Source: Acidihalobacter aeolianus
GTDB taxonomy: Bacteria > Pseudomonadota > Gammaproteobacteria > DSM-5130 > Acidihalobacteraceae
DNA length: 64,000 nucleotides
NCBI RefSeq assembly: GCF_001753165.1
Contig: NZ_CP017448.1
Location: forward strand, 948,462-1,012,461
Direction: 5' to 3'
The position numbers and the translations under genes were made by a program. Below the pieces are notes generated by a model. That model searched no databases and was not told where the DNA came from. It worked only from the letters and a program-made list of their open reading frames with translations. Each line of letters opens with the position of its first letter. Position 1 is the stretch's first letter. Below, piece after piece: positions 1 to 64,000 of this stretch.

Positions 1-974
1 GTGGTGCCGAAGTCGTTGAAATAATTGGGATCCGACACGCGGTTGTAGTCGATGTAGGTCGACACCCGCGGCACGGGATTGGCCTGCTGGCGGAACGAGA
101 ACAGGTAGCGGGCACCGCCGAACTGGCGGTCGTAGGGGATGTAATCGGTATTGAGCTCGCTGTGACTGTGCGGGCTCAGATAGCGTAGCTGGGTGCCGAG
201 GCCGAAGCCGCGAGTCGAAAAGAGCTCGGGGATGAAGGTCGCATCCGCCTGCGGGGCGATGTTCCAGTAAATTGGCTGGCGGAACTGGAATCCGGCGTTG
301 GTGGTCTGGCCGATCATCGGCGGCAGCAGACCGGACTTGCGCCGGTTGCTGAGCGGGAAACTCAGGTAGGGCGTGTAGAGAATGGGCACGCCCTTGAAGC
401 GGATCAGCACGTTGCGCGCGGTGCCCTCGTCGTCGGCCTGGTCGAGGTGCACCTCGCTGGCGGACAGCTGCCAGGCGCGGCGGCCGATCGGGCAGGTGCT
501 GTAGGTCGCCTGCCTGAGGGCGGTCTGGTCGGGGCCCTGGCGGTCGATACGCGCGGCCTGGCCGTGCGCATGCGCCGGGAACAGGCGGTATTTTGCCAGG
601 TCGAGGGTGCCGGTCTGCCTGGCGAGGTCGTACTGACCGCTGGCGCCGGTGAGGCGCATGTCCGGCGTTTCAAGGGTCAAGGGTCCCGGCGAGACCGCAA
701 GCTGCGTGGCGTTGTCGAAATCCATGGCCTCGGAGAGCAGGGTCTGGTCGCCACGGGTCAGCTGGACGTGGCCCTCGAGGCGCGACACGCCGCGCGGGTC
801 GAGGAAGGCGCGGTCGGCGAGGACGTGGATCAGCTTGTCGCCGTAACGGGGCACCGCCGGCGGCGTTTCAATCGGGCAGAGATCCCACTCGCCCGGGGGC
901 GGCACGTCCGCGGCCACCGCGGCGCGCGCCAGCAGCACCCCCACGCACCCCGCGGCTAGAAGCCTCAGCCGCAC
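1..974 (-). CDS. lptD: LPS-assembly outer-membrane protein LptD (3' part cut by window edge)
   Basis: LptD is the outer-membrane beta-barrel that, plugged by LptE, inserts lipopolysaccharide into the outer leaflet. About 324 codons are visible, in an open frame that runs off the left edge. The N-terminus looks like a signal peptide (hydrophobic LLAAGCVGVLLA, cleavage near AVAA), followed by an OstA/LptA-like beta-jellyroll (LEGHVQLTRGDQTL, then MRLTGASGQYD). The family hallmarks of the barrel entry follow: YSTCPIGRRAWQLSASEVHLD-like text, LYTPYLSFPLSNRRKSGLLPP, then repeated beta-strands. A single Cys in the STCP motif matches one of the redox-sensitive LptD cysteines. I chose a GTG start at 974; no good ATG is in frame. 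Downstream of adk on the same strand, which is not the usual surA/pdxA neighbourhood. Confidence 0.93.
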   Translation of the reverse strand, partial: MRLRLLAAGCVGVLLARAAVAADVPPPGEWDLCPIETPPAVPRYGDKLIHVLADRAFLDPRGVSRLEGHVQLTRGDQTLLSEAMDFDNATQLAVSPGPLTLETPDMRLTGASGQYDLARQTGTLDLAKYRLFPAHAHGQAARIDRQGPDQTALRQATYSTCPIGRRAWQLSASEVHLDQADDEGTARNVLIRFKGVPILYTPYLSFPLSNRRKSGLLPPMIGQTTNAGFQFRQPIYWNIAPQADATFIPELFSTRGFGLGTQLRYLSPHSHSELNTDYIPYDRQFGGARYLFSFRQQANPVPRVSTYIDYNRVSDPNYFNDFGT

Positions 975-1016
975 CGGAGCGCTGCGGCGTGTCCGTGACG
1001 CCGGGACCGCATCGCG

Positions 1017-1685
1017 CTAGCGGGCCGGCTGCTGGGACAGCTTGGCGTCGATATCGGCGATGATGGCGGCGAAGATGGTGTCGACGTCGCCGACGCCAGC
1101 GATGCGCCGCAGGCGGTTGTCGCGTGCGTAGTATTCGATCAGCGGCGTGGTCTGGGCCTCGTACACCCCGAGCCGCTTGTCGATGGTTTCCTCATTGTCG
1201 TCGGCGCGGTGCGCCAGCTCGCCGCCGCACAGGTCGCACACGCCGCTGCGACGCGGCGGCGAGGTGAAGCTGTTGAACACCGCGCCGCAGCTCTTGCAAG
1301 TCAGCCGGCCCAGCAGGCGTTGCTTGAGGGTCGGTATGTCGACGTCGATGAGCAGGGCGAGGTCGAGCGGCAGGTCGGCGTCGGCCAGCATTTCGTCCAG
1401 GGCCACCGCCTGGGTCTGGTTGCGCGGGAAGCCGTCGAGGATGTAGCCCTGGGCCGCATCCGGCCGCGCCAGGCGCTCGCGGATCATGCCCAGCACGACG
1501 CTGTCGGGCACCAGTTGGCCGGCATCCATGTAGCCCTTGGCCTCGTGTCCCAGCTTGCTGCCGTCGCGTACGGCGGCGCGCAGCAGGTCGCCGGTCGAAA
1601 CCTGCGGGATGTTGTAGCGCTCGACCAGCCTCTGGCCCTGCGTGCCCTTGCCGGATCCGGGAGCCCCCAGGAGTACGATCCTCAT
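1017..1685 (-). CDS. adk: Adenylate kinase, zinc-binding LID form
   Basis: Cytoplasmic kinase interconverting ATP + AMP and 2 ADP. The 222-residue product has the P-loop GAPGSGKGT at residues 7-15, the AMP-binding segment near TGDLLRAAV, and the DGFPRNQTQA motif around 84-93. The LID domain carries four cysteines (C130, C133, C150, C153) in a CxxC-x16-CxxC pattern, so it should bind zinc as in Bacillus-type long adenylate kinases; the Escherichia coli enzyme lacks these cysteines. The frame is open upstream to 1865, but the canonical start MRIVLLG at 1685 is chosen because the upstream extension has no homology-like character and would run into the divergent ppa start. Confidence 0.97.
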   Translation of the reverse strand: MRIVLLGAPGSGKGTQGQRLVERYNIPQVSTGDLLRAAVRDGSKLGHEAKGYMDAGQLVPDSVVLGMIRERLARPDAAQGYILDGFPRNQTQAVALDEMLADADLPLDLALLIDVDIPTLKQRLLGRLTCKSCGAVFNSFTSPPRRSGVCDLCGGELAHRADDNEETIDKRLGVYEAQTTPLIEYYARDNRLRRIAGVGDVDTIFAAIIADIDAKLSQQPAR

Positions 1686-1725
1686 GTCGCGCCTCTGCCG
1701 TTTCAATCGTGGATGGTGGGCGCAA

Positions 1726-1775
1726 CTTATACCGGCTGGCCGCAGGGCGCGCAAGCAAGCGGCGGGGAGTATAAT
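1726..1775. promoter_or_regulatory. Candidate divergent promoters of adk and ppa
   Basis: On the minus strand TTGCGC (complement of 1749-1754) and TATAAG (complement of 1726-1731) are spaced 17 bp apart, about 41 nt before the adk ATG. On the plus strand a perfect TATAAT sits at 1770-1775, about 95 nt before ppa, without a convincing -35 box. Both are pattern matches only. Confidence 0.4.
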
Positions 1776-1867
1776 GCGCCGAGTCGTGGGGAGCGGCTGC
1801 GGCGGGCGCCACGGACGCCGCTTTGGCCAATCCCCGTCATTCGTCACCCCTTGCCTTGAGGACAATC

Positions 1868-2395
1868 ATGAATCTCGCCAAGCTGCCGGCCGGAGAGGCC
1901 TTGCCCGACGACTTCAACGTGGTCATCGAAATCCCCGCGCTCGCGCCGCCGGTCAAATACGAACTCGACAAGGACAGCGGCGCGCTGATGGTCGACCGCT
2001 TCATGGGCACGTCGATGGTCTATCCGTGCAATTACGGTTTCGTGCCGCACACCCTGTCCGAGGACGGCGACCCGGTGGACGTGCTCGTGGTCACGCCGAT
2101 TCCGCTGTACGCGGGCAGCGTGATCCGCTGCCGACCTGTGGGCATGCTGCAGATGACCGACGAGAAGGGCCCGGATGCGAAGATCATCGCGGTACCGGTG
2201 AACAAGCTCTATCCCGGCTACGCGCACGTCAAGTCACCCGAGGACCTGCCCGAATTCCTGCTCGGCCAGATCCGGCACTTCTTTGAACAGTACAAGGCCC
2301 TAGAGGCCGGCAAGTGGGTCAAGGTGGACGGCATCGAGGGTATCGATGCGGCACGCGCCGAGATTCTCGCCAGCGCCGCGCGCGCCCAGGGCTGA
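1868..2395 (+). CDS. ppa: Inorganic pyrophosphatase (family I)
   Basis: Hydrolyses pyrophosphate to phosphate in the cytoplasm, pulling biosynthetic reactions forward. The 175-residue product has the soluble family I signature: [16 protein letters not shown] near the start, [11 protein letters not shown], and the metal-binding [10 protein letters not shown] segment carrying the catalytic aspartates, then the lysine-rich active-site text [12 protein letters not shown]. Length matches bacterial hexameric enzymes. The start ATG at 1868 is preceded by TTGAGGACA, a usable ribosome binding site; a longer frame begins at 1823 but adds only non-family residues. Divergent from adk and followed 24 bp later by the mrdA operon. 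Confidence 0.97.
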
Positions 2396-2419
2396 GGCGG
2401 GCGTGAGCCGGGGGGAGGC

Positions 2420-4363
2420 GTGTCGCGTCGGCAATCCCTGAGGGATCCGCGTCAGGAAAGGCGGCAGTTCGCATGGCGGGCCATCGTGATGGGGCTGGCG
2501 GTCGTCGCCCTGTATGCGGTGATGGTCGCGCGCCTGATCTATCTGCAGGTGATCGACCATGAGCACTATGCCGCCATGTCGCACGACAACCGCGTGCATA
2601 TTGCGGCGGTGCCGCCACCGCGTGGGCTGATCTACGACCGGCACGGCGTGCTGCTGGCCGAGAACGTGCCCTCGTACAGCCTCGACGTCACCCCCGAGCA
2701 AGTGCCGGACATGGCAGGCACGCTGGAAGCGCTCAAGTCGGTGGTGGCGCTCACCCCGGATGACATCCGACGCTTCAAGCAGGCCCTGCGGCGCAAGTGG
2801 CCGTTCCAGACGGTGCCGCTGCGCTTCGATCTGACGCCGGAGGAGGTGGCGCGCTTCGCGGTGCAGCGCTACCGCTTCCCCGGCGTCGACATCAAGGCGC
2901 GGTTGCGCCGCTACTACCCCTTCGGCGGCGCCATGGTCGACGCGGTGGGTTACGTCGGGCGCATCGACGCCGCCGAGCTGCAGCACGTCGACGGGCAGAA
3001 CTACGCAGGCACCACCCATTACGGCAAGACCGGAGTCGAGGCGTTCTATCAGGAGCGTCTGCACGGCCGGGTGGGTTACGACCAGATCGAGGTCAACGCC
3101 AAGGGGCGGCAGATTCGCGTGCTTTCGCATCAGCCGCCGGTGCCGGGCGACGACCTCATCCTGAGTCTGGATGCCGGTCTGCAGCAGGTGGCCGAGGAGG
3201 CGCTGGCCGGGCGCGAGGGCGCGGCCGTGGCCATCGATCCGCGCAACGGTGACGTGCTCGCCCTGGTCAGCGCGCCCAGCTACGACCCGAATTGGTTCGT
3301 CGACGGCATTTCCAGTAAGCGCTACGCCGAATTGCGCAAGAACGCGTGGCGGCCGTTGTTCAACCGGGCGCTGGCCGGGCAGTATCCGCCGGGTTCGACG
3401 ATCAAGCCGTTCATGGCCCTGGCCGGGCTCGCCAACGGCGTGGTGACCGCGGATCAACAGATTTACTGCGGCCCGTACTGGCAGATACCGGGCGACCCCG
3501 CGCAGCGCAAATATCGAGACTGGAACCGCTACGGTCACGGCATGACCGACGTGTCCAAGGCGATCACCCAATCGGTCGACGTGTACTTCTACCGTCTGGC
3601 CTTCCAGCTCGGCATCGAGCGCATGCACGGCTTCCTGTCGCGCTTCGGTTTCGGCAGCGCCACCGACATCGACACCACTGGCGAGATGGGCGGGCTGTTG
3701 CCAACGCCGGCCTGGAAGCGCCGCGCGCGCAACGAGGTCTGGTATCCGGGCAACACCGTGGTGGCCGGCATCGGCCAGGGCTTCGTCCTGGCCACGCCGC
3801 TGCAGCTGGCCGACGCCACGGCCGCCCTGTCCATGCGTGGCGAACGGTTCCGCCCCCGCCTGCTGCGCGCGGTGCGTGACCCGATCAGCGGCAAGGTGAG
3901 TGAACGTCCCGCCGACGCGCTGCAGCCGGTGCAGGTACGGCAGAGTTACTGGCAGGCGGTGCTGCGTGGCATGCGCAACGTGACCCAGCGCCCGGACGGC
4001 ACCGCCTATCGCCAATTCCGCGGTTTCGACTACGTGGTTGCGGGCAAGACCGGTACGGCGCAGGTGACCTCGCACATTCACTCGGACAACTCGTCCGAGG
4101 CCACGATTCCCTATCGCCTGCGCGACAATGGGCTGTTCATCGCCTTCGCCCCCGCCGATCATCCGCTGATCGCAGTGGCAGTGGTGGTGGAACACGGCGG
4201 CGGCGGCGACGTGAGCGCGGCCCCGGTGGCCCGACGCATGCTTGCCTATTACCTCGAGCACAATACCGAAAGGCGCAACGGCCGCCTGGTACTCAAGCCG
4301 GACCTGCCGGCACAGCTCGATCTGCAGCCCACCCAGCCGCGCCAGGCGGGAGCGCCCTCATGA
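2420..4363 (+). CDS. mrdA: Penicillin-binding protein 2, elongasome transpeptidase
   Basis: Class B PBP that cross-links peptidoglycan in the rod-elongation complex, anchored in the inner membrane. The 647-residue protein has one N-terminal membrane segment (about residues 20-43), the dimerisation domain (RGLIYDRHGVLLAEN from 68), and a transpeptidase domain with S326-T-I-K329 (nucleophile), S385-V-D387 and K543-T-G545. The SxD form instead of SxN is normal for PBP2. A GTG start at 2420 is preceded by GGGGGAGG only a few bases away; an internal ATG at about 2489 would delete the start of the membrane anchor. The stop overlaps the mrdB ATG by 4 bp (ATGA), so the two partner proteins are translationally coupled. 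Confidence 0.97.
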   Translation: MSRRQSLRDPRQERRQFAWRAIVMGLAVVALYAVMVARLIYLQVIDHEHYAAMSHDNRVHIAAVPPPRGLIYDRHGVLLAENVPSYSLDVTPEQVPDMAGTLEALKSVVALTPDDIRRFKQALRRKWPFQTVPLRFDLTPEEVARFAVQRYRFPGVDIKARLRRYYPFGGAMVDAVGYVGRIDAAELQHVDGQNYAGTTHYGKTGVEAFYQERLHGRVGYDQIEVNAKGRQIRVLSHQPPVPGDDLILSLDAGLQQVAEEALAGREGAAVAIDPRNGDVLALVSAPSYDPNWFVDGISSKRYAELRKNAWRPLFNRALAGQYPPGSTIKPFMALAGLANGVVTADQQIYCGPYWQIPGDPAQRKYRDWNRYGHGMTDVSKAITQSVDVYFYRLAFQLGIERMHGFLSRFGFGSATDIDTTGEMGGLLPTPAWKRRARNEVWYPGNTVVAGIGQGFVLATPLQLADATAALSMRGERFRPRLLRAVRDPISGKVSERPADALQPVQVRQSYWQAVLRGMRNVTQRPDGTAYRQFRGFDYVVAGKTGTAQVTSHIHSDNSSEATIPYRLRDNGLFIAFAPADHPLIAVAVVVEHGGGGDVSAAPVARRMLAYYLEHNTERRNGRLVLKPDLPAQLDLQPTQPRQAGAPS

Positions 4364-5472
4364 GGCAGGATACGATGGACAGCGGCATCGCCTATTGGCT
4401 GCGACGCCTGCATGTGGATTCGATGCTGCTGCTGGCCCTGCTTGCGCTGATCGCTACCGGCCTGTTCATTCTGTACAGCGCGAGCGGGCAGAACGCGGAC
4501 ATGGTCGCGCGCCAGTCAACCCGCCTGCTGCTGGCGCTAGGCGTCATGGCCCTGGTGGCACAGGTACCCGTGGCACGCCTGCGTCAGTGGGCGCCCTGGC
4601 TCTATTTCGCTGGACTGCTGCTGTTGCTCGGCGTGCTGCTGTTCGGGCAGGTCGGTATGGGTGCGCGGCGCTGGCTGGATCTTGGCTTCATGCGCTTCCA
4701 ACCCTCGGAAATCATGAAGCTCGCGGTGCCGATGATGCTCGCCTGGTACTTCGCCGAGCGCCCGCTGCCGCCTACCGGCAAGCAGCTGGTCATCGCGGGT
4801 GCGATCGTGCTGTTGCCGGTGCTGCTGATCGCCAAGGAGCCCGATCTGGGCACCGCCCTGCTGGTCGGCATGGTCGGTCTGTTCGTGATCTTCTTCGCTG
4901 GACTGAGCTATCGCACCATGGCTGTCTTCGCCGTGCTCGGGCTGGGATCGCTGCCGGTGCTGTGGCATTTCATGCATGGCTACCAGCGCGAACGCGTGCT
5001 CACCTTCCTCGACCCTGAGCGGGATCCCCTGGGTGCCGGCTACCACATCATCCAGTCGATGATCGCGGTGGGTTCGGGCGGGGTTTACGGCACGGGCTGG
5101 CTCAACGGCACCCAGGCTCAGCTCGATTTCCTGCCCGAGCGCTCGACCGATTTCATCTTCTCGGTATTCGGCGAGGAGTTCGGCCTGATCGGTGCGCTGA
5201 TCCTGCTCGCCCTGTACGTCTTCATCGTGCTGCGCGGGCTGGATATCGCCCTGCGTGCGCAGGACACCTACTCGCGGCTGGTTGCCGGAAGCCTGAGCAT
5301 GATGTTTTCGGTTTACGTGTTCGTGAACGTGGGCATGGTCATTGGACTGTTGCCGGTGGTGGGCGTGCCGTTGCCGCTGGTGAGCTATGGCGGCACCTCG
5401 ATGGTGACCATCATGGCGGCTTTCGGTATGCTCATGGGCATTCATTCGCACCGCAGACTGGTGGCCCATTGA
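4360..5472 (+). CDS. mrdB: Peptidoglycan glycosyltransferase RodA (MrdB), SEDS family
   Basis: Polytopic SEDS enzyme that polymerises glycan strands from lipid II with PBP2 in the elongasome. The 370-residue product shows about ten hydrophobic segments, the family motif GARRWLDLGFMRFQPSEIMK near 100-120, LAKEPDLGTALL-like text containing the catalytic Asp region (KEPDLGTALL), FLPERSTDFIFSVFGEEFG, and the C-terminal PLPLVSYGGTSM. ATG at 4360 overlaps the mrdA stop; a second ATG at 4375 is equally acceptable and gives a more typical N-terminus. Second gene of the shape/lytic operon mrdA-mrdB-mltB-rlpA-dacA. Confidence 0.97.
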   Translation: MRQDTMDSGIAYWLRRLHVDSMLLLALLALIATGLFILYSASGQNADMVARQSTRLLLALGVMALVAQVPVARLRQWAPWLYFAGLLLLLGVLLFGQVGMGARRWLDLGFMRFQPSEIMKLAVPMMLAWYFAERPLPPTGKQLVIAGAIVLLPVLLIAKEPDLGTALLVGMVGLFVIFFAGLSYRTMAVFAVLGLGSLPVLWHFMHGYQRERVLTFLDPERDPLGAGYHIIQSMIAVGSGGVYGTGWLNGTQAQLDFLPERSTDFIFSVFGEEFGLIGALILLALYVFIVLRGLDIALRAQDTYSRLVAGSLSMMFSVYVFVNVGMVIGLLPVVGVPLPLVSYGGTSMVTIMAAFGMLMGIHSHRRLVAH

Positions 5473-6524
5473 ACTGCTTATCCCCTGTTCCGGCCAGCCG
5501 GCGCCCCGGCCGCCGGCTGGCTGCGTTGCTCACCCTGCTAGCCGTCTGTCTGCCCGCAGCCCGGGCCGCCGACGACACATTCGCGCACCGTCCCCAGGTG
5601 CAGGCCTTCATCCAGCAAATGGTCAAGCAGGACAAGTTCGACAAGGCCTATCTGGAACGCCTGTTCGCCGACGCGCAGCCGCTGCCGGCGGTGATCTCGG
5701 CCATGCAGCGCCCGGCCGAGTCGCTGCCCTGGTACCGTTACCGCCCGATCTTCCTGACCGAACAGCGTATCCGCGAAGGCGTCGTTTTCTGGCGCAAGCA
5801 CCAGGCGGCACTGGCACGCGCGCAGCGCGCCTACGGCGTGCCGCCGCAGGTGATCACGGCGATCATCGGCGTGGAAAGCTATTACGGTCGGCACATGGGC
5901 ACCTTCCCGGTCTTCTCGACCCTTGCCACGCTGGGTTTCGACTACCCGCCGCGGGCCGACTTCTTCCGCCAGCAACTGGCGCAGTTCCTGCTGCTGGCGC
6001 GCGACGAGGGCATCGATCCGCTCAAGCCCAAGGGGTCCTACGCCGGGGCGATGGGGCAGGGCCAGTTCATGCCGGGCAGCTACCGGGCCTACGCGGTGGA
6101 TTTCGACGGTAACGGCGGTCGCGACCTGTGGAACGATCCGGTCGACGCCATCGGCAGTATTGGCAACTATCTGGCCAGGCACGGCTGGCGTGCCGACGGT
6201 TTCGTCGCAGCCCGTGCCCGGGTCGGCGGCACGCCCAAGGCCGCGCTGGACGCCGGCGTGCGCCCGAGCCTGTCGTCCAAGGCGCTGGCCGCTGCCGGCG
6301 TGCGCCCGGCGCATGCCCTGCCGAAGGATCATCGCTACGCACTGATCAGCCTGCAGACCCGGACCGATCCGGAGTACTGGGTGACCGGGCAGAACTTTTA
6401 CGTGATCACCCGCTACAACGCGAGCGCCCTCTATGCGATGGCGGTATATCAGCTCAGCGAGGCGATTCGCGACGCCTATGAACACGCGAAGGCGACGGAG
6501 GTCGCCAACCGGCACGGCTCATGA
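5469..6524 (+). CDS. mltB: Lytic murein transglycosylase B
   Basis: Cleaves the MurNAc-GlcNAc bond in the sacculus with formation of 1,6-anhydroMurNAc. The product of 351 residues begins with a basic stretch and a hydrophobic signal (about 12-33, ending AARA) without a clear lipobox, so it may be a soluble periplasmic form. The catalytic Glu is E136 in the IIGVESYYGRHMG motif of the MltB/SltB family, followed by GAMGQGQFMPGSY and DLWNDPVDAIGSIGNYL. The start is uncertain: TTG at 5469 overlaps the mrdB stop and is the only upstream start-like codon that keeps the whole signal sequence. The stop overlaps the rlpA ATG by 4 bp. Confidence 0.94.
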   Translation: MNCLSPVPASRRPGRRLAALLTLLAVCLPAARAADDTFAHRPQVQAFIQQMVKQDKFDKAYLERLFADAQPLPAVISAMQRPAESLPWYRYRPIFLTEQRIREGVVFWRKHQAALARAQRAYGVPPQVITAIIGVESYYGRHMGTFPVFSTLATLGFDYPPRADFFRQQLAQFLLLARDEGIDPLKPKGSYAGAMGQGQFMPGSYRAYAVDFDGNGGRDLWNDPVDAIGSIGNYLARHGWRADGFVAARARVGGTPKAALDAGVRPSLSSKALAAAGVRPAHALPKDHRYALISLQTRTDPEYWVTGQNFYVITRYNASALYAMAVYQLSEAIRDAYEHAKATEVANRHGS

Positions 6525-7273
6525 TCCGTTTCGGTCTGCTGCGTGGTGCACTCGCCGCCGGCCTCGCACTGCTGCTGTCCGCCTGCGCCACCCTGCCTCC
6601 GCCTCCATCGGGGCCGGCACCCAGCGGTGCCGGGCAGTCCTACGTGGTATTCGGCAAGCGCTACTACGTGCTGCCGACGGCACACGACTATGCCCAGCGG
6701 GGCATCGCCTCGTGGTACGGTCCCAATTTTCACGGCAAGCTCACCGCGAGCGGGGTGCCCTACAACATGTATGCCCTGACCGCCGCGAGCAAGGTGCTGC
6801 CGCTCGGCACCTGGGTGCGGGTGACCAATCTCGAAAATGGCAAGAAGGTGAGAGTCGAGATCAACGACCGTGGCCCTTTCGTCGCCAACCGCATCATCGA
6901 CCTGTCCTATACGGCAGCGAGCCGACTGGGCATGATCGGCCCGGGTACAGCCCTGGTCGAGGTGCAGGCGATCAACCCGCACAATCCGGCTGCCAACCCC
7001 CCGCCGCCGCTGGATGCCGCTCACGGCGGGCCGACGCCGCATATCTACATCCAGGTCGGCGCCTTCGGCCAGTTGGCCAATGCCAAGCGCTACCAGGCCA
7101 AGTTGGCGCTACGTGGCTTCGGTCCGATGGTGATCCAGCCCGGTCAGGTCGGCCCCAGTCAGACGCTGTATTTCGTGCGCCTTGGACCGATTGCGAGCGT
7201 GGCTGATGCCGACGCCACTGCCGCGCGCATGAGCGCGTTGGGCATCCAGCACTTCCAGGTCGGCGTGGAGTGA
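6521..7273 (+). CDS. rlpA: Septal-ring lytic transglycosylase RlpA, lipoprotein with SPOR domain
   Basis: RlpA proteins bind denuded glycan and in Pseudomonas cleave it at septa. The 250-residue product has a lipoprotein signal with lipobox LLSAC (Cys about residue 22), a double-psi beta-barrel domain (GIASWYGPNFHGKLTASG, then LPLGTWVRVTN and VRVEINDRGPF) and a C-terminal SPOR domain (YIQVGAFGQLANAKRY to the end). ATG overlaps the mltB stop in an ATGA arrangement. The SPOR domain implies localisation to division sites although the gene sits in an elongation operon, which is the common arrangement in gammaproteobacteria. Confidence 0.95.
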   Translation: MIRFGLLRGALAAGLALLLSACATLPPPPSGPAPSGAGQSYVVFGKRYYVLPTAHDYAQRGIASWYGPNFHGKLTASGVPYNMYALTAASKVLPLGTWVRVTNLENGKKVRVEINDRGPFVANRIIDLSYTAASRLGMIGPGTALVEVQAINPHNPAANPPPPLDAAHGGPTPHIYIQVGAFGQLANAKRYQAKLALRGFGPMVIQPGQVGPSQTLYFVRLGPIASVADADATAARMSALGIQHFQVGVE

Positions 7274-7364
7274 TGCCGTGCCGGCGTTTCGCATTCGTGA
7301 CACCGGGGTTAGAATCGCAACCCCCGAAGCACATCCCCCTTCCACCCTTCCAAGGTCCGTTGAT

Positions 7365-8552
7365 ATGCGCCTAGCTTTTCGCTCGTTGATTGTCCTGGCC
7401 GCCTGCCTGTTCTCTCTGCCTGTTTTCGCCGCAACACCAGCGCCGCTGCCGGTTCCGGTGCCGCCGATGTCGCCCATCGGTGCCAAATCCTATGTGCTGA
7501 TGGACTACCGCACGGGGCAGATTCTTGCCGAAAAGGACCCCGACGAGCGCCGTGCGCCGGCGAGCACGACCAAGCTGATGACCGCCTACGTGGTGTTCCA
7601 GGACCTCAAGGCCGGGCGCATTAAGCTCGATACCAAATTCCATGTCAGTGACAAGGCCTGGCGCCAGGGCGGATCGCGCATGTTCCTGAACCCCGGTTCG
7701 TCGGTGACCGTCAACGATCTGCTGCAAGGCCTGCTCATCCCGTCGGGCAACGATGCGGCAGTCGCGCTGGCGCAGGGTGTGGCCGGTACCACTGGGGCCT
7801 TCGTGTCGCTGATGAACGCCTATGCCAAGCAGCTGGGCCTGACCGATACCCATTATTCGGACGTGAACGGCCTGCCCAAGCCGGACCTCTACACCTCGGC
7901 CATGGACCTCGCCAAGCTCTCGCGCGCCATCATTGCCCAATTCCCCGAGTACTATCACTATTTCGCCGAGAAGTCGTTCACCTGGAACAACATCAAGCAG
8001 TACAACTACAACAAGCTGCTGTGGCGCGACCCCAGCGTGGACGGCCTCAAGACCGGCTACACCAGCGAAGCCGGCTACATCCTCGCCTCCTCGGCCGAGC
8101 GCAACGGCACGCGTCTGATCGCGGTGGTGATGGGCGTGAACCTGCCCAAGGCCAGTAGCGAGCAGAATTACATCAACCTCGCCCGGGTCTCCGAAGCACT
8201 GCTTAACTACGGTTTCCGTTTCTTTGCCACGCACAAGCTCTACAGCGCCGGACAGGCACTGAACACAGTGCGGGTCTGGGGTGGTGCGCATGAACACGTC
8301 AAGCTTGGATTGGCCCAGGATCTGTACGTGACCGTACCCTCCGGCCAGTACCACAACCTCAAGGCGGTCATGTCGCTCGACCCGTCCCTGCAGGCGCCGG
8401 TTGCCCAGGGGCAGACGGTGGGCGACGTGAAGGTCACCCTGGCCGGCAAGACCGTCACCCAGGTGCCGCTGGTGGCGCTTGAGGCCGACCCGCGCGGCAA
8501 TCTGTGGCAGCGCGTGCGCGATGTCGTGCTCAAGTGGTTCGCACACAAATAG
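7365..8552 (+). CDS. dacA: D-alanyl-D-alanine carboxypeptidase (PBP5/6 type)
   Basis: Periplasmic low-molecular-mass PBP that removes the terminal D-Ala from peptidoglycan pentapeptides. The 395-residue product has a cleavable signal peptide (to FAA near residue 23), the active-site motifs S67-T-T-K70, S127-G-N129 and K229-T-G231, the beta-rich C-terminal domain and a final amphipathic helix (NLWQRVRDVVLKWFAHK) that anchors the enzyme to the inner membrane. The frame is open from 7278, but ATG at 7365 directly begins the signal peptide. It ends the rod-shape operon; the next gene starts 16 bp downstream. Confidence 0.96.
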   Translation: MRLAFRSLIVLAACLFSLPVFAATPAPLPVPVPPMSPIGAKSYVLMDYRTGQILAEKDPDERRAPASTTKLMTAYVVFQDLKAGRIKLDTKFHVSDKAWRQGGSRMFLNPGSSVTVNDLLQGLLIPSGNDAAVALAQGVAGTTGAFVSLMNAYAKQLGLTDTHYSDVNGLPKPDLYTSAMDLAKLSRAIIAQFPEYYHYFAEKSFTWNNIKQYNYNKLLWRDPSVDGLKTGYTSEAGYILASSAERNGTRLIAVVMGVNLPKASSEQNYINLARVSEALLNYGFRFFATHKLYSAGQALNTVRVWGGAHEHVKLGLAQDLYVTVPSGQYHNLKAVMSLDPSLQAPVAQGQTVGDVKVTLAGKTVTQVPLVALEADPRGNLWQRVRDVVLKWFAHK

Positions 8553-8568
8553 GGTGGAAGCTGCGCCA

Positions 8569-9438
8569 ATGAGCCGCGTCTATCTCAATGGGCAATTTCT
8601 GCCGCTGGCCGAGGCCTGCGTGCCGGTGCTCGACCGCGGCTTTCTGTTCGGCGACGGTGTGTATGAGGTGATTCCCGCCTATGGCGGGCACCTTTTCCGC
8701 CTCGATGCGCATCTCGACCGCCTCGGCGCGAGCCTTGCTGCGGTACGCATCGGGAACCCTCACGACCGCGAGGGTTGGAAGCGTGTACTGCAGACCCTGG
8801 TCGATGAGGCTGGCCCCGGCGACTGCAGCGTGTACCTGCAGGTGACCCGCGGTGCCGACGTCAAGCGCGACCACGGATTCCCACCGCCCGAGGTGCGTCC
8901 GACGGTATTCGCGATGGCCTCGCCGCTGCATCCGCCGCCGCGCGAGCGGCTGGAACGGGGTGCCTCGGCTCGGGTTATGGCCGACATCCGCTGGGCGCGC
9001 TGCGACATCAAGGCGATCACCCTGCTGCCCAACGTGCTGTTGCGTCAGGCGGCGCTGGACGCCGGCGACGACGAGGCCATCCTGGTACGCGACGGGCTCG
9101 CCCTGGAAGGCAGCGCGAGCAGTCTGTTCATCGTCGCGGACGGCATCCTGGCGACGCCGCCCAAGGGACCGGCGCTGCTGCCCGGCGTGACCCGCGATCT
9201 GGTGCTCGAACTCGCGCAGAGCCACGGCCGGCCGTGGGTCGAGCGGGACATCGCCGAGGCCGAGCTGCGTTGCGCCGACGAGATCTGGCTGACCAGCTCG
9301 ACCCGCGAGGTCACTGCGGTCACGCGTCTCGACGGCGTCGCGGTCGGCGACGGCCGTCCGGGGCCGGTGTGGCGGCGGATGGCCGACTGGTATCGCGCAT
9401 GCAAGGCCGCTCTGCGCAGCGGCGAGGAGTGTCCGTGA
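8569..9438 (+). CDS. dat: D-amino-acid aminotransferase (PLP class IV)
   Basis: Class IV aminotransferase predicted to interconvert D-alanine and D-glutamate with alpha-keto acids, supplying peptidoglycan precursors. The 289-residue product has the N-terminal motif LDRGFLFGDGVYEVI, the PLP lysine K148 in RCDIKAITLLPNVLL, a glutamate-bearing segment LALEGSASSLFI and the LLPGVTRDLVLELA phosphate-binding region. Branched-chain aminotransferase and 4-amino-4-deoxychorismate lyase share this fold; the DIK motif followed by TLLPNVL and the location after dacA favour the D-amino-acid enzyme. ATG at 8569 starts the conserved region; the stop overlaps the ybeD GTG. Confidence 0.9.
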   Translation: MSRVYLNGQFLPLAEACVPVLDRGFLFGDGVYEVIPAYGGHLFRLDAHLDRLGASLAAVRIGNPHDREGWKRVLQTLVDEAGPGDCSVYLQVTRGADVKRDHGFPPPEVRPTVFAMASPLHPPPRERLERGASARVMADIRWARCDIKAITLLPNVLLRQAALDAGDDEAILVRDGLALEGSASSLFIVADGILATPPKGPALLPGVTRDLVLELAQSHGRPWVERDIAEAELRCADEIWLTSSTREVTAVTRLDGVAVGDGRPGPVWRRMADWYRACKAALRSGEECP

Positions 9439-9719
9439 GCACGCAACCCCCTGGCGACGACGCAGAGGCGTTGTTCGAATTTCCCTGCAGCTTCCCGATC
9501 AAGGTCTTCGGCCCGTCCCATCCCGAATTCCGCGTGCGTGTGGTCGAGCTTATCCGCGAGCACGCGCCTGAAGTGACGGACGAGGCGGTGCGCGAGAACC
9601 TCAGCCGCGGCGGCAACTACCTCAGTCTCACGGTGACCATCGAGGCCACCGACCGGGCCCAGCTCGACGCCATCTACCGCGCGCTGACCGGCTGCGAACT
9701 GGTCACCATGGCGCTGTAG
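9435..9719 (+). CDS. ybeD: YbeD/DUF493 regulatory-fold protein
   Basis: A 94-residue DUF493 protein with an ACT-like alpha/beta fold known from Escherichia coli YbeD; its biochemical role is not established. Seen here are the family segments [13 protein letters not shown], a central [23 protein letters not shown] and the C-terminal [10 protein letters not shown]. The GTG start at 9435 overlaps the aminotransferase stop (GTGA). Between dacA/dat and lipB this is the standard ybeD position, so family assignment is strong while function is unknown. Confidence 0.94.
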
Positions 9720-9721
9720 CC

Positions 9722-10374
9722 GTGCCCGAACTGCGCGTGCACTACCTGGGGCGGCGCGACTATGCCTCCGTGTGGCAGTCGATGCGCGACTACACCGACG
9801 CCCGCGATGCCGCGAGTCCCGACGAATTCTGGATCGTCGAGCACCCGCCGGTGTTCACTCAGGGGCAGGCCGGCCGTCCCGAGCACCTGCTCGACCCGGG
9901 CGACATCCCGGTGGTGCAGAGCGACCGCGGCGGTCAGGTGACCTACCACGGACTCGGGCAGGTGGTGGTCTACACCCTGCTCGACCTGCGCCGCCTGCGC
10001 TTCGGCGTGCGTGTGCTGGTGGAGAACCTGGAACTGGCGGTGGTCGACCTGCTGGCCGGCTACGGCGTGGAAGCCGCCGGTCGCCGCGACGCCCCCGGCG
10101 TCTATGTGGGTGGCCGCAAGATCGCCGCGCTCGGCCTGCGCGTGCGTCACGGCTGTACTTATCATGGGTTGGCGCTCAACGTGGACCTCGATCCCGCGCC
10201 CTTCGCGCGCATCAATCCCTGCGGTTATCAGGGGCTCGAGGTGGCCCGCTTGGCCGACTTCGGCATCGAACTCGATGTGTGGGCCGCGGGGCATGCCCTG
10301 AGCGAGCGGCTGGCCCGACGACTGGGTTACACTGCGCCCTCCGCAATCACCGACATCGGAACGGAATACGGCAC

Positions 10375-10378
<4 letters not shown>
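9722..10378 (+). CDS. lipB: Octanoyl-ACP:protein N-octanoyltransferase
   Basis: Transfers octanoate from acyl carrier protein to lipoyl domains, the first step of endogenous lipoate synthesis. The 218-residue product has the family motif [20 protein letters not shown], the catalytic K133 in [11 protein letters not shown] and the nucleophile C167 in [11 protein letters not shown]. It starts with GTG at 9722, two bases after the ybeD stop, and its stop overlaps the lipA ATG, so lipoyl transfer and sulfur insertion are co-translated. Confidence 0.97.
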
Positions 10379-11331
<953 letters not shown>

Positions 11332-13802
11332 AGTGAATCCGCCGGTGGGGGTCGACACCGCGCCCGATGTCGATTCGACAACGGACGTTGGCCAGCGGGT
11401 TACGGCAGATCCGGCCGCCATGGCCGCCATGGCCGCCGGGTTGCCGGGAAGCTGGCTGATCCTGTTCGGCTTCGCGGCGGCCCTGATCGGCGCCGAGCTG
11501 ATCGCACCGTTCGTCTTCATTACCCTGACCGGCTATCTGCCGGATGCCGTCTACGTCACCACGGCGGTAGCTACCACGCTGGTCGGGTTGCCGCTGCTGT
11601 ATTTCTTCGTGCGTCTCGGGGTGCGCGCACGCGCCGAGGCGGCGCGCGCCAACCAGACCGAGCGGTACCTGCTCAGATTGACGCGATATGATCGCGCGAT
11701 CAGTGCGATCAACCAGCTCATCGCCCGGCGCACCGACCTCGATACGCTGTGGCGGGATACCTGCAAGCTGCTGGTCGATGAAATGCGCATGGGCGTCGCC
11801 TGTATCGGTCTGTGGCGTCCGGAAGCGGGCGAGTTGCACGTGCAGGCCGTCAGCGGGGACGTGCCGCCCGGCATGGCCCCGGGTGCCCGGCTGGTCGGCG
11901 GTTGGGCCGTCGATCTGGCGCGCCGCGCCCTGGACGAGCCCGGCGCCGCGAAGCCGTCGGGGTCCGCCAGTGCGCCGCCGGATGCGGCGTTCACGCTGTG
12001 CCGCGGCCGTGAAGGCGTCGCCGTTTTGATGGTACGGTTGCCGCCGAGCTACCTCGACGATCCGCGGTTTCTCGATCTGTTCGAAGGCATACGCCACGAC
12101 ATCGCCTATGCGATGGAGAATGCGGAGCGCGATCTGAGTCTGGAACTGAATCGGCGTGCGGTACAAAGTTCGGCGGACGCCATCGTGGTGCTCGACCGGC
12201 GCTGGCGCATCGTGTCTTCCAACCCCGCCTTCGATCGCATCTCGGGCTCGCTTCCCGGGGCCCTGCTGGGACAGCGAGCCTACTTATTGCTGCCCGCTTC
12301 GCGACGCCGCACCACCCTGCGTTCGATGACACGCGCTTTGCAGGCTCATGGTCGCTGGCGTGGGGAAACCTGGCTGAGCGTCAACGACGGAGAAGTGCGT
12401 CCGCTGGCCGGATCGGTCGCCAGCGTGACCGGCGATGCGTCGGCCGAGGCGTACTACGTCGCCGTATTCCAGGACGTTGGCGAGCAGCGCGAACTCGAGC
12501 GCCAGGTCAGGCACCTTGCATACCACGACGCCTTGACCGGGTTGGCCAACCGGCACCGTGTCGACGAATACCTCCGTGGCCTGTTTGCGCGCGGAACCCG
12601 GATCGGCTTGTTGTTCATCGATATCGATCATTTCAAACGCATCAACGATGCTCAGGGACACAGCATCGGCGACCGCCTCTTACAAGCTGTCGCGAGGCGT
12701 CTTCAGGGGCTGGCACACCACGGCGAACTGGTTGCGCGCATCGGCGGCGACGAATTTGCGGTGATCACCTACGATACGGAGCGTGGCGCGGTAGGCAGCC
12801 TGGGCGAACGGCTCGTCGAGGTGCTGGGCAGCCGACCCTATGCGGCCGACGGCGCCGAGATTCGGGTGACCGCGAGCGTTGCCGCGACGCTGTTCCCGGA
12901 CGACGGCGACTGTATCGAGGTGCTGCGGCAGAACGTGGACCGTGCGCTGCGTCATGCCAAGACAGGTGGGCGCAATCGCTGCGTGGTATTCGAGGGCTGG
13001 ATGCGCGAACGCGCCGAACAGCAATTGAGCATCGAACGCGATCTGCGCGCGGCGCTGGTCGCGCAGGATCAGTTGGAGATGCATTACCAGCCGGTGCTGG
13101 CCTGCGATGACGGCCGTCTGTTGGGTGCGGAAGCCCTGATCCGCTGGCGCCACCCCACACTCGGCCTGCTCGTCGCCGACCAGTTCATGCCGACCGCGGA
13201 GGCGGTGGGCATGATGCGGGAAGTTGATAACTGGGTGCTCGATGCCGTGCTGCGCCAGATCCATGAATGGGAACGCCTGGGACTGGAAACAGGTTGGATC
13301 GCGATCAATCTATCCGCCGCGCACTGCTCGGATCAGACCTATCCAGCACGTGTCGCATCCGCGATCGAGCGCAGCGGTTTGCGCAACCGTGCACGCCTGT
13401 CCTTCGAGATTCTGGAAAACGTGCTGCTCGACGATTCGCCGGCGCAGCATCAGGTGCTTGCCGCGCTGCGCCGACACGGACACCGCCTGATCCTGGACGA
13501 CTGGGGGCGTGGTTATGCGCGCCTGCACTATCTGAGTCAGGTCGGCGTGGATGCGGTCAAGATCGACAAGAGTTTCGTACAGCAGCTACCCGGTGATGCG
13601 CGCAGTTTGGCGGCCGTCAAGACAGTGCTTCAGCTAGGACGGGAACTCGGCATCGACGTGATCGCCGAGGGCGTGGAAAACGCAGCCCAGCGCGATTGTC
13701 TGCGCGAACTCGGTTGTCCCGGTTTGCAGGGTTATTTCGTGGCTACGGTCATGCACGCTGGCGATCTGGCCGAATGGCTTGCCGACGCCTACCCGAGGAG
13801 CC

Positions 13803-14579
13803 GTGACGGTGTGGTCTAGAACGTTGCTGGAACTGCTGTTCCTGCCGCCGGCAGGGCCCTTGTTATTGCTAGGTGCAGGACTGCTGCTGTGGGCGATGCA
13901 TAGGCGACATGCGGGTATGGCGCTCACCGCGACTGGCTTCGCGCTGGTCTACGCCTGTAGTACCCCGGCCATCGTTTACCCGCTGGCATCCGCATGGGAG
14001 GCACGCAATCCTCCACTGCAGGCCGTGCCCGCATCGGCCCAGGCGATCGTGGTGATCGGCGGCGGCAGCCGCCCTGCGCCCGCCTATGGCGACGGCGACA
14101 CCGTCACCCTGCTGACCCTGCAACGGGTACGCTATGCCGCCTGGTTGGCCCGACGCAGCCATCTGCCGATCCTGGTCAGTGGGGGCCGCGACTGGTTCGG
14201 CGAGCGCTACAGCGAGGCGCAATTGATGGCGCAGGTGCTATCCGACGAATTTCACCTGGCGGCGCACTGGGAGGATACCCGTAGTCGCAGCACCTGGGGC
14301 AACGCGCGCGAGAGCGCGAAGATCCTCAAGCCGCTGGGCATCACCCGCGTGCTGCTGGTGACCCAGGCCTGGCACATGCCGCGAGCCCTGTGGGCGTTCC
14401 GCCATGCCGGCCTGGATCCGGTGCCGGCTCCGGTGGGTTTCGTCAACCGCGGTTGGGCGCAACGCGGAATATTGGGGTGGATACCGCAGACGCGTGCTTT
14501 GACCACGATGGCCGAGGTGATGCACGAGGTGGTGGGGCTGTTCTGGTACCGCCTGCGCGCATGGCGCGCAGGCGGTTGA
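13803..14579 (+). CDS. DUF218 membrane protein, ElyC/YdcF-like
   Basis: The 258-residue product has two hydrophobic N-terminal segments followed by a periplasmic DUF218 domain: AIVVIGGGSRPAPAYGD, LPILVSGGRDWFGERYSEAQLM, then GITRVLLVTQAWHMPRA. ElyC, the E. coli relative, affects peptidoglycan assembly and undecaprenyl-phosphate use, which would suit this neighbourhood, but the exact activity is unknown. GTG at 13803 (or 13809) is chosen because it starts directly before the first membrane segment; an ATG at 13779 would overlap the upstream gene by 41 bp. A perfect 12-bp inverted repeat with an ATG loop lies in the last codons (14549-14575). Confidence 0.85.
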   Translation: MTVWSRTLLELLFLPPAGPLLLLGAGLLLWAMHRRHAGMALTATGFALVYACSTPAIVYPLASAWEARNPPLQAVPASAQAIVVIGGGSRPAPAYGDGDTVTLLTLQRVRYAAWLARRSHLPILVSGGRDWFGERYSEAQLMAQVLSDEFHLAAHWEDTRSRSTWGNARESAKILKPLGITRVLLVTQAWHMPRALWAFRHAGLDPVPAPVGFVNRGWAQRGILGWIPQTRALTTMAEVMHEVVGLFWYRLRAWRAGG

Positions 14580-14583
14580 GCGA

Positions 14584-14601
14584 ACCGGAGAAGACTCCGG
14601 T
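14584..14601. terminator. Possible bidirectional terminator between convergent genes
   Basis: Perfect 7-bp inverted repeat ACCGGAG-AAGA-CTCCGGT, 5 bp after the DUF218 gene and 12 bp before the end of the convergent OmpA-like gene. There is no uridine tract on either strand, so intrinsic termination is only possible. A stronger 12-bp hairpin sits just upstream, inside the coding end. Confidence 0.35.
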
Positions 14602-14613
14602 CTGTGAGGCGGC

Positions 14614-15339
14614 TTATTGCTGTGGTGCAACCGGTTGCGTCACCTGACGCGTCCAGGAGATCGCCACGGTCACGCGGCGGTTCGGTGCCAGGCATTTGAT
14701 CAGTGCAGCCTTGCCCTTGACACCCTTGCAGCTCACGACGGGATCGGCGGGGCCCTTGCCGGTCACGGTCATCTTGCTGGCCGGGATCATGTAATGCTGC
14801 TCGATATAGCCTGCAACCGACTGGGCACGTTTTTCCGACAGCTTCATGTTGTACGCCTTGCTGCCGATGCGGTCGGTGTAGCCGGTAACATCAACACGTT
14901 CCACCGTCTTCGGGTCGATATGCTTGAACTGCATGTCCAGCAGATGCTCCTGTCCCGGGGTGATCATGTACTTGTTGAAGCCGAGATGCGCCTTGCCCGC
15001 AGCCTGTTCGTTCAGGGTGATGATCTTGGGTGCCGGAGGCGGGGGCGGCGGAGCCATCGGCGCGGGTGCCGGGGCCTGTACGGGTTTGGGCGCCGCAACC
15101 GGGGCAGGTTTCGGCTTCGGCATCAGATCGGGGTCGCACGCGGCGATCGCGTCGGCTGACGTCCAGTTGCCCGTGTGTACGCAGTAACCGTTGCCGGAAC
15201 GCACCAATACCCCGGCGCTGTTGGTCAAGTAACCTGGGTATCCGGAGCCCGCAAAGGCTGACAGAGGGAGGAGAAGGCCGACGCCGAGGGCAATCCCGCG
15301 GCAATGGCTCAGAGCGTGTGGCAGCGTACGTTTCGACAT
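14614..15339 (-). CDS. OmpA-family peptidoglycan-binding envelope protein
   Basis: A 241-residue exported protein. A signal peptide (about 1-30, ending AFA) is followed by a short domain with two cysteines (GYCVHTGNW...AACDPDL), a proline/alanine linker (about 72-105) and an OmpA C-terminal domain with VDVTGYTDRIGSKAYNMKLSEKRAQSV and CLAPNRRVTV. The OmpA domain binds diaminopimelate in the sacculus, so this is a cell-wall-tethered outer-membrane or periplasmic protein without a recognisable eight-strand barrel. The ATG at 15339 has GGAG 8 nt upstream. The 140 bp before it contain its promoter region; I see no clear -35/-10 pair. Confidence 0.88.
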   Translation of the reverse strand: MSKRTLPHALSHCRGIALGVGLLLPLSAFAGSGYPGYLTNSAGVLVRSGNGYCVHTGNWTSADAIAACDPDLMPKPKPAPVAAPKPVQAPAPAPMAPPPPPPAPKIITLNEQAAGKAHLGFNKYMITPGQEHLLDMQFKHIDPKTVERVDVTGYTDRIGSKAYNMKLSEKRAQSVAGYIEQHYMIPASKMTVTGKGPADPVVSCKGVKGKAALIKCLAPNRRVTVAISWTRQVTQPVAPQQ

Positions 15340-15479
15340 TGAAAAAACTCCAAGGATTGAAATTTCGCAGCGCCCCGAAGGTATGCGGCCGCTGCATGTT
15401 CATCATGCATGCGGCGCACATGACTGCACAACTGTCGTTTTTTTGCGACGCAAGGCGTCAACGGACCGACACGCGGGGT

Positions 15480-15929
15480 TTACTCTTCGTCTTCGTCTTC
15501 GTCTTCGGCGTAGAGTTCTTCCAGCAGCGAGGCCCAGGCGTTTTCGTGATTCTCGATCAGCTTGAGCAGGCGCTGGCGGAAATCGAGCAGTTCGCGTTCG
15601 AAACGGGCGAAATCGGCTCCGCCGTCGACGCTCTGCGCCGCCCGTTCCAGTCCGAGCAGGGCGTCGCGCAGTTTCACGCTGGCGCCCATCGCGCCCTTGA
15701 TCTGCTCGCGCGGCTGCGGAATCCAGCTGCGGTCGTTGATCAGCGAGCGGAGTCCTTCGCCGATCTCCAGCAGCCGACGGCGCAGGCGGTCGATCGCGCC
15801 GATCTTGCTCGACTTCACCTCACCGAAGACGCTGAGGTCGAGCAGGGCCAGCCAGTCGCGCCGCAGTCCGGCGAGGGTTTCGGCGTCGAAATCGAAGGTG
15901 GCGCGTACGCGTGCGGGGTCCAGGGGCAT
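15480..15929 (-). CDS. Uncharacterised acidic helical protein
   Basis: I do not recognise this 149-residue protein. It is predicted mostly helical, soluble, with no signal peptide or membrane segment, and ends in an acidic tail of alternating Glu and Asp. That tail is coded by a fourfold TCTTCG repeat on the plus strand (15484-15507). The start MPLDPARV at 15929 lies 2 bp after the murU stop, so it is the last gene of the run GT39-amgK-murU-this gene. The codon usage is like its neighbours, which supports a real gene. A role in cell-wall recycling is only guilt by association. Confidence 0.7.
   Translation of the reverse strand: MPLDPARVRATFDFDAETLAGLRRDWLALLDLSVFGEVKSSKIGAIDRLRRRLLEIGEGLRSLINDRSWIPQPREQIKGAMGASVKLRDALLGLERAAQSVDGGADFARFERELLDFRQRLLKLIENHENAWASLLEELYAEDEDEDEE
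15484..15507. repeat. Fourfold TCTTCG microsatellite
   Basis: Four perfect tandem copies of the hexamer TCTTCG at the 3' end of the acidic protein gene. In-frame slippage would change the length of the Glu-Asp tail without shifting the frame. Confidence 0.9.
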
Positions 15930-15931
15930 GG

Positions 15932-16609
15932 TCAGGCTCCGGAAGTGGGGGTTGCGCGCAGGTGCGCGTCGAGGTCGGTCAGTCGCTCGGGGGTGCCAAT
16001 GTCCAGCCACAGCCCGCGGTGGTGCTCTCCGCCGACGCGACCGGCGGCCATGGCGCGACGCAGCAGCGGAGCGAGCGGGAAGGCGCCGTCGGGGGTGCCG
16101 GCGAAGAGTTCGGGGCGGTAGTAGCCGATGCCCGAGAAGGTCAGGCGGGCTTCGCCGGTGTCGTCGACGCGGTCGCCCTGCAGATGGAAGTCGCCGCCGG
16201 GATGCTGCGGCGGATTGTCGACCAGCACCAGATGGGCGAGGTCGTCGCCGGGGTCGTGCGGGTAGAGCGGGTGGTCGCACCACACGTCGGCGTTGACCGC
16301 GAGAAACGGCGCGTCGCCGAGCAGCGGCAGGGCGCGGCGCAGGCCGCCGCCGGTCTCCAGCGCGGTCTCGCCCTCGTCGCTGTAGGCGATGTGCACGCCG
16401 TAGGCGGCGCCATCGCCCAGCGCTGCGCGGATCATGTCGCCGCGGTAGGCGAGGTTGGTCACGACCTCCTTGTAGCCGGCCGCGATCAGGCGGCGCAGGA
16501 GATGCACGATCAGCGGTTCGCCGCCCGCCTCTAGCAGCGGCTTGGGGCGGGTGTCGGTGAGCGGCCGCATGCGTTCGCCGCGGCCGGCGGCGAGGATCAT
16601 CGCGCGCAT
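15932..16609 (-). CDS. murU: N-acetylmuramate-1-phosphate uridylyltransferase MurU
   Basis: Nucleotidyltransferase that converts MurNAc-1-phosphate and UTP to UDP-MurNAc, completing the AmgK-MurU recycling route described in Pseudomonas that bypasses MurA and lowers fosfomycin sensitivity. The 225-residue product has the pyrophosphorylase signature [21 protein letters not shown] at residues 6-26, the [10 protein letters not shown] metal-binding segment, and [12 protein letters not shown]. It starts at ATG 16609 within the 3' end of amgK (13-bp overlap), which is the classic amgK-murU gene pair and settles the assignment among sugar nucleotidyltransferases. Confidence 0.94.
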
Positions 16610-17616
16610 GGCCGTGCGGCCTCCTGCAGCCGGCGGCGCAGGTCGAGTTGCCCGATCAGCGCGGCGAGCGGCGCGGTCTCGGGATGTCGCGGGGCGACCG
16701 CCTCGACGTAGGCGAGCACGCGCGGCAGGTCGCTGAGATAACCCGGCTTGCCGTCGCGGTGCCACAGGCGGGCGAAGATACCGAGCACCTTGAGCTGGCG
16801 CTGCACGCCCATGAGGTCGAAGGCGCGCAGGAAGTCGTCGTCCGCCGTCGGCGCGCACAGTCCGGCGGCGACGGCGCGGTCGCGGTAGGCCAGCGCCCAA
16901 CCGCGCACCCGCGCTTCGGGCCAGCTCAAGTAGGCATCGCGCACCAGGGACACGAGGTCGTAGGCGAGCGGTCCGCGCACGGCGTCCTGGTAGTCGAGCA
17001 CGCCTGGATTGTGTTCTTCGGTGAGCATCAGGTTGCGCGCGTGGTAGTCGCGGTGCACGAAGATCTGCGGCTGCGCCAAGGCGCTCGCGATCAGCGCCTC
17101 GCAGACGGCGTCCAGGGTCGTGCGCTGCGCGCCATCGAGCGTGAGGCCGAGGTGGCGGTCGAGCAGCCAGTCGGGGAACAGCGCCATCTCGCGCGCGAGG
17201 AGCGCGTGGTCGTAGTCCGGCAGCCCGGCGCTGTCGGCGGCGGCGATGCGCACGAGGGCGTCGAGGGCATCGCCGTAGAGGGCGTCGACGTTGTCCGCAT
17301 CGAGCGCGTCGAGGTAGTGGCGTGTGCCGAGATCATCGAGCAGGACGAAGCCGAGGTCCGCGTCGGCCGCGTGCACCTGCGGCACGTGAACGCCCGCGGC
17401 GGCCAGGCGTGCGGTGACCTCGAGGAAGGGGGCGAGCTGCTCCTGTGCGGGCGGCGCGTCCATGGCGATGCGCGGGCCGCCGTCGGTGTCGAGGCGGAAG
17501 TAGCGGCGGAAGCTGGCGTCGCCCGAGGCCGGGCGCAGATCGCGCGACCCCGGCGCGACTTCGGCCAGCCAGTCCGCGAGCGCGGCGCGGCGCGGGTCTT
17601 GTGCGACCTCAGCCAT
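16597..17616 (-). CDS. amgK: N-acetylmuramate/N-acetylglucosamine kinase AmgK
   Basis: Anomeric sugar kinase of the aminoglycoside phosphotransferase fold that makes MurNAc-1-phosphate from recycled MurNAc. The 339-residue product shows [11 protein letters not shown] near residue 32 (nucleotide loop), the catalytic [12 protein letters not shown] (HxDxxxxN) and the metal-binding [18 protein letters not shown]. Start ATG at 17616 (MAEVAQDP) overlaps the upstream glycosyltransferase by 8 bp. Downstream it overlaps murU. The N-terminal extension open to 17730 belongs to the other gene's frame and is rejected. Confidence 0.94.
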
Positions 17617-19123
17617 GGTAGCCCTCGCAGCGATAGAAGTAGTAGGTCGTCGCCACCTTTCCCTCCAGCGGGATCGGCAGGTCGCCAGCCGGCGCGCAGC
17701 GGGCGAACTTGGCGGTCCAGGCGGGGACATGGCTGTGGAACTGCTGCGGCACCACCAGGATGCCGCGCCCGCCGTCGGCGGCGTTGCCGTACCACAGGGT
17801 CATCTGGTGCATCTTGCGGTCGGTGATCTGCACCGGCTGCGGATAGGCATACCAGGCGATGTGGCTGGCGTAGGACCAGTTTCCGGCATAGAGCATGGGG
17901 CGCGGGCCGGGTGTCGCGGCCATCTGCGCACGCAATGTCTCGGCCTGCGTGGCGGCGCGGCGCCAACCGTAGAGGTCGGCCAAGGGGTAGGCGTTGGCCT
18001 TGAACGGTATCCAGGGATGGATCAGCTCGCTCAGCAGCACGCCGATCAGCAGCACGGAATAGGCCCCCGAGGCGGCGACGCCGATGCGTACCGTGCGCCG
18101 TCGCCAGTGGTCGAGCAGCCAGGCGGCGATGCCGATGCTGAGCACCGCCCAGGCCACGGCGGTCCAGTGCGGCAGTGAGACCGTGGTGCCGGAAGAGCCG
18201 TCGATGATGACGAACACCGGCACGGTCATCGCCAGCAGCAGGCGGTTGCGTGGGTCGTCGCGACGGCGTAACGCGTGCACCAGGGCGATCAGACCGAAAA
18301 GGTAGATTCCGGGGGAGTAGGAAAAGAACTGGATCAGCTGCGACTTGACGAAGTGCATCAGCTGCCAGTGCCGGTCGGGGTCGCTGACATGCAGGATCTG
18401 GTAGCGGAAGGACACCCAGTCGTGCGCGGCGTTCCAGCCCAGCACCGGCAGGATCGCCACTAGGGCGATCAGGATGCCGAGCCAGGGCCAGCGCGTGCGC
18501 AGATGCGCCCAGCGACGTTCCGAGATCACGAGCCAGATCGCGCTGAACACCAGCGCGACGGCGGTGTATTTGGACAGGCCGGCGAGCCCGAACCACAGGC
18601 CGACCCACAGCCAGGCACGCGGCTCGTCCTCGATCAGCGTGCGATGAAGCGCGCCGGCGGCGAGCAGGAAGAAGAGCAGCAGCGGGTCGTCGGGCAGCAT
18701 CGAGATGCCCATCAGCGACAGGATTACGGCCGACTGCATCACCGCCACGGCGACGAAGCCGAGCCAGGGCGTGCGCTCGGGGTAGAGACGGCGGGCGAGG
18801 CGGTAGAGTGCCGCGCCGCTGAGCGTGCCGAGGGCGATCGGCCACAGCCGCAGAGCCAGGTTGGCCGTCGAGAAGGGTTCGACGGTCGCCTGCAGCCAGC
18901 CGATCATCGGCGGGTGGTCGAAGTAGCTCCAGGCGAGTTTGGCGCCGTAGAGGGCATAGTGCGAAGCGTCGCCGCTCAGCCCCACACGAGCGCCGGCGGC
19001 CAGATGCAGCAGGGTGATCAGGCCGAGCAGCAGCGCGGTGGCCTGCGGAGCGTCTAGATTGAGGAATCGGCGAGACAAGGCTGACCCTTGGATTAGGCTG
19101 CGAGGTGGACCCCGAAGGGGCAT
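17609..19123 (-). CDS. GT39-type membrane glycosyltransferase (ArnT/PMT-like)
   Basis: Polytopic protein of 504 residues with about 11-12 hydrophobic segments. The first periplasmic loop has GLSGDASHYALYGAKLAWSYFDHPPM, matching the Asp-containing catalytic loop of family 39 lipid-linked sugar transferases such as ArnT. The donor should be a polyprenyl-phosphate sugar; the acceptor (lipid A, protein or polymer) cannot be read from sequence. Start chosen at ATG 19123; another ATG lies at 19156. First gene of the minus-strand run leading to amgK-murU, with 8-bp overlap. Confidence 0.85.
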   Translation of the reverse strand: MPLRGPPRSLIQGSALSRRFLNLDAPQATALLLGLITLLHLAAGARVGLSGDASHYALYGAKLAWSYFDHPPMIGWLQATVEPFSTANLALRLWPIALGTLSGAALYRLARRLYPERTPWLGFVAVAVMQSAVILSLMGISMLPDDPLLLFFLLAAGALHRTLIEDEPRAWLWVGLWFGLAGLSKYTAVALVFSAIWLVISERRWAHLRTRWPWLGILIALVAILPVLGWNAAHDWVSFRYQILHVSDPDRHWQLMHFVKSQLIQFFSYSPGIYLFGLIALVHALRRRDDPRNRLLLAMTVPVFVIIDGSSGTTVSLPHWTAVAWAVLSIGIAAWLLDHWRRRTVRIGVAASGAYSVLLIGVLLSELIHPWIPFKANAYPLADLYGWRRAATQAETLRAQMAATPGPRPMLYAGNWSYASHIAWYAYPQPVQITDRKMHQMTLWYGNAADGGRGILVVPQQFHSHVPAWTAKFARCAPAGDLPIPLEGKVATTYYFYRCEGYHG

Positions 19124-19226
19124 CACTTTACCAAAGCCGCGGCGGCAATGGCGCACGTCCTCGCGGGCTTGCCAAAGCGGCCGCGGGTTGCTGCAATCGC
19201 GGCTTCACAGATACCCGGACAGATAC

Positions 19227-20021
19227 GTGACAGGCGTTCCCAGAGCGACCGTAGACGAGTATCCCGTTCCGCACACCGGAGCCTGGGGCTGGGCGCCGCC
19301 GTTGGCTGCGCTGCTCCTCGGTGCGCTCATTGGCGCCCTGGGTGCCAATGCGCGAGTCTTCGAGTGGATCAATCGCCTGCCCGAATACACCGGCGACGCG
19401 TTGTGGGCCAATCTGACGATGTTCGGCGATACGGTCCTCGCCTTCGCCCTGGTGTTGCCCTGGGCGCGGCGCCGTCCGGATGTCGTGTGGGCGGTCTTTC
19501 TCGCCGCGCTGCCAGCGACGCTGTGGGTCGACGTGCTCAAGCCGCTGCTGCACCATCCGCGCCCGGCGGCGCTGCTGCCGCCGGATCTGGTGCACGTGAT
19601 CGGTCCGCGGCTGCTCGCCAATTCCTTCCCTTCCGGGCACACGACCACGATCTTCGTGCTTGCCGGGGTGCTCGCGCTGTCGCGCAGCGGTGCCGGCTGG
19701 CGCACGGCCTGTCTGGGTTTTGCGGTGCTGATCGGCGCGTCGCGTTCGGCGGTGGGCGCACACTGGCCGCTCGACGAGCTGGGCGGCGCCTTCGGCGGCT
19801 GGCTCTCGGCCTGGGCCGGCGTCGCCTGGGCGCGGCGCTGGCATTGGGGGTTGCGGCCGTGGCCGCACCGCAGCTTCACCGCCCTGCTGGTCGTCTGCGC
19901 GCTGGCCCTGTTTTTCTACGATGGCGGCTATGCCCAGGCGCGACCGTTGCTGTACCTGCTCGCGACCGCCCTGCTGGTCGGTACGGCGGCCGACTGGATA
20001 CAGGCAAGGCGCGCCGGCTGA
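19227..20021 (+). CDS. PAP2-family membrane phosphatase
   Basis: A 264-residue integral membrane protein of the type 2 phosphatidic acid phosphatase family. The three catalytic motifs are visible: KPLLHHPRP (Kx6RP), PSGHT, and SRSAVGAHWPLDELGG (SRx5Hx3D). Such enzymes dephosphorylate undecaprenyl pyrophosphate, phosphatidate or phosphatidylglycerol phosphate; PgpB/UppP-like recycling of the peptidoglycan carrier is plausible here beside a polyprenyl-phosphate-using transferase, but not proven. GTG start at 19227 is used; the frame is open further upstream into the divergent gene's leader, where residues look random. Confidence 0.88.
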   Translation: MTGVPRATVDEYPVPHTGAWGWAPPLAALLLGALIGALGANARVFEWINRLPEYTGDALWANLTMFGDTVLAFALVLPWARRRPDVVWAVFLAALPATLWVDVLKPLLHHPRPAALLPPDLVHVIGPRLLANSFPSGHTTTIFVLAGVLALSRSGAGWRTACLGFAVLIGASRSAVGAHWPLDELGGAFGGWLSAWAGVAWARRWHWGLRPWPHRSFTALLVVCALALFFYDGGYAQARPLLYLLATALLVGTAADWIQARRAG

Positions 20022-20028
20022 GGTCGGA

Positions 20029-21300
20029 TCAGGCCGCGCTTTGTCGATCCGGCGTTTCCTCGCCAGCGTCGGCAGCGGTCGCCTCCGGGTGCGATAGTTC
20101 GATGGCCGCCTGCGAGGTACGCACCAGCGGCACGAATTCGCCCTGCTCCTCCAGCGGCGGGGCGTCGCTGACGCGGTTGCGGTACAGCCCGAACAACCCG
20201 AGCAGGGCGAAGGCGGCTGCCAGGTAGACCGGCAGGCTGGCGCTGCCCAGGTGCGACATCAGCACGCCGCCCAGCACCGGCCCGATCACCGCGCCGATGC
20301 CGTAGAGCATGAGCAGGCCGGACGAGGCTTCGAGCATGTCCTCGACGCGGATCTGGTCGTTCATGTGCGCCACGCTGATGCCGTAGAGCGTGAACGAGAA
20401 GCCGCCGTAGACGAAGGCGATGGACAGCAGCAGCGGCAGGCTGCGCGCGCCGACGGCCGCGATCGCGAGCGCCAGCAGGGCGCCGCCGGCGCACACGAAG
20501 AGCAGTACGGTGCGCCGGTCGAAACGGTCGGACAGCTTGCCGAGCGGCCATTGCAGGAAGGCGCCGCCGGCGATGCTTGCGGCCATGAAGGCGCCGATGT
20601 GCCCGGTGGACAGCCCGATGCCGTGGCCGAACACGGCGCCGAGCGCCCAGAAGGTGCCGCTGGTGAGCCCGGCGGTCAGCGTGCCGACCGTGCCGAGCGG
20701 TGAGAAGCCGACGAGATGGCGCAGGTTCAGGCTCGGGTGCTCGATCGGCGTGGGCTGCGGCACCCGGGTCAGCGCCACCGGGATCAGACCCAGTGAAAAC
20801 AGCATCGATACCAGGGCGAAAGGCACGAAGCTCTGTACCGGCCCCACGGTCAGCAGCAGCTGGCCCAGGCCCATGGCGAGCAGCGTGGACATGACGTAGG
20901 TCGAGAACAGCCGGCCGCGGCCTTCGTTGCTCACCGTGGTGTTGAGCCAGCTCTCCATCACCATGTACAGCCCGACCATGCCGGCACCGTTGACGAAGCG
21001 CAGCGCACCCCAGAACCAGGGGTCTACCCACAAGGCATGGGCGATCGAGACCGTCGAGCCGAGCGCGGCGAAGATGGTGAAGGCACGCACGTGTCCCACG
21101 CGCCGAATGATGCGCGGACACAGGTAGGTGCCGAGGATGTAGCCGGCGAAGTAGGCCGCCATGACCACGCCGGTGACCTCGCTGCTGAAGCCGGCCAGGC
21201 CCGCGCGGATGCCGAGCAGCGAGCCGAGCAGACCGACGCCGGTCAGCAGCACCGACATGCCGAACAGCAGATTGAACAACGAAGCGACGAGTTTCAGCAT
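20029..21300 (-). CDS. MFS transporter, YcaD-like
   Basis: The 423-residue product has twelve predicted membrane helices in two bundles, with the MFS loop RIIRRVGHVRAF between helices 2 and 3 and LGKLSDRFDRRTVL between helices 8 and 9. The overall pattern (MVMESWLNTTVSNEGRGRLFS, an inner-membrane MFS with short loops) resembles the YcaD group. Substrate unknown. The cytoplasmic C-terminal tail (about 40 residues) is acidic and hydrophilic. It is convergent with the PAP2 gene (7 bp apart) and its ATG at 21300 follows a 165-bp spacer with no evident gene. Confidence 0.87.
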   Translation of the reverse strand: MLKLVASLFNLLFGMSVLLTGVGLLGSLLGIRAGLAGFSSEVTGVVMAAYFAGYILGTYLCPRIIRRVGHVRAFTIFAALGSTVSIAHALWVDPWFWGALRFVNGAGMVGLYMVMESWLNTTVSNEGRGRLFSTYVMSTLLAMGLGQLLLTVGPVQSFVPFALVSMLFSLGLIPVALTRVPQPTPIEHPSLNLRHLVGFSPLGTVGTLTAGLTSGTFWALGAVFGHGIGLSTGHIGAFMAASIAGGAFLQWPLGKLSDRFDRRTVLLFVCAGGALLALAIAAVGARSLPLLLSIAFVYGGFSFTLYGISVAHMNDQIRVEDMLEASSGLLMLYGIGAVIGPVLGGVLMSHLGSASLPVYLAAAFALLGLFGLYRNRVSDAPPLEEQGEFVPLVRTSQAAIELSHPEATAADAGEETPDRQSAA

Positions 21301-21465
21301 TGCGCCGATTCCGCGGTGTGAACTGTGTGACTGGCGAAGGGCTGTGCGCCTCCGGACTGGGCGACGGTGTGCGTGCCGCCCGCAGGGACGGGGGCATGGG
21401 GGACCGGGGGCGTACTCTAACAGCCCGGGGGCAGGCTTTGAAAGAGTGCCCGCCAGACGGGCGGA

Positions 21466-22113
21466 TCAGATCGACGATATGGCGCGCGCAGCGTCTTCGA
21501 AGGCCTCGAAGGGCTGGACGCCGCTGAGCCGACGTTCGCCGAAGACGTAGGTGGGTACGCTCGAGATCGAATTGCGTGCCGCGATCTGGCGATAGCGGGC
21601 AAGACGTTCCTCCAGCGACGGATCCGACCAGGCCTGGTCTGGCAGGGATTCGGGCAGGCCGCAGGCCGCGACGATGTCCCGCAGCACCGACTCGTCGCCG
21701 ATATTGCGGGCGGTTGCGAAGTTCGCGTCGAACAGGCTCCGGTGGAGCCGGTAGAAGGGGTCGCGGCCGAGCGACTTGGCCGCCTCGGCCAGCAGCAGCG
21801 CGCGGTGCGAATTGGCCAGGCGGCGATCTGCGGTCAGCGCGAGACCTTCCTCGGCGGCGAGTTCGCCCAGGTTGCGGTTCATGAGCTCGAACTCGGCCTC
21901 GCTGTAGGGCAACGTGTCCAGGGCCTGCCCCTCGGGCGGCGTTTCCGGACGCAGCTCGATGAACATCCAGTTGACGCGCAGATCGTAGTGCTCGCCCAGC
22001 CGCAGCAGGCGGGCGCTGCCGATGTGGCAGAAGGGGCAGACGTAATCCAGGAAGACGCTGACCTGGACGAGCGGTCGGGCAGCGTCTTCGCCGGAATTCG
22101 GGGTGTCATCCAC
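21466..22113 (-). CDS. DsbA-family (FrnE-like) thiol oxidoreductase
   Basis: A 215-residue cytoplasmic (no signal peptide) thioredoxin-fold protein. Motifs: active-site CPFC in FLDYVCPFCHIGSARL (about residues 26-29), a helical insertion, and the cis-proline loop SISSVPTYVFGERRLSGVQP near the C-terminus. This is the DsbA-like FrnE/2-hydroxychromene-carboxylate-isomerase arrangement. FrnE proteins in some bacteria help oxidative stress tolerance; the substrate here is not predictable. The next gene on the same strand, a small lipoprotein, is 15 bp upstream, so they may share a transcript. Confidence 0.9.
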   Translation of the reverse strand: MDDTPNSGEDAARPLVQVSVFLDYVCPFCHIGSARLLRLGEHYDLRVNWMFIELRPETPPEGQALDTLPYSEAEFELMNRNLGELAAEEGLALTADRRLANSHRALLLAEAAKSLGRDPFYRLHRSLFDANFATARNIGDESVLRDIVAACGLPESLPDQAWSDPSLEERLARYRQIAARNSISSVPTYVFGERRLSGVQPFEAFEDAARAISSI

Positions 22114-22128
22114 GCACGGCTGTCCGCA

Positions 22129-22452
22129 TCAAGGGTTGATGCATCGATACATGGCGAAGGTCTGGCTGCCGTTCACGGGTTGGCCTTCGGGCACGATGGT
22201 GTCACCACCGTTCTTCTGTACAGTGTTGCGCGCCAGAGCTTGTAGGTCATGTTCTACGTCGCGGCGCGGGCGAGGGATGCCGAGCACCGTGGCCGCGACC
22301 TGCACGGTCGTCGTGCCGAGCGGCTTGCAGCTGCTGACCTGATCGGGTCTGAGTACACGGGCTTCCTCACCCTGAGGTGACAGCTTGACCCAGGTGCAGC
22401 CGGCGGTCAGCGAGGCGATCAGGGCGGAAAGCAGCAGCAGGCGGAGTTTCAT
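22129..22452 (-). CDS. DUF4156 small lipoprotein
   Basis: A 107-residue outer-membrane or inner-membrane lipoprotein. The signal has a lipobox LTAGC with Cys near residue 19. The mature part has the DUF4156 pattern: VKLSPQGEEARVL, CKPLGTTTVQV, then a two-cysteine pair (internal SSCKP and C-terminal YRCINP) that could form a disulfide, and GGDTIVPEG. Function is unknown in the family. It sits between an unknown 176-residue gene and the FrnE-like gene on the minus strand. Confidence 0.82.
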   Translation of the reverse strand: MKLRLLLLSALIASLTAGCTWVKLSPQGEEARVLRPDQVSSCKPLGTTTVQVAATVLGIPRPRRDVEHDLQALARNTVQKNGGDTIVPEGQPVNGSQTFAMYRCINP

Positions 22453-22521
22453 GGGCGATCCTTGGGGTGGGCGGGCGGATGGCTGAGGATTTTAGAGCGG
22501 CCAGCTTCGGCAAGGAAGCGG

Positions 22522-23052
22522 TTAGCGTCCCAGCAGGCGTTGCCACAGGTTTCTGCGTCGAGGTGCGACCTGCGGCGGCGTTGCCGAATGGAGATAGGCG
22601 AGCAGGGCGTCGGTCTCGGCCAGCAGCGTGTCGGGGTCCTGTTGCGCGGCGGCCTGCACGGCTTCCATGCGTTGTGCCGCCCACAGCCCTGCATAGGGCG
22701 CGTCGGCGGGTTTGCCGGGCAGTTTTGGCGCAAGCACGAGGAAGTGGGCCTCGGGGGTGAAGGCGTCGAATTCCACCACCGCGAAGGTGGCGAACAGGGT
22801 CACGCCGTAATCGCGGCCCAGCCCGCGGCCGTCGATCTGTGCCAGGAACGGCGCGTCCTCCTCGAAAAACACTCGCGCGCAGGCGGCGATCAGGTCGTGC
22901 GATTCGCGGGGTGTGCGCACCCGGTAGTCGCCCACGTAGTCGGCGATGCGGAATTCGCCCAGCAGCGGGCTGGGAGACACGCCAAACTCGGACAGGGCAT
23001 GGGCGCCGTCGATCACGTATTCGAGGATGGGATGTGGCAGGCGTTGGCTCAT
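22522..23052 (-). CDS. Uncharacterised soluble protein
   Basis: Not recognised. The 176-residue protein has no signal peptide or membrane helix. It has a mixed alpha/beta middle part (FRIADYVGDYRVRTPRESH, LFATFAVVEFDAFTPEAHF) and a helical C-terminus that ends in a basic patch (RRRNLWQRLLGR), which might touch membrane or nucleic acid. Start ATG at 23052 has no other in-frame competitor upstream. Codon usage matches the core genes. Confidence 0.7.
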   Translation of the reverse strand: MSQRLPHPILEYVIDGAHALSEFGVSPSPLLGEFRIADYVGDYRVRTPRESHDLIAACARVFFEEDAPFLAQIDGRGLGRDYGVTLFATFAVVEFDAFTPEAHFLVLAPKLPGKPADAPYAGLWAAQRMEAVQAAAQQDPDTLLAETDALLAYLHSATPPQVAPRRRNLWQRLLGR

Positions 23053-23129
23053 CGGAGGCGTTCAGTCATGGTTCAGTCGAACGCGCATAGCCTAGCGGCG
23101 TCATCCTCAAATGGACAGGAGAAAGCGCG

Positions 23130-23690
23130 ATGAAAAGCTCAGTCTCACTCAAGTTGACCTTGGCCGCGATTATGGGTGCAAGCCTGGCGGCGCCGCTGGC
23201 CGCGCACGCGGACGGGCGCTGGGGCCCTGACCGCTGGGATCGCGATCAGGCGCAACTGGCGCAGCTGGCGCGTGTGGTGCAGGTGCAGCCAATCGTGCGC
23301 ACGGTGCGGGTGATGGGCCCGGTGGAACAACGTTGCACGACGCGACCGAGCGGTTATGGGCGGTATGACAATACCACCGGTGCGACGTTGGCGGGTGGCA
23401 TCATCGGCGGCGTGATCGGCAGCCGTCTGGGCGAAGACGGCGGCAACCCGGTTGCCACCGTTGCCGGTGCGATCATCGGTGGGGCCATCGGTCACACGTT
23501 GGCGCAGGGCGGGGTTCGCGACGCGCGCAGCGTGACCGTGTGCGAGCCGGTGCGGTCGATGTACCGCGTTGAACAGGTGCGCGGCTACCGGGTTACCTAC
23601 CGTTACCACGGTCGGCTGTTCGTGACACGCATGCACCACTCTCCTGGGCGCTTTTTGCGGGTAAACTGGAATGGCACTCCGCTGGATTGA
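23130..23690 (+). CDS. Exported glycine-zipper (2TM) protein
   Basis: A 186-residue protein with a signal peptide (about 1-27, AHA/D) and a central glycine-zipper hairpin: GATLAGGIIGGVIGSRLG then VAGAIIGGAIGHTLAQG at about 88-130. Such zippers pair in the envelope membrane and occur in SlyB/RcsF-region and Rickettsia 17-kDa-type antigens. Two cysteines flank the zipper (QRCTTR and TVCEPV). No lipobox. RBS AGGAGAAAG precedes the ATG. The gene lies just before the PepSY-PhoP-PhoQ-like genes; SlyB is a PhoP regulon member in enterics, so regulation by the neighbour is a reasonable guess. Confidence 0.82.
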   Translation: MKSSVSLKLTLAAIMGASLAAPLAAHADGRWGPDRWDRDQAQLAQLARVVQVQPIVRTVRVMGPVEQRCTTRPSGYGRYDNTTGATLAGGIIGGVIGSRLGEDGGNPVATVAGAIIGGAIGHTLAQGGVRDARSVTVCEPVRSMYRVEQVRGYRVTYRYHGRLFVTRMHHSPGRFLRVNWNGTPLD

Positions 23691-23719
23691 GCGGATCATT
23701 CGAGGGATGCCCGTAAGCC

Positions 23720-24013
23720 ATGCGCCGACTGCTTTGCTGCGTTCTGCTCGCCTTTTCCGGTACCGTCTGTGCTGCCCCCTTCGATGGAGCATCGCCCCAG
23801 GCGCCGGAGCAAACGGCGTTGCCCTGGTTCGCCGAGCGCTTCGTGACGCCGGCGGAGGCGGCCGTCATCGCACGCCGCGAGACGGGGGGGCGGGTGCTGG
23901 CCGTGCACCTCGTGGGTGCCGGGCCGGGCGCGCACTACCGGGTGCGTCTCCTGGTCGATGGGCAGATCCGGATCGTGCGCGTGGATGCGCACGACGGCCG
24001 ACTGCTGCGTTGA
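23720..24013 (+). CDS. Small exported PepSY-like protein
   Basis: A 97-residue protein with a signal peptide (to VCAAP near residue 20) and one PepSY-like unit: TPAEAAVIARRETGGRVLAVHLV followed by RVRLLVDGQIRIVRVDAHDGRLL. Small PepSY proteins commonly sit directly upstream of PhoP/QseB-type two-component systems and may act as periplasmic inputs or protease modulators. It ends 9 bp before the response regulator, so it is likely the first gene of that operon. Confidence 0.82.
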   Translation: MRRLLCCVLLAFSGTVCAAPFDGASPQAPEQTALPWFAERFVTPAEAAVIARRETGGRVLAVHLVGAGPGAHYRVRLLVDGQIRIVRVDAHDGRLLR

Positions 24014-24022
24014 GGGCATGAC

Positions 24023-24718
24023 ATGCGCGTCCTGTTGGTAGAGGACGATCCCGATCTGAGGGAGCAGATTGCGGCGCGTCTCGGCGAGCAGGGTATGGTG
24101 GTGGACGTTGCCGCCGATGGGCGCGAGGGGCTGTATCTTGCCACCGAATATCCCATCGACTTGGCCCTGGTCGACCTGGGTCTGCCCGAACTCGACGGTC
24201 TCTCGCTGATCCGCGGTCTGCGTGCCGCGGGGCGCGATCTGCCGGTGTTGGTGCTGACCGCACGGGGGCGCTGGCAGGACAAGGTCGAGGGCCTTGAGGC
24301 CGGAGCGGACGACTATCTGGTCAAGCCGTTTCACCCCGAGGAACTGCTCGCTCGCGTACGCGCGCTGCTCCGCCGCTCGAGCGGCTGGGCGCAGTCCGTA
24401 CTCGCCTGCGGCCCAGTGGTCCTCGATCCGCAGACCCAGCGCGTGACCCTGGACGGCAACCCGGTTGAATTGACCGCTTACGAGTACCGGCTGCTCGAAT
24501 ATCTGATGCTGCACGCCGGCGAGGTCGTGTCCAAGACCGTGCTCACCGAACATCTCTACGCGGAGGACGACGAGCGCGACAGCAACGTGATCGAGGTGTT
24601 CATCCGCCGCCTGCGCCGCAAGCTCGACCCGCAGGAAACCCTGCAGCCGATCGAGACCCTGCGCGGCCGCGGTTACCGTTTCACACTGCAGCGCCGCGCG
24701 CCGGATGCGCTCGCTTAG
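24023..24718 (+). CDS. OmpR-family response regulator, PhoP-like
   Basis: A 231-residue regulator: receiver domain with the acidic pair E7-D8-D9, phospho-acceptor D51 in ALVDLGLP, the switch Thr in LVLTARG and K in LVKPF, then a winged-helix C-terminal domain (VELTAYEYRLLEYLMLHAGEVVSK, IEVFIRRLRRKL, LRGRGYRF). The KVEGLEAGADDYLVKPFHPEELLAR text is typical of PhoP/QseB. It overlaps the sensor gene by 14 bp. The signal could be divalent cations, pH or cationic peptides as in enteric PhoPQ, but the sensor domain must decide. Confidence 0.93.
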   Translation: MRVLLVEDDPDLREQIAARLGEQGMVVDVAADGREGLYLATEYPIDLALVDLGLPELDGLSLIRGLRAAGRDLPVLVLTARGRWQDKVEGLEAGADDYLVKPFHPEELLARVRALLRRSSGWAQSVLACGPVVLDPQTQRVTLDGNPVELTAYEYRLLEYLMLHAGEVVSKTVLTEHLYAEDDERDSNVIEVFIRRLRRKLDPQETLQPIETLRGRGYRFTLQRRAPDALA

Positions 24719-26039
24719 ACTACGCCTGCTGCTGGCGGCCGGCGCCGTGCTGGCCGCCTTCGTGGTGCTGACCGGCGTGGCGCTGGACCGCGCCTTTTCG
24801 GCCGCAGCGATACATGCGCAGGAGGCCAAGCTGCGCGGGCTGACCTATGCGCTGCTGGGGGCGGCGGACATCGATGCGCGTTCGGTACGGGTCTCGCTGC
24901 CGCAGCTTGGCGACCCGCGCCTGCAGCAGCCCGGCTCCGGTCTGTACGCGCTGATCGCCGACGCGCGCGGCCACGTGGTGTGGGCCTCGCCCTCCCTGCT
25001 TGCGCCGCCCGCCGAGGTACCGCCGCCCGCGATCGGCGCCTGGCGCTTCGCGCGCGAGCGCGGCGCCGCTTCGGATCGTTTCGTATCCGCCTTCGGTGTG
25101 CGCTGGACACCGGACAGCGGCGGGCACCGCTACACCTTCGTGGTCGCGGAACAGGCGGCGGCCTATGTGGCGCAACTGTCCGAATTCCGGCGCACGCTCG
25201 CATTCTGGCTGAGCGTTGCGGCGGTGCTGTTGCTGCTGGCCCTGGCCGGAGTGCTGCGCTGGGGACTGACGCCGCTCCGCGCGCTTTCCGGCGAACTGCA
25301 CCGGGTCGAGCGCGGCGAGGTCGAACAGATCGGCGGACGCTACCCGACCGAGCTCGCGCCCCTGGTGTCCGGTTTGAACGCGCTGCTGACCCATGAACGG
25401 TCTCGCCAGGGCCGCTATCGCCATGCACTCGACGATCTGGCGCACAGCCTGAAGACGCCGCTGGCGGTGCTGCGCGGTCTCGGCGTGCGCGACGGCCTGA
25501 CTGGCGAGGCCGAGCGCCGCGTGGCCGAGCAGGTTGGACGCATGGACCAGATCGTGGCCTATCATCTCAACCGGGCGAGCGCGGGTCCGGTCCACGGGCT
25601 GATGCCGCCGCTTGCTCTGGCGTCGCCGGTGGCGCGCGTCGTGGCAGCCGTGGAACGCGCCTATCGCGACCGCGGATTGAGCTTCGAAACCGATCTGCCT
25701 GCGGGGGTGACGGGGCGCGTTGAGGAAAACGACCTGATGGAACTGGCCGGCAATCTGGTCGACAACGCCGCCAAATGGGCACAAAACAGAATTTTCGTCC
25801 GCTTGGCGCGTACGGTCGGTGGAATCGAACTGACGGTGGAGGACGACGGCCCTGGTTTCGGCGACGACAACGCCGAACGCCTGCTGGCTCGCGGCGTTCG
25901 CGCCGACCAGCAGGTGGAGGGTCAGGGTATCGGTCTTGCGGTCGTCGTGGACCTGGCGCACACCTACGGCGGCGAGGTGCGTATCGCCCCATCACGGTGG
26001 GGCGGGGCCGCGGTCGGCGTTACCCTGCCCAATGCATAA
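24705..26039 (+). CDS. Sensor histidine kinase, PhoQ-like
   Basis: A 444-residue membrane kinase: helix 1 (about 9-28), a periplasmic domain of about 130 residues, helix 2 (about 165-185), HAMP-like linker, dimerisation domain with H247 in DLAHSLKTPL, and an ATPase domain with N box ELAGNLVDNAAKWA, G1 DDGPGFG and G2 GQGIGLAVV. The PhoQ-type H box AHSLKTPL supports the family. The periplasmic domain is not strikingly acidic, unlike enteric PhoQ, so magnesium sensing is doubtful. It is the distal gene of PepSY-RR-HK. Confidence 0.9.
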   Translation: MRSLRLRLLLAAGAVLAAFVVLTGVALDRAFSAAAIHAQEAKLRGLTYALLGAADIDARSVRVSLPQLGDPRLQQPGSGLYALIADARGHVVWASPSLLAPPAEVPPPAIGAWRFARERGAASDRFVSAFGVRWTPDSGGHRYTFVVAEQAAAYVAQLSEFRRTLAFWLSVAAVLLLLALAGVLRWGLTPLRALSGELHRVERGEVEQIGGRYPTELAPLVSGLNALLTHERSRQGRYRHALDDLAHSLKTPLAVLRGLGVRDGLTGEAERRVAEQVGRMDQIVAYHLNRASAGPVHGLMPPLALASPVARVVAAVERAYRDRGLSFETDLPAGVTGRVEENDLMELAGNLVDNAAKWAQNRIFVRLARTVGGIELTVEDDGPGFGDDNAERLLARGVRADQQVEGQGIGLAVVVDLAHTYGGEVRIAPSRWGGAAVGVTLPNA

Positions 26040-26142
26040 GCGATGCTTGACAGGCACAGGGTGGTGGCTGGTAGTGTGGCCCGCTACGCGCCGCGGCAAG
26101 GTGGTTTGCGGCGTATCCTACCCCTCCTCGTGGAGAACCAGC

Positions 26143-26724
26143 ATGAGTTCCAGTCGTAAGCAACGCGTCCTTGCCGGTCTGGCCGGTACCTTCGCCATCG
26201 CGGCAGTGTTTGCCCTCGGTATGACGGCGCAGGCCGCGGATACCCAACCCGCTCCGCAGGGATCGGCTCCTGACAAGCAAGTGATGCAGATGGAGCAGCG
26301 TTTCATGCAGCTGCGCTCCGAACTGGCGCATACCCAGGAGACGGCGCTGAAGCAACATCCGGAACTGGTCAAGGAAGAGACGCATTTCCGTGAACTGCTG
26401 ATGTCCACGATGAAGCGCGAAGGCACCGATCCGAAGCCTCAGATCGAAACGCTCAACAAGCTGAGCAAGGAAATCCAGGACAAGAAGACGGACAACGCCA
26501 AGCGCGAAACCCTGATCGGCAAGGCTCGTGCGATTCAGGCGATGCTGATCCGCGCGGAAACCAAGGCCATGCAGGATCACAAGGTCGCTGCCGCGCGCAA
26601 GAAGCTCAGCGAGGATACGGTGGCTGCCATGCGCAAGGTCAACCCCAAGACCGATGAGATGATTGCCGAGCTTAATGCCATCGGCAAGCGTCTAGCGAGC
26701 ATGCAGCACGGTCAGGCCAAATAG
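26143..26724 (+). CDS. Periplasmic helical protein of unknown function
   Basis: A 193-residue exported protein: signal peptide (about 1-32, AQA/A), then an almost wholly helical, charged mature part with coiled-coil character (MQMEQRFMQLRSELAHTQ, LNKLSKEIQDKKTDNAKRE, KKLSEDTVAAMRKVN). This composition recalls Spy/CpxP-like or periplasmic chaperone proteins, but no LTxxQ motif is present. Mature protein has no cysteine. Start ATG at 26143 follows GGAGAACC. It follows the PhoQ-like gene by about 100 bp and could be in its regulon; that is inference. Confidence 0.8.
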   Translation: MSSSRKQRVLAGLAGTFAIAAVFALGMTAQAADTQPAPQGSAPDKQVMQMEQRFMQLRSELAHTQETALKQHPELVKEETHFRELLMSTMKREGTDPKPQIETLNKLSKEIQDKKTDNAKRETLIGKARAIQAMLIRAETKAMQDHKVAAARKKLSEDTVAAMRKVNPKTDEMIAELNAIGKRLASMQHGQAK

Positions 26725-26746
26725 TGTCTTCCGCGGTCGCCGGTCC

Positions 26747-27595
26747 ATGCCGGAGCCAAGTTCACGGCTGACCGCAGATGATGTTCTGCCGCTCTGGCCG
26801 GCGGGCCCATCCCGCCCGCTGGCCGGGCTCTATCTCGAACATGACTTGCGCGCGGCCGCCGGCCGGGCGGTCTTCTGCTATGCCAATTTCGTGGTCAGCC
26901 TGGATGGCCGTATCGCGCTTGATGGGCGCGTGCCGGGGAGCATTGCCAATCCGCGCGATTGGCGGTTGTTCTGCGAGTTGGCCGTTCAGGCCGATGCGAT
27001 GCTGGTCAGCGGCCAGCATCTGCGCGCCCGTGCGCTGGGTGCGGCCCAGGATCTGTTCGCTGTATTTCACGGTGCCGACGGGGCCGAGTTGCGCGCCTGG
27101 CGTGCGGCGCAAGGCCTACCACCCTGGCCACGTATCGTCGTGCTGAGTCGTGCCGTGGATTGGTCTCTGCCGTCCGAGGTACCTCCCGAACGTGTGTTGC
27201 TGCTAACCGATTCTACGGGTGCGGTCTCCACGGGTGCAGCGCACCTAAGCGCGATTGGAGTCGAGGTATGTACGGCTGGTGAGGTTGCAGTAGAGCCTGC
27301 GATCGCAGCCAAAATCCTGAGCGAAATCGGCCTATCCACGGTCTATGCAGTGGGTGGCGCACAGGTACTGCATTGGCTGGCCGCCGGCGGCCTGCTTTCG
27401 CGTCTTTATTTGACCCAGGTTCACCGCCTGCTGGGCGGTGAATCCTACGCTGGCTTGATTGAGGGGGCAAAGCTTAGACCCCCGTATGAACTGAGGCTGC
27501 ACCGTGTGTATTACGATTCAGCCGCACCGGGTGTGGGTGGACAGCTGTACTGCTGCTACCAGGGGGGCGAACCGGATGCGTCGACCCTAAATTGA
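26747..27595 (+). CDS. RibD C-terminal-like reductase (dihydrofolate-reductase fold)
   Basis: The 282-residue protein has the RibD_C/pyrimidine reductase pattern: YANFVVSLDGRIALDGR near the N-terminus, DWRLFCELAVQADAMLVSGQ, a central nucleotide-binding half, and VYAVGGAQVLHWLAAGGLLSRLYLTQVH near the end. RibD reductases reduce the ribosylamino-pyrimidine of riboflavin synthesis with NADPH, but stand-alone relatives also reduce other pteridines or act in natural-product pathways. No deaminase domain is fused and no riboflavin gene is adjacent, so the substrate stays open. Confidence 0.82.
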   Translation: MPEPSSRLTADDVLPLWPAGPSRPLAGLYLEHDLRAAAGRAVFCYANFVVSLDGRIALDGRVPGSIANPRDWRLFCELAVQADAMLVSGQHLRARALGAAQDLFAVFHGADGAELRAWRAAQGLPPWPRIVVLSRAVDWSLPSEVPPERVLLLTDSTGAVSTGAAHLSAIGVEVCTAGEVAVEPAIAAKILSEIGLSTVYAVGGAQVLHWLAAGGLLSRLYLTQVHRLLGGESYAGLIEGAKLRPPYELRLHRVYYDSAAPGVGGQLYCCYQGGEPDASTLN

Positions 27596-27613
27596 TGCAG
27601 GAGGCCCGCATAA

Positions 27614-28246
27614 ATGAAACTCGTGAGTGACAGCCTGACCGATCAGGCGCCCATCGCGCCAGAGTACGCCTTTGGGATTCCCGACGAGCGTCACGGTATG
27701 GCGCTGGGTTCGAACCGCAATCCTCATCTGGCCTGGGAGGAGCTGCCGCCGGGCACGCGTACTCTCGTCCTGATCTGCTACGACCCGGATGTGCCGAGCC
27801 GGATCGACGAAGTCAATCAGCCGGGCAAGACAGTCCCCGCTTCGCTGCCGCGCGTCGATTTCTTCCATTGGGTCATGGTCGATATTAACCCGAGCCTGCC
27901 AGGTATTCCGGCAGGCAAGTGCAGCGCCGCGGTGACGCCTGGCGGCAAGCGTACACCTAACTGCCCGGAGGGTAGTCGGCAGGGGTTAAATGATTACACC
28001 ACTTTCATGGCCGGGGATGAGCGCATGGCCGGGCTTTATTACGGTTATGACGGGCCGTGTCCGCCATGGAACGACGAAATCGTACATCACTACAATTTTG
28101 TGCTGTATGCGACCGATCTGGAGCGCTGCCCGGTAGAGGGGGACTTTTCCGGTGCGGATGTGCTGGCTGCGATCGAGGGGCACGTATTGGCCGAATCCCG
28201 CATTGTTGGCCTGTACAGCCTTAATCCCGACGTGCCTGCGGTTTGA
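27614..28246 (+). CDS. YbhB/YbcL (PEBP) family protein
   Basis: The 210-residue product belongs to the phosphatidylethanolamine-binding-protein family: ICYDPDVPS (ligand-site Asp-Pro), FFHWVMVDINPSLPGIPAGK, and GPCPPWNDEIVHHYNFVLYATDL with the conserved GxPxxxxxH-type ligand site. Bacterial relatives bind small anions; physiological role unclear. No signal peptide, so cytoplasmic. It starts with a good ATG 18 bp after the RibD-like gene, with AGGAGG upstream, and is convergent with the PerM-like gene. Confidence 0.88.
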   Translation: MKLVSDSLTDQAPIAPEYAFGIPDERHGMALGSNRNPHLAWEELPPGTRTLVLICYDPDVPSRIDEVNQPGKTVPASLPRVDFFHWVMVDINPSLPGIPAGKCSAAVTPGGKRTPNCPEGSRQGLNDYTTFMAGDERMAGLYYGYDGPCPPWNDEIVHHYNFVLYATDLERCPVEGDFSGADVLAAIEGHVLAESRIVGLYSLNPDVPAV

Positions 28247-28255
28247 TATCACGTA

Positions 28256-28293
28256 TCAGGGATGTCGGGAGGGCAACACCCCGGCATCCTGGT
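28256..28293. terminator. Imperfect inverted repeat between convergent genes
   Basis: The segment pairs AGGGATGTCGGG with CCCGGCATCCT (one bulge) around a loop of about 9 nt, in the 50-bp gap between the PEBP and PerM-like genes. It could serve both as a transcription stop. No uridine run is present. Confidence 0.35.
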
Positions 28294-28296
28294 TCG

Positions 28297-29340
28297 TCAG
28301 GACTCTCCAGAAGACTGTTCAGCTTCGCTCAGGCTGGCTTGTTGCTGGCTCCAGTAGGCCGAAAGACTGGCCGCGACGGGCAAGGCGAGCAACATGCCGA
28401 GGACCCCGTATAAGGCGCCACCGGCAAAAATCGACAGCAACACCATTGCAGGATGAACCTGTACGAAGCGCCCCACCAGAACAGGGGTCAGGATGGTATT
28501 GCCGATAAACTCGGTCAAACCGATGGTGCCGAGAATCATAAGGATATGGGATAAGTCGTGGTACTGCAGCACTGCGAGCAGCAGTGCGGGTAGACCGCCG
28601 AGGACGAACGAGGCGAAGGGCACCACGCTGACAATCCCCGCCAGTACACCGAGGACGAGACCGAGATCGATGCCGGTCAGTTCGAAGCCGATCGAGTAGC
28701 CGCAACCGATGGCCGCCATGACCATCAATTGGCCGTGGATGAAACGTCGGAACACGAGGTCGCTGCTCTGCAGAAATGCCTTGACATGGGCTCGCGCAGG
28801 GACACTCAGAAATGACTCAATGCCAGCGCTCAGGTTATGCCAGTCGCGCAGCAGGTAGAAGCTGATGATGGGGACCAGTGCAACCAGAACGGCGACCCGT
28901 ATCATGCCTGTCGCTGTGTTGAGCAGCGCACTGGGCGCTTCCAGCAGATGCGTACCCAGATGGCGTGCCTGCTGTTCCAGATTACTCGCGATGGCCCCCG
29001 GTGCAAGTGGCAGATGCAGCCGGTCGGCCAGGGTGGCCAGGGTGGTGTCCAGCAGATGGGCGTAACTAGGCAGGGCGTTCAGGAAGCGGCTGATTTGCCC
29101 CTGCAGGGCAGGGACGAGGCCGAGCAGCAATACCGCGATGCCAGTGAACACAACGATGAAGACCAGCATGATTGCTACCAGGCGCGGCATGTGTCGCTGC
29201 AGCCGGTCGACGAGTGGCACCAGAAGGTAGGCAAGCACCCAGGCGAGGACGAAAGGGACCAGTACGCCTTCGATGAGATAGAAGGTCAGGCCCAGAATGA
29301 ACAGACTTCCGAGCGTGGCAAAGGTACGCATGCTGAACAT
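28297..29340 (-). CDS. AI-2E/PerM family permease
   Basis: A 347-residue polytopic protein of the AI-2E transporter family (PerM/YhhQ-like TqsA type). Features: N-terminal helix block to about residue 90, a long amphipathic periplasmic/cytoplasmic segment (about 90-150), and the conserved C-terminal helices GLVLGVLAGIVSVVPFASFVLGGLPALLLA, and LTPVLVGRFVQVHPAMVLLSIFAGGALYGVLGM. Family members export autoinducer-2 or act as sodium/proton antiporters; no substrate can be assigned from sequence. ATG at 29340. Confidence 0.88.
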   Translation of the reverse strand: MFSMRTFATLGSLFILGLTFYLIEGVLVPFVLAWVLAYLLVPLVDRLQRHMPRLVAIMLVFIVVFTGIAVLLLGLVPALQGQISRFLNALPSYAHLLDTTLATLADRLHLPLAPGAIASNLEQQARHLGTHLLEAPSALLNTATGMIRVAVLVALVPIISFYLLRDWHNLSAGIESFLSVPARAHVKAFLQSSDLVFRRFIHGQLMVMAAIGCGYSIGFELTGIDLGLVLGVLAGIVSVVPFASFVLGGLPALLLAVLQYHDLSHILMILGTIGLTEFIGNTILTPVLVGRFVQVHPAMVLLSIFAGGALYGVLGMLLALPVAASLSAYWSQQQASLSEAEQSSGES

Positions 29341-29451
29341 TACCGGATATTACCTTGCGTGCGCACGGCTGTCCCGCGGACCTTGCCAGCGAGCGCTGCA
29401 AGGCTGAAAATTAGACGCATGAGTAAAAGCTAATACGCAGGAGCAGCAACT

Positions 29452-29721
29452 ATGTCGCAAGACAATGCATTGGCCTATCCCCGCAAGGTTACATATAACT
29501 TTTCACTGTGGGGTCTGGATCAGCCGGTTTCCCTGGAACTTGACGGGGTGCGTTATTTCGGGATGCTCAAGCATGTGCATGCCCCGCATCGTGGCCACAC
29601 GCCTTACGAAGTGGTTTTGACGGAGGTTTTCGAGCACGGGGCTAGCCGCAGGATTCCGCCCCGCATGGTCGAACTTTCGGATCCGTCCGACTTGACGTTT
29701 TTGCATCAGCACGGCCACTGA
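29452..29721 (+). CDS. Small uncharacterised protein
   Basis: Not recognised. An 89-residue soluble protein without a signal peptide, with a beta-rich look (KVTYNFSLWGLDQPVSLELDG, MLKHVHAPHRGHTPYEVVLTEVF) and a His-rich C-terminus (FLHQHGH). AGGAGCAGCAACT upstream of ATG 29452 is an acceptable RBS. It precedes the btaA promoter region, so co-regulation with betaine-lipid genes is possible but not shown. Confidence 0.65.
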   Translation: MSQDNALAYPRKVTYNFSLWGLDQPVSLELDGVRYFGMLKHVHAPHRGHTPYEVVLTEVFEHGASRRIPPRMVELSDPSDLTFLHQHGH

Positions 29722-29773
29722 TCCGATCATAATCATCATGCGCCGTGATTCCATTGCAGGCGGGGTCACGGCT

Positions 29774-29802
29774 CTGTCATAGGTAGTCCCTACACTCATA
29801 GT
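29774..29802 (+). promoter_or_regulatory. PHO-box-like half site upstream of btaA
   Basis: A perfect CTGTCAT (PHO-box 7-mer) at 29774-29780 is followed, at the expected 11-bp period, by a poorly matching AGTCCCT, and then by a CATAGT hexamer at 29797-29802 that could be a -10. The TSS would fall about 40 nt before the btaA GTG. One good half site is weak evidence. Confidence 0.3.
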
Positions 29803-29849
29803 CTTGTGTCGCCATCGAGCGACGTGGATGATCGTGTACAGGTACTGCC

Positions 29850-31052
29850 GTGAGCCGGACTCGACTTGCCGACAGAATCAACCAGAGGGTGTTCAACGCC
29901 CTGTATGCCAGGTCTCTGGTCTACAACACCTGCTGGGAGGACCCCGCGGTCGACCGGCATGCCTTGCGTATAGGCCCTGACGACCGCCTGCTGGTGATTA
30001 CCAGCGCCGGCTGCAACGTGCTCGACTATGCACTGTGCGGCCCCGCACGCATCCATGCGGTGGACGCCAATCCGCGCCAGACCGCGCTGCTCGAGCTCAA
30101 ACTCGCCGGTATCCGCCGGCTGCAGCACGACGACTTCTTCGCCTTGTTCGGGAGCGGGCGTCACGGCCAGGCGCGCGAGCTCTATCACGATGCCCTGCGC
30201 GACGACCTGTCGCCCTTCGCCCAGGGCTACTGGGATCGCCACATCGCCGCCTTCCTGCCCGGGCGCCGCGGCGGCAGCTTCTACTATTTCGGGCTCTCGG
30301 GTTGGGTTGCGCGAGGATTCCGTGCCTATATGAAGGTCCGCCCCGGGCTGCGTGATGCGGTCGAACGGGTACTGTCCGCCGCCGATCTCGATGAACAGCG
30401 CGAGCATTACGACCGCGATGTGGCACCGCGGTTGTGGGGGCGAGGGATGAACTGGGCCCTGTCGCGTCCATTCACCATGAGCCTGCTCGGTGTGCCTCAC
30501 CCGCAACGCGAGGAGGTCGTGCGCGGCCACGACAACGGTATCGCGGGCTTCATCCGCGAATCGGTGGAATACGTGTTCCGCCGGTTGCCGATCGCGGACA
30601 ACTATTTCTGGTCGCTGTACCTGCGTGGGCGCTACACGCCGGAATGCTGCCCCGAATATCTCAAGCCGGCGGGCTTTGCGGCGCTCAAGCACGGTCTGGC
30701 CGATTGCATCGAGCCGCACACTACCACCGTCACGGGTTTCCTGCAGCAGACCGACGAGCGTCTGTCGCGCTTCGTGCTGCTCGATCACATGGACTGGATG
30801 AGCGTGTATCACCCGCAGGCGCTGGTCGAGGAATGGCAGGCGATCGCGGAGCGCGCGACACCCGACGCCCGTCTGATTTTCCGCAGCGCGCATGCCGAAC
30901 CGGGTTATCTGGAGCAGTTGCACATTCCCGGGGTCGGCTCTTTGCAGGAGCGTTTCCGTTTCGAACGGGAACTGGCCGAGCGACTGCAGCCGCTCGACCG
31001 CGTGCACACCTACGCCGGGTTCCACATCGCGCAGCACCTGGCCGAGGCATGA
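29850..31052 (+). CDS. btaA: S-adenosylmethionine:diacylglycerol 3-amino-3-carboxypropyl transferase BtaA
   Basis: First enzyme of diacylglyceryl-trimethylhomoserine (DGTS) synthesis: it moves the aminocarboxypropyl group of SAM onto diacylglycerol. The 400-residue product matches the DUF3419/BtaA family: YNTCWEDPAVDRHAL at residues 25-39, the SAM-binding LLVITSAGCNVLDYAL (48-62), IHAVDANPRQTALLELK, a long helical middle, and DHMDWMSVYHP then RAHAEP-like RSAHAEPGYL near the end. It starts with GTG at 29850 and its stop overlaps the btaB ATG by 4 bp, the standard bacterial btaAB pair. Confidence 0.93.
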   Translation: MSRTRLADRINQRVFNALYARSLVYNTCWEDPAVDRHALRIGPDDRLLVITSAGCNVLDYALCGPARIHAVDANPRQTALLELKLAGIRRLQHDDFFALFGSGRHGQARELYHDALRDDLSPFAQGYWDRHIAAFLPGRRGGSFYYFGLSGWVARGFRAYMKVRPGLRDAVERVLSAADLDEQREHYDRDVAPRLWGRGMNWALSRPFTMSLLGVPHPQREEVVRGHDNGIAGFIRESVEYVFRRLPIADNYFWSLYLRGRYTPECCPEYLKPAGFAALKHGLADCIEPHTTTVTGFLQQTDERLSRFVLLDHMDWMSVYHPQALVEEWQAIAERATPDARLIFRSAHAEPGYLEQLHIPGVGSLQERFRFERELAERLQPLDRVHTYAGFHIAQHLAEA

Positions 31053-31780
31053 GCCTGCGCCAGGATGCCCGCGTGCTCTGGACCCTGCTGCGCGGCCAGC
31101 CGGCAGGCGGCAGCCATGCCGAACGACTGAATCGGTTCTACGGGCCGCAGGCCACGCGCTACGACGCCTTCCGTGACCGCCTGTTACATGGCCGCGGCGA
31201 TCTGCTGACGGCATTGGCAGGGTATCTGCCGCCCCGCGGCGGCCGACTGATCGAACTGGGCGCGGGCACGGGCTACAACCTCGGCTACCTCGGCGAGCGC
31301 ATCGACAGCCTGGAAAGCGCGGAGCTGATCGACGTCTGCGCGCCGCTGCTGGCGCAGGCCCGCCAGCGCTGGGCCGGGCGTCCTCAGGTGACGGTGCGCG
31401 AGGCCGACGCCACGCGCTATCGCCCGGACGTGCCTGCCGATGCGGTGTATTTCGCCTATGCGCTGACCATGATTCCGGACTGGTTCGCCGCGATCGACAA
31501 CGCCGTGCGCATGCTCAAGCCGGGCGGGGTGCTCGGGGTGGTCGATTTCTACGTTTCGCGTACCCACCCGGCACCGGGGCGGGTGCGCCACGGCACCCTG
31601 GCGCGGCATTTCTGGCCGGCCTGGTTCGGCCACGACGGCGTGCATCCCAGCCCGGATCACCTGCCGTATCTGATGTCGCGCCTCGCGCTGCTGCGCGTTG
31701 ACGAGCGGCGCGCGCCCGTGCCGTATCTGCCCGGACTGCGCGTCCCGTACTACCTCTTCGTCGGGCGCAAGCCCGCCTGA
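31049..31780 (+). CDS. btaB: Diacylglyceryl-homoserine N-methyltransferase BtaB
   Basis: Class I SAM methyltransferase that trimethylates diacylglyceryl-homoserine to DGTS. The 243-residue product has SAM motif I LIELGAGTGYNLGYLG (about 68-82), motif with VREADATRYRPD, and YFAYALTMIPDWFAAIDNAVRMLKPGGVLGVVDFYVS. The N-terminal RFYGPQATRYDAFRDRLLHGR is typical of BtaB and ubiquinone-type methyltransferases; the ATGA overlap with btaA identifies it. Its 3' end overlaps the convergent GNAT gene by 31 bp. Confidence 0.92.
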   Translation: MSLRQDARVLWTLLRGQPAGGSHAERLNRFYGPQATRYDAFRDRLLHGRGDLLTALAGYLPPRGGRLIELGAGTGYNLGYLGERIDSLESAELIDVCAPLLAQARQRWAGRPQVTVREADATRYRPDVPADAVYFAYALTMIPDWFAAIDNAVRMLKPGGVLGVVDFYVSRTHPAPGRVRHGTLARHFWPAWFGHDGVHPSPDHLPYLMSRLALLRVDERRAPVPYLPGLRVPYYLFVGRKPA

Positions 31781-32301
31781 TTTTCGGGCGCGTCGTCGCC
31801 GAGCCAGCGGTACATCACGTAGGCGTCGACCAGCCCGAGCGTGCGGTGACGGAAGGCGCGTGGGAGGGTGCCGACGATCTCGAAGCCGAGCTGCTGCCAC
31901 AGCCTCACCGCCACCGTATTGGTCGACACCACCAGGTTGTACTGCATCGCGAGATAACCCAGACGCCGTGCCGTCGCCAGCGAGTGGGTGTGCAGTGCTC
32001 GCGCCACGCCGCGGCCGCGCGCCTGCGGGGCGACGATGTAGCCGCAGTTGCAGACGTGCGCTCCGGGGCCGCCCTGGTTGGGCTTGATGTAGTAGCCGCC
32101 GAGCACTTGCCCCTCGCTAGCCGCGACATGGGTCTCGTCGGGCACCTCCAGCCACAGGCGCAGTCCCTCCTCGCGCCCGATGTCGGCCGGGTAGGGATAG
32201 CTGTCGCCGGCCTGGGCCACGCTCTGCACCAGGGCCCACAGGGCGTCCTCGTCGCCGGCCCGAGCCGGGCGGATATGCCATTCGGCGGTCGAGTCAGCCA
32301 T
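31750..32301 (-). CDS. GNAT acetyltransferase
   Basis: The 183-residue protein has the GNAT core: N-terminal strand IRPARAGDEDALWALV, acetyl-CoA motif A CNCGYIVAPQARGRGVARALHTHSLATA (R/Q-x-x-G-x-A), and LGYLAMQYNLVVSTNTVAVRLWQQLGFEIVGTLPRAF. Acceptor unknown. Start chosen at 32301 (MADSTAEWH); a 15-codon upstream extension looks artificial. It shares 31 bp of 3' end with btaB on the other strand, and both stop codons are inside the overlap. Confidence 0.85.
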   Translation of the reverse strand: MADSTAEWHIRPARAGDEDALWALVQSVAQAGDSYPYPADIGREEGLRLWLEVPDETHVAASEGQVLGGYYIKPNQGGPGAHVCNCGYIVAPQARGRGVARALHTHSLATARRLGYLAMQYNLVVSTNTVAVRLWQQLGFEIVGTLPRAFRHRTLGLVDAYVMYRWLGDDAPENQAGLRPTKR

Positions 32302-32473
32302 GGCGGGAGGCTGAGAGGGCGGTTTGTACGCAGCGATCGCGGGCATGCATGGGTATATTCCTGTTCGGGGAACGACATGATAGCCCGGCCGGCTGCGGAG
32401 GGCTGGGTGGTATGCTGCTTGCGTGTAAATTGGCTACGTGCAACGGCTATTCAGCCAACTGAGAGGAACAGGC

Positions 32474-33646
32474 ATGCCCCATGGTTTCGATCCCGCGGTC
32501 ACCCCGGAACGTCTGGGCACCGCTTCGCTCAAATGGGACGGGCGCAAGGCCCGTTTTGGTGCGGACGTGCTGCCACTGTGGGTGGCGGACATGGATTTCC
32601 CCGCACCGCCCTGCATCGTCGAGGCGCTGCAGCAGCGTGCCGCGCATCCGGTCTACGGCTATCCCTTCTTCGATGCCGAACTCAAGCGCGCCGTGCTTGG
32701 GTGGTACGAGCGCTGGCGCGGTTGGCGGGTGGACGAGGCGCATGTCGGCGTATTGCGCGGCGTGGTGCCGGCGCTGTACGCGGCCGTGCAGACCCTGACG
32801 GGGCCGGAAGACGGCGTGATTGTGATGACTCCGGTCTATCCCCATCTGTTCAAGGCCGTCGAGGCGCACGGCCGCCGCCTGCTGGTCAATCCGTTGCTGG
32901 AGGAAGGCGGCGAATACCGGATCGACTGGGCGCATCTCGAATCGCTGATGCCGCAGGCGCGGATGCTGCTGCTGTGCTCGCCGCACAACCCGGTCGGGCG
33001 TATCTGGACCCAGGACGAACTGATCCGGCTGCTGGCGCTTGCGCGACGCCACGGCGTCATCATCGTCAGCGACGAGGTGCACGGCGATCTGTCGTTCGAC
33101 GCCGCGAAGCGGCATCGGCCGTTCGGCAGTCTGCCCGGTGCCGAGCGCGGGGTGATCACCTTGGTTTCGGCGGGCAAGAGCTTCAATATCGCGGGACTGG
33201 AACTGGCGGTGTCGGTGATCGCGGATACGGGTCTGCGCGAGCGCTTCGACGAAGCCCTGCGTATCGGCGGGCTGGCGCATGCAAACCTGTTCGCGCTGGT
33301 GGGGGCAGAGGCCGGCTGGCGCGGCGGTGACGCCTGGCTGCGTGAGCTCGTGGCCTACCTTGCCGATACCGCGCAGTGGTTGCGCGGTGCGCTGGCGGAG
33401 GCCGTTCCGGCGATCCGCTATCGGCCGCCCGAGTTCGGTTATCTCGCCTGGCTGGACTGCCGGGGACTGGGATTGGACGATGCCACGTTGCAGCGCCGCA
33501 TGGTGCAGAACGCACGGGTAGGGCTGAATCCCGGTACCGACTTCGGCCCCGGTGGAGAAGGTTTCATGCGCCTGAATTTCGCCACCTCGCGCGCCGTGCT
33601 CGAATCGGCGCTGGAGCGCCTGGCGGGAGCGTTCGGGGCGGGCTAG
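32474..33646 (+). CDS. patB: PatB/MalY-type PLP C-S lyase (cystathionine beta-lyase)
   Basis: Fold-type I PLP enzyme of 390 residues. Hallmarks: LPLWVADMDFPAPP at about 33-46, PVYGYPFFDAELKRAVLGWY, the PLP-phosphate region VYPHLFKAVE, LLLCSPHNPVGRIWT (Asn-Pro), VIIVSDEVHGDL, and the Schiff-base lysine K235 in VSAGKSFNIAGL. This is the MalY/PatB branch, which cleaves cystathionine to homocysteine and can release sulfide from cysteine derivatives. ATG at 32474 follows GAGAGGAACAGG, a good RBS, and removes 12 doubtful upstream residues. Confidence 0.92.
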   Translation: MPHGFDPAVTPERLGTASLKWDGRKARFGADVLPLWVADMDFPAPPCIVEALQQRAAHPVYGYPFFDAELKRAVLGWYERWRGWRVDEAHVGVLRGVVPALYAAVQTLTGPEDGVIVMTPVYPHLFKAVEAHGRRLLVNPLLEEGGEYRIDWAHLESLMPQARMLLLCSPHNPVGRIWTQDELIRLLALARRHGVIIVSDEVHGDLSFDAAKRHRPFGSLPGAERGVITLVSAGKSFNIAGLELAVSVIADTGLRERFDEALRIGGLAHANLFALVGAEAGWRGGDAWLRELVAYLADTAQWLRGALAEAVPAIRYRPPEFGYLAWLDCRGLGLDDATLQRRMVQNARVGLNPGTDFGPGGEGFMRLNFATSRAVLESALERLAGAFGAG

Positions 33647-33773
33647 CCGGCCGCGGCCGCTCTTCGCGGTCTCTCTTCGGACGTTCCTGCCGGCACGACA
33701 GGGTGGGCTCCGGCCCCCGGGGCCTGAATCGCCACCGGGTACACGGGCATTGCGTGACTTTGCCGCCGTGCGC

Positions 33774-34361
33774 TCAGACTGCCCCGAGCGGCGCGACCTC
33801 ACGGCCGAAGATCTCGTTCCAGATCTGCGCCATGCCGGCGTACATGGCGGACGCGCCGCATACGATGCCCTCGTAGCCGGCGAAGGTGCCGAGGCCCTTG
33901 TTTCCGGTCAGTTCAGTAGCCGCCAGCAGGAAGAAAAGCACGGTCAAGGTCGCGAACACGACCTGCAGCGCGCGATTGATGCGCAGGGTGGGGACGAACA
34001 GGATGCCGGTGAAGATACCCCACATGATCAGGTAGGCCGCGAGGTCATGCGAGCCGGTAGCCGCTACCCCGGTGTCCATCTTGGCCATCATGATCAACCC
34101 GACGAGGCTCAGCCAGAACAGGCCGTACGAGGTGAACGCTACCGTGCCGAAGGTGTTGCCCTTCTTCCATTCCATGATCCCGGCGAAAACCTGGGCCATG
34201 CCACCGTAGAAGATGCCCATGGACAGGATCATGGTGTCCAGGGGCAGAAGACCCGCGTTGTGCAGGTTCAGCAGGACGGTGGTCATGCCGAAGCCCATCA
34301 GACCCAGCGGGGCGGGATTTGAGGTCGTGTCTGCGAGTTTGAGGGTCTCTTGTGCTTGCAT
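33774..34361 (-). CDS. satP: Acetate/succinate permease SatP (GPR1/FUN34/YaaH)
   Basis: The 195-residue protein has six predicted membrane helices and the family N-terminal motif NPAPLGLMGFGMTT at about residues 15-29. SatP-like channels move acetate or succinate with protons across the inner membrane. In acid environments such permeases could cause or relieve weak-acid stress, but direction is not predictable. ATG at 34361 with GGAGTGATTC before it. 33647-33773 between patB and satP is a 127-bp spacer with no gene seen. Confidence 0.92.
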   Translation of the reverse strand: MQAQETLKLADTTSNPAPLGLMGFGMTTVLLNLHNAGLLPLDTMILSMGIFYGGMAQVFAGIMEWKKGNTFGTVAFTSYGLFWLSLVGLIMMAKMDTGVAATGSHDLAAYLIMWGIFTGILFVPTLRINRALQVVFATLTVLFFLLAATELTGNKGLGTFAGYEGIVCGASAMYAGMAQIWNEIFGREVAPLGAV

Positions 34362-34567
34362 CGAATCACTCCTGATATTTGCGTGTTTTAGTTATCTACT
34401 AAGGGCCCTGTGGAGGGAGATGCCTTGGCTGCGACACTGGGCCGATTAGCGCTTTCCCATGCTTCCATGAGGATAGGCGATGCCCCGTTCACCGAGTGCA
34501 GACCAGTTCTGCGCCGCAGCGGCCGGGGAGTATACAGGCGAGGGCAGGATGCGCGGCCGTCCGTTGT

Positions 34568-35449
34568 TCAGAGTCCGAGTGCGGAAAGATCAAGCTGTCC
34601 GGCGTGCGTGGGCGGGCACCAGAAGTAGGCTCCGGTCAGCGGCCTTGAATAGCCGAACAGTGCATCGGCAATCCCGTCGTCAAGTCCTGTCATGCGGCGC
34701 AGAGCAGTTTCGAAGGCATAGAACGAATGGCCAAAGGCGACGAACATCAGCCCACCGTCGTCGCCTTCGGTCCAGGGCATGGAGCGGCGGAACATGAATG
34801 CCGGCGGTTCGAAGCTTTCCTGGGCGGTGCGCTTGACGTGTGCGCTGGCCGGGGCGTGTTCCAGTTCTTCGTTGTCGTCGCGACGCCGCCCGATGACGTC
34901 GTCACGGGGTGCGTCCGGCAGTGCGTCGAAGCCGTCGAAATCGTGCAGCCACTGCTGTACCGCGACATAGCTCGATCCGATCATCGGGTCGGCGGGGTCG
35001 GTCACGATGGCCGTGGCGCGTGCCTCTTCGCCCTTCGGGTTTTCCGTACCGTCCTCGTAGCCGGTCAGGTCCAGTCCATCGCCGTGGCGGAATAGCGACA
35101 CGGACTGCATAGGAACAAAGGCCGGTTCGAGCAGGGATTCTATTTCACGCCCGCGGTGGAACAGTTCACCCGGTTCGCCATCGCGCAGCCAGCACCACAG
35201 GGCGGCAGGCGTGGAGGGCACTTCGATGCCCGGGCCTGCTAGGGCGGGGAAGGTCTTCAGGCCGGGGATGTCGGCTTTCAGTGCAGCGGCGAGAGAGGCG
35301 CCAATGCCGACCACGATTTCGCTACCGTCGGTCGCGGTGGCCAGTCTGCTCAGTGCCTCCCGGGCATGCCCGATGTCTTCCAGATCGAAGAAGATGTGGC
35401 GCGCGAACTTCGGCAGTGGGGCGAGGATACCCGGTTGTTCTGGGAACAT
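34568..35449 (-). CDS. DyP-type heme peroxidase
   Basis: The 293-residue protein has the dye-decolourising peroxidase hallmarks: GxxDG at G130-Y-E-D133-G134 (distal Asp) and the proximal heme His in ASAHVKRTA (H204), followed by FMFRRSMPW and FVAFGHSFYAFE. Length and lack of signal peptide match class B (YfeX/YfeU-like) enzymes, which are cytoplasmic and may handle porphyrins or be encapsulin cargo. No encapsulin gene and no export signal are present in the window. ATG at 35449 is preceded by AGGAGACG. Confidence 0.93.
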   Translation of the reverse strand: MFPEQPGILAPLPKFARHIFFDLEDIGHAREALSRLATATDGSEIVVGIGASLAAALKADIPGLKTFPALAGPGIEVPSTPAALWCWLRDGEPGELFHRGREIESLLEPAFVPMQSVSLFRHGDGLDLTGYEDGTENPKGEEARATAIVTDPADPMIGSSYVAVQQWLHDFDGFDALPDAPRDDVIGRRRDDNEELEHAPASAHVKRTAQESFEPPAFMFRRSMPWTEGDDGGLMFVAFGHSFYAFETALRRMTGLDDGIADALFGYSRPLTGAYFWCPPTHAGQLDLSALGL

Positions 35450-35512
35450 GACGTCTCCTGGAAATGGCGAGGAGACGATAGCGTAGCAGCCTGTGCGAGA
35501 GACTGACGAGGG

Positions 35513-35836
35513 TCAGTCGTTGTCGATGTCGCGGGCCTCTTCCTGGAGTTCCTGCGATTCTTCTGCGGCTTCCTGGACAGCCGATTCAACCTCGCTGATC
35601 TCGTGTTCCGCGCGGGCGGCGCTGTGCGCACGCTCCTGGGCGATGATCTGTGTGGTCTCGCGCGGGGGCAGCATGATGAGCGAGTCGATGTGCGGCACCA
35701 GGGCTTGATCCGGGGCGGCGACGTTGATCGGTGCCTGCAGATGCACCCCTTCGTCCGCGAAGGCGGATGGCGCGCACAGCAATAGGCCCGCCGTTGTCAG
35801 GGAAAGAAAAATGCTGCTTGTCGCTCTGTATGACAT
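35513..35836 (-). CDS. Small exported acidic coiled-coil protein
   Basis: A 107-residue product: signal peptide (about 1-26, AFA/D), a short beta segment, then an acidic helix tail (ERAHSAARAEHEISEVESAVQEAAEESQELQEEARDID) with heptad-like spacing that suggests a coiled coil. No cysteines after the signal. Not recognised. Start ATG 35836 is chosen at the signal peptide; the frame is open to 35935 but those residues are unlike a protein N-terminus. Confidence 0.7.
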   Translation of the reverse strand: MSYRATSSIFLSLTTAGLLLCAPSAFADEGVHLQAPINVAAPDQALVPHIDSLIMLPPRETTQIIAQERAHSAARAEHEISEVESAVQEAAEESQELQEEARDIDND

Positions 35837-35956
35837 ACGCGCCTCTGGGTTCAGGGCGGGACGGTCTGACGCCGCGTGCGCAGAGCATAGCACAGTGCCG
35901 GACCGTCCCTGTTTGACCTGTAACACGTTCGTCACCGAGATTCGGTTCCCTCGGGC

Positions 35957-36409
35957 TTACCCGCAGCAGCTCTCGGACGAGGCAGTGGACGGGGGCGGGC
36001 AGCAGGCCCCTTCGGCAGTCTCCTGCCCGAGGGCCTCGCTGAACAGCGGTATTGCGCCCAGGGTGTGGAAGGTTTCCCAGGGAATCCCTTGTGGGTCCTG
36101 CACCCAGTATTTGTCCGAACGAGCGTAGCAGCAGGTGGCATTTTCCTGAGCGGTGCCGTCGATGCCGGCGGCTTCAAGGCGCTGCCGGATGGCCGCGAGT
36201 TCCTCTTCGCTCTCGCTCTGCAGGCCGACGTGATCGACGCCCGGCTTGGCGCCGCGGGAGGAAATGGCGAAGTTGATGCGCGGATCGTCGAGCTGCCACT
36301 TGGCGTAGTCGTCGTGTTTTACGGTCGGTTCGGTGCCGAAGACGGCGCTGTAGAAGGCGATGTTGCGCTCCAGGTCGTCGACGGCGATATGCAGATGGAA
36401 TCGGCTCAT
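35957..36409 (-). CDS. arsI: ArsI-like C-As lyase (VOC superfamily)
   Basis: The 150-residue protein is of the ArsI/CadI glyoxalase-fold group. Visible features match ArsI: H5/H7 in the first strand, H60 in GVDHVGL, E112 in PWETF (iron ligands), the vicinal Cys93-Cys94 in TCCYARSDK, which in ArsI bind trivalent organoarsenical, and extra Cys pairs near the C-terminus (CC at 136-137 and 148-149). ArsI oxidatively breaks the carbon-arsenic bond of methylarsenite. CadI (cadmium-inducible) proteins are close homologues, so substrate must be tested. Divergent from arsC, 100 bp apart. Confidence 0.85.
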   Translation of the reverse strand: MSRFHLHIAVDDLERNIAFYSAVFGTEPTVKHDDYAKWQLDDPRINFAISSRGAKPGVDHVGLQSESEEELAAIRQRLEAAGIDGTAQENATCCYARSDKYWVQDPQGIPWETFHTLGAIPLFSEALGQETAEGACCPPPSTASSESCCG

Positions 36410-36440
36410 GTTGATCTCCGGTGAAGGGTCAGGCGTTATG

Positions 36441-36494
36441 GCCTGAATATATTCGTGAGAGCATATATACTACTTGCCATATGTTTCTGGCAAG
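36441..36494. promoter_or_regulatory. Divergent arsI / arsC regulatory region
   Basis: Within the 100-bp gap two palindromes are present: GAATATATTC (36445-36454), a perfect 10-bp palindrome followed by a second AT-rich ATATAT stretch, and CTTGCCA-N8-TGGCAAG (36473-36494), a perfect 7-bp inverted repeat 15 nt before the arsC ATG. Either could be the operator of an ArsR/SmtB regulator, or the second a leader hairpin. The TATATA runs may be -10 boxes. Confidence 0.45.
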
Positions 36495-36509
36495 CCTGTG
36501 GAGGATCGG

Positions 36510-36962
36510 ATGAGCGATGCGTTGAGGGTGTTGTTCCTGTGCAGCGAGAATGCCTGCCGCTCGCAGATGGCCGAGGCCATCCTGCGGCATTATGGCGGTG
36601 CGGATTTCGAGGTTTTCAGTGCGGGCACGGAGCCCGGCAGCATACACCCGCTGACCTATGCGGTGATGGCCGAGTCGGGGCTGGACCTGGCAGGCCACGC
36701 CAGCAAGCCCATGAGCCTGTTCGAAGGCGAGTGTTTCGATTACATCATCACGGTATGCGACCGCGCGCGCGATCGCTGTCCGACCTTTCCCGGCGACAGC
36801 GAGCGTATCCACTGGCGTTTCGACGATCCCGCGGAGTCGGTCGAGGGTCAGATGCCGCTCGAACGTTTCCGCCGCGTGCGCGACGAGCTGCGCGAGCGTA
36901 TCCGGCTGTGGGTGACCGCGCAGCGCGGGCTGGCCCGCCGGCAGGCGGCCCGCTCGGCCTGA
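36510..36962 (+). CDS. arsC: Thioredoxin-coupled arsenate reductase (low-molecular-weight phosphatase fold)
   Basis: The 150-residue protein has the C11-x5-R17 phosphatase loop (CSENACRSQ) and the redox relay cysteines C83 and C90 in TVCDRARDRCP, matching C82/C89 of the pI258-type ArsC. This enzyme reduces arsenate to arsenite with thioredoxin. Start ATG 36510 follows GTGGAGGATCGG; an upstream ATG at 36474 lies before the operator-like repeat and is less likely. No arsB, acr3 or arsR is found in the window. Confidence 0.92.
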   Translation: MSDALRVLFLCSENACRSQMAEAILRHYGGADFEVFSAGTEPGSIHPLTYAVMAESGLDLAGHASKPMSLFEGECFDYIITVCDRARDRCPTFPGDSERIHWRFDDPAESVEGQMPLERFRRVRDELRERIRLWVTAQRGLARRQAARSA

Positions 36963-36970
36963 GGCAGGCT

Positions 36971-37996
36971 TCAGGCCGCGCCGAAGGCCTCGGCGATCAG
37001 GGTATAGCTGCGCAGGCGCGCATCGTGGTCGTGCAGGTTGCAGGTCAGCATGATCTCGTCGGCCTGCGCCTCCTCGGCCCTGCGGCGTATTTCCCGGGCG
37101 ACCGTTTCGGGCGTGCCGACCACGGTCAGCTCGCGGTAGTGGGCCACCTGGGCACGTTCGGTTTCGGTGTAGGGGTAGGCCTGCGCCTCTTCCGGGCTGG
37201 GCAGGGAAAGGAATTCGCCGCGGCGCAATCGTAGCCACATCAGGTCCAGGGTGCCGGCGAGGAAATCGGCGTCCTCCGGCGTTTCCGCGCAGACCGCCGC
37301 CACGCAGAGCACCGCGTGCGGGTGCGGGAAGTCGGCCGAGGGCTGGAAGTGCTCCCGGTAGGCGAGCATGGCAGGCGCCGCCGGCGTATGACTGAAGTGG
37401 CTGGCGAAGGCGTAACCCATGCCGGCTTCTCCGGCCATGCTGGCGCTGGCACCGCTGGAGCCGAGCAGCCAGATCGGCGGCAGGTGCACGTCGTCCGGCA
37501 TCACGCGGATGCCGTGCAGGGGGTGGCCCGGCGGCGCGTCGCCGCGCGACAGCGTCAGCAGCTCGGCGAGCAGTGCGGGGAACTGCCCGCCGTCGAAGGC
37601 GCGCAGGGTGCGGGTGACCTTGGGGTCCGAGCCCGGCGCGCGCCCGATGCCGAGGTCGATGCGGCCGGGATGCAGCGCGTTCAGGGTATGAAACGCCTCG
37701 GCCACCTTCAGCGGTGCATGGTTGGGCAGCATGATGCCGCCCGAGCCGACGCGGATGCGCGCGGTGGCGGCAGCCACCTGTGCGATCAGGATCTCCGGCG
37801 CGGAACTCGCCACGCTGGGCATGCCGTGATGTTCCGCGAACCAGTGGCGCACATAGCCGAGGCGTTCGGCGTGGCGGGCCAGGGCGACGCTGCGGTGCAA
37901 TGCTGCGGAGGCCGGCGTACCGCTGGGGACCGGGGCGAGATCGAGTACGGAAAGCGCGGGTTTCACGGGCGACGTCCGAGGTGATGAAGGCGACAT
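36971..37996 (-). CDS. LLM-class flavin-dependent monooxygenase
   Basis: The 341-residue protein has the luciferase-like monooxygenase pattern: [23 protein letters not shown] near the start, [28 protein letters not shown] (FMN-binding, beta-barrel), [21 protein letters not shown] and [20 protein letters not shown]. The N-terminal text is that of the MsnO8/YhbW-like group. Substrate unknown. It is convergent with arsC (8 bp apart), which does not by itself connect it to arsenic. ATG at 37996. Confidence 0.9.
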
Positions 37997-38123
37997 GATA
38001 AGGCCCGTGCCGGGCTGCGCATCAAGCCCTCGATCTACAGGGTCATCCGTATTCCGCAGACTGGGTCGTTGGCGGTTTTGCTATGCTGGCGCATGCCCGA
38101 TCGGGCGTCTGCGAGAAGCGTGC

Positions 38124-38612
38124 ATGAGAAGCGCAACACGGCAGGACCTGCCGAGGATCGTCGAAATCTACAATGCGGCCATCCCCGGTCGCATGGCGAC
38201 GGCGGACACCGAACCCGTCAGCGTGGAAAGCCGCGAGGTCTGGTTCGCGGCGCATGGGCCGAAGCGCCCGCTGCTGGTTCAGGAGGCGGACGACGGCATT
38301 GTCGGATGGCTCAGTTTCCGCGACTTTTACGGGCGCCCAGCCTACCGGCGGACCGCTGAGGTCGGGGTTTATCTCGACCCGGCAGCCCAGGGGCAAGGCC
38401 TCGGCGGCGCCATGCTGGGCGAGGCAGTCGCGCTGGCGCCGAGCCTGGGTCTGGATACCCTGCTGGCCTTCGTGTTCGCACACAACGCCCCCAGTCTGCG
38501 GTTGTTCGAGGCTCGGGGCTTCGCGCGCTGGGGGCTGCTGCCCGACGTGGCCGAGATGGACGGACAGCGCTATTCCGTGGCGATCCTGGGACTGCGCCTG
38601 AGCGGCGACTGA
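38124..38612 (+). CDS. GNAT acetyltransferase, phosphinothricin-type
   Basis: A 162-residue GNAT of the Pat/Bar or MddA-like group: IRxATxxDLPRIVEIYNAA form in the N-terminus (ATRQDLPRIVEIYNAAI), VGWLSFRDFYGRPAYRRTAEVGVYLDP, the acetyl-CoA motif GQGLGGAMLGEAV and FAHNAPSLRLFEARGFARWGLLP. Family members acetylate phosphinothricin, methionine sulfoximine or methionine sulfone. The start ATG 38124 opens directly at the conserved region. It is convergent with the short TauE gene. Confidence 0.87.
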   Translation: MRSATRQDLPRIVEIYNAAIPGRMATADTEPVSVESREVWFAAHGPKRPLLVQEADDGIVGWLSFRDFYGRPAYRRTAEVGVYLDPAAQGQGLGGAMLGEAVALAPSLGLDTLLAFVFAHNAPSLRLFEARGFARWGLLPDVAEMDGQRYSVAILGLRLSGD

Positions 38613-38631
38613 GTCTTGCCCGGTTCGACGG

Positions 38632-39270
38632 TCAGGCTCTGCCCAGACCATGCAGGCTGAACCAACTCCAGAGGATGCGTCCGGCGAGCGCCGTCATCAC
38701 GAGGCGAAACAGCGGTTTGAAGTGCCCGTCGCGCATTTTCCCCAACACCTTGAGGCCGGTCAGGGTGCCGAGATAGCCGCACACGATCATCAGCGCGAGC
38801 AGCGGCAACCAGGGAAGAAACACGAAGCCGGCCAGGCTGAATGCGGCCAGCTTGAGCGTGTGCTGCAAGGTCATGCAACTGGAGAAGTTGGCGGTGTAGG
38901 CCCATCGGTCCGCGTGGGCGCGCCCCAGCCAGGCGGAAACCAGAGGGCCGGTCGCGCCCACCTGAACGGTGGCAAGCGTGGTGAAGAATCCGCCGAGCAC
39001 CAGCGGTAGCGGGTGGGTGCCATGAACCACGCGCGGCAGCGGCAGCCAGGTGAACGCCAGGATGAACAGGGCGACGCACAGAGGTATCCATTCGGGCGCG
39101 ATGTGGCCGAGCAGCGGCACCAGCTCGGCCATGACCACCAGCAGGAAGGCGCCGCCGCCGAGACCGATGGAGGCGGTCATCAGCGAGCCGGCGAAACTGG
39201 CCGCGAGCAGTAGGACGACGTGTGCGACGCTCAGACCGGCGAACCAGGATAGGTGCGTCATGTGCGGCAT
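38632..39270 (-). CDS. Short TauE/SafE-family sulfite exporter-like protein
   Basis: A 212-residue membrane protein, shorter than the 240-270 usual in the family. The N-terminal ASFAGSLMTASIGLGGGAFLLVV and the second-repeat ATVQVGATGPLVSAWLGRAHADRWAYTANFSS match TauE/SafE, but the first repeat seems to lack one or two helices after GLGGG. It may be a minimal variant or a deletion derivative. Family members export sulfite, sulfoacetate or related anions. Start chosen at 39270 (a second ATG at 39261). It is 8 bp after the cupin gene and probably co-transcribed. Confidence 0.75.
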   Translation of the reverse strand: MPHMTHLSWFAGLSVAHVVLLLAASFAGSLMTASIGLGGGAFLLVVMAELVPLLGHIAPEWIPLCVALFILAFTWLPLPRVVHGTHPLPLVLGGFFTTLATVQVGATGPLVSAWLGRAHADRWAYTANFSSCMTLQHTLKLAAFSLAGFVFLPWLPLLALMIVCGYLGTLTGLKVLGKMRDGHFKPLFRLVMTALAGRILWSWFSLHGLGRA

Positions 39271-39278
39271 GTCTGCAT

Positions 39279-39596
39279 TCAATAATGTACGGCTAACCAG
39301 ACCGTATCCGCGTCCGGGTCGGTCCAGGTAACGCGGTGACGCGTGTGCGCGGGGATGTCCACCCAATCTCCCGGCTGCATGTGCAGCGTCTCGCCGTCCT
39401 CGAATTCCAGGGTCGCGGCACCGCTGATGACGGCGACCCATTCGGATTGCGCCTGATCATACCAGCCTTGCTCCGGCGAGCGATGGCCATGGGAGATGAT
39501 TCTTTCGATGCGGAACGGCTGATTACCGGCCAGTCGCTCGACCGTTTCGGCGATGCCAGTAGGCGGTATTCCTTCGAGCAGACTGCCTCTGTCCAT
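39279..39596 (-). CDS. Small cupin-domain protein
   Basis: A 105-residue single-domain cupin: conserved HxHxxxxE-like region degenerate (IISHGHRSPEQGWYDQAQSEW), VISGAATLEFEDGETLHMQPGDWVDIPAHTRHRVTWTDPDADTVWLAVHY. The His pair in AHTRHRV and H38 region can bind metal. Function not predicted. Transcribed with the short TauE gene. ATG at 39596. Confidence 0.8.
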   Translation of the reverse strand: MDRGSLLEGIPPTGIAETVERLAGNQPFRIERIISHGHRSPEQGWYDQAQSEWVAVISGAATLEFEDGETLHMQPGDWVDIPAHTRHRVTWTDPDADTVWLAVHY

Positions 39597-39938
39597 GCTG
39601 ATGTCTTACCGCAATGCCCGTTGGTAAATAGTTGAGGTTTATTGATGGATAAGGAACATTCTGGATGAGCTGATGTCCTTATCAGTTAACTGGAGCTCTG
39701 ACAGATATATGTCGGCTTCAGTATACATAGGCCGTTGCTATGTCTTGTATTTGGCAAGTTTGCATATTCCGACTAATACGCTAAGAATAAGCAGAAAGAA
39801 TCATATTAAAAGCATTCTTCCTGCTCGAAATAAACAGTCGAAGTTCGGTCTCTGAGCGATTTTGAGGAAAACTGAGTACGTGGTGACCGGCCATTCTTCT
39901 GACTGATTAGTGTGTCAGTAACTGGAGCGCATACGGTT
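39597..39938 (+). other. AT-rich intergenic leader, no confident gene
   Basis: About 340 bp with clearly lower GC than both flanks, particularly 39640-39860. It lies between the divergent cupin gene and the signalling operon. A 60-codon frame at 39673-39855 exists but has no good RBS and no recognisable sequence. The region probably holds the operon promoter(s); AT-richness suggests a nucleoid-protein (H-NS-like) silenced or curved promoter, which is inference. Confidence 0.5.
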
Positions 39939-42515
39939 ATGAGTATGCCGGTTAGGTCGGTGCCTGTAGATGCCGTCGCGTCCCGTTTCATTGTGCGGTT
40001 CGCACTCGGTTGGGCGCTTGCGACAGTTCTGTTGGTCGGGTTGGGCTGGCAGCTTTACCGTTTCCAGGCCGCGGCCACGCTGACCGGCCTGCGTACGACC
40101 GAACGTCATACCCTGCAGCTGGCCAACGAGTCCATCGACGGCGAGTTGCGCATGCTGCGCGGCGATACCCTGTATCTATCTGACCTCTCATCCCTCAAGA
40201 CGTGGCTGGTGACGGGTACATCGGCCGCGCGCAGTCGCTTCGAGCATGATTTGCTGGCCTTCGCCATACGACGAGGGCTGTACGACCAGCTCCGCTTTAT
40301 CGCTGTCGACGGGTACGAGAAGGTGCGTATCAACTGGGACAACGGCCATCCCATAGTCGTCGCAGAGAATGCGCTACAGGACAAGGCCGGGCGCTACTAC
40401 GTGCGCGATACCCTCGCGCTCGCACGCGGCGAGGTTTACGTCTCCCCCTTCGACCTCAACATCGAACACGGTCACATTCAGCAGCCGCTCAAACCCATGA
40501 TCCGACTCGGCACGCCGGTGTTCGATGCTCAGGGAAAACTGCGCGGCATGGTGATGTTGAACTATCTCGGCCAGCGATTGCTGAAGATGCTCAAACGCAT
40601 CGCGGGTCACGGCAGTCATGGTCTGTGGTTGCTCAACGGCAAGGGATATTGGTTGATGGGCCCCGATCAGAGGCTGGACTGGGGGTTCATGTATCCCCAG
40701 CGGACGGGGACCCGTTTCCAGAGCAAATATCCCCTGGCCTGGGCCGAAATCCAGCGTCATTCCGGCAGTGGACAGTTCATGCGTCACGGCAGAATGTTCA
40801 CCTATGCCAGCGTTCCGCTGGAACATGCCTTCGGTGGCAGTGTCGGTGGACGGCATTGGGTGTTGGTTTCTTCGGTCCCGCGTCACGTGCTTGCGGCGAT
40901 CGTGGCACAGGCTGCTCGAGGACTGGACACGGTATTTTCGGCGGGTGCCGTCCTGTGGGTGCTCCTCGGTTTGGTGCTGGGCTATTACAGCTATCGACGC
41001 CGAGCCAGTGAGATCACTTTGCGCGCCAGCGAGGCACGGTTCCGCGGCCTGCTGGAATCGGCTCCGGACGCCTTCGTCATCGTCGATGCCCAGGGATGCA
41101 TCGCGATGGTCAACTCGCAGGCGTTGAGCTGGTTCGGATATGCCCGTGAGGAACTGATCGGACAGCCGATCGAGATACTGGTGCCGGAGCGTTATCGCGA
41201 CGGGCATCCGGCGCATCGCAACCAATATCTCAAGTCCCCGGTGCTCAGGCCCATAGGCGAGGGCAAAGAGCTGTTCGCGCGGCGCAAGGACGGCAGTGAA
41301 TTCCCCGTCGAGATCAGTCTGGGGTTGATCGGCTCTACCTCTGATCAATTGGTTATCGGCATCGTGCGTGACGTGAGCGTGCGCAAGCATGCGGAAGAGG
41401 CCCGTCGCGCTGCGCAACAGCGATACCGCGAGCTCGTCGACAATCTCCCGATAGGGGTATATCGCAAGACGCCGGGTAAGCAGGGGCATTTTGGGGAAGT
41501 GAACCCGACCATGGTCGATATGCTCGAAGCGGGCAGTGCGGAGGCGCTGGGCGCCATTCACGTCGTCGATATGTACGTCGATCCGGCAGACGAGGTCCGT
41601 TTTCACGAGGATGTCGAACGTCAAGGTGCTGTGAGGGGACGAGAGGTTCGGCTGAAAACACTCAAGGGACGCGTATTCCATGCCGCAATTTCTGCCGCGA
41701 TGCGGCGCGCCCCCGATGGTCAGACGATTTTCGACGGCACGGTCGAGGATATCAGTGAGCGCAAGGAAAGCGAGGAACACATCGCCCAACTCAACGCGAC
41801 TCTGAGTCAGCGTGCGGCGGAGCTCGAGGCGATCAACCGCGAGCTAGAAGCCTTCAGTTATTCGGTTTCGCACGATCTGCGCGCACCCTTGCGCGCCATC
41901 GACGGTTTCAGTCGCATCCTGCTCGACGACTATGGCGAGCGGCTGGATGAGAAGGGACAGGATAGGCTCAAGCGCATTCGGGCGGCGTCGCAGCGCATGG
42001 CGCAGCTGATCGACGATCTGCTCAAGTTGTCCCGAGTGACGCGCACGGAACTGCAGCACGAAACGGTAGACCTGACGGCCCTGGCCGAGGAGGTCGTGGG
42101 CGAGTTGTGCCGGAGCGAACCGGAACGCGAGGTCAGCTGCACCCTGGCACCCGGTATGAACGCCGAAGGCGACAGCAGGTTGCTGCGTGTGCTGCTTGAA
42201 AACCTCCTGGGCAACGCCTGGAAGTACACCGGGAAATCACCGGCGGCAAGCGTCGAGATGGGGATGAGCGAGGAACATGGGGTGCGCACCTATTTCATCC
42301 GCGACAATGGCGCGGGTTTCGACATGGCCTATGCGGACAAACTGTTCGGGGCATTCCAGCGACTGCACGACGCTCGCGACTTCCCCGGTACAGGAATCGG
42401 ATTGGCTACTGTGCAGCGCATCGTCCATAAACATGGTGGACGCGTTTGGGCGGAAAGCGAAGTGGATCGCGGAGCTACGTTCTATTTCACGCTGCAACAT
42501 TCGGAGGCGATATGA
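39939..42515 (+). CDS. Membrane double-Cache/PAS sensor histidine kinase
   Basis: An 858-residue sensor: helix 1 (about 20-40), a large periplasmic double-Cache-like domain (about 45-320, with [16 protein letters not shown] and [11 protein letters not shown]), helix 2 (about 335-360), PAS (about 375-490), second PAS (about 505-605), coiled coil, then a HisKA with H645 in [17 protein letters not shown] and an ATPase domain ([29 protein letters not shown]). The kinase core resembles bacteriophytochrome-type kinases that pair with Rcp1-like receivers, and such a receiver follows. GTG 39912 is an alternative start. The stop overlaps the next ATG. Confidence 0.9.
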
Positions 42516-42949
42516 ACAATAAACCGATTCTTCTGGTGGAAGACAATGCCGACGATGAGGAATTGACCATTCATGCCTTCGAAAAGAACCGTATAAGCAA
42601 TCAGGTGATCGTTGCGCGCGACGGCGTTGAGGCTCTGGACTATTTATTCGGTACGGGAGCCTGGGCAGAACGTGACCCGCGCGATGTCCCGGCCATGGTG
42701 TTGCTGGACCTCAAGCTGCCCCGGGTCGATGGTCTGGAGGTCCTGCAACGTATCCGTGCGGATGAAAGAACGCGCTTTCTGCCGGTGATCATTCTGACTT
42801 CCTCCAACGAGGATCGCGACCGGCTGCAGGGTTATTCCCTGGGTGTGAACAGCTACGTCCGCAAACCAGTCGATTTCGATGCCTTCATCGAGGCAGCCGG
42901 CCAACTGGGTCTGTATTGGCTGCTGCTCAACGAGTCACCGCCATGTTAA
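42512..42949 (+). CDS. Single-domain response regulator, Rcp1-like
   Basis: A 145-residue stand-alone receiver: acidic pocket VEDNADDEE, phospho-acceptor Asp in [13 protein letters not shown], Thr/Ser in [10 protein letters not shown] and Lys in [11 protein letters not shown]. This is the Rcp1 type of receiver that serves as a phosphate shuttle for bacteriophytochrome-like kinases. Its ATG overlaps the kinase stop. It has no output domain, so it should act through protein contacts, plausibly on the multi-domain effector encoded 17 bp downstream. Confidence 0.93.
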
Positions 42950-42965
42950 AGGGTGGAGGATAATC

Positions 42966-45431
42966 ATGTCGGTCGCTACGAAAGAACAAACGGGTACGTT
43001 GCGCGCGCTGATGATCGAGGACGTAGAGGACGACGCCCTGCTGCTGGTGGATTATTTGCAGTCCAGCGGTTTCGCACTCGAATGGCGACGGGTCGATAGC
43101 GAAGACGCTTTACGCAACGCCATGCTCGAATCCTGGGATATCGTCTTCTCAGACTTCTCAATGCCCAAATTCAACGGCAAGCGGGCATTGCAGGTGGTAC
43201 GTGAGATCGATCCAGACCTGCCGCTGATCTTCGTTTCCGGAACCATTGGTGAGGATGTGGCGGTGGAAGCGATGAAAGCGGGCGCCCAGAACTATGTGAT
43301 GAAGGGCTCGCTCAAACGCCTTCCCAGTGCGGTTACGCGTGAAATTCACGATGCGGCGCTGCGCAGAGAGCAGCGCGAGGCAGAGGTAACACTGCGTAAG
43401 CTGTCGATGGCAGTCAATCAGGCTGCATCAAGCGTGTTCATTACCGACCCGGAAGGCTGCATCGAGTATGTCAATCTGGCTTTCGAACGTCTGACTGGAT
43501 TCACACAGGCCGAGGTTTTAGGGCGTACCCCAGCAATCTTATGTTCGGGACAAAACGACGGTGCGGTGTATTCCGAGCTGTGGCGGAAAATCCGTGGCGG
43601 CGAAGTGTTCCGGGGGACGCTGGTCAATCGACGCAAGGACGGTAGCCTGTTTTACGAAGACAAGATCATCGCTCCGATCAAGGACGGCGATGGGCGAATT
43701 ACTCATTTCGTTTCGACGGGCAATGACATTACCCAGCGCGTGCGCGCAGATCAGGATCGCAGCCGCCTGGCTGCGATCCTCGAAGGTACACCCGACATCG
43801 TGGCCATCCTGCGTCCTGACGGGCAAGTCGTGTATCTCAACCATGCCGGGCGTGCGCGCTTCGCGCTAGCACCCGATATCGAGTTGGGCCGCTTGAGCCT
43901 GCACGACTTATTTCCCGATCAGTTCTCTGAACGTCTGCTTGACGAAATTTTTCCGCGTGTGGGCGAGACAGGCAGTTGGAGCGGGGAAGCCGTTCTGATG
44001 ACCTCCAGCGGTATCCGTGTGCCTGTCTCGCAGGTGGTTCTAAGACATCTGGATGAATATGGCGAGGTTGAATATTTCTCGACAGTCATTCGCGATATTT
44101 CCGAACAAAAACGTTACGAGGCGGAGTTGAAATATCGTGCGACTCACGACCGCCTGACTAATCTGCCGAACCGCTTCATGCTGTCGGAACGGCTTGAGCA
44201 GGAAATCGAACGAATCAAGTTTGACGGTTCACAGGCCACCGTGATGTTTCTTGATCTGGATGATTTCAAACGCATCAACGACAGCCTGGGACATGCTGCC
44301 GGAGATGCCGTGCTGCAGGCTGTGGCGCGCCGCCTGCGTACCTGTATGCGCCCCTCGGATATTGCTGCCAGTCATGGCGGCGATGAATTCACGGTGTTAA
44401 TGAGCGAACCTGCCGGCTTCGATGATGTGATGGCCATGTTGCACAAATTGCGAGAGGTCATCGAGCGGCCGGTGCTTTATGGCATGCACGAAATCTTTGT
44501 GACTTTCTGTGCCGGGATTGCCTTGTGTCCTGCGGACGGCGATAACGTCACCGATCTGCTGCGCAATGCTGATTCGGCTCTCTACCGCGCCAAATCCTCT
44601 GGCGCGAAGCAGTACAGTTTCTATTCCTCCGACATGAATGCTCGCGGCGATGAGCTGCTGAGTCTCGAAGCCGATTTGCGCCGTGCTTTGAGCAATGATG
44701 AATTTCATCTGGAATACCAACCACAAGTCGATCTGACGAGCGGAAGCATCATCGGTGCGGAAGCATTGATACGCTGGGTGCATCCGGCGCATGGGCTGAT
44801 CTCACCTGTGGATTTTGTGCCCATGCTGGAAAAAACCGGCCTGATCGATACCGTGGGGGAATGGGTAATGCACCAGGCCTGCGAGGATTGCCGCGCCTGG
44901 CATGCGGCGGGATTCGCACAGCTGCGTGTCTCGGTAAACGTTTCGGCGTTACAGTTCAATGATGTGGAGCTGCTGGGTAAGGTGCGCCGCGCCATTGAAG
45001 AGGAGGCATTGCCTGCAGAGTTGCTTGAACTCGAACTGACCGAAAACATTGTCATGCGAGATCCGCAAGGGGCTACGGAAATCCTGCAGGCGCTGCATAG
45101 CATGGGCGTTCGGATCGCAGTTGACGACTTCGGTACGGGCTATTCATCGATGGCTTATTTGAAGACCTTCCCGATAGACGTCCTCAAGATCGATCAGACC
45201 TTTATGCGCGGTGTTGAAATCGGTGATAGCAGTGATGCCGCCATCGTAGAGGCGAGTGTGCTGTTTGCACGCAAGCTCGGGCTTGAGGTCGTTGCCGAAG
45301 GTGTGGAAACGCGTGCTCAGCTCGATTTCCTGCGCGACTGCGGGTGCCACCTCGCGCAGGGTTTCTTCATGAGCCGGCCTCTACCACAGGCCAAGCTGCT
45401 GGCCTTGCTGCGCACGCATCCAAGCTGGTAG
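42966..45431 (+). CDS. Receiver-PAS-PAS-GGDEF-EAL cyclic-di-GMP protein
   Basis: An 821-residue cytoplasmic effector: receiver domain (IEDVEDDALLL, DIVFSDFSMPKFNG, FVSGTIGEDVAVEAM, NYVMKGSL), two PAS domains (about 140-265 and 270-400), GGDEF at 471-475 in HGGDEF with intact FLDLDDFKRINDSLGHAAGD, and EAL with E599-A-L601, DDFGTGYSSM, KIDQTFMRG and AEGVET. Both catalytic domains look active, so a direct output of the preceding two-component pair on cyclic-di-GMP level is likely. ATG at 42966 follows GGAGGATAA. Confidence 0.93.
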   Translation: MSVATKEQTGTLRALMIEDVEDDALLLVDYLQSSGFALEWRRVDSEDALRNAMLESWDIVFSDFSMPKFNGKRALQVVREIDPDLPLIFVSGTIGEDVAVEAMKAGAQNYVMKGSLKRLPSAVTREIHDAALRREQREAEVTLRKLSMAVNQAASSVFITDPEGCIEYVNLAFERLTGFTQAEVLGRTPAILCSGQNDGAVYSELWRKIRGGEVFRGTLVNRRKDGSLFYEDKIIAPIKDGDGRITHFVSTGNDITQRVRADQDRSRLAAILEGTPDIVAILRPDGQVVYLNHAGRARFALAPDIELGRLSLHDLFPDQFSERLLDEIFPRVGETGSWSGEAVLMTSSGIRVPVSQVVLRHLDEYGEVEYFSTVIRDISEQKRYEAELKYRATHDRLTNLPNRFMLSERLEQEIERIKFDGSQATVMFLDLDDFKRINDSLGHAAGDAVLQAVARRLRTCMRPSDIAASHGGDEFTVLMSEPAGFDDVMAMLHKLREVIERPVLYGMHEIFVTFCAGIALCPADGDNVTDLLRNADSALYRAKSSGAKQYSFYSSDMNARGDELLSLEADLRRALSNDEFHLEYQPQVDLTSGSIIGAEALIRWVHPAHGLISPVDFVPMLEKTGLIDTVGEWVMHQACEDCRAWHAAGFAQLRVSVNVSALQFNDVELLGKVRRAIEEEALPAELLELELTENIVMRDPQGATEILQALHSMGVRIAVDDFGTGYSSMAYLKTFPIDVLKIDQTFMRGVEIGDSSDAAIVEASVLFARKLGLEVVAEGVETRAQLDFLRDCGCHLAQGFFMSRPLPQAKLLALLRTHPSW

Positions 45432-45441
45432 CGCTTCGGTT

Positions 45442-46125
45442 CTATTCCCCAGGCACGATCGGTCCGTCTTGCGCGAGAGCCTCGCGCCAGATGCGTCGGG
45501 GGACGTGCGAGCCCAGGCGGTCGAGTAGCAACTCTATGAGGTCGTCATTGATCTCGTGGCCGGCGAACGGAAGAACGTCCGCGACCACGTCCGCACCCAA
45601 TGCGACCAGATGCTCGGCTGCCGTGACGGTGTAGCCGTAATGCACCACCGGGTCTTCCTTGCCGTGCATCAGATACAGCGTGACACCTTCGTCGGCGGTT
45701 TCCGGCAGCCGCGCGAAACGGCCGCCGATGGACACCACCCGTGCCGTGACCCCGGGCTGCGTGAACGCGCATTCCAGTGCCATGATGGCGCCCTGCGAAA
45801 AACCGATCAGCGCCGTTTCCGCTGCGCCTGTACCGGTCTTCGCCTGCCATTCGCGAATCGTAGCCAGGAAGGCGGGCATGGCGTCGGCGACACGTTGTAC
45901 GCGGCGCTCGTCGGTCAGCTCCCGGGTGGAGAACCACTGCCGACCGAGGCCATAGTCTCCGGGGTGCGGTGCCGCCACGCAGATCACGCAGGCTTGCGGA
46001 TAGGCGGCGGCCAGGCGCTCGCCGAGCGGGCGCATGTCTTCCGCTGTGGCGCCCATGCCGTGAAACAGCAGCATCAGCTGCTTCGCCTGCCCCGCGGGTT
46101 GGGCGACGACGAGGTGATCGGTCAT
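45442..46125 (-). CDS. ypfH: YpfH-type alpha/beta-hydrolase esterase
   Basis: The 227-residue product has the phospholipase/carboxylesterase fold: FHGMGATAEDMRPLGERLA near the N-terminus, oxyanion region, nucleophile elbow GFSQGAIMAL, the acid region LMHGKEDPVVHYGYTVTAAEHL and the catalytic His in FAGHEINDDLIELL. YpfH in E. coli hydrolyses short acyl esters. Start ATG 46125 (MTDHLVV) is favoured over an upstream basic extension. It is convergent with the signalling operon. Confidence 0.88.
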   Translation of the reverse strand: MTDHLVVAQPAGQAKQLMLLFHGMGATAEDMRPLGERLAAAYPQACVICVAAPHPGDYGLGRQWFSTRELTDERRVQRVADAMPAFLATIREWQAKTGTGAAETALIGFSQGAIMALECAFTQPGVTARVVSIGGRFARLPETADEGVTLYLMHGKEDPVVHYGYTVTAAEHLVALGADVVADVLPFAGHEINDDLIELLLDRLGSHVPRRIWREALAQDGPIVPGE

Positions 46126-46192
46126 TCGATGGGTCTCCGGGGGGCGGAGGTGCGGTCTGTCCCGCCATGCTAGCGCAGGCGTGAATACGCGG

Positions 46193-47053
46193 CTAACCCT
46201 CTCCGGTCGTTTCGGCAGTCGTCGCGGGCTTCGTCGCGGATTTGTGGGCGTAGGCCGCATGCAGCATGAATGCGCCTGCGATGATCATCGGCAGGGAAAG
46301 AACCTGCCCCATGGTCACCCAGCCGAAAGCCACGAAGCCGAGCTGCGGGTCGGGTTGACGGATGAATTCTAGGGCGAAGCGGATGATCCCGTAGCCGATC
46401 AGGAACAGCGCGGAAACGGCACCGGTCGGGCGGGGGCGACGCGAGAACCACCATAGCAGCGCGAACAGCAACGGTCCCTCGCCCAGTCCTTCGAACAGCT
46501 GGGATGGATAGCGCAGGACATCGCCGCCGTTCGGGAAGTAGGCGCACCAGGCGAAATCGCCGTGGCAGACGCGGCCGAACAGATTGCCGTTGATGAAGTT
46601 GCCGATGCGTCCGGCGGCGAGGCCCAGAGGGATCAGCGGTGCGACGAAGTCCGTGGTGGCGACCAGCGACAGCTTTTCGCGGCGTGCCATCCAGGCGAGG
46701 GACAGGATCACGCCGATCAGTCCGCCGTGAAAGCTCATGCCGCCTTGCCATACGGCCAGGATCTGCAGCGGGTGGGCGAGGTACAGCGGCAGATTGTAGA
46801 ACAGGATATAGCCGATTCGTCCGCCCAGATACGCGCCCAGCTCGCCGTGAATGAGCGCTTCCACGGCCTGCCTGCGACTGAGTGCGAAACCCGGCTTGCC
46901 GGCACGTGCCATCGCCAGGAGCAGGTAGAGCGCGAAGGCCACGAGATAGGCGAAGGCATACCAATGGACCTGCAAGGGCCCGACGCTGAACGCGATGGGA
47001 TCGATGTTCAGTGGGTTGGGATAGACGAGGCGGTCGTAGGGGAGCCCGAGCAT
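46193..47053 (-). CDS. lgt: Prolipoprotein diacylglyceryl transferase
   Basis: Inner-membrane enzyme that transfers diacylglycerol from phosphatidylglycerol to the lipobox cysteine. The 286-residue protein has seven membrane segments and the Lgt signature GGRIGYILFYNL then GLAAGRIGNFINGNLFGR, with the arginine needed for activity, and WYAFAYLVAF-region VHWYAFAY His-Trp. The C-terminal tail is basic and unusual in length (AYAHKSATKPATTAETTGEG). ATG at 47053. Confidence 0.96.
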   Translation of the reverse strand: MLGLPYDRLVYPNPLNIDPIAFSVGPLQVHWYAFAYLVAFALYLLLAMARAGKPGFALSRRQAVEALIHGELGAYLGGRIGYILFYNLPLYLAHPLQILAVWQGGMSFHGGLIGVILSLAWMARREKLSLVATTDFVAPLIPLGLAAGRIGNFINGNLFGRVCHGDFAWCAYFPNGGDVLRYPSQLFEGLGEGPLLFALLWWFSRRPRPTGAVSALFLIGYGIIRFALEFIRQPDPQLGFVAFGWVTMGQVLSLPMIIAGAFMLHAAYAHKSATKPATTAETTGEG

Positions 47054-47382
47054 GCCCGAATGGGACCGGAACGGCTGGTATTAGTTCCGCCGCCGCGGAA
47101 TCCTGTGCGCACCGCAACTGCTTGCCATGCACCGATTTTGTGCGCCTGGGGCTTGCCGTGGCGCTGGAATGGACGATACTGAGCGGATCATCAGTGAGTT
47201 CAACGGCAGTTGGCCTGGTGTGGATTTTGCTTTATAAGGGCACCCGTTCGGGCATGGCCATGGCATGCGCGGAGCGCTGTTGAGGGCTTGCGGGCAATGG
47301 TTTTCTGTATTGTCGGCGGCGGATTCTCAGGGCGTAACTACCGGTCTGGCCAAAAAAACGAAGACTTAAATAGGAGAAAGTA
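47054..47382 (+). promoter_or_regulatory. Divergent lgt / ABC-transporter intergenic region with candidate promoter
   Basis: This 329-bp spacer holds no gene that I can support. On the plus strand TTGGCC (47210-47215), a 17-bp spacer and TATAAG (47233-47238) form a good sigma-70 type promoter about 140 nt before the ABC binding-protein ATG; a second pair TTGCCG / GATACT is at 47153-47180. The RBS AGGAGAAAG is at about 47372. Confidence 0.4.
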
Positions 47383-48246
47383 ATGAGTAATCGGGTCAAG
47401 CGTAATTGGGTTCTGGGGGCGGGGCTGGCCACGGTGCTGCTGGCTGCGGGCATGCAGTCCGCCATGGCGGCGCCTCACTACGGCGAATGCAAGGTGACGG
47501 GCAAGTGGGCGTCGCATCCCTTCAAGCCCGTGATCCCGGGGCAGCTGACCGTCGAGGTCAACATGCCGGCGCCGGGCTGGTGGAACGGCAACTCGCCTGA
47601 CACCATCAAGAGCGGCTACGAGTACTGCATGGCCGCGAACATCGCCTATCGTGCCGGTATCCCGAAGGTGAAGGTGAAGAACGTGGCCTGGGACGGACTC
47701 GTCGCCGGCCAGACCAAGAATTTCGACCTGGCCCTGTCCGAGATCTCGATTACCCCGCAGCGCAAGAAGGTCGTCGACTTCTCTGTGCCCTATTTCGAAT
47801 CCACCATGGGCGTGCTGGTGCGCAAGGGTGAGCATGTTACGTCCGGCAACATCCGCGACAAGCTGATCGGCGTGGAAGGCGGCTCCACCGGCGCGTCCTT
47901 CGTGACCGACAAGATCAAGCCCATGAAGCCGGCGCGCCAGTTCAGCGGCGAGGCAGGATTGTTCACTGCATTGGCAGCACATCAGATTCAGGTGGCCGTC
48001 ACCGATACCTCGATCGTGCTCGCGCAGCAGGGCAAGAGCCATGGCCGACTGGTCGTGGTCGGACAGTACGATACAGGCGAGACCTACGGTGCGCTGTATC
48101 CCAAGGGTTCGAAGAACGAGAAGGTGATGAACACCATCATCGAGTCCCTGATCAAGGACGGCACCCTCAAGAAGCTAGGCGACAAGTATCTGGCCGCTGC
48201 CTGGGGTGCTTCGCCCAACAGCATCCCCACCTGGAAGCTTCCGTAA
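47383..48246 (+). CDS. Polar-amino-acid-type ABC transporter substrate-binding protein
   Basis: The 287-residue protein is a periplasmic binding protein of family 3. Signal peptide (about 1-29, AMA/A), then PGQLTVEVNMPAPGWWNG and the domain core AGIPKVKVKNVAWDGLVAGQTKNFDLALSEISITPQRKKVVDFSVPYFES, and a C-terminal FTALAAHQIQVAVTD, YGALYPKGSKNEKV. The segment around LSEISITPQRKKVVDFS, where other members read DLIIAGMTITPERK, fits an amino-acid or small-anion ligand. Ligand specificity is not predictable. First gene of the import operon. Confidence 0.88.
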   Translation: MSNRVKRNWVLGAGLATVLLAAGMQSAMAAPHYGECKVTGKWASHPFKPVIPGQLTVEVNMPAPGWWNGNSPDTIKSGYEYCMAANIAYRAGIPKVKVKNVAWDGLVAGQTKNFDLALSEISITPQRKKVVDFSVPYFESTMGVLVRKGEHVTSGNIRDKLIGVEGGSTGASFVTDKIKPMKPARQFSGEAGLFTALAAHQIQVAVTDTSIVLAQQGKSHGRLVVVGQYDTGETYGALYPKGSKNEKVMNTIIESLIKDGTLKKLGDKYLAAAWGASPNSIPTWKLP

Positions 48247-48253
48247 TCCGATG

Positions 48254-48286
48254 ACCCGGCCGGCGCCAGTGCCGGCCGGGTTGTTT
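48254..48286 (+). terminator. Intrinsic-terminator-like hairpin after the binding-protein gene
   Basis: A perfect 11-bp GC-rich stem ACCCGGCCGGC / GCCGGCCGGGT (48254-48264 and 48271-48281) with a 6-nt loop is followed by TGTTTA. It sits 8 bp after the binding-protein stop and about 120 bp before the permease, so it likely gives excess binding protein over permease by partial termination, or protects the 3' end of the mRNA. Confidence 0.65.
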
Positions 48287-48404
48287 ATGGGGATTTGGAA
48301 ATTACCGTTTCAACATTCGTCCGGACCGGCGGTGCGTCGGTGCGGACGTTTGCCATCTGGGGCACGCCGCGCTGGCGGCCTCATGCCCAGACAGGAATGA
48401 TGCA

Positions 48405-49511
48405 ATGACAACGCTTATCGACGGCGATCCAGCGTCCGCGCATCCGATGCAGCGCAGTTCGGTTCCCCGGGACCAGCGGCGTTTTGCGATCTCAGCCGGT
48501 GTAACGGCCGCGCTCATGGTCGCCGCCACATGGTGGGTGGCGGGTTTCGTTCACGCGGTTCTGCGCAAGGCTGAACTGGCAGGCGGGCTCGGCGATGCTT
48601 TGCTCGTCGTGCTCGCGCTCGTGCCGCTGGGACTGTTCCTGCCGGCCTCCCGCGGGCTGCGCCATGCCTTTGCCGCCGCCGCAAAGTTGCGCAGCGGGGA
48701 TGTGGTGGGCGCGCGTGTTGCCGGTTCCGAGGCGCGTGACTGGGGTTGGGTGACCTTCGGTTATGCCGCGGCGCTGCTGATGGTGCTGCTGCTGACCCTG
48801 TTCATCCTCGCCAACGACGAGGCCGTGGGGCGCACCTTCTTCGACATCTCCCTGATGGTCAGCTCGTTCACCCTGGTGCTCAAGGCCTTCTGGTTGAACG
48901 TGGTCATCTTCACCGCGGCCGAGGCCATCGTGCTGGTCTGGGCGCTGCTGGTGGCAGTGGCGCGTTTCGCGCCGGGCAAGGCGGGCCGGCCCATCCGGCT
49001 GTTGGCAATCGCCTACATCGACGGTTTTCGCGGCCTGCCGGCGATCATCACCCTGTATCTGGTCGGCTTTGGTCTGCCGCTCACCGGGCTGGCGATGCTC
49101 AGTAATCTGCCGCTGGTATGGCTGGCGATCATCTCGCTGTCGCTGACCTACGGCGCCTACAACGCCGAGGTCTACCGCGCCGGTATCGACAGCATCCACC
49201 CGAGCCAGATTTCCGCGGCACGTTCGCTGGGTCTCTCCTACCTCAAGACCCTGCGCTTCGTGGTTGTGCCGCAGGCAGTGCGGCGCATGATCCCGCCGCT
49301 GCTCAATAACTTCATCAGCCTGCAGAAGGACACCGCGCTGGTCAGCGTGATCGGCGCCATCGACGCCTTCAACCAGTCCAAGATCATCGCCAGCAACGAT
49401 TTCAACCTCTCGGCGGTCACCACGGTGGCCTTCCTGTTCGTGCTGATCACCATCCCGCAGGCACGCTTCGTCGACCGGCTGATCGAGCGCGACAAGCAGC
49501 GCCGCGGCTGA
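48405..49511 (+). CDS. ABC transporter permease (HisM/GlnP superfamily), N-terminally extended
   Basis: The 368-residue protein has a C-terminal HisM-type permease domain (EVYRAGIDSIHPSQISAARSLGLSYLKTLRFVVVPQAVRRMIPPLLNNFISLQKDTAL), containing the EAA loop that docks to the ATPase. About 140 extra N-terminal residues carry additional membrane helices (about 30-55, 60-75, 115-135), a layout seen in AapQ/BztB-like amino-acid permeases. One permease only is encoded, so it probably works as a homodimer. ATG at 48405. Confidence 0.88.
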   Translation: MTTLIDGDPASAHPMQRSSVPRDQRRFAISAGVTAALMVAATWWVAGFVHAVLRKAELAGGLGDALLVVLALVPLGLFLPASRGLRHAFAAAAKLRSGDVVGARVAGSEARDWGWVTFGYAAALLMVLLLTLFILANDEAVGRTFFDISLMVSSFTLVLKAFWLNVVIFTAAEAIVLVWALLVAVARFAPGKAGRPIRLLAIAYIDGFRGLPAIITLYLVGFGLPLTGLAMLSNLPLVWLAIISLSLTYGAYNAEVYRAGIDSIHPSQISAARSLGLSYLKTLRFVVVPQAVRRMIPPLLNNFISLQKDTALVSVIGAIDAFNQSKIIASNDFNLSAVTTVAFLFVLITIPQARFVDRLIERDKQRRG

Positions 49512-49533
49512 ATCCGATCATGCGAGGCTAAAC

Positions 49534-50277
49534 ATGGCTTTTCTCGAAATGCGCGAGGTCGTCAAACGCTACGGCGACCTGCAGATCCTCAACGGCATCC
49601 GGCTCGACGTCGAGGAGCATCAGGTGGTCTGCCTGATCGGCCCTTCCGGTTGCGGCAAATCCACGCTGCTGCGCTGCCTCAACGGTCTGGAGGCGATCAG
49701 CGATGGCGAGATCCGGCTCAAGGGCGACCGCATCTCCGGTCCCGGCGTCGATCTCAACGCGCTGCGTCGCGACATCGGCATCGTGTTCCAGAGCTTCAAC
49801 CTGTTCCCGCACATGACCGTGCTTCAGAACGTCACTTTGGCGCCGATCCAGGTGCTCGGCATGAAGCGCGCGGAGGCCGAATCGCGCGCCATGACGTTGC
49901 TCAAGCGCATCGGTCTGGAGGCGAAGGCCGGCGCCTATCCCGACCGCCTGTCCGGCGGCCAGCAGCAGCGTGTCGCCATCGTCCGCGCGCTGATCATGGA
50001 CCCCATGGTGCTGCTGCTCGATGAGATCACCTCCGCCCTGGACCCCGAACTGGTCTCCGAGGTGCTCAACATCGTGCGCGACCTCGCCGAGCAGGGCATG
50101 ACCATGCTGCTCGCCACCCACGAAATGAGCTTCGCACGCGAGGTGGCCAGCAAGGTCTGCTTCCTGCAGGAGGGCGTGGTGCACGAGGAGGGGCCGCCCG
50201 AGCAGATCTTCGGCGACCCCCAGCAGGAGCGCACCCGCGCCTTCCTCAAGCGGATTATCGAGGCGGGAAGGCTGTAG
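49534..50277 (+). CDS. ABC transporter ATP-binding protein (GlnQ type)
   Basis: The 247-residue ATPase has Walker A GPSGCGKST (36-44), Q-loop VFQSFNLFPHMTVLQNV, signature LSGGQQQRVAI, Walker B VLLLDEITSALDPEL and H-loop LLATHEMSFA. It is the GlnQ/HisP-type partner of the permease 22 bp upstream. Position in the operon binding protein - permease - ATPase is standard. ATG at 49534. Confidence 0.95.
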   Translation: MAFLEMREVVKRYGDLQILNGIRLDVEEHQVVCLIGPSGCGKSTLLRCLNGLEAISDGEIRLKGDRISGPGVDLNALRRDIGIVFQSFNLFPHMTVLQNVTLAPIQVLGMKRAEAESRAMTLLKRIGLEAKAGAYPDRLSGGQQQRVAIVRALIMDPMVLLLDEITSALDPELVSEVLNIVRDLAEQGMTMLLATHEMSFAREVASKVCFLQEGVVHEEGPPEQIFGDPQQERTRAFLKRIIEAGRL

Positions 50278-50282
50278 CCGTC

Positions 50283-51566
50283 TCAGTCCGACGTGCGGCG
50301 CGTCCGTTTGATTTCGTAGAGCGCGGCGTCGGCGGCGGCGATGAGCGCCTGTGTTTCCCAACCGTCTTCCGGTGCGGCGGCGACGCCGATGCTGGCGGCC
50401 GGATAAGCCGCCTGGCACGTGCTGGCCTGGCGTAGTGTCTCGGCCATCCGTTGCGCGATCCCCCGGGCCTGTTCGCCGCCGGTCTTCGGCAGTACGACCA
50501 GGAACTCGTCGCCGCCGTAGCGACCGAGATGGTCGCTGTCGCGCAGGCACACGCGCATCTTTTCGGCGACCCAGACCAGCGCCCGGTCGCCGGCGCTGTG
50601 GCCGAGGGAATCGTTGCGCCTTAAATCGGTCCAAATCCACCATGAACACGCTCAGAGGACGGGCGTGTCGGAGATGGGCATTCAGCTCCGCCTGAAGCAC
50701 GCTCAGGATACCGCGGCGATTCAGCACCCTGGTCAGCGGATCGATCGAGTTCTCTGCGATCAGTGCCTGCCGGGTGCGCTCCCAATAGGCCGACATTTCC
50801 CAATAGGCCGACATTTCGTTGAACCGTTCCGCCACGACGCTGAGTTCGTCGCGACCAATGACGGGAATGCGCACACCGCCTTCGCCGGCGCCCAGGCGAT
50901 GCGCGGCAGCGCTGAGTGCACGCACCGGTCGCAGGATCGAGTAGAGAAACAGGGCGACCAGGATCACAGCGACCGATATCGTCACCGCCCAGCCCCAGAC
51001 GAGCCAGCGCAGCTGGGTATGGCGCAAGGCTACGGCGTGCGAATAGCGGGCCTCGACGATATGCGCCAGATGGTGCCGCGCGCGGCTGACGTCGTCGATG
51101 GCAAGTTGTAGCTCCTGCCGGGTGCGGAGATCTACGGCGGGTCCGGTGTTGGAGCGTAGCGGCGTGACGTGTTCCACCAGGCGTTGTACGGAGGGGCGCG
51201 CGTCCTTCCAGGCCTGTTGTGCCGAGGCGATCAGTCCTGTCGGCCGGTCCTGGTTCGAGCCGTGGTGCCCAGCGTGGTGAAGGCGTGATCGATGTTTTGC
51301 GTCAGCGCGGCAAAATTGGGCGTCGACGTTTCGGTCTGGGCTTCCAGTTCGTCGACCAGCGCGTGCTCGAGATAGTGTTCCAGGCTGGCCAGCGGCAGCA
51401 GGGTTTCGATGGACTCCTGCACGGACTGCCGAAAGGCGATCTCCTGGTCGTTGAGTACTACCGCGCTGACCACGCTCAGTACGGCCATCGGCAACAGCAG
51501 CAAACCGAATATCCAGGCCATGCGCAGGGCGACCGACAGGCGGCGGAGCAGATGTTCCAGGGACAT
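50283..51566 (-). pseudogene. Frameshifted membrane diguanylate cyclase gene
   Basis: Three reading frames together encode a membrane HAMP-GGDEF protein. The 5' part (51566 to about 51240) has the N-terminal helix and periplasmic start (LLRRLSVALRMAWIFGLLLLPM). A frame change near 51231-51290 links it to the periplasmic rest, a second helix and HAMP-like linker (ILRPVRALSAAAHRLGAG) and GGDEF start (DPLTRVLNRRG). A second shift at 50616-50619, where FKxxND has lost two bases, leads to the third frame with GGDEF (LGRYGGDEFLVVLP, ASIGVAAAPEDG). In addition an 18-bp perfect tandem duplication (50781-50816) doubles MSAYWE. It sits 5 bp after the ABC ATPase stop on the other strand. Either a real decaying gene or assembly errors. 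Confidence 0.8.
50781..50816. repeat. 18-bp perfect tandem duplication in the broken cyclase
   Basis: The 18-bp unit CCCAATAGGCCGACATTT occurs twice in direct succession (50781-50798 and 50799-50816), duplicating six codons (MSAYWE) after the HAMP region. The duplication keeps frame. Confidence 0.95.
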
Positions 51567-51889
51567 TCCGGCAGCTCCCGTCACGGCAAGGATAGATTTT
51601 ACGAATAGTTCTTTGGATTGATTCTACGAGTTCTGGCGGCGAATGCAGGATTATCGGCCATACGGACTGATGCAAGGTGGCGTCGCGGTGGTGCGAGAGT
51701 TTCCATCCGTGCATCCGGTCTGTGCGCCTGTGCCAAGGGAAAATACTGGCAAGTCGACGGCTTTGCCGTGATTTGCTCGGTAAATGAGCGACTTGGCTCC
51801 GCCATGCTCAACAATTCTCCAGGGCCGCGTGGCTGGCATCGTTCCTGCGTATCGGTCCTCAGAGGGGGGCGTGATATGGAGGATGAGAC
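51567..51889. other. Intergenic spacer before the NCS1 gene; no gene seen
   Basis: A 323-bp divergent spacer between the broken cyclase and the NCS1 permease. Short open frames here have no RBS or recognisable content. A good Shine-Dalgarno GGAGGATG lies just before the NCS1 ATG. No clear promoter pair found. Confidence 0.5.
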
Positions 51890-53380
51890 ATGTCTGCATC
51901 ACAACCCGGGGAGGGCGCGATGCCTCCCGAAGGTCTCGGCTACGATCCGAGGCTCTATAACGCCGATCTCGCACCGGTTCCCAGTTCGCTGCGCAACTGG
52001 TCGTGGCTGAACATGTCCACGGTGTGGATGGGCATGGTTCACAATGTCGTTGCCTACGAGGCTGCAGCCGGACTCATCAGCATGGGCATGAGTGCGATGC
52101 AGGCCATCGCCGCCGTTGCCGTGGCCTATTTCATGCTGTTCCTGGCGATGTGGTTCAACGCCAAGGCGGGCACGCGACACGGCGTGCCGTTCTGCGTTCT
52201 GGTGCGTTCGCCGTTCGGCCCTTTCGGCGCCAACGTGCCGGTGGTGATCCGCGGCGTGGTGGCGATGTTCTGGTACGCAGTGCAGGTCTATGCGGGTAGC
52301 CAGGCGATCAACGCGATCCTGTCCACGCTGTGGACGCCGTGGGCGCACTTCAACGCCGGTTTTCTGGGCATGCCGGCGAACGGCTGGCTGTCGATGGGCC
52401 TGTTCCTCATGCTGCATGCCTTGGTGGTGAGTCATGGCGTGCACCGCATCCGCAACTTCGAACTGATCGCCGGGCCGCTGGTGATCCTGGTCGGGGTGAT
52501 CGCCACGATCTGGGGATTGCACGAGGCACATGGTCTGGGGCCGATCTTCAGTCAGCCTTCGAAGCTGCACGGCACCGACGGCGCGCTCACCTTCGCCATC
52601 GGCGTAACCGGGATGATCGGCATCTGGTCCACCTTCGCCGTCAACATCCCGGACCTATCCCGCTTCGTGCGCACGCAGCGCGATCAGGTTCTGGGTCAGC
52701 TCATCGGCCTGCCGATCACCGCGATCGTGTTCACCCTGATGAGCGTGATTGTGACCTCGGCCACGATCATCGCCTTCGGCAAACCGATCTGGGACCCGGT
52801 TAAGTTGCTGCTCGCGATCGACAACCCGGTGGTCACCGTGCTGGGCGGGCTGGTCATCATCCTTGCCACGCTGTCGGTCAACGTCGCGGCTAACATCATG
52901 CCCGCGGCCTACGATCTGGTGAACCTGTTCCCGCGCCGCTTGAACTTCAACCGTGCCGCTATGCTGGTGCTGTTCGCCGGCCTGCTTTACGTGCCCTGGT
53001 ACTGGTTCCAGAACGCAACCACCATTTTCCACGCGCTGGAGATTATCGCTGGTCTGCTCGGGCCGGTGACCGGCATCATGCTGGTCGATTACTTCGTGCT
53101 GCACGGGCAGCAGTACGACATCGACGCCCTCTATCGCTATTCCGAAACGCTGCACGGGCGATACGGGATCAACCCGGCCGGTTTCTACGCGATGGGGATT
53201 GCCGGCGCGCTCGCCATCGTGGGGTTCTTCGTGCCCGAACTGTCGGCCATGGCCGATTTCTCCTGGTTCATCGGCGTGCTGGTCGGCGGCGGTCTGTACT
53301 GGGTGTTCGGGAGAGCGGCGGCCACTCGCGCGGCCGGCCTGTCCTCAGGCCCGGCCGAGCTGGCTTCCGAGCCGGAGTGA
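51890..53380 (+). CDS. NCS1-family nucleobase/hydantoin/allantoin permease
   Basis: The 496-residue protein has twelve membrane helices and the NCS1 sequence pattern: RNWSWLNMSTVWMGMVHNV near residue 35, MWFNAKAGTRHGVPFCVLVRSPFGPFGANVPVVIRGVVAMFWYAVQVY, GIWSTFAVNIPDLSRFVRTQRDQVLGQ and GLVIILATLSVNVAANIMPAAYDL. The transported substrate (uracil, cytosine, hydantoin, allantoin or a purine) is not decided by these motifs; the deacetylase/allantoinase-like gene that follows points to a ring-nitrogen compound. ATG at 51890 follows ATGGAGGATGAG. Confidence 0.92.
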   Translation: MSASQPGEGAMPPEGLGYDPRLYNADLAPVPSSLRNWSWLNMSTVWMGMVHNVVAYEAAAGLISMGMSAMQAIAAVAVAYFMLFLAMWFNAKAGTRHGVPFCVLVRSPFGPFGANVPVVIRGVVAMFWYAVQVYAGSQAINAILSTLWTPWAHFNAGFLGMPANGWLSMGLFLMLHALVVSHGVHRIRNFELIAGPLVILVGVIATIWGLHEAHGLGPIFSQPSKLHGTDGALTFAIGVTGMIGIWSTFAVNIPDLSRFVRTQRDQVLGQLIGLPITAIVFTLMSVIVTSATIIAFGKPIWDPVKLLLAIDNPVVTVLGGLVIILATLSVNVAANIMPAAYDLVNLFPRRLNFNRAAMLVLFAGLLYVPWYWFQNATTIFHALEIIAGLLGPVTGIMLVDYFVLHGQQYDIDALYRYSETLHGRYGINPAGFYAMGIAGALAIVGFFVPELSAMADFSWFIGVLVGGGLYWVFGRAAATRAAGLSSGPAELASEPE

Positions 53381-53446
53381 TTACTCCTCTGCCCCGGCGG
53401 GTGCAGCCTGCCGGGGCCTGACCAAGCCCAAGGAACGCGCTCCGAC

Positions 53447-54331
53447 ATGTACCGGATACTCCCGCCCAACGATCGTTTCGATTACACCTCGATTCTCGAC
53501 CGAGAACCCTACGACTGGCCTGGCGGGCGGCGACTCGCTGTGTATCTCGCGATCAACGTCGAAACCTTCGCCTACGGTGAGGGGCTGGGCGCCGCACTCG
53601 GCTTCGCGGCGCCGCAGCCGGACGTGGCGAACTACGCCTGGCGCGAATACGGCAACCGTGTCGGCATCTGGCGCATGCTGGAAATGCTCGATGCGCTCGA
53701 CCTGCCCTCGGCCCTGCTGGTCAATGCCGCGCTGTACGAAACCTGCCCGGATATCGTGCCCGCCTTCCGCGCCCGCGGCGACGAGATCGTCGCCCACGCT
53801 TACACCAATTCGGAGCGTCAGGACGACATGGACGAGGCGATGGAGCGCGAGCTGATCCGGCGCGTCACCGCGATCCACCGCGAACAGGACGGTCGCGCGC
53901 CGCAGGGCTGGCTGAGTCCCTGGATCTCCGAGACTGCGGTCACCTCCGATCTGCTGCAGGAAGCCGGTTACCGCTACACGCTGAACTGGTGCCATGACGA
54001 CCAGCCTACCTGGCTGCGCACGCGCGGCGGGCGGCTGCTTTCGGTCCCCTATCCGCAGGAAGTGAACGACATCCCGGCGATCGCGGCCAGAAGGATGGGC
54101 GCCGGCGAGTTTGCCGACATGATCATCGACAACTACGAGGAAATGCTCAGGCAGAGCGTGGATCAGCCGCTGGTCATGGGCATCGCGCTGCATCCCTATA
54201 TCGTCGGCCAGCCGTACAGATTGGTGCATCTGCGCAGGGCGCTGAGACACATCGTGGAAGACGCCTCGGCCTGGCTGACGACGCCGGGAGCAGTGGCGGA
54301 TCATTGTCTGGCCATAGGGTTCGTCAGGTAG
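53447..54331 (+). CDS. Polysaccharide-deacetylase-fold amidohydrolase, PuuE/allantoinase-like
   Basis: The 294-residue protein has the NodB-fold layout without signal peptide: LAVYLAINVETFAYGEG (metal Asp replaced by Asn-Val-Glu as in PuuE), VGIWRMLEMLDALDLPSALLVNAALYE, ARGDEIVAHAYTNSER, GWLSPWISETAVTSDLLQEAGYRYTLNW and GIALHPYIVGQPYRL. The PuuE group contains metal-independent allantoinases and related cyclic-amide hydrolases. With the NCS1 permease upstream it suggests uptake and opening of allantoin, hydantoin or a similar cyclic compound. ATG at 53447. Confidence 0.85.
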   Translation: MYRILPPNDRFDYTSILDREPYDWPGGRRLAVYLAINVETFAYGEGLGAALGFAAPQPDVANYAWREYGNRVGIWRMLEMLDALDLPSALLVNAALYETCPDIVPAFRARGDEIVAHAYTNSERQDDMDEAMERELIRRVTAIHREQDGRAPQGWLSPWISETAVTSDLLQEAGYRYTLNWCHDDQPTWLRTRGGRLLSVPYPQEVNDIPAIAARRMGAGEFADMIIDNYEEMLRQSVDQPLVMGIALHPYIVGQPYRLVHLRRALRHIVEDASAWLTTPGAVADHCLAIGFVR

Positions 54332-54471
54332 CCGCTCCGCTATGTGATGCCATCGCAGCGCGCCGAATATTCCCGCTGGGCTCGGCAATAGCAATGCAAC
54401 CTTTTGCTCTTTCCATGCGTCATTTCCAGGTGAGCATTGGCTCATCCATGGGTATGACAGTAGGAGGGAAT

Positions 54472-54804
54472 ATGCGAAATTTCCGCACTTGGATGCTGGG
54501 CGCCGTGATCGCCCTGGCCGGCATCAATCTCGCAGGTATGGGCGTGGCGGTCGCGTCGACCGACCTGGATCAAAACCAGGACAGCACGAATGCAGCAACG
54601 CCCGCGACCCTGAACGGTCCTGATGGGGCAGCTACACCTGCGATGCCTGGAAATCCCGAGGCTCTCTCCGAAGTCGAGGCGCATAGGCCTTCGATGCCGG
54701 ACATTGCGAAGCCTGAAGTAGATACCCCCGAGATCGAAACACCGGACGTTCAAAAGCCGGACATACAGCGGCCGGACGTGCAGAAGCCTTCGATGCCGGA
54801 CTGA
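54472..54804 (+). CDS. Exported protein with PD/PE-rich hexapeptide repeats
   Basis: A 110-residue protein: signal peptide (about 1-30, AVAS), a low-complexity Asn/Ala/Thr/Pro stretch, and a C-terminal repeat of about six units of the type xPDVQK / xPEIET (for example KPEVDTPEIETPDVQKPD). The repeats are acidic and proline-rich, so the mature protein should be extended and unstructured, suited to span the cell wall or bind cations. Not recognised. ATG 54472 follows TAGGAGGGAAT, a strong RBS; longer starts are rejected. A strong terminator follows. Confidence 0.72.
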   Translation: MRNFRTWMLGAVIALAGINLAGMGVAVASTDLDQNQDSTNAATPATLNGPDGAATPAMPGNPEALSEVEAHRPSMPDIAKPEVDTPEIETPDVQKPDIQRPDVQKPSMPD

Positions 54805-54832
54805 GCGCCGTGCGAGGTGCTTGCTGTAAGCA

Positions 54833-54867
54833 GAACAGCCCCGCTTTCGGCGGGGCTGTTCTTTTGT
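54833..54867 (+). terminator. Strong intrinsic terminator
   Basis: A perfect 12-bp stem GAACAGCCCCGC / GCGGGGCTGTTC (54833-54844 and 54850-54861) with a 5-nt loop is followed by TTTTGTT. It is the clearest Rho-independent terminator in the window and also lies before the convergent alcohol dehydrogenase end. Confidence 0.92.
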
Positions 54868-54908
54868 TATGTCTCAAGTACGGCGCGTGCCGTTGCCTGG
54901 TTGCCTCT

Positions 54909-55898
54909 TCAACCGGGCATCACCAGCACTGCGGCGCCGGTCAGCTGGCCATGGCGCAGCCGGTCGAGGGCCTCGTTGGCGGCGGATAGGGGGAAGCGCT
55001 CGATGACGGGCCGCACCGGTACGCGGGGGGCGAGTTCGAGGAATTCGTGGCCGTCGCGGCGGGTCAGGTTGGCCACCGAGCGCAGGTTGCGCTCGCCCCA
55101 CAGAATGTCATAGGGGAATGAGGGAATGTCGCTCATGTGGATGCCGCCGCAGACCACCGTGCCGCCCTTGCGTACGGCCCTGAGCGCCGCGGGCACCAGC
55201 GCGCCGACAGGGGCGAAGATGATGGCGGCGTCAAGGGCTTCGGGCGGGTGCTCGTCCGAGCTGCCGGCCCAAACGGCGCCCAGGCCGCGTGCGAAGTCCT
55301 GCGCCTGGGTATCGCCCTTGCGGGTGAAGGCGTAGACCTCCAGGCCCTGCCAGACCGCGACCTGGGCGATCAGATGCGCCGCCGCGCCGAAGCCGTAGAG
55401 GCCCAGACGCCGGACGTGGTCGCCGCACAGGCGTAGCGAGCGGTAGCCGATCAGCCCGGCGCACATCAGCGGCGAGGCCTCGGCCGAGTCGTAGACGGGA
55501 TCGATGGGGAAGCAGTAGCGATGGTCGGCGACGGTGTATTCCGCATAGCCGCCATCGATCTGGTAGCCGGTGAAGCGCGCCTCGGCGCACAGGTTTTCCT
55601 CGCCGCGACGGCAGAATTCGCATTCGCCGCAGCTGTAGCCGAGCCACGGCACGCCGAGACGGGTGCCCGGCGCAAAGTCGGCGCCGGGGCCGCAGCGCAC
55701 CACATGGCCGACGATTTCGTGCCCGGGCACGATGGGCAGAGGGATGTCCGGCAGTTCGCCGTCCACCAGGTGCAGGTCGGTGCGGCAGATCGCGCAGGTT
55801 TCCACCTTCAGCAGCACCTGACCGGGGCCGGGTTCGGGGTTGGGGCGCTCCACCTCGCGCAGGGGTTCGCCGATCGCCTCCAGTACCATCGCCTTCAT
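54909..55898 (-). CDS. Zinc-dependent alcohol dehydrogenase
   Basis: A 329-residue MDR-family dehydrogenase. Catalytic zinc ligands: Cys in ETCAICRTDLH (about residue 38), His in PGHEIVGH, Cys in PLMCAGLIGYRSL. Structural zinc: four cysteines in YSCGECEFCRRGEENLC. The nucleotide fold has LGLYGFGAAAHLIAQVA. The AdhP/YahK-like group oxidises primary alcohols with NAD(P). A second-choice start would be none, ATG 55898 opens with MKAMVLE. It is alone on the minus strand between the terminator and a small membrane protein. Confidence 0.9.
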   Translation of the reverse strand: MKAMVLEAIGEPLREVERPNPEPGPGQVLLKVETCAICRTDLHLVDGELPDIPLPIVPGHEIVGHVVRCGPGADFAPGTRLGVPWLGYSCGECEFCRRGEENLCAEARFTGYQIDGGYAEYTVADHRYCFPIDPVYDSAEASPLMCAGLIGYRSLRLCGDHVRRLGLYGFGAAAHLIAQVAVWQGLEVYAFTRKGDTQAQDFARGLGAVWAGSSDEHPPEALDAAIIFAPVGALVPAALRAVRKGGTVVCGGIHMSDIPSFPYDILWGERNLRSVANLTRRDGHEFLELAPRVPVRPVIERFPLSAANEALDRLRHGQLTGAAVLVMPG

Positions 55899-56024
55899 CG
55901 CATTGCCCTCCGTCCCGATGCACCGCCGCGCGCGGGCGGCGTGCCTAGAGGGTAGACCTTTGCGGCGAATCGGGGTTCTCGGCGAATGTGGCGGTGTTGA
56001 TGTCGCGCAAGCCGGAGAGGCGGG

Positions 56025-56258
56025 TCAGGCGGGTTCGGTGTCCGGCTGTAGCGTCGGCGGAGCGGCCTTTCGGGTCTGGGCCTCGGCGACGGCGTTGCCA
56101 TGCCGCCAAAGGTGGTAGATCACCAGCACGCCGAGAGGCACCACGAAGGTCACGAAGAGCACGGTCCAGAACACCACGAGCTTGAACACGCGGCCTGCGC
56201 GCGTCTTCGCCAGCAAGGTCTTGTGAAGGGCATCCTTGAAAGCCTGTGAGTCCTGCAT
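56025..56258 (-). CDS. Small single-helix membrane protein
   Basis: A 77-residue protein with an N-terminal basic cytoplasmic segment (FKDALHKTLLAKTRAGR), one membrane helix (about 25-47, VVFWTVLFVTFVVPLGVLVIYHLW) and a proline-rich tail. Not recognised. No signal peptidase site. Confidence 0.6.
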   Translation of the reverse strand: MQDSQAFKDALHKTLLAKTRAGRVFKLVVFWTVLFVTFVVPLGVLVIYHLWRHGNAVAEAQTRKAAPPTLQPDTEPA

Positions 56259-56392
56259 GTCGTCCCGCTCCGTCGTTTACTGTCTAGCCGCCGGACGGGA
56301 GCCCGGGGCAAGAATATAAGTAGATGCGAATATAGCTGCCGGACGGCGGGATGGCAAACCGGAGTGTGCCGGCGAGTGTGCGGATTACACGT

Positions 56393-57034
56393 TCATGGAG
56401 GCGACCCATTGGGTTCGCTACCGGTGAGCCGTGCGATCATGCGGTCATGAACCCTGGGCAGCAGCGTCAATGCGGCGATGCCGCCGATGAGGGCGAACAG
56501 CATGTCCGACTGCGTGTCCCAGGGATCGCCCTGGGTACCCAGGAAGGCGTCCGCCCCCTGGCCGAGCGCCACTGCGGCGCCCCATTCGATGAGTTCGTAG
56601 GCGGCGCTGATGGCGAGTACGACGCAGATCACGAGAAAGATCAGCATCCGCCTGCCGCGCACGTAACTACCACGGATCAGAACTTCCCGCGCCGCCAGGG
56701 CGGGGACGAAACCCTGGAAAAAATGCCCGATCTTGTCATAGGGATTGCGGTGCAGCCCCAGCCATTCCTGGATTTCGAAGCCCAGCGGCACGCGCGCATA
56801 GGTATAGGTGCCGCCGAGGATGAGGACGAGAGCATGCACAAAAATCAGCGCATACAGCAGACCGGTCAGCGGGAAACGCCGGTAACTGAGCCACAAAACG
56901 GGCACTACCACCCAGATTGGCGCCACCTCCATCGCCCAGGTGGCTCGATCCTGTGCAGCAACGACCGAAACACCGAGCAGGACGATCAGCGAGGCTGTGA
57001 TGAGCGGTAGAAGAAACGGAATGCGTCTGGACAT
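56393..57034 (-). CDS. DUF2238 (YjdF-like) membrane protein
   Basis: The 213-residue protein has five to six membrane helices and the DUF2238 hallmark YDKIGHFFQGFVPALAAREVL, followed by AISAAYELIEWGAAVALGQGADAFLGTQGDPWDTQSDM, acidic and His-rich motifs in the membrane that resemble a hydrolase site. Function unknown. Start ATG 57034 (MSRRIPF); upstream in-frame codons to 57139 are not convincing. It is the last gene with GC content typical of the chromosome before the gene-poor region. Confidence 0.87.
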   Translation of the reverse strand: MSRRIPFLLPLITASLIVLLGVSVVAAQDRATWAMEVAPIWVVVPVLWLSYRRFPLTGLLYALIFVHALVLILGGTYTYARVPLGFEIQEWLGLHRNPYDKIGHFFQGFVPALAAREVLIRGSYVRGRRMLIFLVICVVLAISAAYELIEWGAAVALGQGADAFLGTQGDPWDTQSDMLFALIGGIAALTLLPRVHDRMIARLTGSEPNGSPP

Positions 57035-57180
57035 GATGGGTCTGGAAACCTGGGCGGAAGCGTTGTCGTCGCCATTGATTGTAGGCTTCCGGAAGGGGGG
57101 CTTGCTGGAAACCTTGCCGGCATTAATCCCGTGAGCCACCGCGCGGTCTAATCATCTGAAGGCAAGATAGGGTCAACCTT

Positions 57181-57426
57181 TCAGGATTCCATCCTTTGCT
57201 TTCTGCGGATTACCCAGTCGATGCCATACCAGAGAAGAACAATAGCAATACCGTTCCCAATAAATTTTGGAATGTCATGTAGGTTGGGATTCAAGGTGAC
57301 AAATTGTTTGAGTTTCTCCAGAAGAAAGTTTGAACTGCCGTGATGCAATGGCAGCATGGCCGAACTAAACCACATCCATAGCCAAAATAATCCGTTGGTG
57401 ATCCTGAGTTTTATCCAAATGCTCAC
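57181..57426 (-). CDS. Small two-helix membrane protein, AT-rich gene
   Basis: An 81-residue protein with a hydrophobic N-terminal helix (NGLFWLWMWFSSAML) and a second one near the end (IGNGIAIVLLWYGIDWVI) followed by a basic tail. Not recognised. GTG start at 57426 follows GGAGACAGAT, a well-spaced RBS, which supports a real gene. Base composition is lower in GC than the core genome. Confidence 0.55.
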   Translation of the reverse strand: MSIWIKLRITNGLFWLWMWFSSAMLPLHHGSSNFLLEKLKQFVTLNPNLHDIPKFIGNGIAIVLLWYGIDWVIRRKQRMES

Positions 57427-57643
57427 ATCTGTCTCCGATCAATAGATAAGCCAGCGACATACCGAATTGCCGTCCATTCTAGAGGTTGGGCAAGGCACGC
57501 TAGTGTTGTGTTGCAGCAGATAGGGACGCATCAACTGAGGCTGAAGGCATCAGTGATGCATCGTTCAAGAAGACTGCAATTCACTTATGACGAATTTCGG
57601 GATGGCGGGGATGGTATAACGAATCCGCTATCTGCGCGCATCA

Positions 57644-57679
57644 CCATGAATCAGCAGCCATTAGCCTGCTGATTCATGG
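57644..57679. repeat. Perfect 14-bp inverted repeat at a gene end
   Basis: CCATGAATCAGCAG (57644-57657) and its exact complement CTGCTGATTCATGG (57666-57679) flank an 8-nt loop. It straddles the stop codon of the minus-strand 99-residue gene. No uridine tract follows on the minus strand. Confidence 0.85.
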
Positions 57680-57960
57680 CCTGCTTCCGGCCATGGCATT
57701 CTGTCACGCCACTCTTCTATCAAGTGACGTCCCATTTCTGTTAGCCGATAGACCGGGTTTCCAAATATATATTCGCGGGTTGTAAAGCCTTCAGAGAGCA
57801 GATTGGACATCACCACTTCATGCTCTTCAGGACTCATCCCATGCAGGCGTTGCTCCTCATAAATAGCGCCGCTAGGAGTGCCTTCGTTGTCCCGTGTTGA
57901 AATGCTCTTCAGCGTAATCAGCAAGGTTTTCTGATCGAGATTACCTGAATAGGGCGTCAT
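57661..57960 (-). CDS. Small winged-helix-like protein of unknown function
   Basis: A 99-residue soluble protein. The arrangement of helix, helix and a beta-wing (HEVVMSNLLSEGFTTREYIFGNPVYRLTEMGRHLIEEWRDRM) resembles small MarR/PadR-like winged-helix domains, where TEMGR HLI is like the wing and last helix. DNA binding is suggested but not shown. ATG 57960 with GAGG 8 nt upstream. It is low in GC compared with neighbours and near a MITE-like element. Confidence 0.55.
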   Translation of the reverse strand: MTPYSGNLDQKTLLITLKSISTRDNEGTPSGAIYEEQRLHGMSPEEHEVVMSNLLSEGFTTREYIFGNPVYRLTEMGRHLIEEWRDRMPWPEAGHESAG

Positions 57961-57988
57961 CTCCTGATCCTCTTGTTGCTGGTTGTTA

Positions 57989-58251
57989 GTGCCTGTTCAC
58001 ACTATGGGGTGGAGTGCTGCCGGAGCCACTTTCCGCGACTCGCCAGGCGCTGTGAGCGCGGTGTGGCCGGCCGCATGAGCGAGCGGCAACACCGCGAGAC
58101 GCGGAAAGCGGCCCGGCCCTGCAGGGCGGCTGAAAAACCGCCACCGGTGTTGCTCGTCGCTGATTTGGAATCGCACAAACTGTGATCCTCGCGCCTTGAT
58201 TGGCGGTTTTCCAGTCACTAAAGCGCCCCACCGCATAGTGTGGACAGGCCC
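57989..58251. mobile_element. MITE-like element, 263 bp, imperfect terminal inverted repeats
   Basis: Ends: left GTGCCTGTTCACACTATGGG (from 57989) and the complement of the right end, GGGCCTGTCCACACTATGCG (up to 58251). Aligned over about 31 positions from the flanking TTAG, 27 match. Both ends are bordered by TA (57987-57988 and 58252-58253), consistent with a TA target duplication. The inside is GC-rich and full of short complementary segments (for example CTTTCCGCG with CGCGGAAAG; CGGTGT with ACACCG), with no transposase. This fits a non-autonomous miniature inverted-repeat element mobilised by an IS5/IS630-like transposase; the family cannot be fixed by eye. Confidence 0.7.
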
Positions 58252-58735
58252 TAAGACATGGACCAACACTGGTGCCGAGTGCATGATGAACATGTCCTAA
58301 TGTTTTGTAGCGTAACTACCGGCATGCAATCGAGCCGATGTCTCAATCAGCTTTCCGAAATAGGCCGTTGATACCGCCCCCCGCCCGGATTGTCGAAGTC
58401 ACGTGTCAAATCGGGAAAGGGGTGGAGGAGGAGTCCATAAAGAGATATACCGGCCATTCGCGGTCTGATGTTGATATCAGCAATATATATCATGGCCTGT
58501 TCTCTGCATCGCCGATGCATCCTCGTAGCTTTGCCAGAACGTGCTGGCATGGGCTCGGTTGACAGGACACCATCCGAGCAGATTCCGTCTGGACGGCGAA
58601 CGCGTGCTATGTAACTAGGCGGCGTGTGCGGTCGAGGTCTGTTCGTAGTACGTATTCAGGCAAGATTGAATACCGATTCCGGCTTTGTCAAAACAGTGAT
58701 TGATTATTTGTATTTAGCAAATTCACAAGTTTCAT
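58252..58735. other. Gene-poor, increasingly AT-rich spacer
   Basis: About 480 bp with no gene I can support. A 74-codon plus-strand frame at 58338-58562 has neither a good RBS nor recognisable sequence. The second half (58660-58740) is strongly AT-rich. It may hold remnants of an acquired segment. Confidence 0.4.
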
Positions 58736-58981
58736 TCACGTTTCTTTCTCTAAACCTACTACAGCTCTATAGAGATAGTTGCCACCATCATCAGATTCTG
58801 TATCTACTGACATAACAACTAGAGTTACACCATTTCTATCAATTTTTTGTCCCACAAATGGTATTACCCCATCACCATATTCCTCGGTGCTTAGAATCAT
58901 CGACGAGGGCATCTGTGAAACCGGGTCCACTGTAAACAACTCGGAAGCAAGCGGGGTGGGTTTTAGTACTACGATAGACAT
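58736..58981 (-). CDS. Small orphan protein
   Basis: Not recognised. An 81-residue, mostly beta-like soluble protein (SIVVLKPTPLASELFTVDP, DRNGVTLVVMSVDTES). ATG 58981 has GGAG with a 7-8 nt spacer upstream, which makes translation plausible. The gene is clearly AT-rich for this chromosome, so it is probably horizontally acquired. Confidence 0.5.
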   Translation of the reverse strand: MSIVVLKPTPLASELFTVDPVSQMPSSMILSTEEYGDGVIPFVGQKIDRNGVTLVVMSVDTESDDGGNYLYRAVVGLEKET

Positions 58982-59162
58982 AAATACTCCACATGATTGA
59001 ACAACATGACCAAAATATTTGTTGCCATCTCCAGATCTGTTGATTTGCCTATTCAGTAGTAACCAGTCAGTCAGATGTGGTGACCGAGGTGACAGCTGTT
59101 GGCCGAAACCGTCGAACAAAACCAACTCACTGTCATCTGCTTCCGCTCAGCAGCAACCACGA

Positions 59163-59193
59163 TGACCGGAGGGAAGTAGGTTGCCTCCGGTCA
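59163..59193. terminator. 10-bp inverted repeat after the glycogen cluster
   Basis: TGACCGGAGG (59163-59172) pairs perfectly with CCTCCGGTCA (59184-59193) across an 11-nt loop, 32 bp after the last gene of the minus-strand cluster. No uridine tract, so terminator function is uncertain. Confidence 0.4.
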
Positions 59194-59224
59194 CCACGGC
59201 CTGGTTTGTTCAAATCAGACTTCC

Positions 59225-60688
59225 TTAAAAATCGTTATTCAGAATGGCCTCTGCGCGGCGGCAGATTTCGCGGCCGTAGTCAGTCCAGATGCCCTGTCCC
59301 CAGTAGCGGTAGCAGCTTGTCTGCGAGGCGAGCAGGTGGAACAGGGCGTTGCGGTAGCGACCTTCCTGGCTGGAGACGCCGGCGGCCAGGGCCTTTTCGT
59401 TGAACAGTGCGCTGACCTTTTCCATCGGGCCGAGGACGTTGTCGTAGCCGCGGACCCAGGAGAGGTTGTTGGTCCAGCTGCCGCCCTCCATGTTGAAGCG
59501 TTCGTCTTCGCGCTTGAGTTCGTCGATGACGGCGGCCAGTCGGTCGGGGCCGTCGCCGGGCTGCATGCGTTCCCAGATGCGTTTCTGGAACGTGGGCTGG
59601 ATGACGGGGAAGTCGGCTTCGTGCAGGCCCAGCTCAGCAAGGTATTCCAGATATTCGCTGACGTTGAGCAGGGGCACGTCGCTGCCGGACGCGGTGTTGA
59701 CCACTTCCATGTATTTCGGCGGAAACTCGTTCATCATCACGCCGCCGTTCTCGCCGTCGGCGATCTGGGTGACGAGTTGCGGCACCTCGCGCCCGGCCAG
59801 TTCGCGACGGGCGAGACCCTGCGCTTCATACCAGGGCTGCATCTGTGCGACGAGCTTGGTGTCGGAACCCTGGGTCTTGACGATGGCGATGATGCTGGCC
59901 GTCTCGCCCCGCGAATTGGTGCACACCAGGCGGTGGGGCAGATGTGGGGTGTGCGGGTTGTGGCCGTCCTCGGGGCGTTCGACGGTGTGTTCCTGCACCA
60001 GCACCCACTGGTAGCCGCATTCGCGCAGGGTGCGGACGAATTCGTAGGCGACGTCGGGGTGGTTGGGCAGCGCCATTTCGGAGGGCGAGAAACCCTTCAC
60101 GCGGGCGAGCGCTTCCAGGCCGAACAGCCCGGCGAAATGCTGTTGCCAGGCGCGCACGTGCAGCCGGTAATCCTGCACCGGCGTCGAGGGGGCGACGGGG
60201 TGGCCCCAGGGCATGCCCAGCCATTCGACCGCATGGCGGTATTCGGGGTTGCAGGTGATCGTCTTGAGCGCGTCGAGTACATCGTGCGCACCCATCTGGC
60301 GCAGGCCGTGAAACAGGGTGCCGGAATATTCCAGCATCACCCGCGGCCGTTTGCCGTCTCCGACCAGTTGCGGGATGTACTCGCCCATGCGCTTGTAGCA
60401 CTGGAGGAAGACCGGGGCGTTGTGGTTATCGCCGATGTCCTGATGCTCCATCATGTGCTGGAGATTGCCGATGATGGCGGCGGTGTGCAGGTCGTCGCCG
60501 CCGGCGGGGATCAGCGGCTGGTGCATGTGCAGGGCATTGGCGGCCGCGGCGCGCACGCGGCTGAAGTCGATGCCGCTTTCGGGTAGATACTGCTGGCCGT
60601 CGCCACGCTCGGCGAGGGTTCGGGAAATCTGATCTTCGCTGCCGCAGATATTGGGCAGGCCGTCGACGTATTCGGGCAGTTCGGCCAT
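59225..60688 (-). CDS. GH57 glycoside hydrolase
   Basis: A 487-residue family 57 enzyme. Conserved sites: HQP at 56-58 in LHMHQPLIPAG, the nucleophile E204 in FSPSEMALPN, and the acid D311 in QIADGENGGVM; the GENGG motif matches the TDGxNGG of the family. GH57 members are amylases, 4-alpha-glucanotransferases or branching enzymes; the position after glgA points to glycogen or maltodextrin remodelling, but the activity cannot be read off. No signal peptide, so cytoplasmic. RBS GAGGAGG precedes ATG 60688. Confidence 0.88.
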   Translation of the reverse strand: MAELPEYVDGLPNICGSEDQISRTLAERGDGQQYLPESGIDFSRVRAAAANALHMHQPLIPAGGDDLHTAAIIGNLQHMMEHQDIGDNHNAPVFLQCYKRMGEYIPQLVGDGKRPRVMLEYSGTLFHGLRQMGAHDVLDALKTITCNPEYRHAVEWLGMPWGHPVAPSTPVQDYRLHVRAWQQHFAGLFGLEALARVKGFSPSEMALPNHPDVAYEFVRTLRECGYQWVLVQEHTVERPEDGHNPHTPHLPHRLVCTNSRGETASIIAIVKTQGSDTKLVAQMQPWYEAQGLARRELAGREVPQLVTQIADGENGGVMMNEFPPKYMEVVNTASGSDVPLLNVSEYLEYLAELGLHEADFPVIQPTFQKRIWERMQPGDGPDRLAAVIDELKREDERFNMEGGSWTNNLSWVRGYDNVLGPMEKVSALFNEKALAAGVSSQEGRYRNALFHLLASQTSCYRYWGQGIWTDYGREICRRAEAILNNDF

Positions 60689-60725
60689 GGAGCCTCCTCG
60701 GCGTGGGTGGCTGAATTAAAACGGG

Positions 60726-62210
60726 TTAACGGTGACGGATGTATTCGTAGATGCGCAGATAATGTTCTCCCGGGTGATTCCACGAGAAGTCGCAACGCAT
60801 GCCGTTCTCGATCAGTTCGCGGAAATCGTCGGGGTGGTGCTGCCAGAGTCCGATGGCGCGTCCCAAGGCTGTTTCCAAGGCCAGTTCATCGGTCTGGTGG
60901 AAGACGTAGCCGTTGCGCTCGGCGGGCGGCTTGTCGGAGAAGTCGCGGTCGAACACCGTGTCAGCAAGTCCGCCCACGGCGCGTACCACGGGCACGGTGC
61001 CGTAGCGCAGGCCGATCATCTGGGTGAGGCCGCAGGGCTCGTACATGCTGGGCACGACGATGATGTCCGCGCCGGCGTAGATCAGATGCGCCAGTTCCTC
61101 GTTGTAGCCGATTTCGAGATGGCAGTCCGGGTTGTCGTTGAGTTCGGCCTTGATGTGCAGGAACTGGCCGTTGATGCTGGATTCGGGGCTCGATCCGAGC
61201 AGTACGAACTGCGCGCCGTTGGCCAGCGAGTAGTAGATCGCGTGGCGGATCAGATGCACGCCCTTCTGCTGGTCGAGACGTCCGACGTAGGCGACGATGG
61301 GTTTGTAGTTGTCCGCCAGCCATAGGCGCTCGCGCAGCGCGCGCTTGTCGTCGTATTTGTGCTCCAGCGTGGCAATGCCGTAATGCGCCGGAAGATGGGG
61401 GTCGCTTTCCGGGTTCCACATTTCGTAATCCAGGCCATTGAGCACGCCGCCAAATTTCGCCTGATGCATATGCAGCAGATGTCCCAGGCCGAAACCCTGT
61501 TCGGTGTGGCGTACCTCCCAGGCATGCCGTGGCGATACCGTGGTGATGAAATTCGAGTAGACGATCGCACCCTTCATGAAATTGATCGCGGTACGGTTGA
61601 AATCGTCGCCCATGCGCGCCAAATCGAAATAATATTCCGGACGTCCGAGCCCGGTTGCCCACAGCACGTTTGCGCCGGCAATGCCCTGGTGTTTGAAATT
61701 GTGAATCGTATGGCACACGCGTTGATTCGCCATGCCGTGGTGGGCGTAGATTTCGTACAGCAGCGGGGCGACGAGCGCGGTCTGCCAGTCGTGCGAGTGG
61801 ATCACGTCGGGGCGTTTGCCGCTCTTGAGCATGAATTCCATCGCCGCCTTGGTGAAAAAGGCGAAGCGCATGTGCTCGTCGGGAAACCCGTAAAAGGTGC
61901 CGCGGTTGAAGAAGTTTTCTTCGGAGTGCGGCTCGATGAAAAAGCACTTGCGGCCGTGAACGTAACCGAAAAACACCGTGCAGTGGATGAAGCGGTTGAA
62001 CCAGGTGACCCAGAGGTCTTCATAGACCACCTGCAGGCCCCAGATCTGGTCGTAGCGCATGCAGTCGTATTTGGGCAGGATGATTTCGACCGCATTGCCG
62101 CGTATTTCCAGTTCGCGGCTCAGTCCGAAGACCACGTCGCCGAGACCGCCTACCTTGGCGACTGGGGCGCATTCCGATGCAACCATCACGATGTACATGA
62201 CTCGGTCCAA
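60726..62210 (-). CDS. glgA: Glycogen synthase (GT5)
   Basis: A 494-residue glycosyltransferase with the ADP-glucose motif KVGGLGDVV at 19-27, HSHDWQTALVAPLLY, and the C-terminal catalytic text AGADIIVVPSMYEPCGLTQMIGLRYGTVPVVRAVGG with E (YEPCGL). It elongates alpha-1,4-glucan. The enzyme is flanked by two GH57 genes on the same strand; glgC, glgB and glgP of the usual kind are not seen in the window. ATG at 62210 (a second Met at 62198). Confidence 0.96.
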   Translation of the reverse strand: MDRVMYIVMVASECAPVAKVGGLGDVVFGLSRELEIRGNAVEIILPKYDCMRYDQIWGLQVVYEDLWVTWFNRFIHCTVFFGYVHGRKCFFIEPHSEENFFNRGTFYGFPDEHMRFAFFTKAAMEFMLKSGKRPDVIHSHDWQTALVAPLLYEIYAHHGMANQRVCHTIHNFKHQGIAGANVLWATGLGRPEYYFDLARMGDDFNRTAINFMKGAIVYSNFITTVSPRHAWEVRHTEQGFGLGHLLHMHQAKFGGVLNGLDYEMWNPESDPHLPAHYGIATLEHKYDDKRALRERLWLADNYKPIVAYVGRLDQQKGVHLIRHAIYYSLANGAQFVLLGSSPESSINGQFLHIKAELNDNPDCHLEIGYNEELAHLIYAGADIIVVPSMYEPCGLTQMIGLRYGTVPVVRAVGGLADTVFDRDFSDKPPAERNGYVFHQTDELALETALGRAIGLWQHHPDDFRELIENGMRCDFSWNHPGEHYLRIYEYIRHR

Positions 62211-62340
62211 CCTCGTTGTGCGGATTTGTATGAAGTTCTGAGTTCGGCGGCGGGGATTCGTTCGCGCCCACGTTGCGCCGGCTGATTAATTTTCCTGATG
62301 ATTGTGTGTCTGAGTGGGGCTGGGTTCCTGTATAACCGAA

Positions 62341-63513
62341 TCAGCCGCGGGCAGGAAGTCGGCCGAGGTTCGCGAGCCGTTCGCTCACCGCGTCGAGGTC
62401 GGCATGACAGCGGTGCACCCAGGCCTCGCCCCAATAGAAATGGCAGCTCGTCTGCGCACGGAGGATGCGCCAGTAGGCGTCTTCCAGAAGGTCCTCGTGC
62501 ACTTGTCCCAGCCGGCTGCGGAGGGCGTGCCAGGCCGCGCTGAGCTCGGCTGCGCGAGCCAGCGCATCGCGCTGTGCCTGCGAGCCGGTCCATTGCACGA
62601 AGCCCGTGCCGTGGTGCCAGCCGGTGTTCCAGGCGCCGGTTTCGACATGTACCTCGCCGTGGGCGCCGAAGCGGTCGAGATAGTCGTCGATGAATGTGGG
62701 TCTGACCGTGGCGTCGGGCGCAGCGGCTCGGTCGAGTAGGTCGCGGTAAAACGAGGACCAGAAATTCGCGCCTTCGGTGGTGTTGCGGAACCAGCCCCCG
62801 TTGTCGCCGTCGGTTGCGGTGGTCACCAGAGGCGGGAAGTCGCACCAGCGCGTGCGTTCGGCGATTTCGCACTCGAACCAGGCGGCCTCCAGCCCGGACT
62901 CCTGGGCGTTCGACAGGTCGCGGTCGCGCACCACCACGACGATTTCCTCGCCTTGATAGCGCGCTATATGCGGCCGATAGCGCAGCTCCTCCCAGCGCAT
63001 CGGAGTCACCGCGCGCACATGCTCGCTGTCGACCAGCACGTAGCGGTAGCCGAATCGGCGCAGCAGAGGAATCATCTCCATGCTGAAGCCCATCTCGGGC
63101 GGCCAGAAACCGTCGAAGCGGTCGCGCCAGAAGAGGTGGCGGGCAAGTCCCTGCCAGCGTTCCAGGTGAGCCGCCCGGTCCGTCTCCGGAATCAGCGGTA
63201 TTACCGGATGGTAGTAGCCGGTGCCGAGGATGCGGAAAAGACGCTCGTTCTGCAGATGCCAGAGCAGGGCGCCGACGTCCACGATGCCGTACACGCGCTG
63301 CTGGAACGCCGGGTCGGCCAGGGTTTCGAGCAGTGTGCCCGACAGTGCGAGATGCACGCGCGCCGTTTCCTCCCGACCCCATAGCGATCGCGGCATACGG
63401 TCGAGGGCGAACAGGATTTCATGGGTTTCCCAAGGTTGGGTGTCCAGCAGGTCCTGCAGATTACCGGACGGCTGATGAAAGTTGAGTACCAGCGCATGGT
63501 GGGCCTGCTGCAT
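62341..63513 (-). CDS. GH57 glycoside hydrolase, short form
   Basis: A 390-residue family 57 enzyme: HQP at 13-15 in LNFHQPSGN, nucleophile E140 in FWPPEMGFS, and acid D235 in TATDGDNGGW, followed by the C-terminal helical part (AYWRILRAQTSCHFYWGEAWVHRC). It differs from the other GH57 gene in length and in the N-terminus, so the two probably have separate functions (for example hydrolase and transferase). Cytoplasmic. First in the GH57-glgA-GH57 order after hsp20, with 130 bp between it and glgA. Confidence 0.88.
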   Translation of the reverse strand: MQQAHHALVLNFHQPSGNLQDLLDTQPWETHEILFALDRMPRSLWGREETARVHLALSGTLLETLADPAFQQRVYGIVDVGALLWHLQNERLFRILGTGYYHPVIPLIPETDRAAHLERWQGLARHLFWRDRFDGFWPPEMGFSMEMIPLLRRFGYRYVLVDSEHVRAVTPMRWEELRYRPHIARYQGEEIVVVVRDRDLSNAQESGLEAAWFECEIAERTRWCDFPPLVTTATDGDNGGWFRNTTEGANFWSSFYRDLLDRAAAPDATVRPTFIDDYLDRFGAHGEVHVETGAWNTGWHHGTGFVQWTGSQAQRDALARAAELSAAWHALRSRLGQVHEDLLEDAYWRILRAQTSCHFYWGEAWVHRCHADLDAVSERLANLGRLPARG

Positions 63514-63591
63514 CTGCTTTCGCTCCAGGGGGTGGAAGGATTGTGCCGCGGCCCGCTGCCGGACCGCGGCGATGTCATGGCGTTACCGGCT

Positions 63592-64000
63592 TCAGCTTAC
63601 GGAGACGCTGTGCCGTTTTGCTTTTTCCAATTTGGGCAGCGTGATCTCCAGTACGCCGTTGTCCATGCTCGCCTTAGCACTGCCGCCGTTGACCGGCGAC
63701 GGTAGCGCCACGGTGCGGCTGAACGAACCGCGGGTGATTTCGCTGCGGTAATAGTCGCCTTTTTCGTCCTTGCTCTCGTGCCGGGTTTCGCCCTTGATGG
63801 TGACGGCGTTTTCACCGACCGAAATGTCGATATCCTTCTTGTCGACGCCCGGCAGTTCCGCGCGCACGACCACCTCGGATTCGCGGTCGATGACGTCAAC
63901 CTTGGGCAGCTTCATGTCGGGCAGTGACATTTCTGGCGTGTTTGGCCATTCGAATCGCCAGGGTCGCATCCACCCGCGGCGCATGAACTGGTTGAACAGC
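63592..64000 (-). CDS. Hsp20/alpha-crystallin small heat-shock protein (5' end outside window)
   Basis: The C-terminal 136 codons are visible: an alpha-crystallin domain (PDMKLPKVDVIDRESEVVVRAELPGVDKKDIDISV, VTIKGETRH, ALPSPVNGGSAKASMDNGVLEITLPK) and short tail. The frame stays open to the right edge with codons L-F-N-Q-F before the Met at 63984, so the true start may lie outside. Holdases of this class bind unfolding proteins without ATP. Upstream of the glycogen cluster on the same strand, spaced 78 bp from the short GH57 gene. Confidence 0.9.
   Translation of the reverse strand, partial: LFNQFMRRGWMRPWRFEWPNTPEMSLPDMKLPKVDVIDRESEVVVRAELPGVDKKDIDISVGENAVTIKGETRHESKDEKGDYYRSEITRGSFSRTVALPSPVNGGSAKASMDNGVLEITLPKLEKAKRHSVSVS

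Follow-up and report, generated by a model that had tools for sequence, protein, structure and literature searches.

The 263-bp element analysed here, lying in a window of 64,000 nt (the whole stretch of Acidihalobacter aeolianus DNA that was analysed), is a real miniature inverted-repeat element (MITE), the interior of which consists of a ~59-nt hairpin module present twice in inverted orientation. Comparative alignment showed that this predicted two-hairpin core, with covarying predicted helices, recurs in elements of many genomes, some of which carry different ends. MITEs are usually seen as decayed IS copies that are defined by their ends; here, it is the interior that recurs, partly on different ends. 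The recurrence of the core, often attached to different ends, was unexpected, and the core common to such elements is the noteworthy part of the analysis, beyond the MITE and its related IS. The features of the element are as follows (window coordinates).

57989–58251, no strand: whole MITE, 263 bp (sequence, end match, genome copies, alignment)
57987–57988, no strand: TA, presumed target duplication, left copy (sequence; TA at the left of 7/7 cut copies)
58252–58253, no strand: TA, presumed target duplication, right copy (sequence)
57989–58018, plus strand: left terminal inverted repeat, the 16 outermost bp being of IS5 type and one mismatch away from GGGCCTGTTCACACTA
58222–58251, minus strand: right terminal inverted repeat (end match)
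58025–58112, plus strand: first large hairpin, arms 58025–58043 and 58094–58112 (inverted-repeat search, RNA fold)
58039–58096, plus strand: first module, GAGCG sense on the plus strand (model R1, 60.0 bits)
58130–58214, minus strand: second large hairpin, arms 58130–58143 and 58201–58214 (inverted-repeat search, RNA fold)
58143–58202, minus strand: second module, inverted relative to the first (model R1, 44.7 bits)

The element is shorter than 500 bp, possesses terminal inverted repeats and lacks a transposase, as is usual for MITEs. The original prediction, which was made from the letters of the window, had placed the ends correctly and noted the TA on both sides (57987–57988 and 58252–58253), but its identity of about 27 of 31 positions was too high: a recount gave 25/31 identical positions at the coordinates 57989 and 58251, and 28/33 with the flanking TTA and TAA included (57986–58018 versus 58222–58254). 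Arms matching at 26/31 or more within 400 bp occur at a single place in the 64-kb window, which is the element itself, and nowhere in eight dinucleotide shuffles, and arms of 27/31 were found neither in the window nor in five shuffles. The absence of an internal transposase was also correctly called, as only two ORFs of 80 aa or more overlap the element (81 and 98 aa, minus strand), neither of which is transposase-sized. The self-complementary interior described there proved far more stable than shuffles when both strands were folded as RNA (z −9.3 and −9.5), and its DNA fold gave z −8.3. Two further suggestions, a transcript end and an origin-like structure, were not supported: a simple scan of positions 57600–58900 detected no intrinsic-terminator-like site, and nothing in the analysis points to an origin. 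A terminator or promoter was rejected on the same interval, in which no site of either kind was found and shuffles give about one of each. A known structured RNA was likewise rejected, with no Rfam 15 match at gathering over the window and none up to E 1 at 57900–58350. The ORFs flanking the element (57661–57960 and 58736–59125, minus strand) match no NCBIfam model, the former having no Pfam match either, and positions 60726–62210 encode the glycogen synthase GlgA.

Dispersed copies, insertion sites and the probable IS5-type partner

The dispersed copies anticipated by the original prediction were found when the own genome (G000; 3.53 Mb, 2 contigs) was searched with the window element, which gave 22 matches, counted as 16 places. 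Nine of these, comprising the window copy and eight others at 73–89% identity, are near full length, and seven are shorter. Alignment of 15 places gave ends reading TA-GGGCCTGTTCACACTATG...CATAGTGTGAACAGGCCC-TA, and several of the aligned copies are internal deletions. The insertion test covered seven excised copies of the nine that are near full length (L003, which has no TA on its left, is among the two left out). All seven have TA at the end of the left flank (7/7), and the right flank starts with TA in four and with TG in three. The joined flanks of the seven copies were searched for empty sites in four relatives, in which those of three copies align across the join, two of the three having been read base by base; the window copy and three others gave no such alignment in these relatives. 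For copy 3199107, the joined flanks align across the join in G002 (86%), G001 (82%) and G004 (76%). The empty site in G002 reads CTTA/GAG (the slash marks the join), with one TA, and corresponds to the filled site CTTA-element-TAGAG; the same join reads TTA/GAG in G001 and CTTA/CAG in G004. For copy 611467, the flanks align in G002 (77%), where the alignment is gapped at the join, and in G001 (78%), where the join reads CCTA/ATA. Copy 2361198 is represented by an alignment in G001 (69%; alignment only, bases unread). Target duplication together with an empty site was therefore found for other copies of the family, and the uninterrupted one-TA sites in the relatives indicate that family members transposed into YTAR sites once these relatives had diverged. 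The dispersed family inserts at YTAR sites and duplicates TA.

Several side observations concern individual copies. At L005:1762–2421 (minus strand; G000:C1 near 3199368), the TAG stop codon of a 219-aa ORF combines the TA of the target with the outermost base of the element, and the same ORF site in G002, which is empty, reads TAA; insertion at a YTAR site can thus leave a neighbouring ORF whole. Two end-to-end remnants of ~37 and 44 bp, G000:C1:229370–229402 (L027) and 2066651–2066694 (L018), consist of the two terminal repeats, face to face and with hardly any interior. In two species (L069 in G002 and L009 in G000), the same element was recognized by eye between the same flanks and was judged, also by eye, to be a shared old insertion. 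A module at G000:C1:940022–940080 (L386:1523–1581) was found by R1 (47.6 bits) and missed by BLAST with the window element.

The sequence GGGCCTGTTCACACTA also bounds an 808-bp element of the own genome, with both ends at this distance in four places (0–2 mismatches). The one 808-bp copy that was read (L045) possesses perfect 20-bp ends, including TTA and TAA. Its coding capacity lies in a pair of overlapping ORFs (135 and 132 aa), one corresponding to each half of the IS5-family model NF033580 (E 1e-27 and 1.6e-29), with both half-matches falling below the full-length cut-off of the model; the ORFs also match PF13340 and PF01609. We take this IS to belong to the IS427 group of IS5. Each end of the window MITE differs from the 16-bp IS end by one mismatch, and an IS sharing the outer 16 bp, which the original prediction had named as a confirming find, is thus present. 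Outside the own genome, IS ends resembling those of MITEs were seen in G126 only, where the IS5-type IS ends AGGGCGTGTTAACACTAATS and the local MITE ends AGGGCCTGTTAACACTATCC show 3–4 mismatches over 20; GTTAAC is common to the IS and MITE ends of G126, as is GTTCAC to those of the own genome. The two kinds of end differ at 2/16 positions in Nitrococcus. No IS was found near the ends that were sampled in G018, G025 and G172, and the IS5 loci of G025, G226 and G404 lack MITE ends. NF033580 was matched in 4/8 of the G genomes and in 3/12 of the genomes behind named loci. An autonomous parent IS carrying the module was considered and rejected, with no match in eight IS-bearing loci (seven distinct places). 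From the shared ends, we infer that an IS5-type transposase probably moves the MITE in trans. The original reading as a MITE that needs an IS elsewhere in the genome is borne out by the copies, the TA borders, the empty sites and the IS with the same outer 16 bp; the interior module common to many genomes was not visible to it.

Distribution and structure of the two-hairpin core

BLAST with the window element gave matches in 7 of 56 genomes, the own genome included; in G018, G019, G025 and G049, the interior was matched, and the right end was reached in G019 only. With the covariance model R1 at E ≤1e-4, modules were found in 53/274 genomes of the class and 67/299 genomes of the phylum, the own genome included in each, which places the core in about a fifth of the sampled genomes of both. 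At E up to 1, R1 detected 22 modules in G000, 4 in G001 and 13 in G002. A core-pattern scan of GTDB contigs returned at least 120 stretches; the titles among the matches listed are mostly of Gammaproteobacteria and include MAGs labelled Acidobacteria, Vicinamibacteria, Myxococcales, Bacteroidota, Zetaproteobacteria and Staskawiczbacteria, in which contamination is possible. In the contig labelled Staskawiczbacteria (L157, ~5515–5568), a module lies between inverted copies of GTTCGAATCCCGCGTCCC, which by eye resembles the 3' end of a tRNA gene. With one or two elements as the query, no match was obtained in 50,697 phage records or in 20,395 E. coli records, and 4 of 72,556 plasmid records matched over ~50 core bases only.

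R1 comprises 31 rows and 15 pairs, the rows being drawn from 35 diverse modules. As 27 of the 31 rows are from pattern-picked loci, and ~14 are stretches fixed by the pattern in both loops, the conservation of the core is partly selected. R1 was run on 100 loci (without L061, L062, L075, L264 and some others) and gave 150 matches in 99 loci, which include places present in more than one locus and correspond to 126 distinct rows, or 79 without near copies. The pattern loci L080–L199 were excluded from this run and from the counts of conservation, G·A and wobble pairs, end clusters, outer arms and module pairs. Neighbouring modules less than 200 bp apart form 42 distinct pairs, all of which are inverted in the same relative orientation (42/42), with a spacing of 107–109 bp in 35 of them. 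Recognized ends are present in 45 distinct elements, 36 of which have two modules, and 27 of these 36 are 264–274 bp long; with duplicates, the counts are 46 pairs and 50 elements.

Paired cells make up 83.9% of the R1 alignment, and 83.2% on the complementary strand; shuffles give 67.2%, and a slid alignment does not exceed 43.2%. Of the 15 pairs, 10 vary on both sides, including all five of helix 3, in which 98.1% of the cells are paired; none does so in helix 1. Among the 79 non-redundant modules, GGC, GAG, TGA.CGA and CAAC are conserved, and the helix positions are variable. Two adjacent facing positions carry G·A (67 of the 79 modules) and A·G (68 of 79), and a facing position further in is again G·A in 73. 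On the modelled fold, tandem G·A pairs can form between the conserved strings that count as "unpaired". Sheared G·A pairs in tandem are known to be stable in RNA as well as in DNA. Helix b is standard throughout in 30/79 modules and contains tandem G·A in the middle in 19 and at the start in 7. The outer arms are complementary within modules, where 37/78 reach 11/12, and hardly between modules (5/385). Single copies seem to decay neutrally.

The hairpins might act as RNA, being transcribed near genes, where they would protect, process or end messages and be retained for that use. The strong RNA folding of both strands and the presence of one GAGCG-sense module per strand in either insertion orientation would suit such a role, and ERIC is reported to affect mRNA stability, according to the accessible part of PMC2229807. 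The remaining helices, however, show no excess of G-U over A-C (13 vs 12), without wobble bias towards either strand, so there is no sign of selection for an RNA strand. In view of these counts and of the lack of a terminator-like site or an Rfam match, a function at the RNA level seems distinctly improbable. Alternatively, imperfect palindromes could undergo templated correction when they are replicated, which would yield the covariation without selection on structure. Long palindromes are liable to such correction, and outer arms that were rewritten and are still complementary would be its expected product. The same process would, however, make the internal loops complementary, whereas GAGCG facing TGAGCGA stays non-Watson–Crick and is among the most conserved parts of the module; we regard this explanation as the least plausible of those considered.

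Different ends and a probable explanation

On the same core, G018 bears ends of another kind, TAGAACCTATCTC, as does G025 with AGAGCCTGTCTGTGAATAA, and the ends in G019 and G049 are of the GGGCCTGTT kind; those around the cores of the pattern scan include GGGCCTGTTAACACTAATCC, GGGTCTGTTGACGTTTC, AGAACCGGTCTC and GGACCTGTCATCACTTAT. Clustering of 40 distinct end sequences gave ten clusters (one of 27, one of 5 and eight singletons), at least two of which (L008 and L226) are boundary artefacts. Since 27/40 distinct ends are of one related type, an exchange of ends is supported by a minority of the elements. In these, the ends may have been swapped for, or may be adapting to, those of the resident IS5-type transposase.

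The element could instead be an ordinary IS5 deletion derivative with a functionless palindromic filler, the interiors found elsewhere representing one element that spread horizontally while its ends drifted with the transposases. Its ends are indeed IS5-type, the commonest end type is common to most elements, and the usual description of MITEs is that of decayed IS copies (accessible text of PMC10969869); the equal rarity of G-U and A-C is also what neutral decay of single copies would produce. On the other hand, the module is missing from the IS at all eight IS-bearing loci (seven distinct places), and ends such as TAGAACCTATCTC and AGAGCCTGTCTGTGAATAA are far from GGGCCTGTTCACACTA. Drift alone would keep neither helices that vary on both sides in step around constant loop strings nor outer arms that are rewritten yet complementary. 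A mere deletion derivative is therefore judged rather unlikely. The recurrence with different ends, the covarying helices and the G·A strings argue for more than a decayed IS: what recurs has the look of a structured, portable core that is combined with IS5-type ends of several kinds.

The explanation that we consider highly probable is that of a MITE whose folded core is conserved and whose ends are IS5-type; it presumably moves in trans, and its core would be kept for spread or tolerance. In this scheme, an IS5-type transposase of the same genome would mobilise the MITE in trans, and the module, in the simplest case as a cruciform or a single strand that folds, would be retained as it aids the spread of the element or its toleration by the host. 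The terminal ends would be exchanged for, or adapted to, whichever IS5-type transposase resides in the host. A wider and more tentative proposal, which we hold to be possible rather than probable, is a superfamily, phylum-wide or perhaps wider, defined by a folded core of two G·A-held inverted modules rather than by its ends, in which the core repeatedly took new IS5-type ends and outlived each transposase, with ERIC perhaps as a distant single-module branch. If the core is functional, it would represent a step in MITE spread beyond end recognition, and R1 would offer one annotation model for a common repeat that is missing from Rfam 15.

Comparison with known repeat families

A literature search, including one with the module strings, found no description of the core among the papers covered, which comprise few subscription papers, and the string-bearing papers look mammalian. 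Such a core is not described in the accessible parts of PMC10969869, PMC3733652, PMC5896051 and PMC2229807. The GTAG- and CGTC-tagged REPs, as described in the available text, resemble the module as short palindromic repeats across several phyla, but are 20–40 bp long, tagged and without IS5-type ends (PMC3733652). Correia elements (NEMIS), also compared by description, are MITEs of 100–200 bp, and their transcripts fold and are cut by RNase III, according to the accessible part of PMC10969869.

ERIC (IRU, RU-1) is like the element in being an intergenic MITE of 127 bp with a long hairpin, as given in the available portion of PMC2229807, but differs in its single hairpin and other ends. In the one E. 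coli ERIC copy that was read, GAGTGA faces TGAGCGA, as in the module. Membership of ERIC, taken as a sequence or profile match, was not shown: R1 gave the E. coli ERIC copy only 6.3 bits (E 0.21 for 680 bases). BLAST with the ERIC copy gave short, chance-like matches in 2 of 185 genomes of the class. In a block test, the gap ranges of which were chosen with ERIC in view, 4/1000 shuffles and 2/992 window pieces were equally good. Kinship of the core with ERIC is only suggestive. Correia elements, for their part, duplicate TA.

The closest known system in ends and target, likened by description, is MITEPsy1 of Pseudomonas syringae, for which the available text reports ends close to those of the IS5-family ISPsy2 and a target of CTAG or YTAA (PMC3189936). 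In contrast to the 263-bp element and its TA duplication, MITEPsy1 is 100 nt long, with 18-nt ends and a 4-bp duplication. According to the same part of that report, it actively transposes, and similar sequences occur in P. stutzeri, Marinobacter and others.
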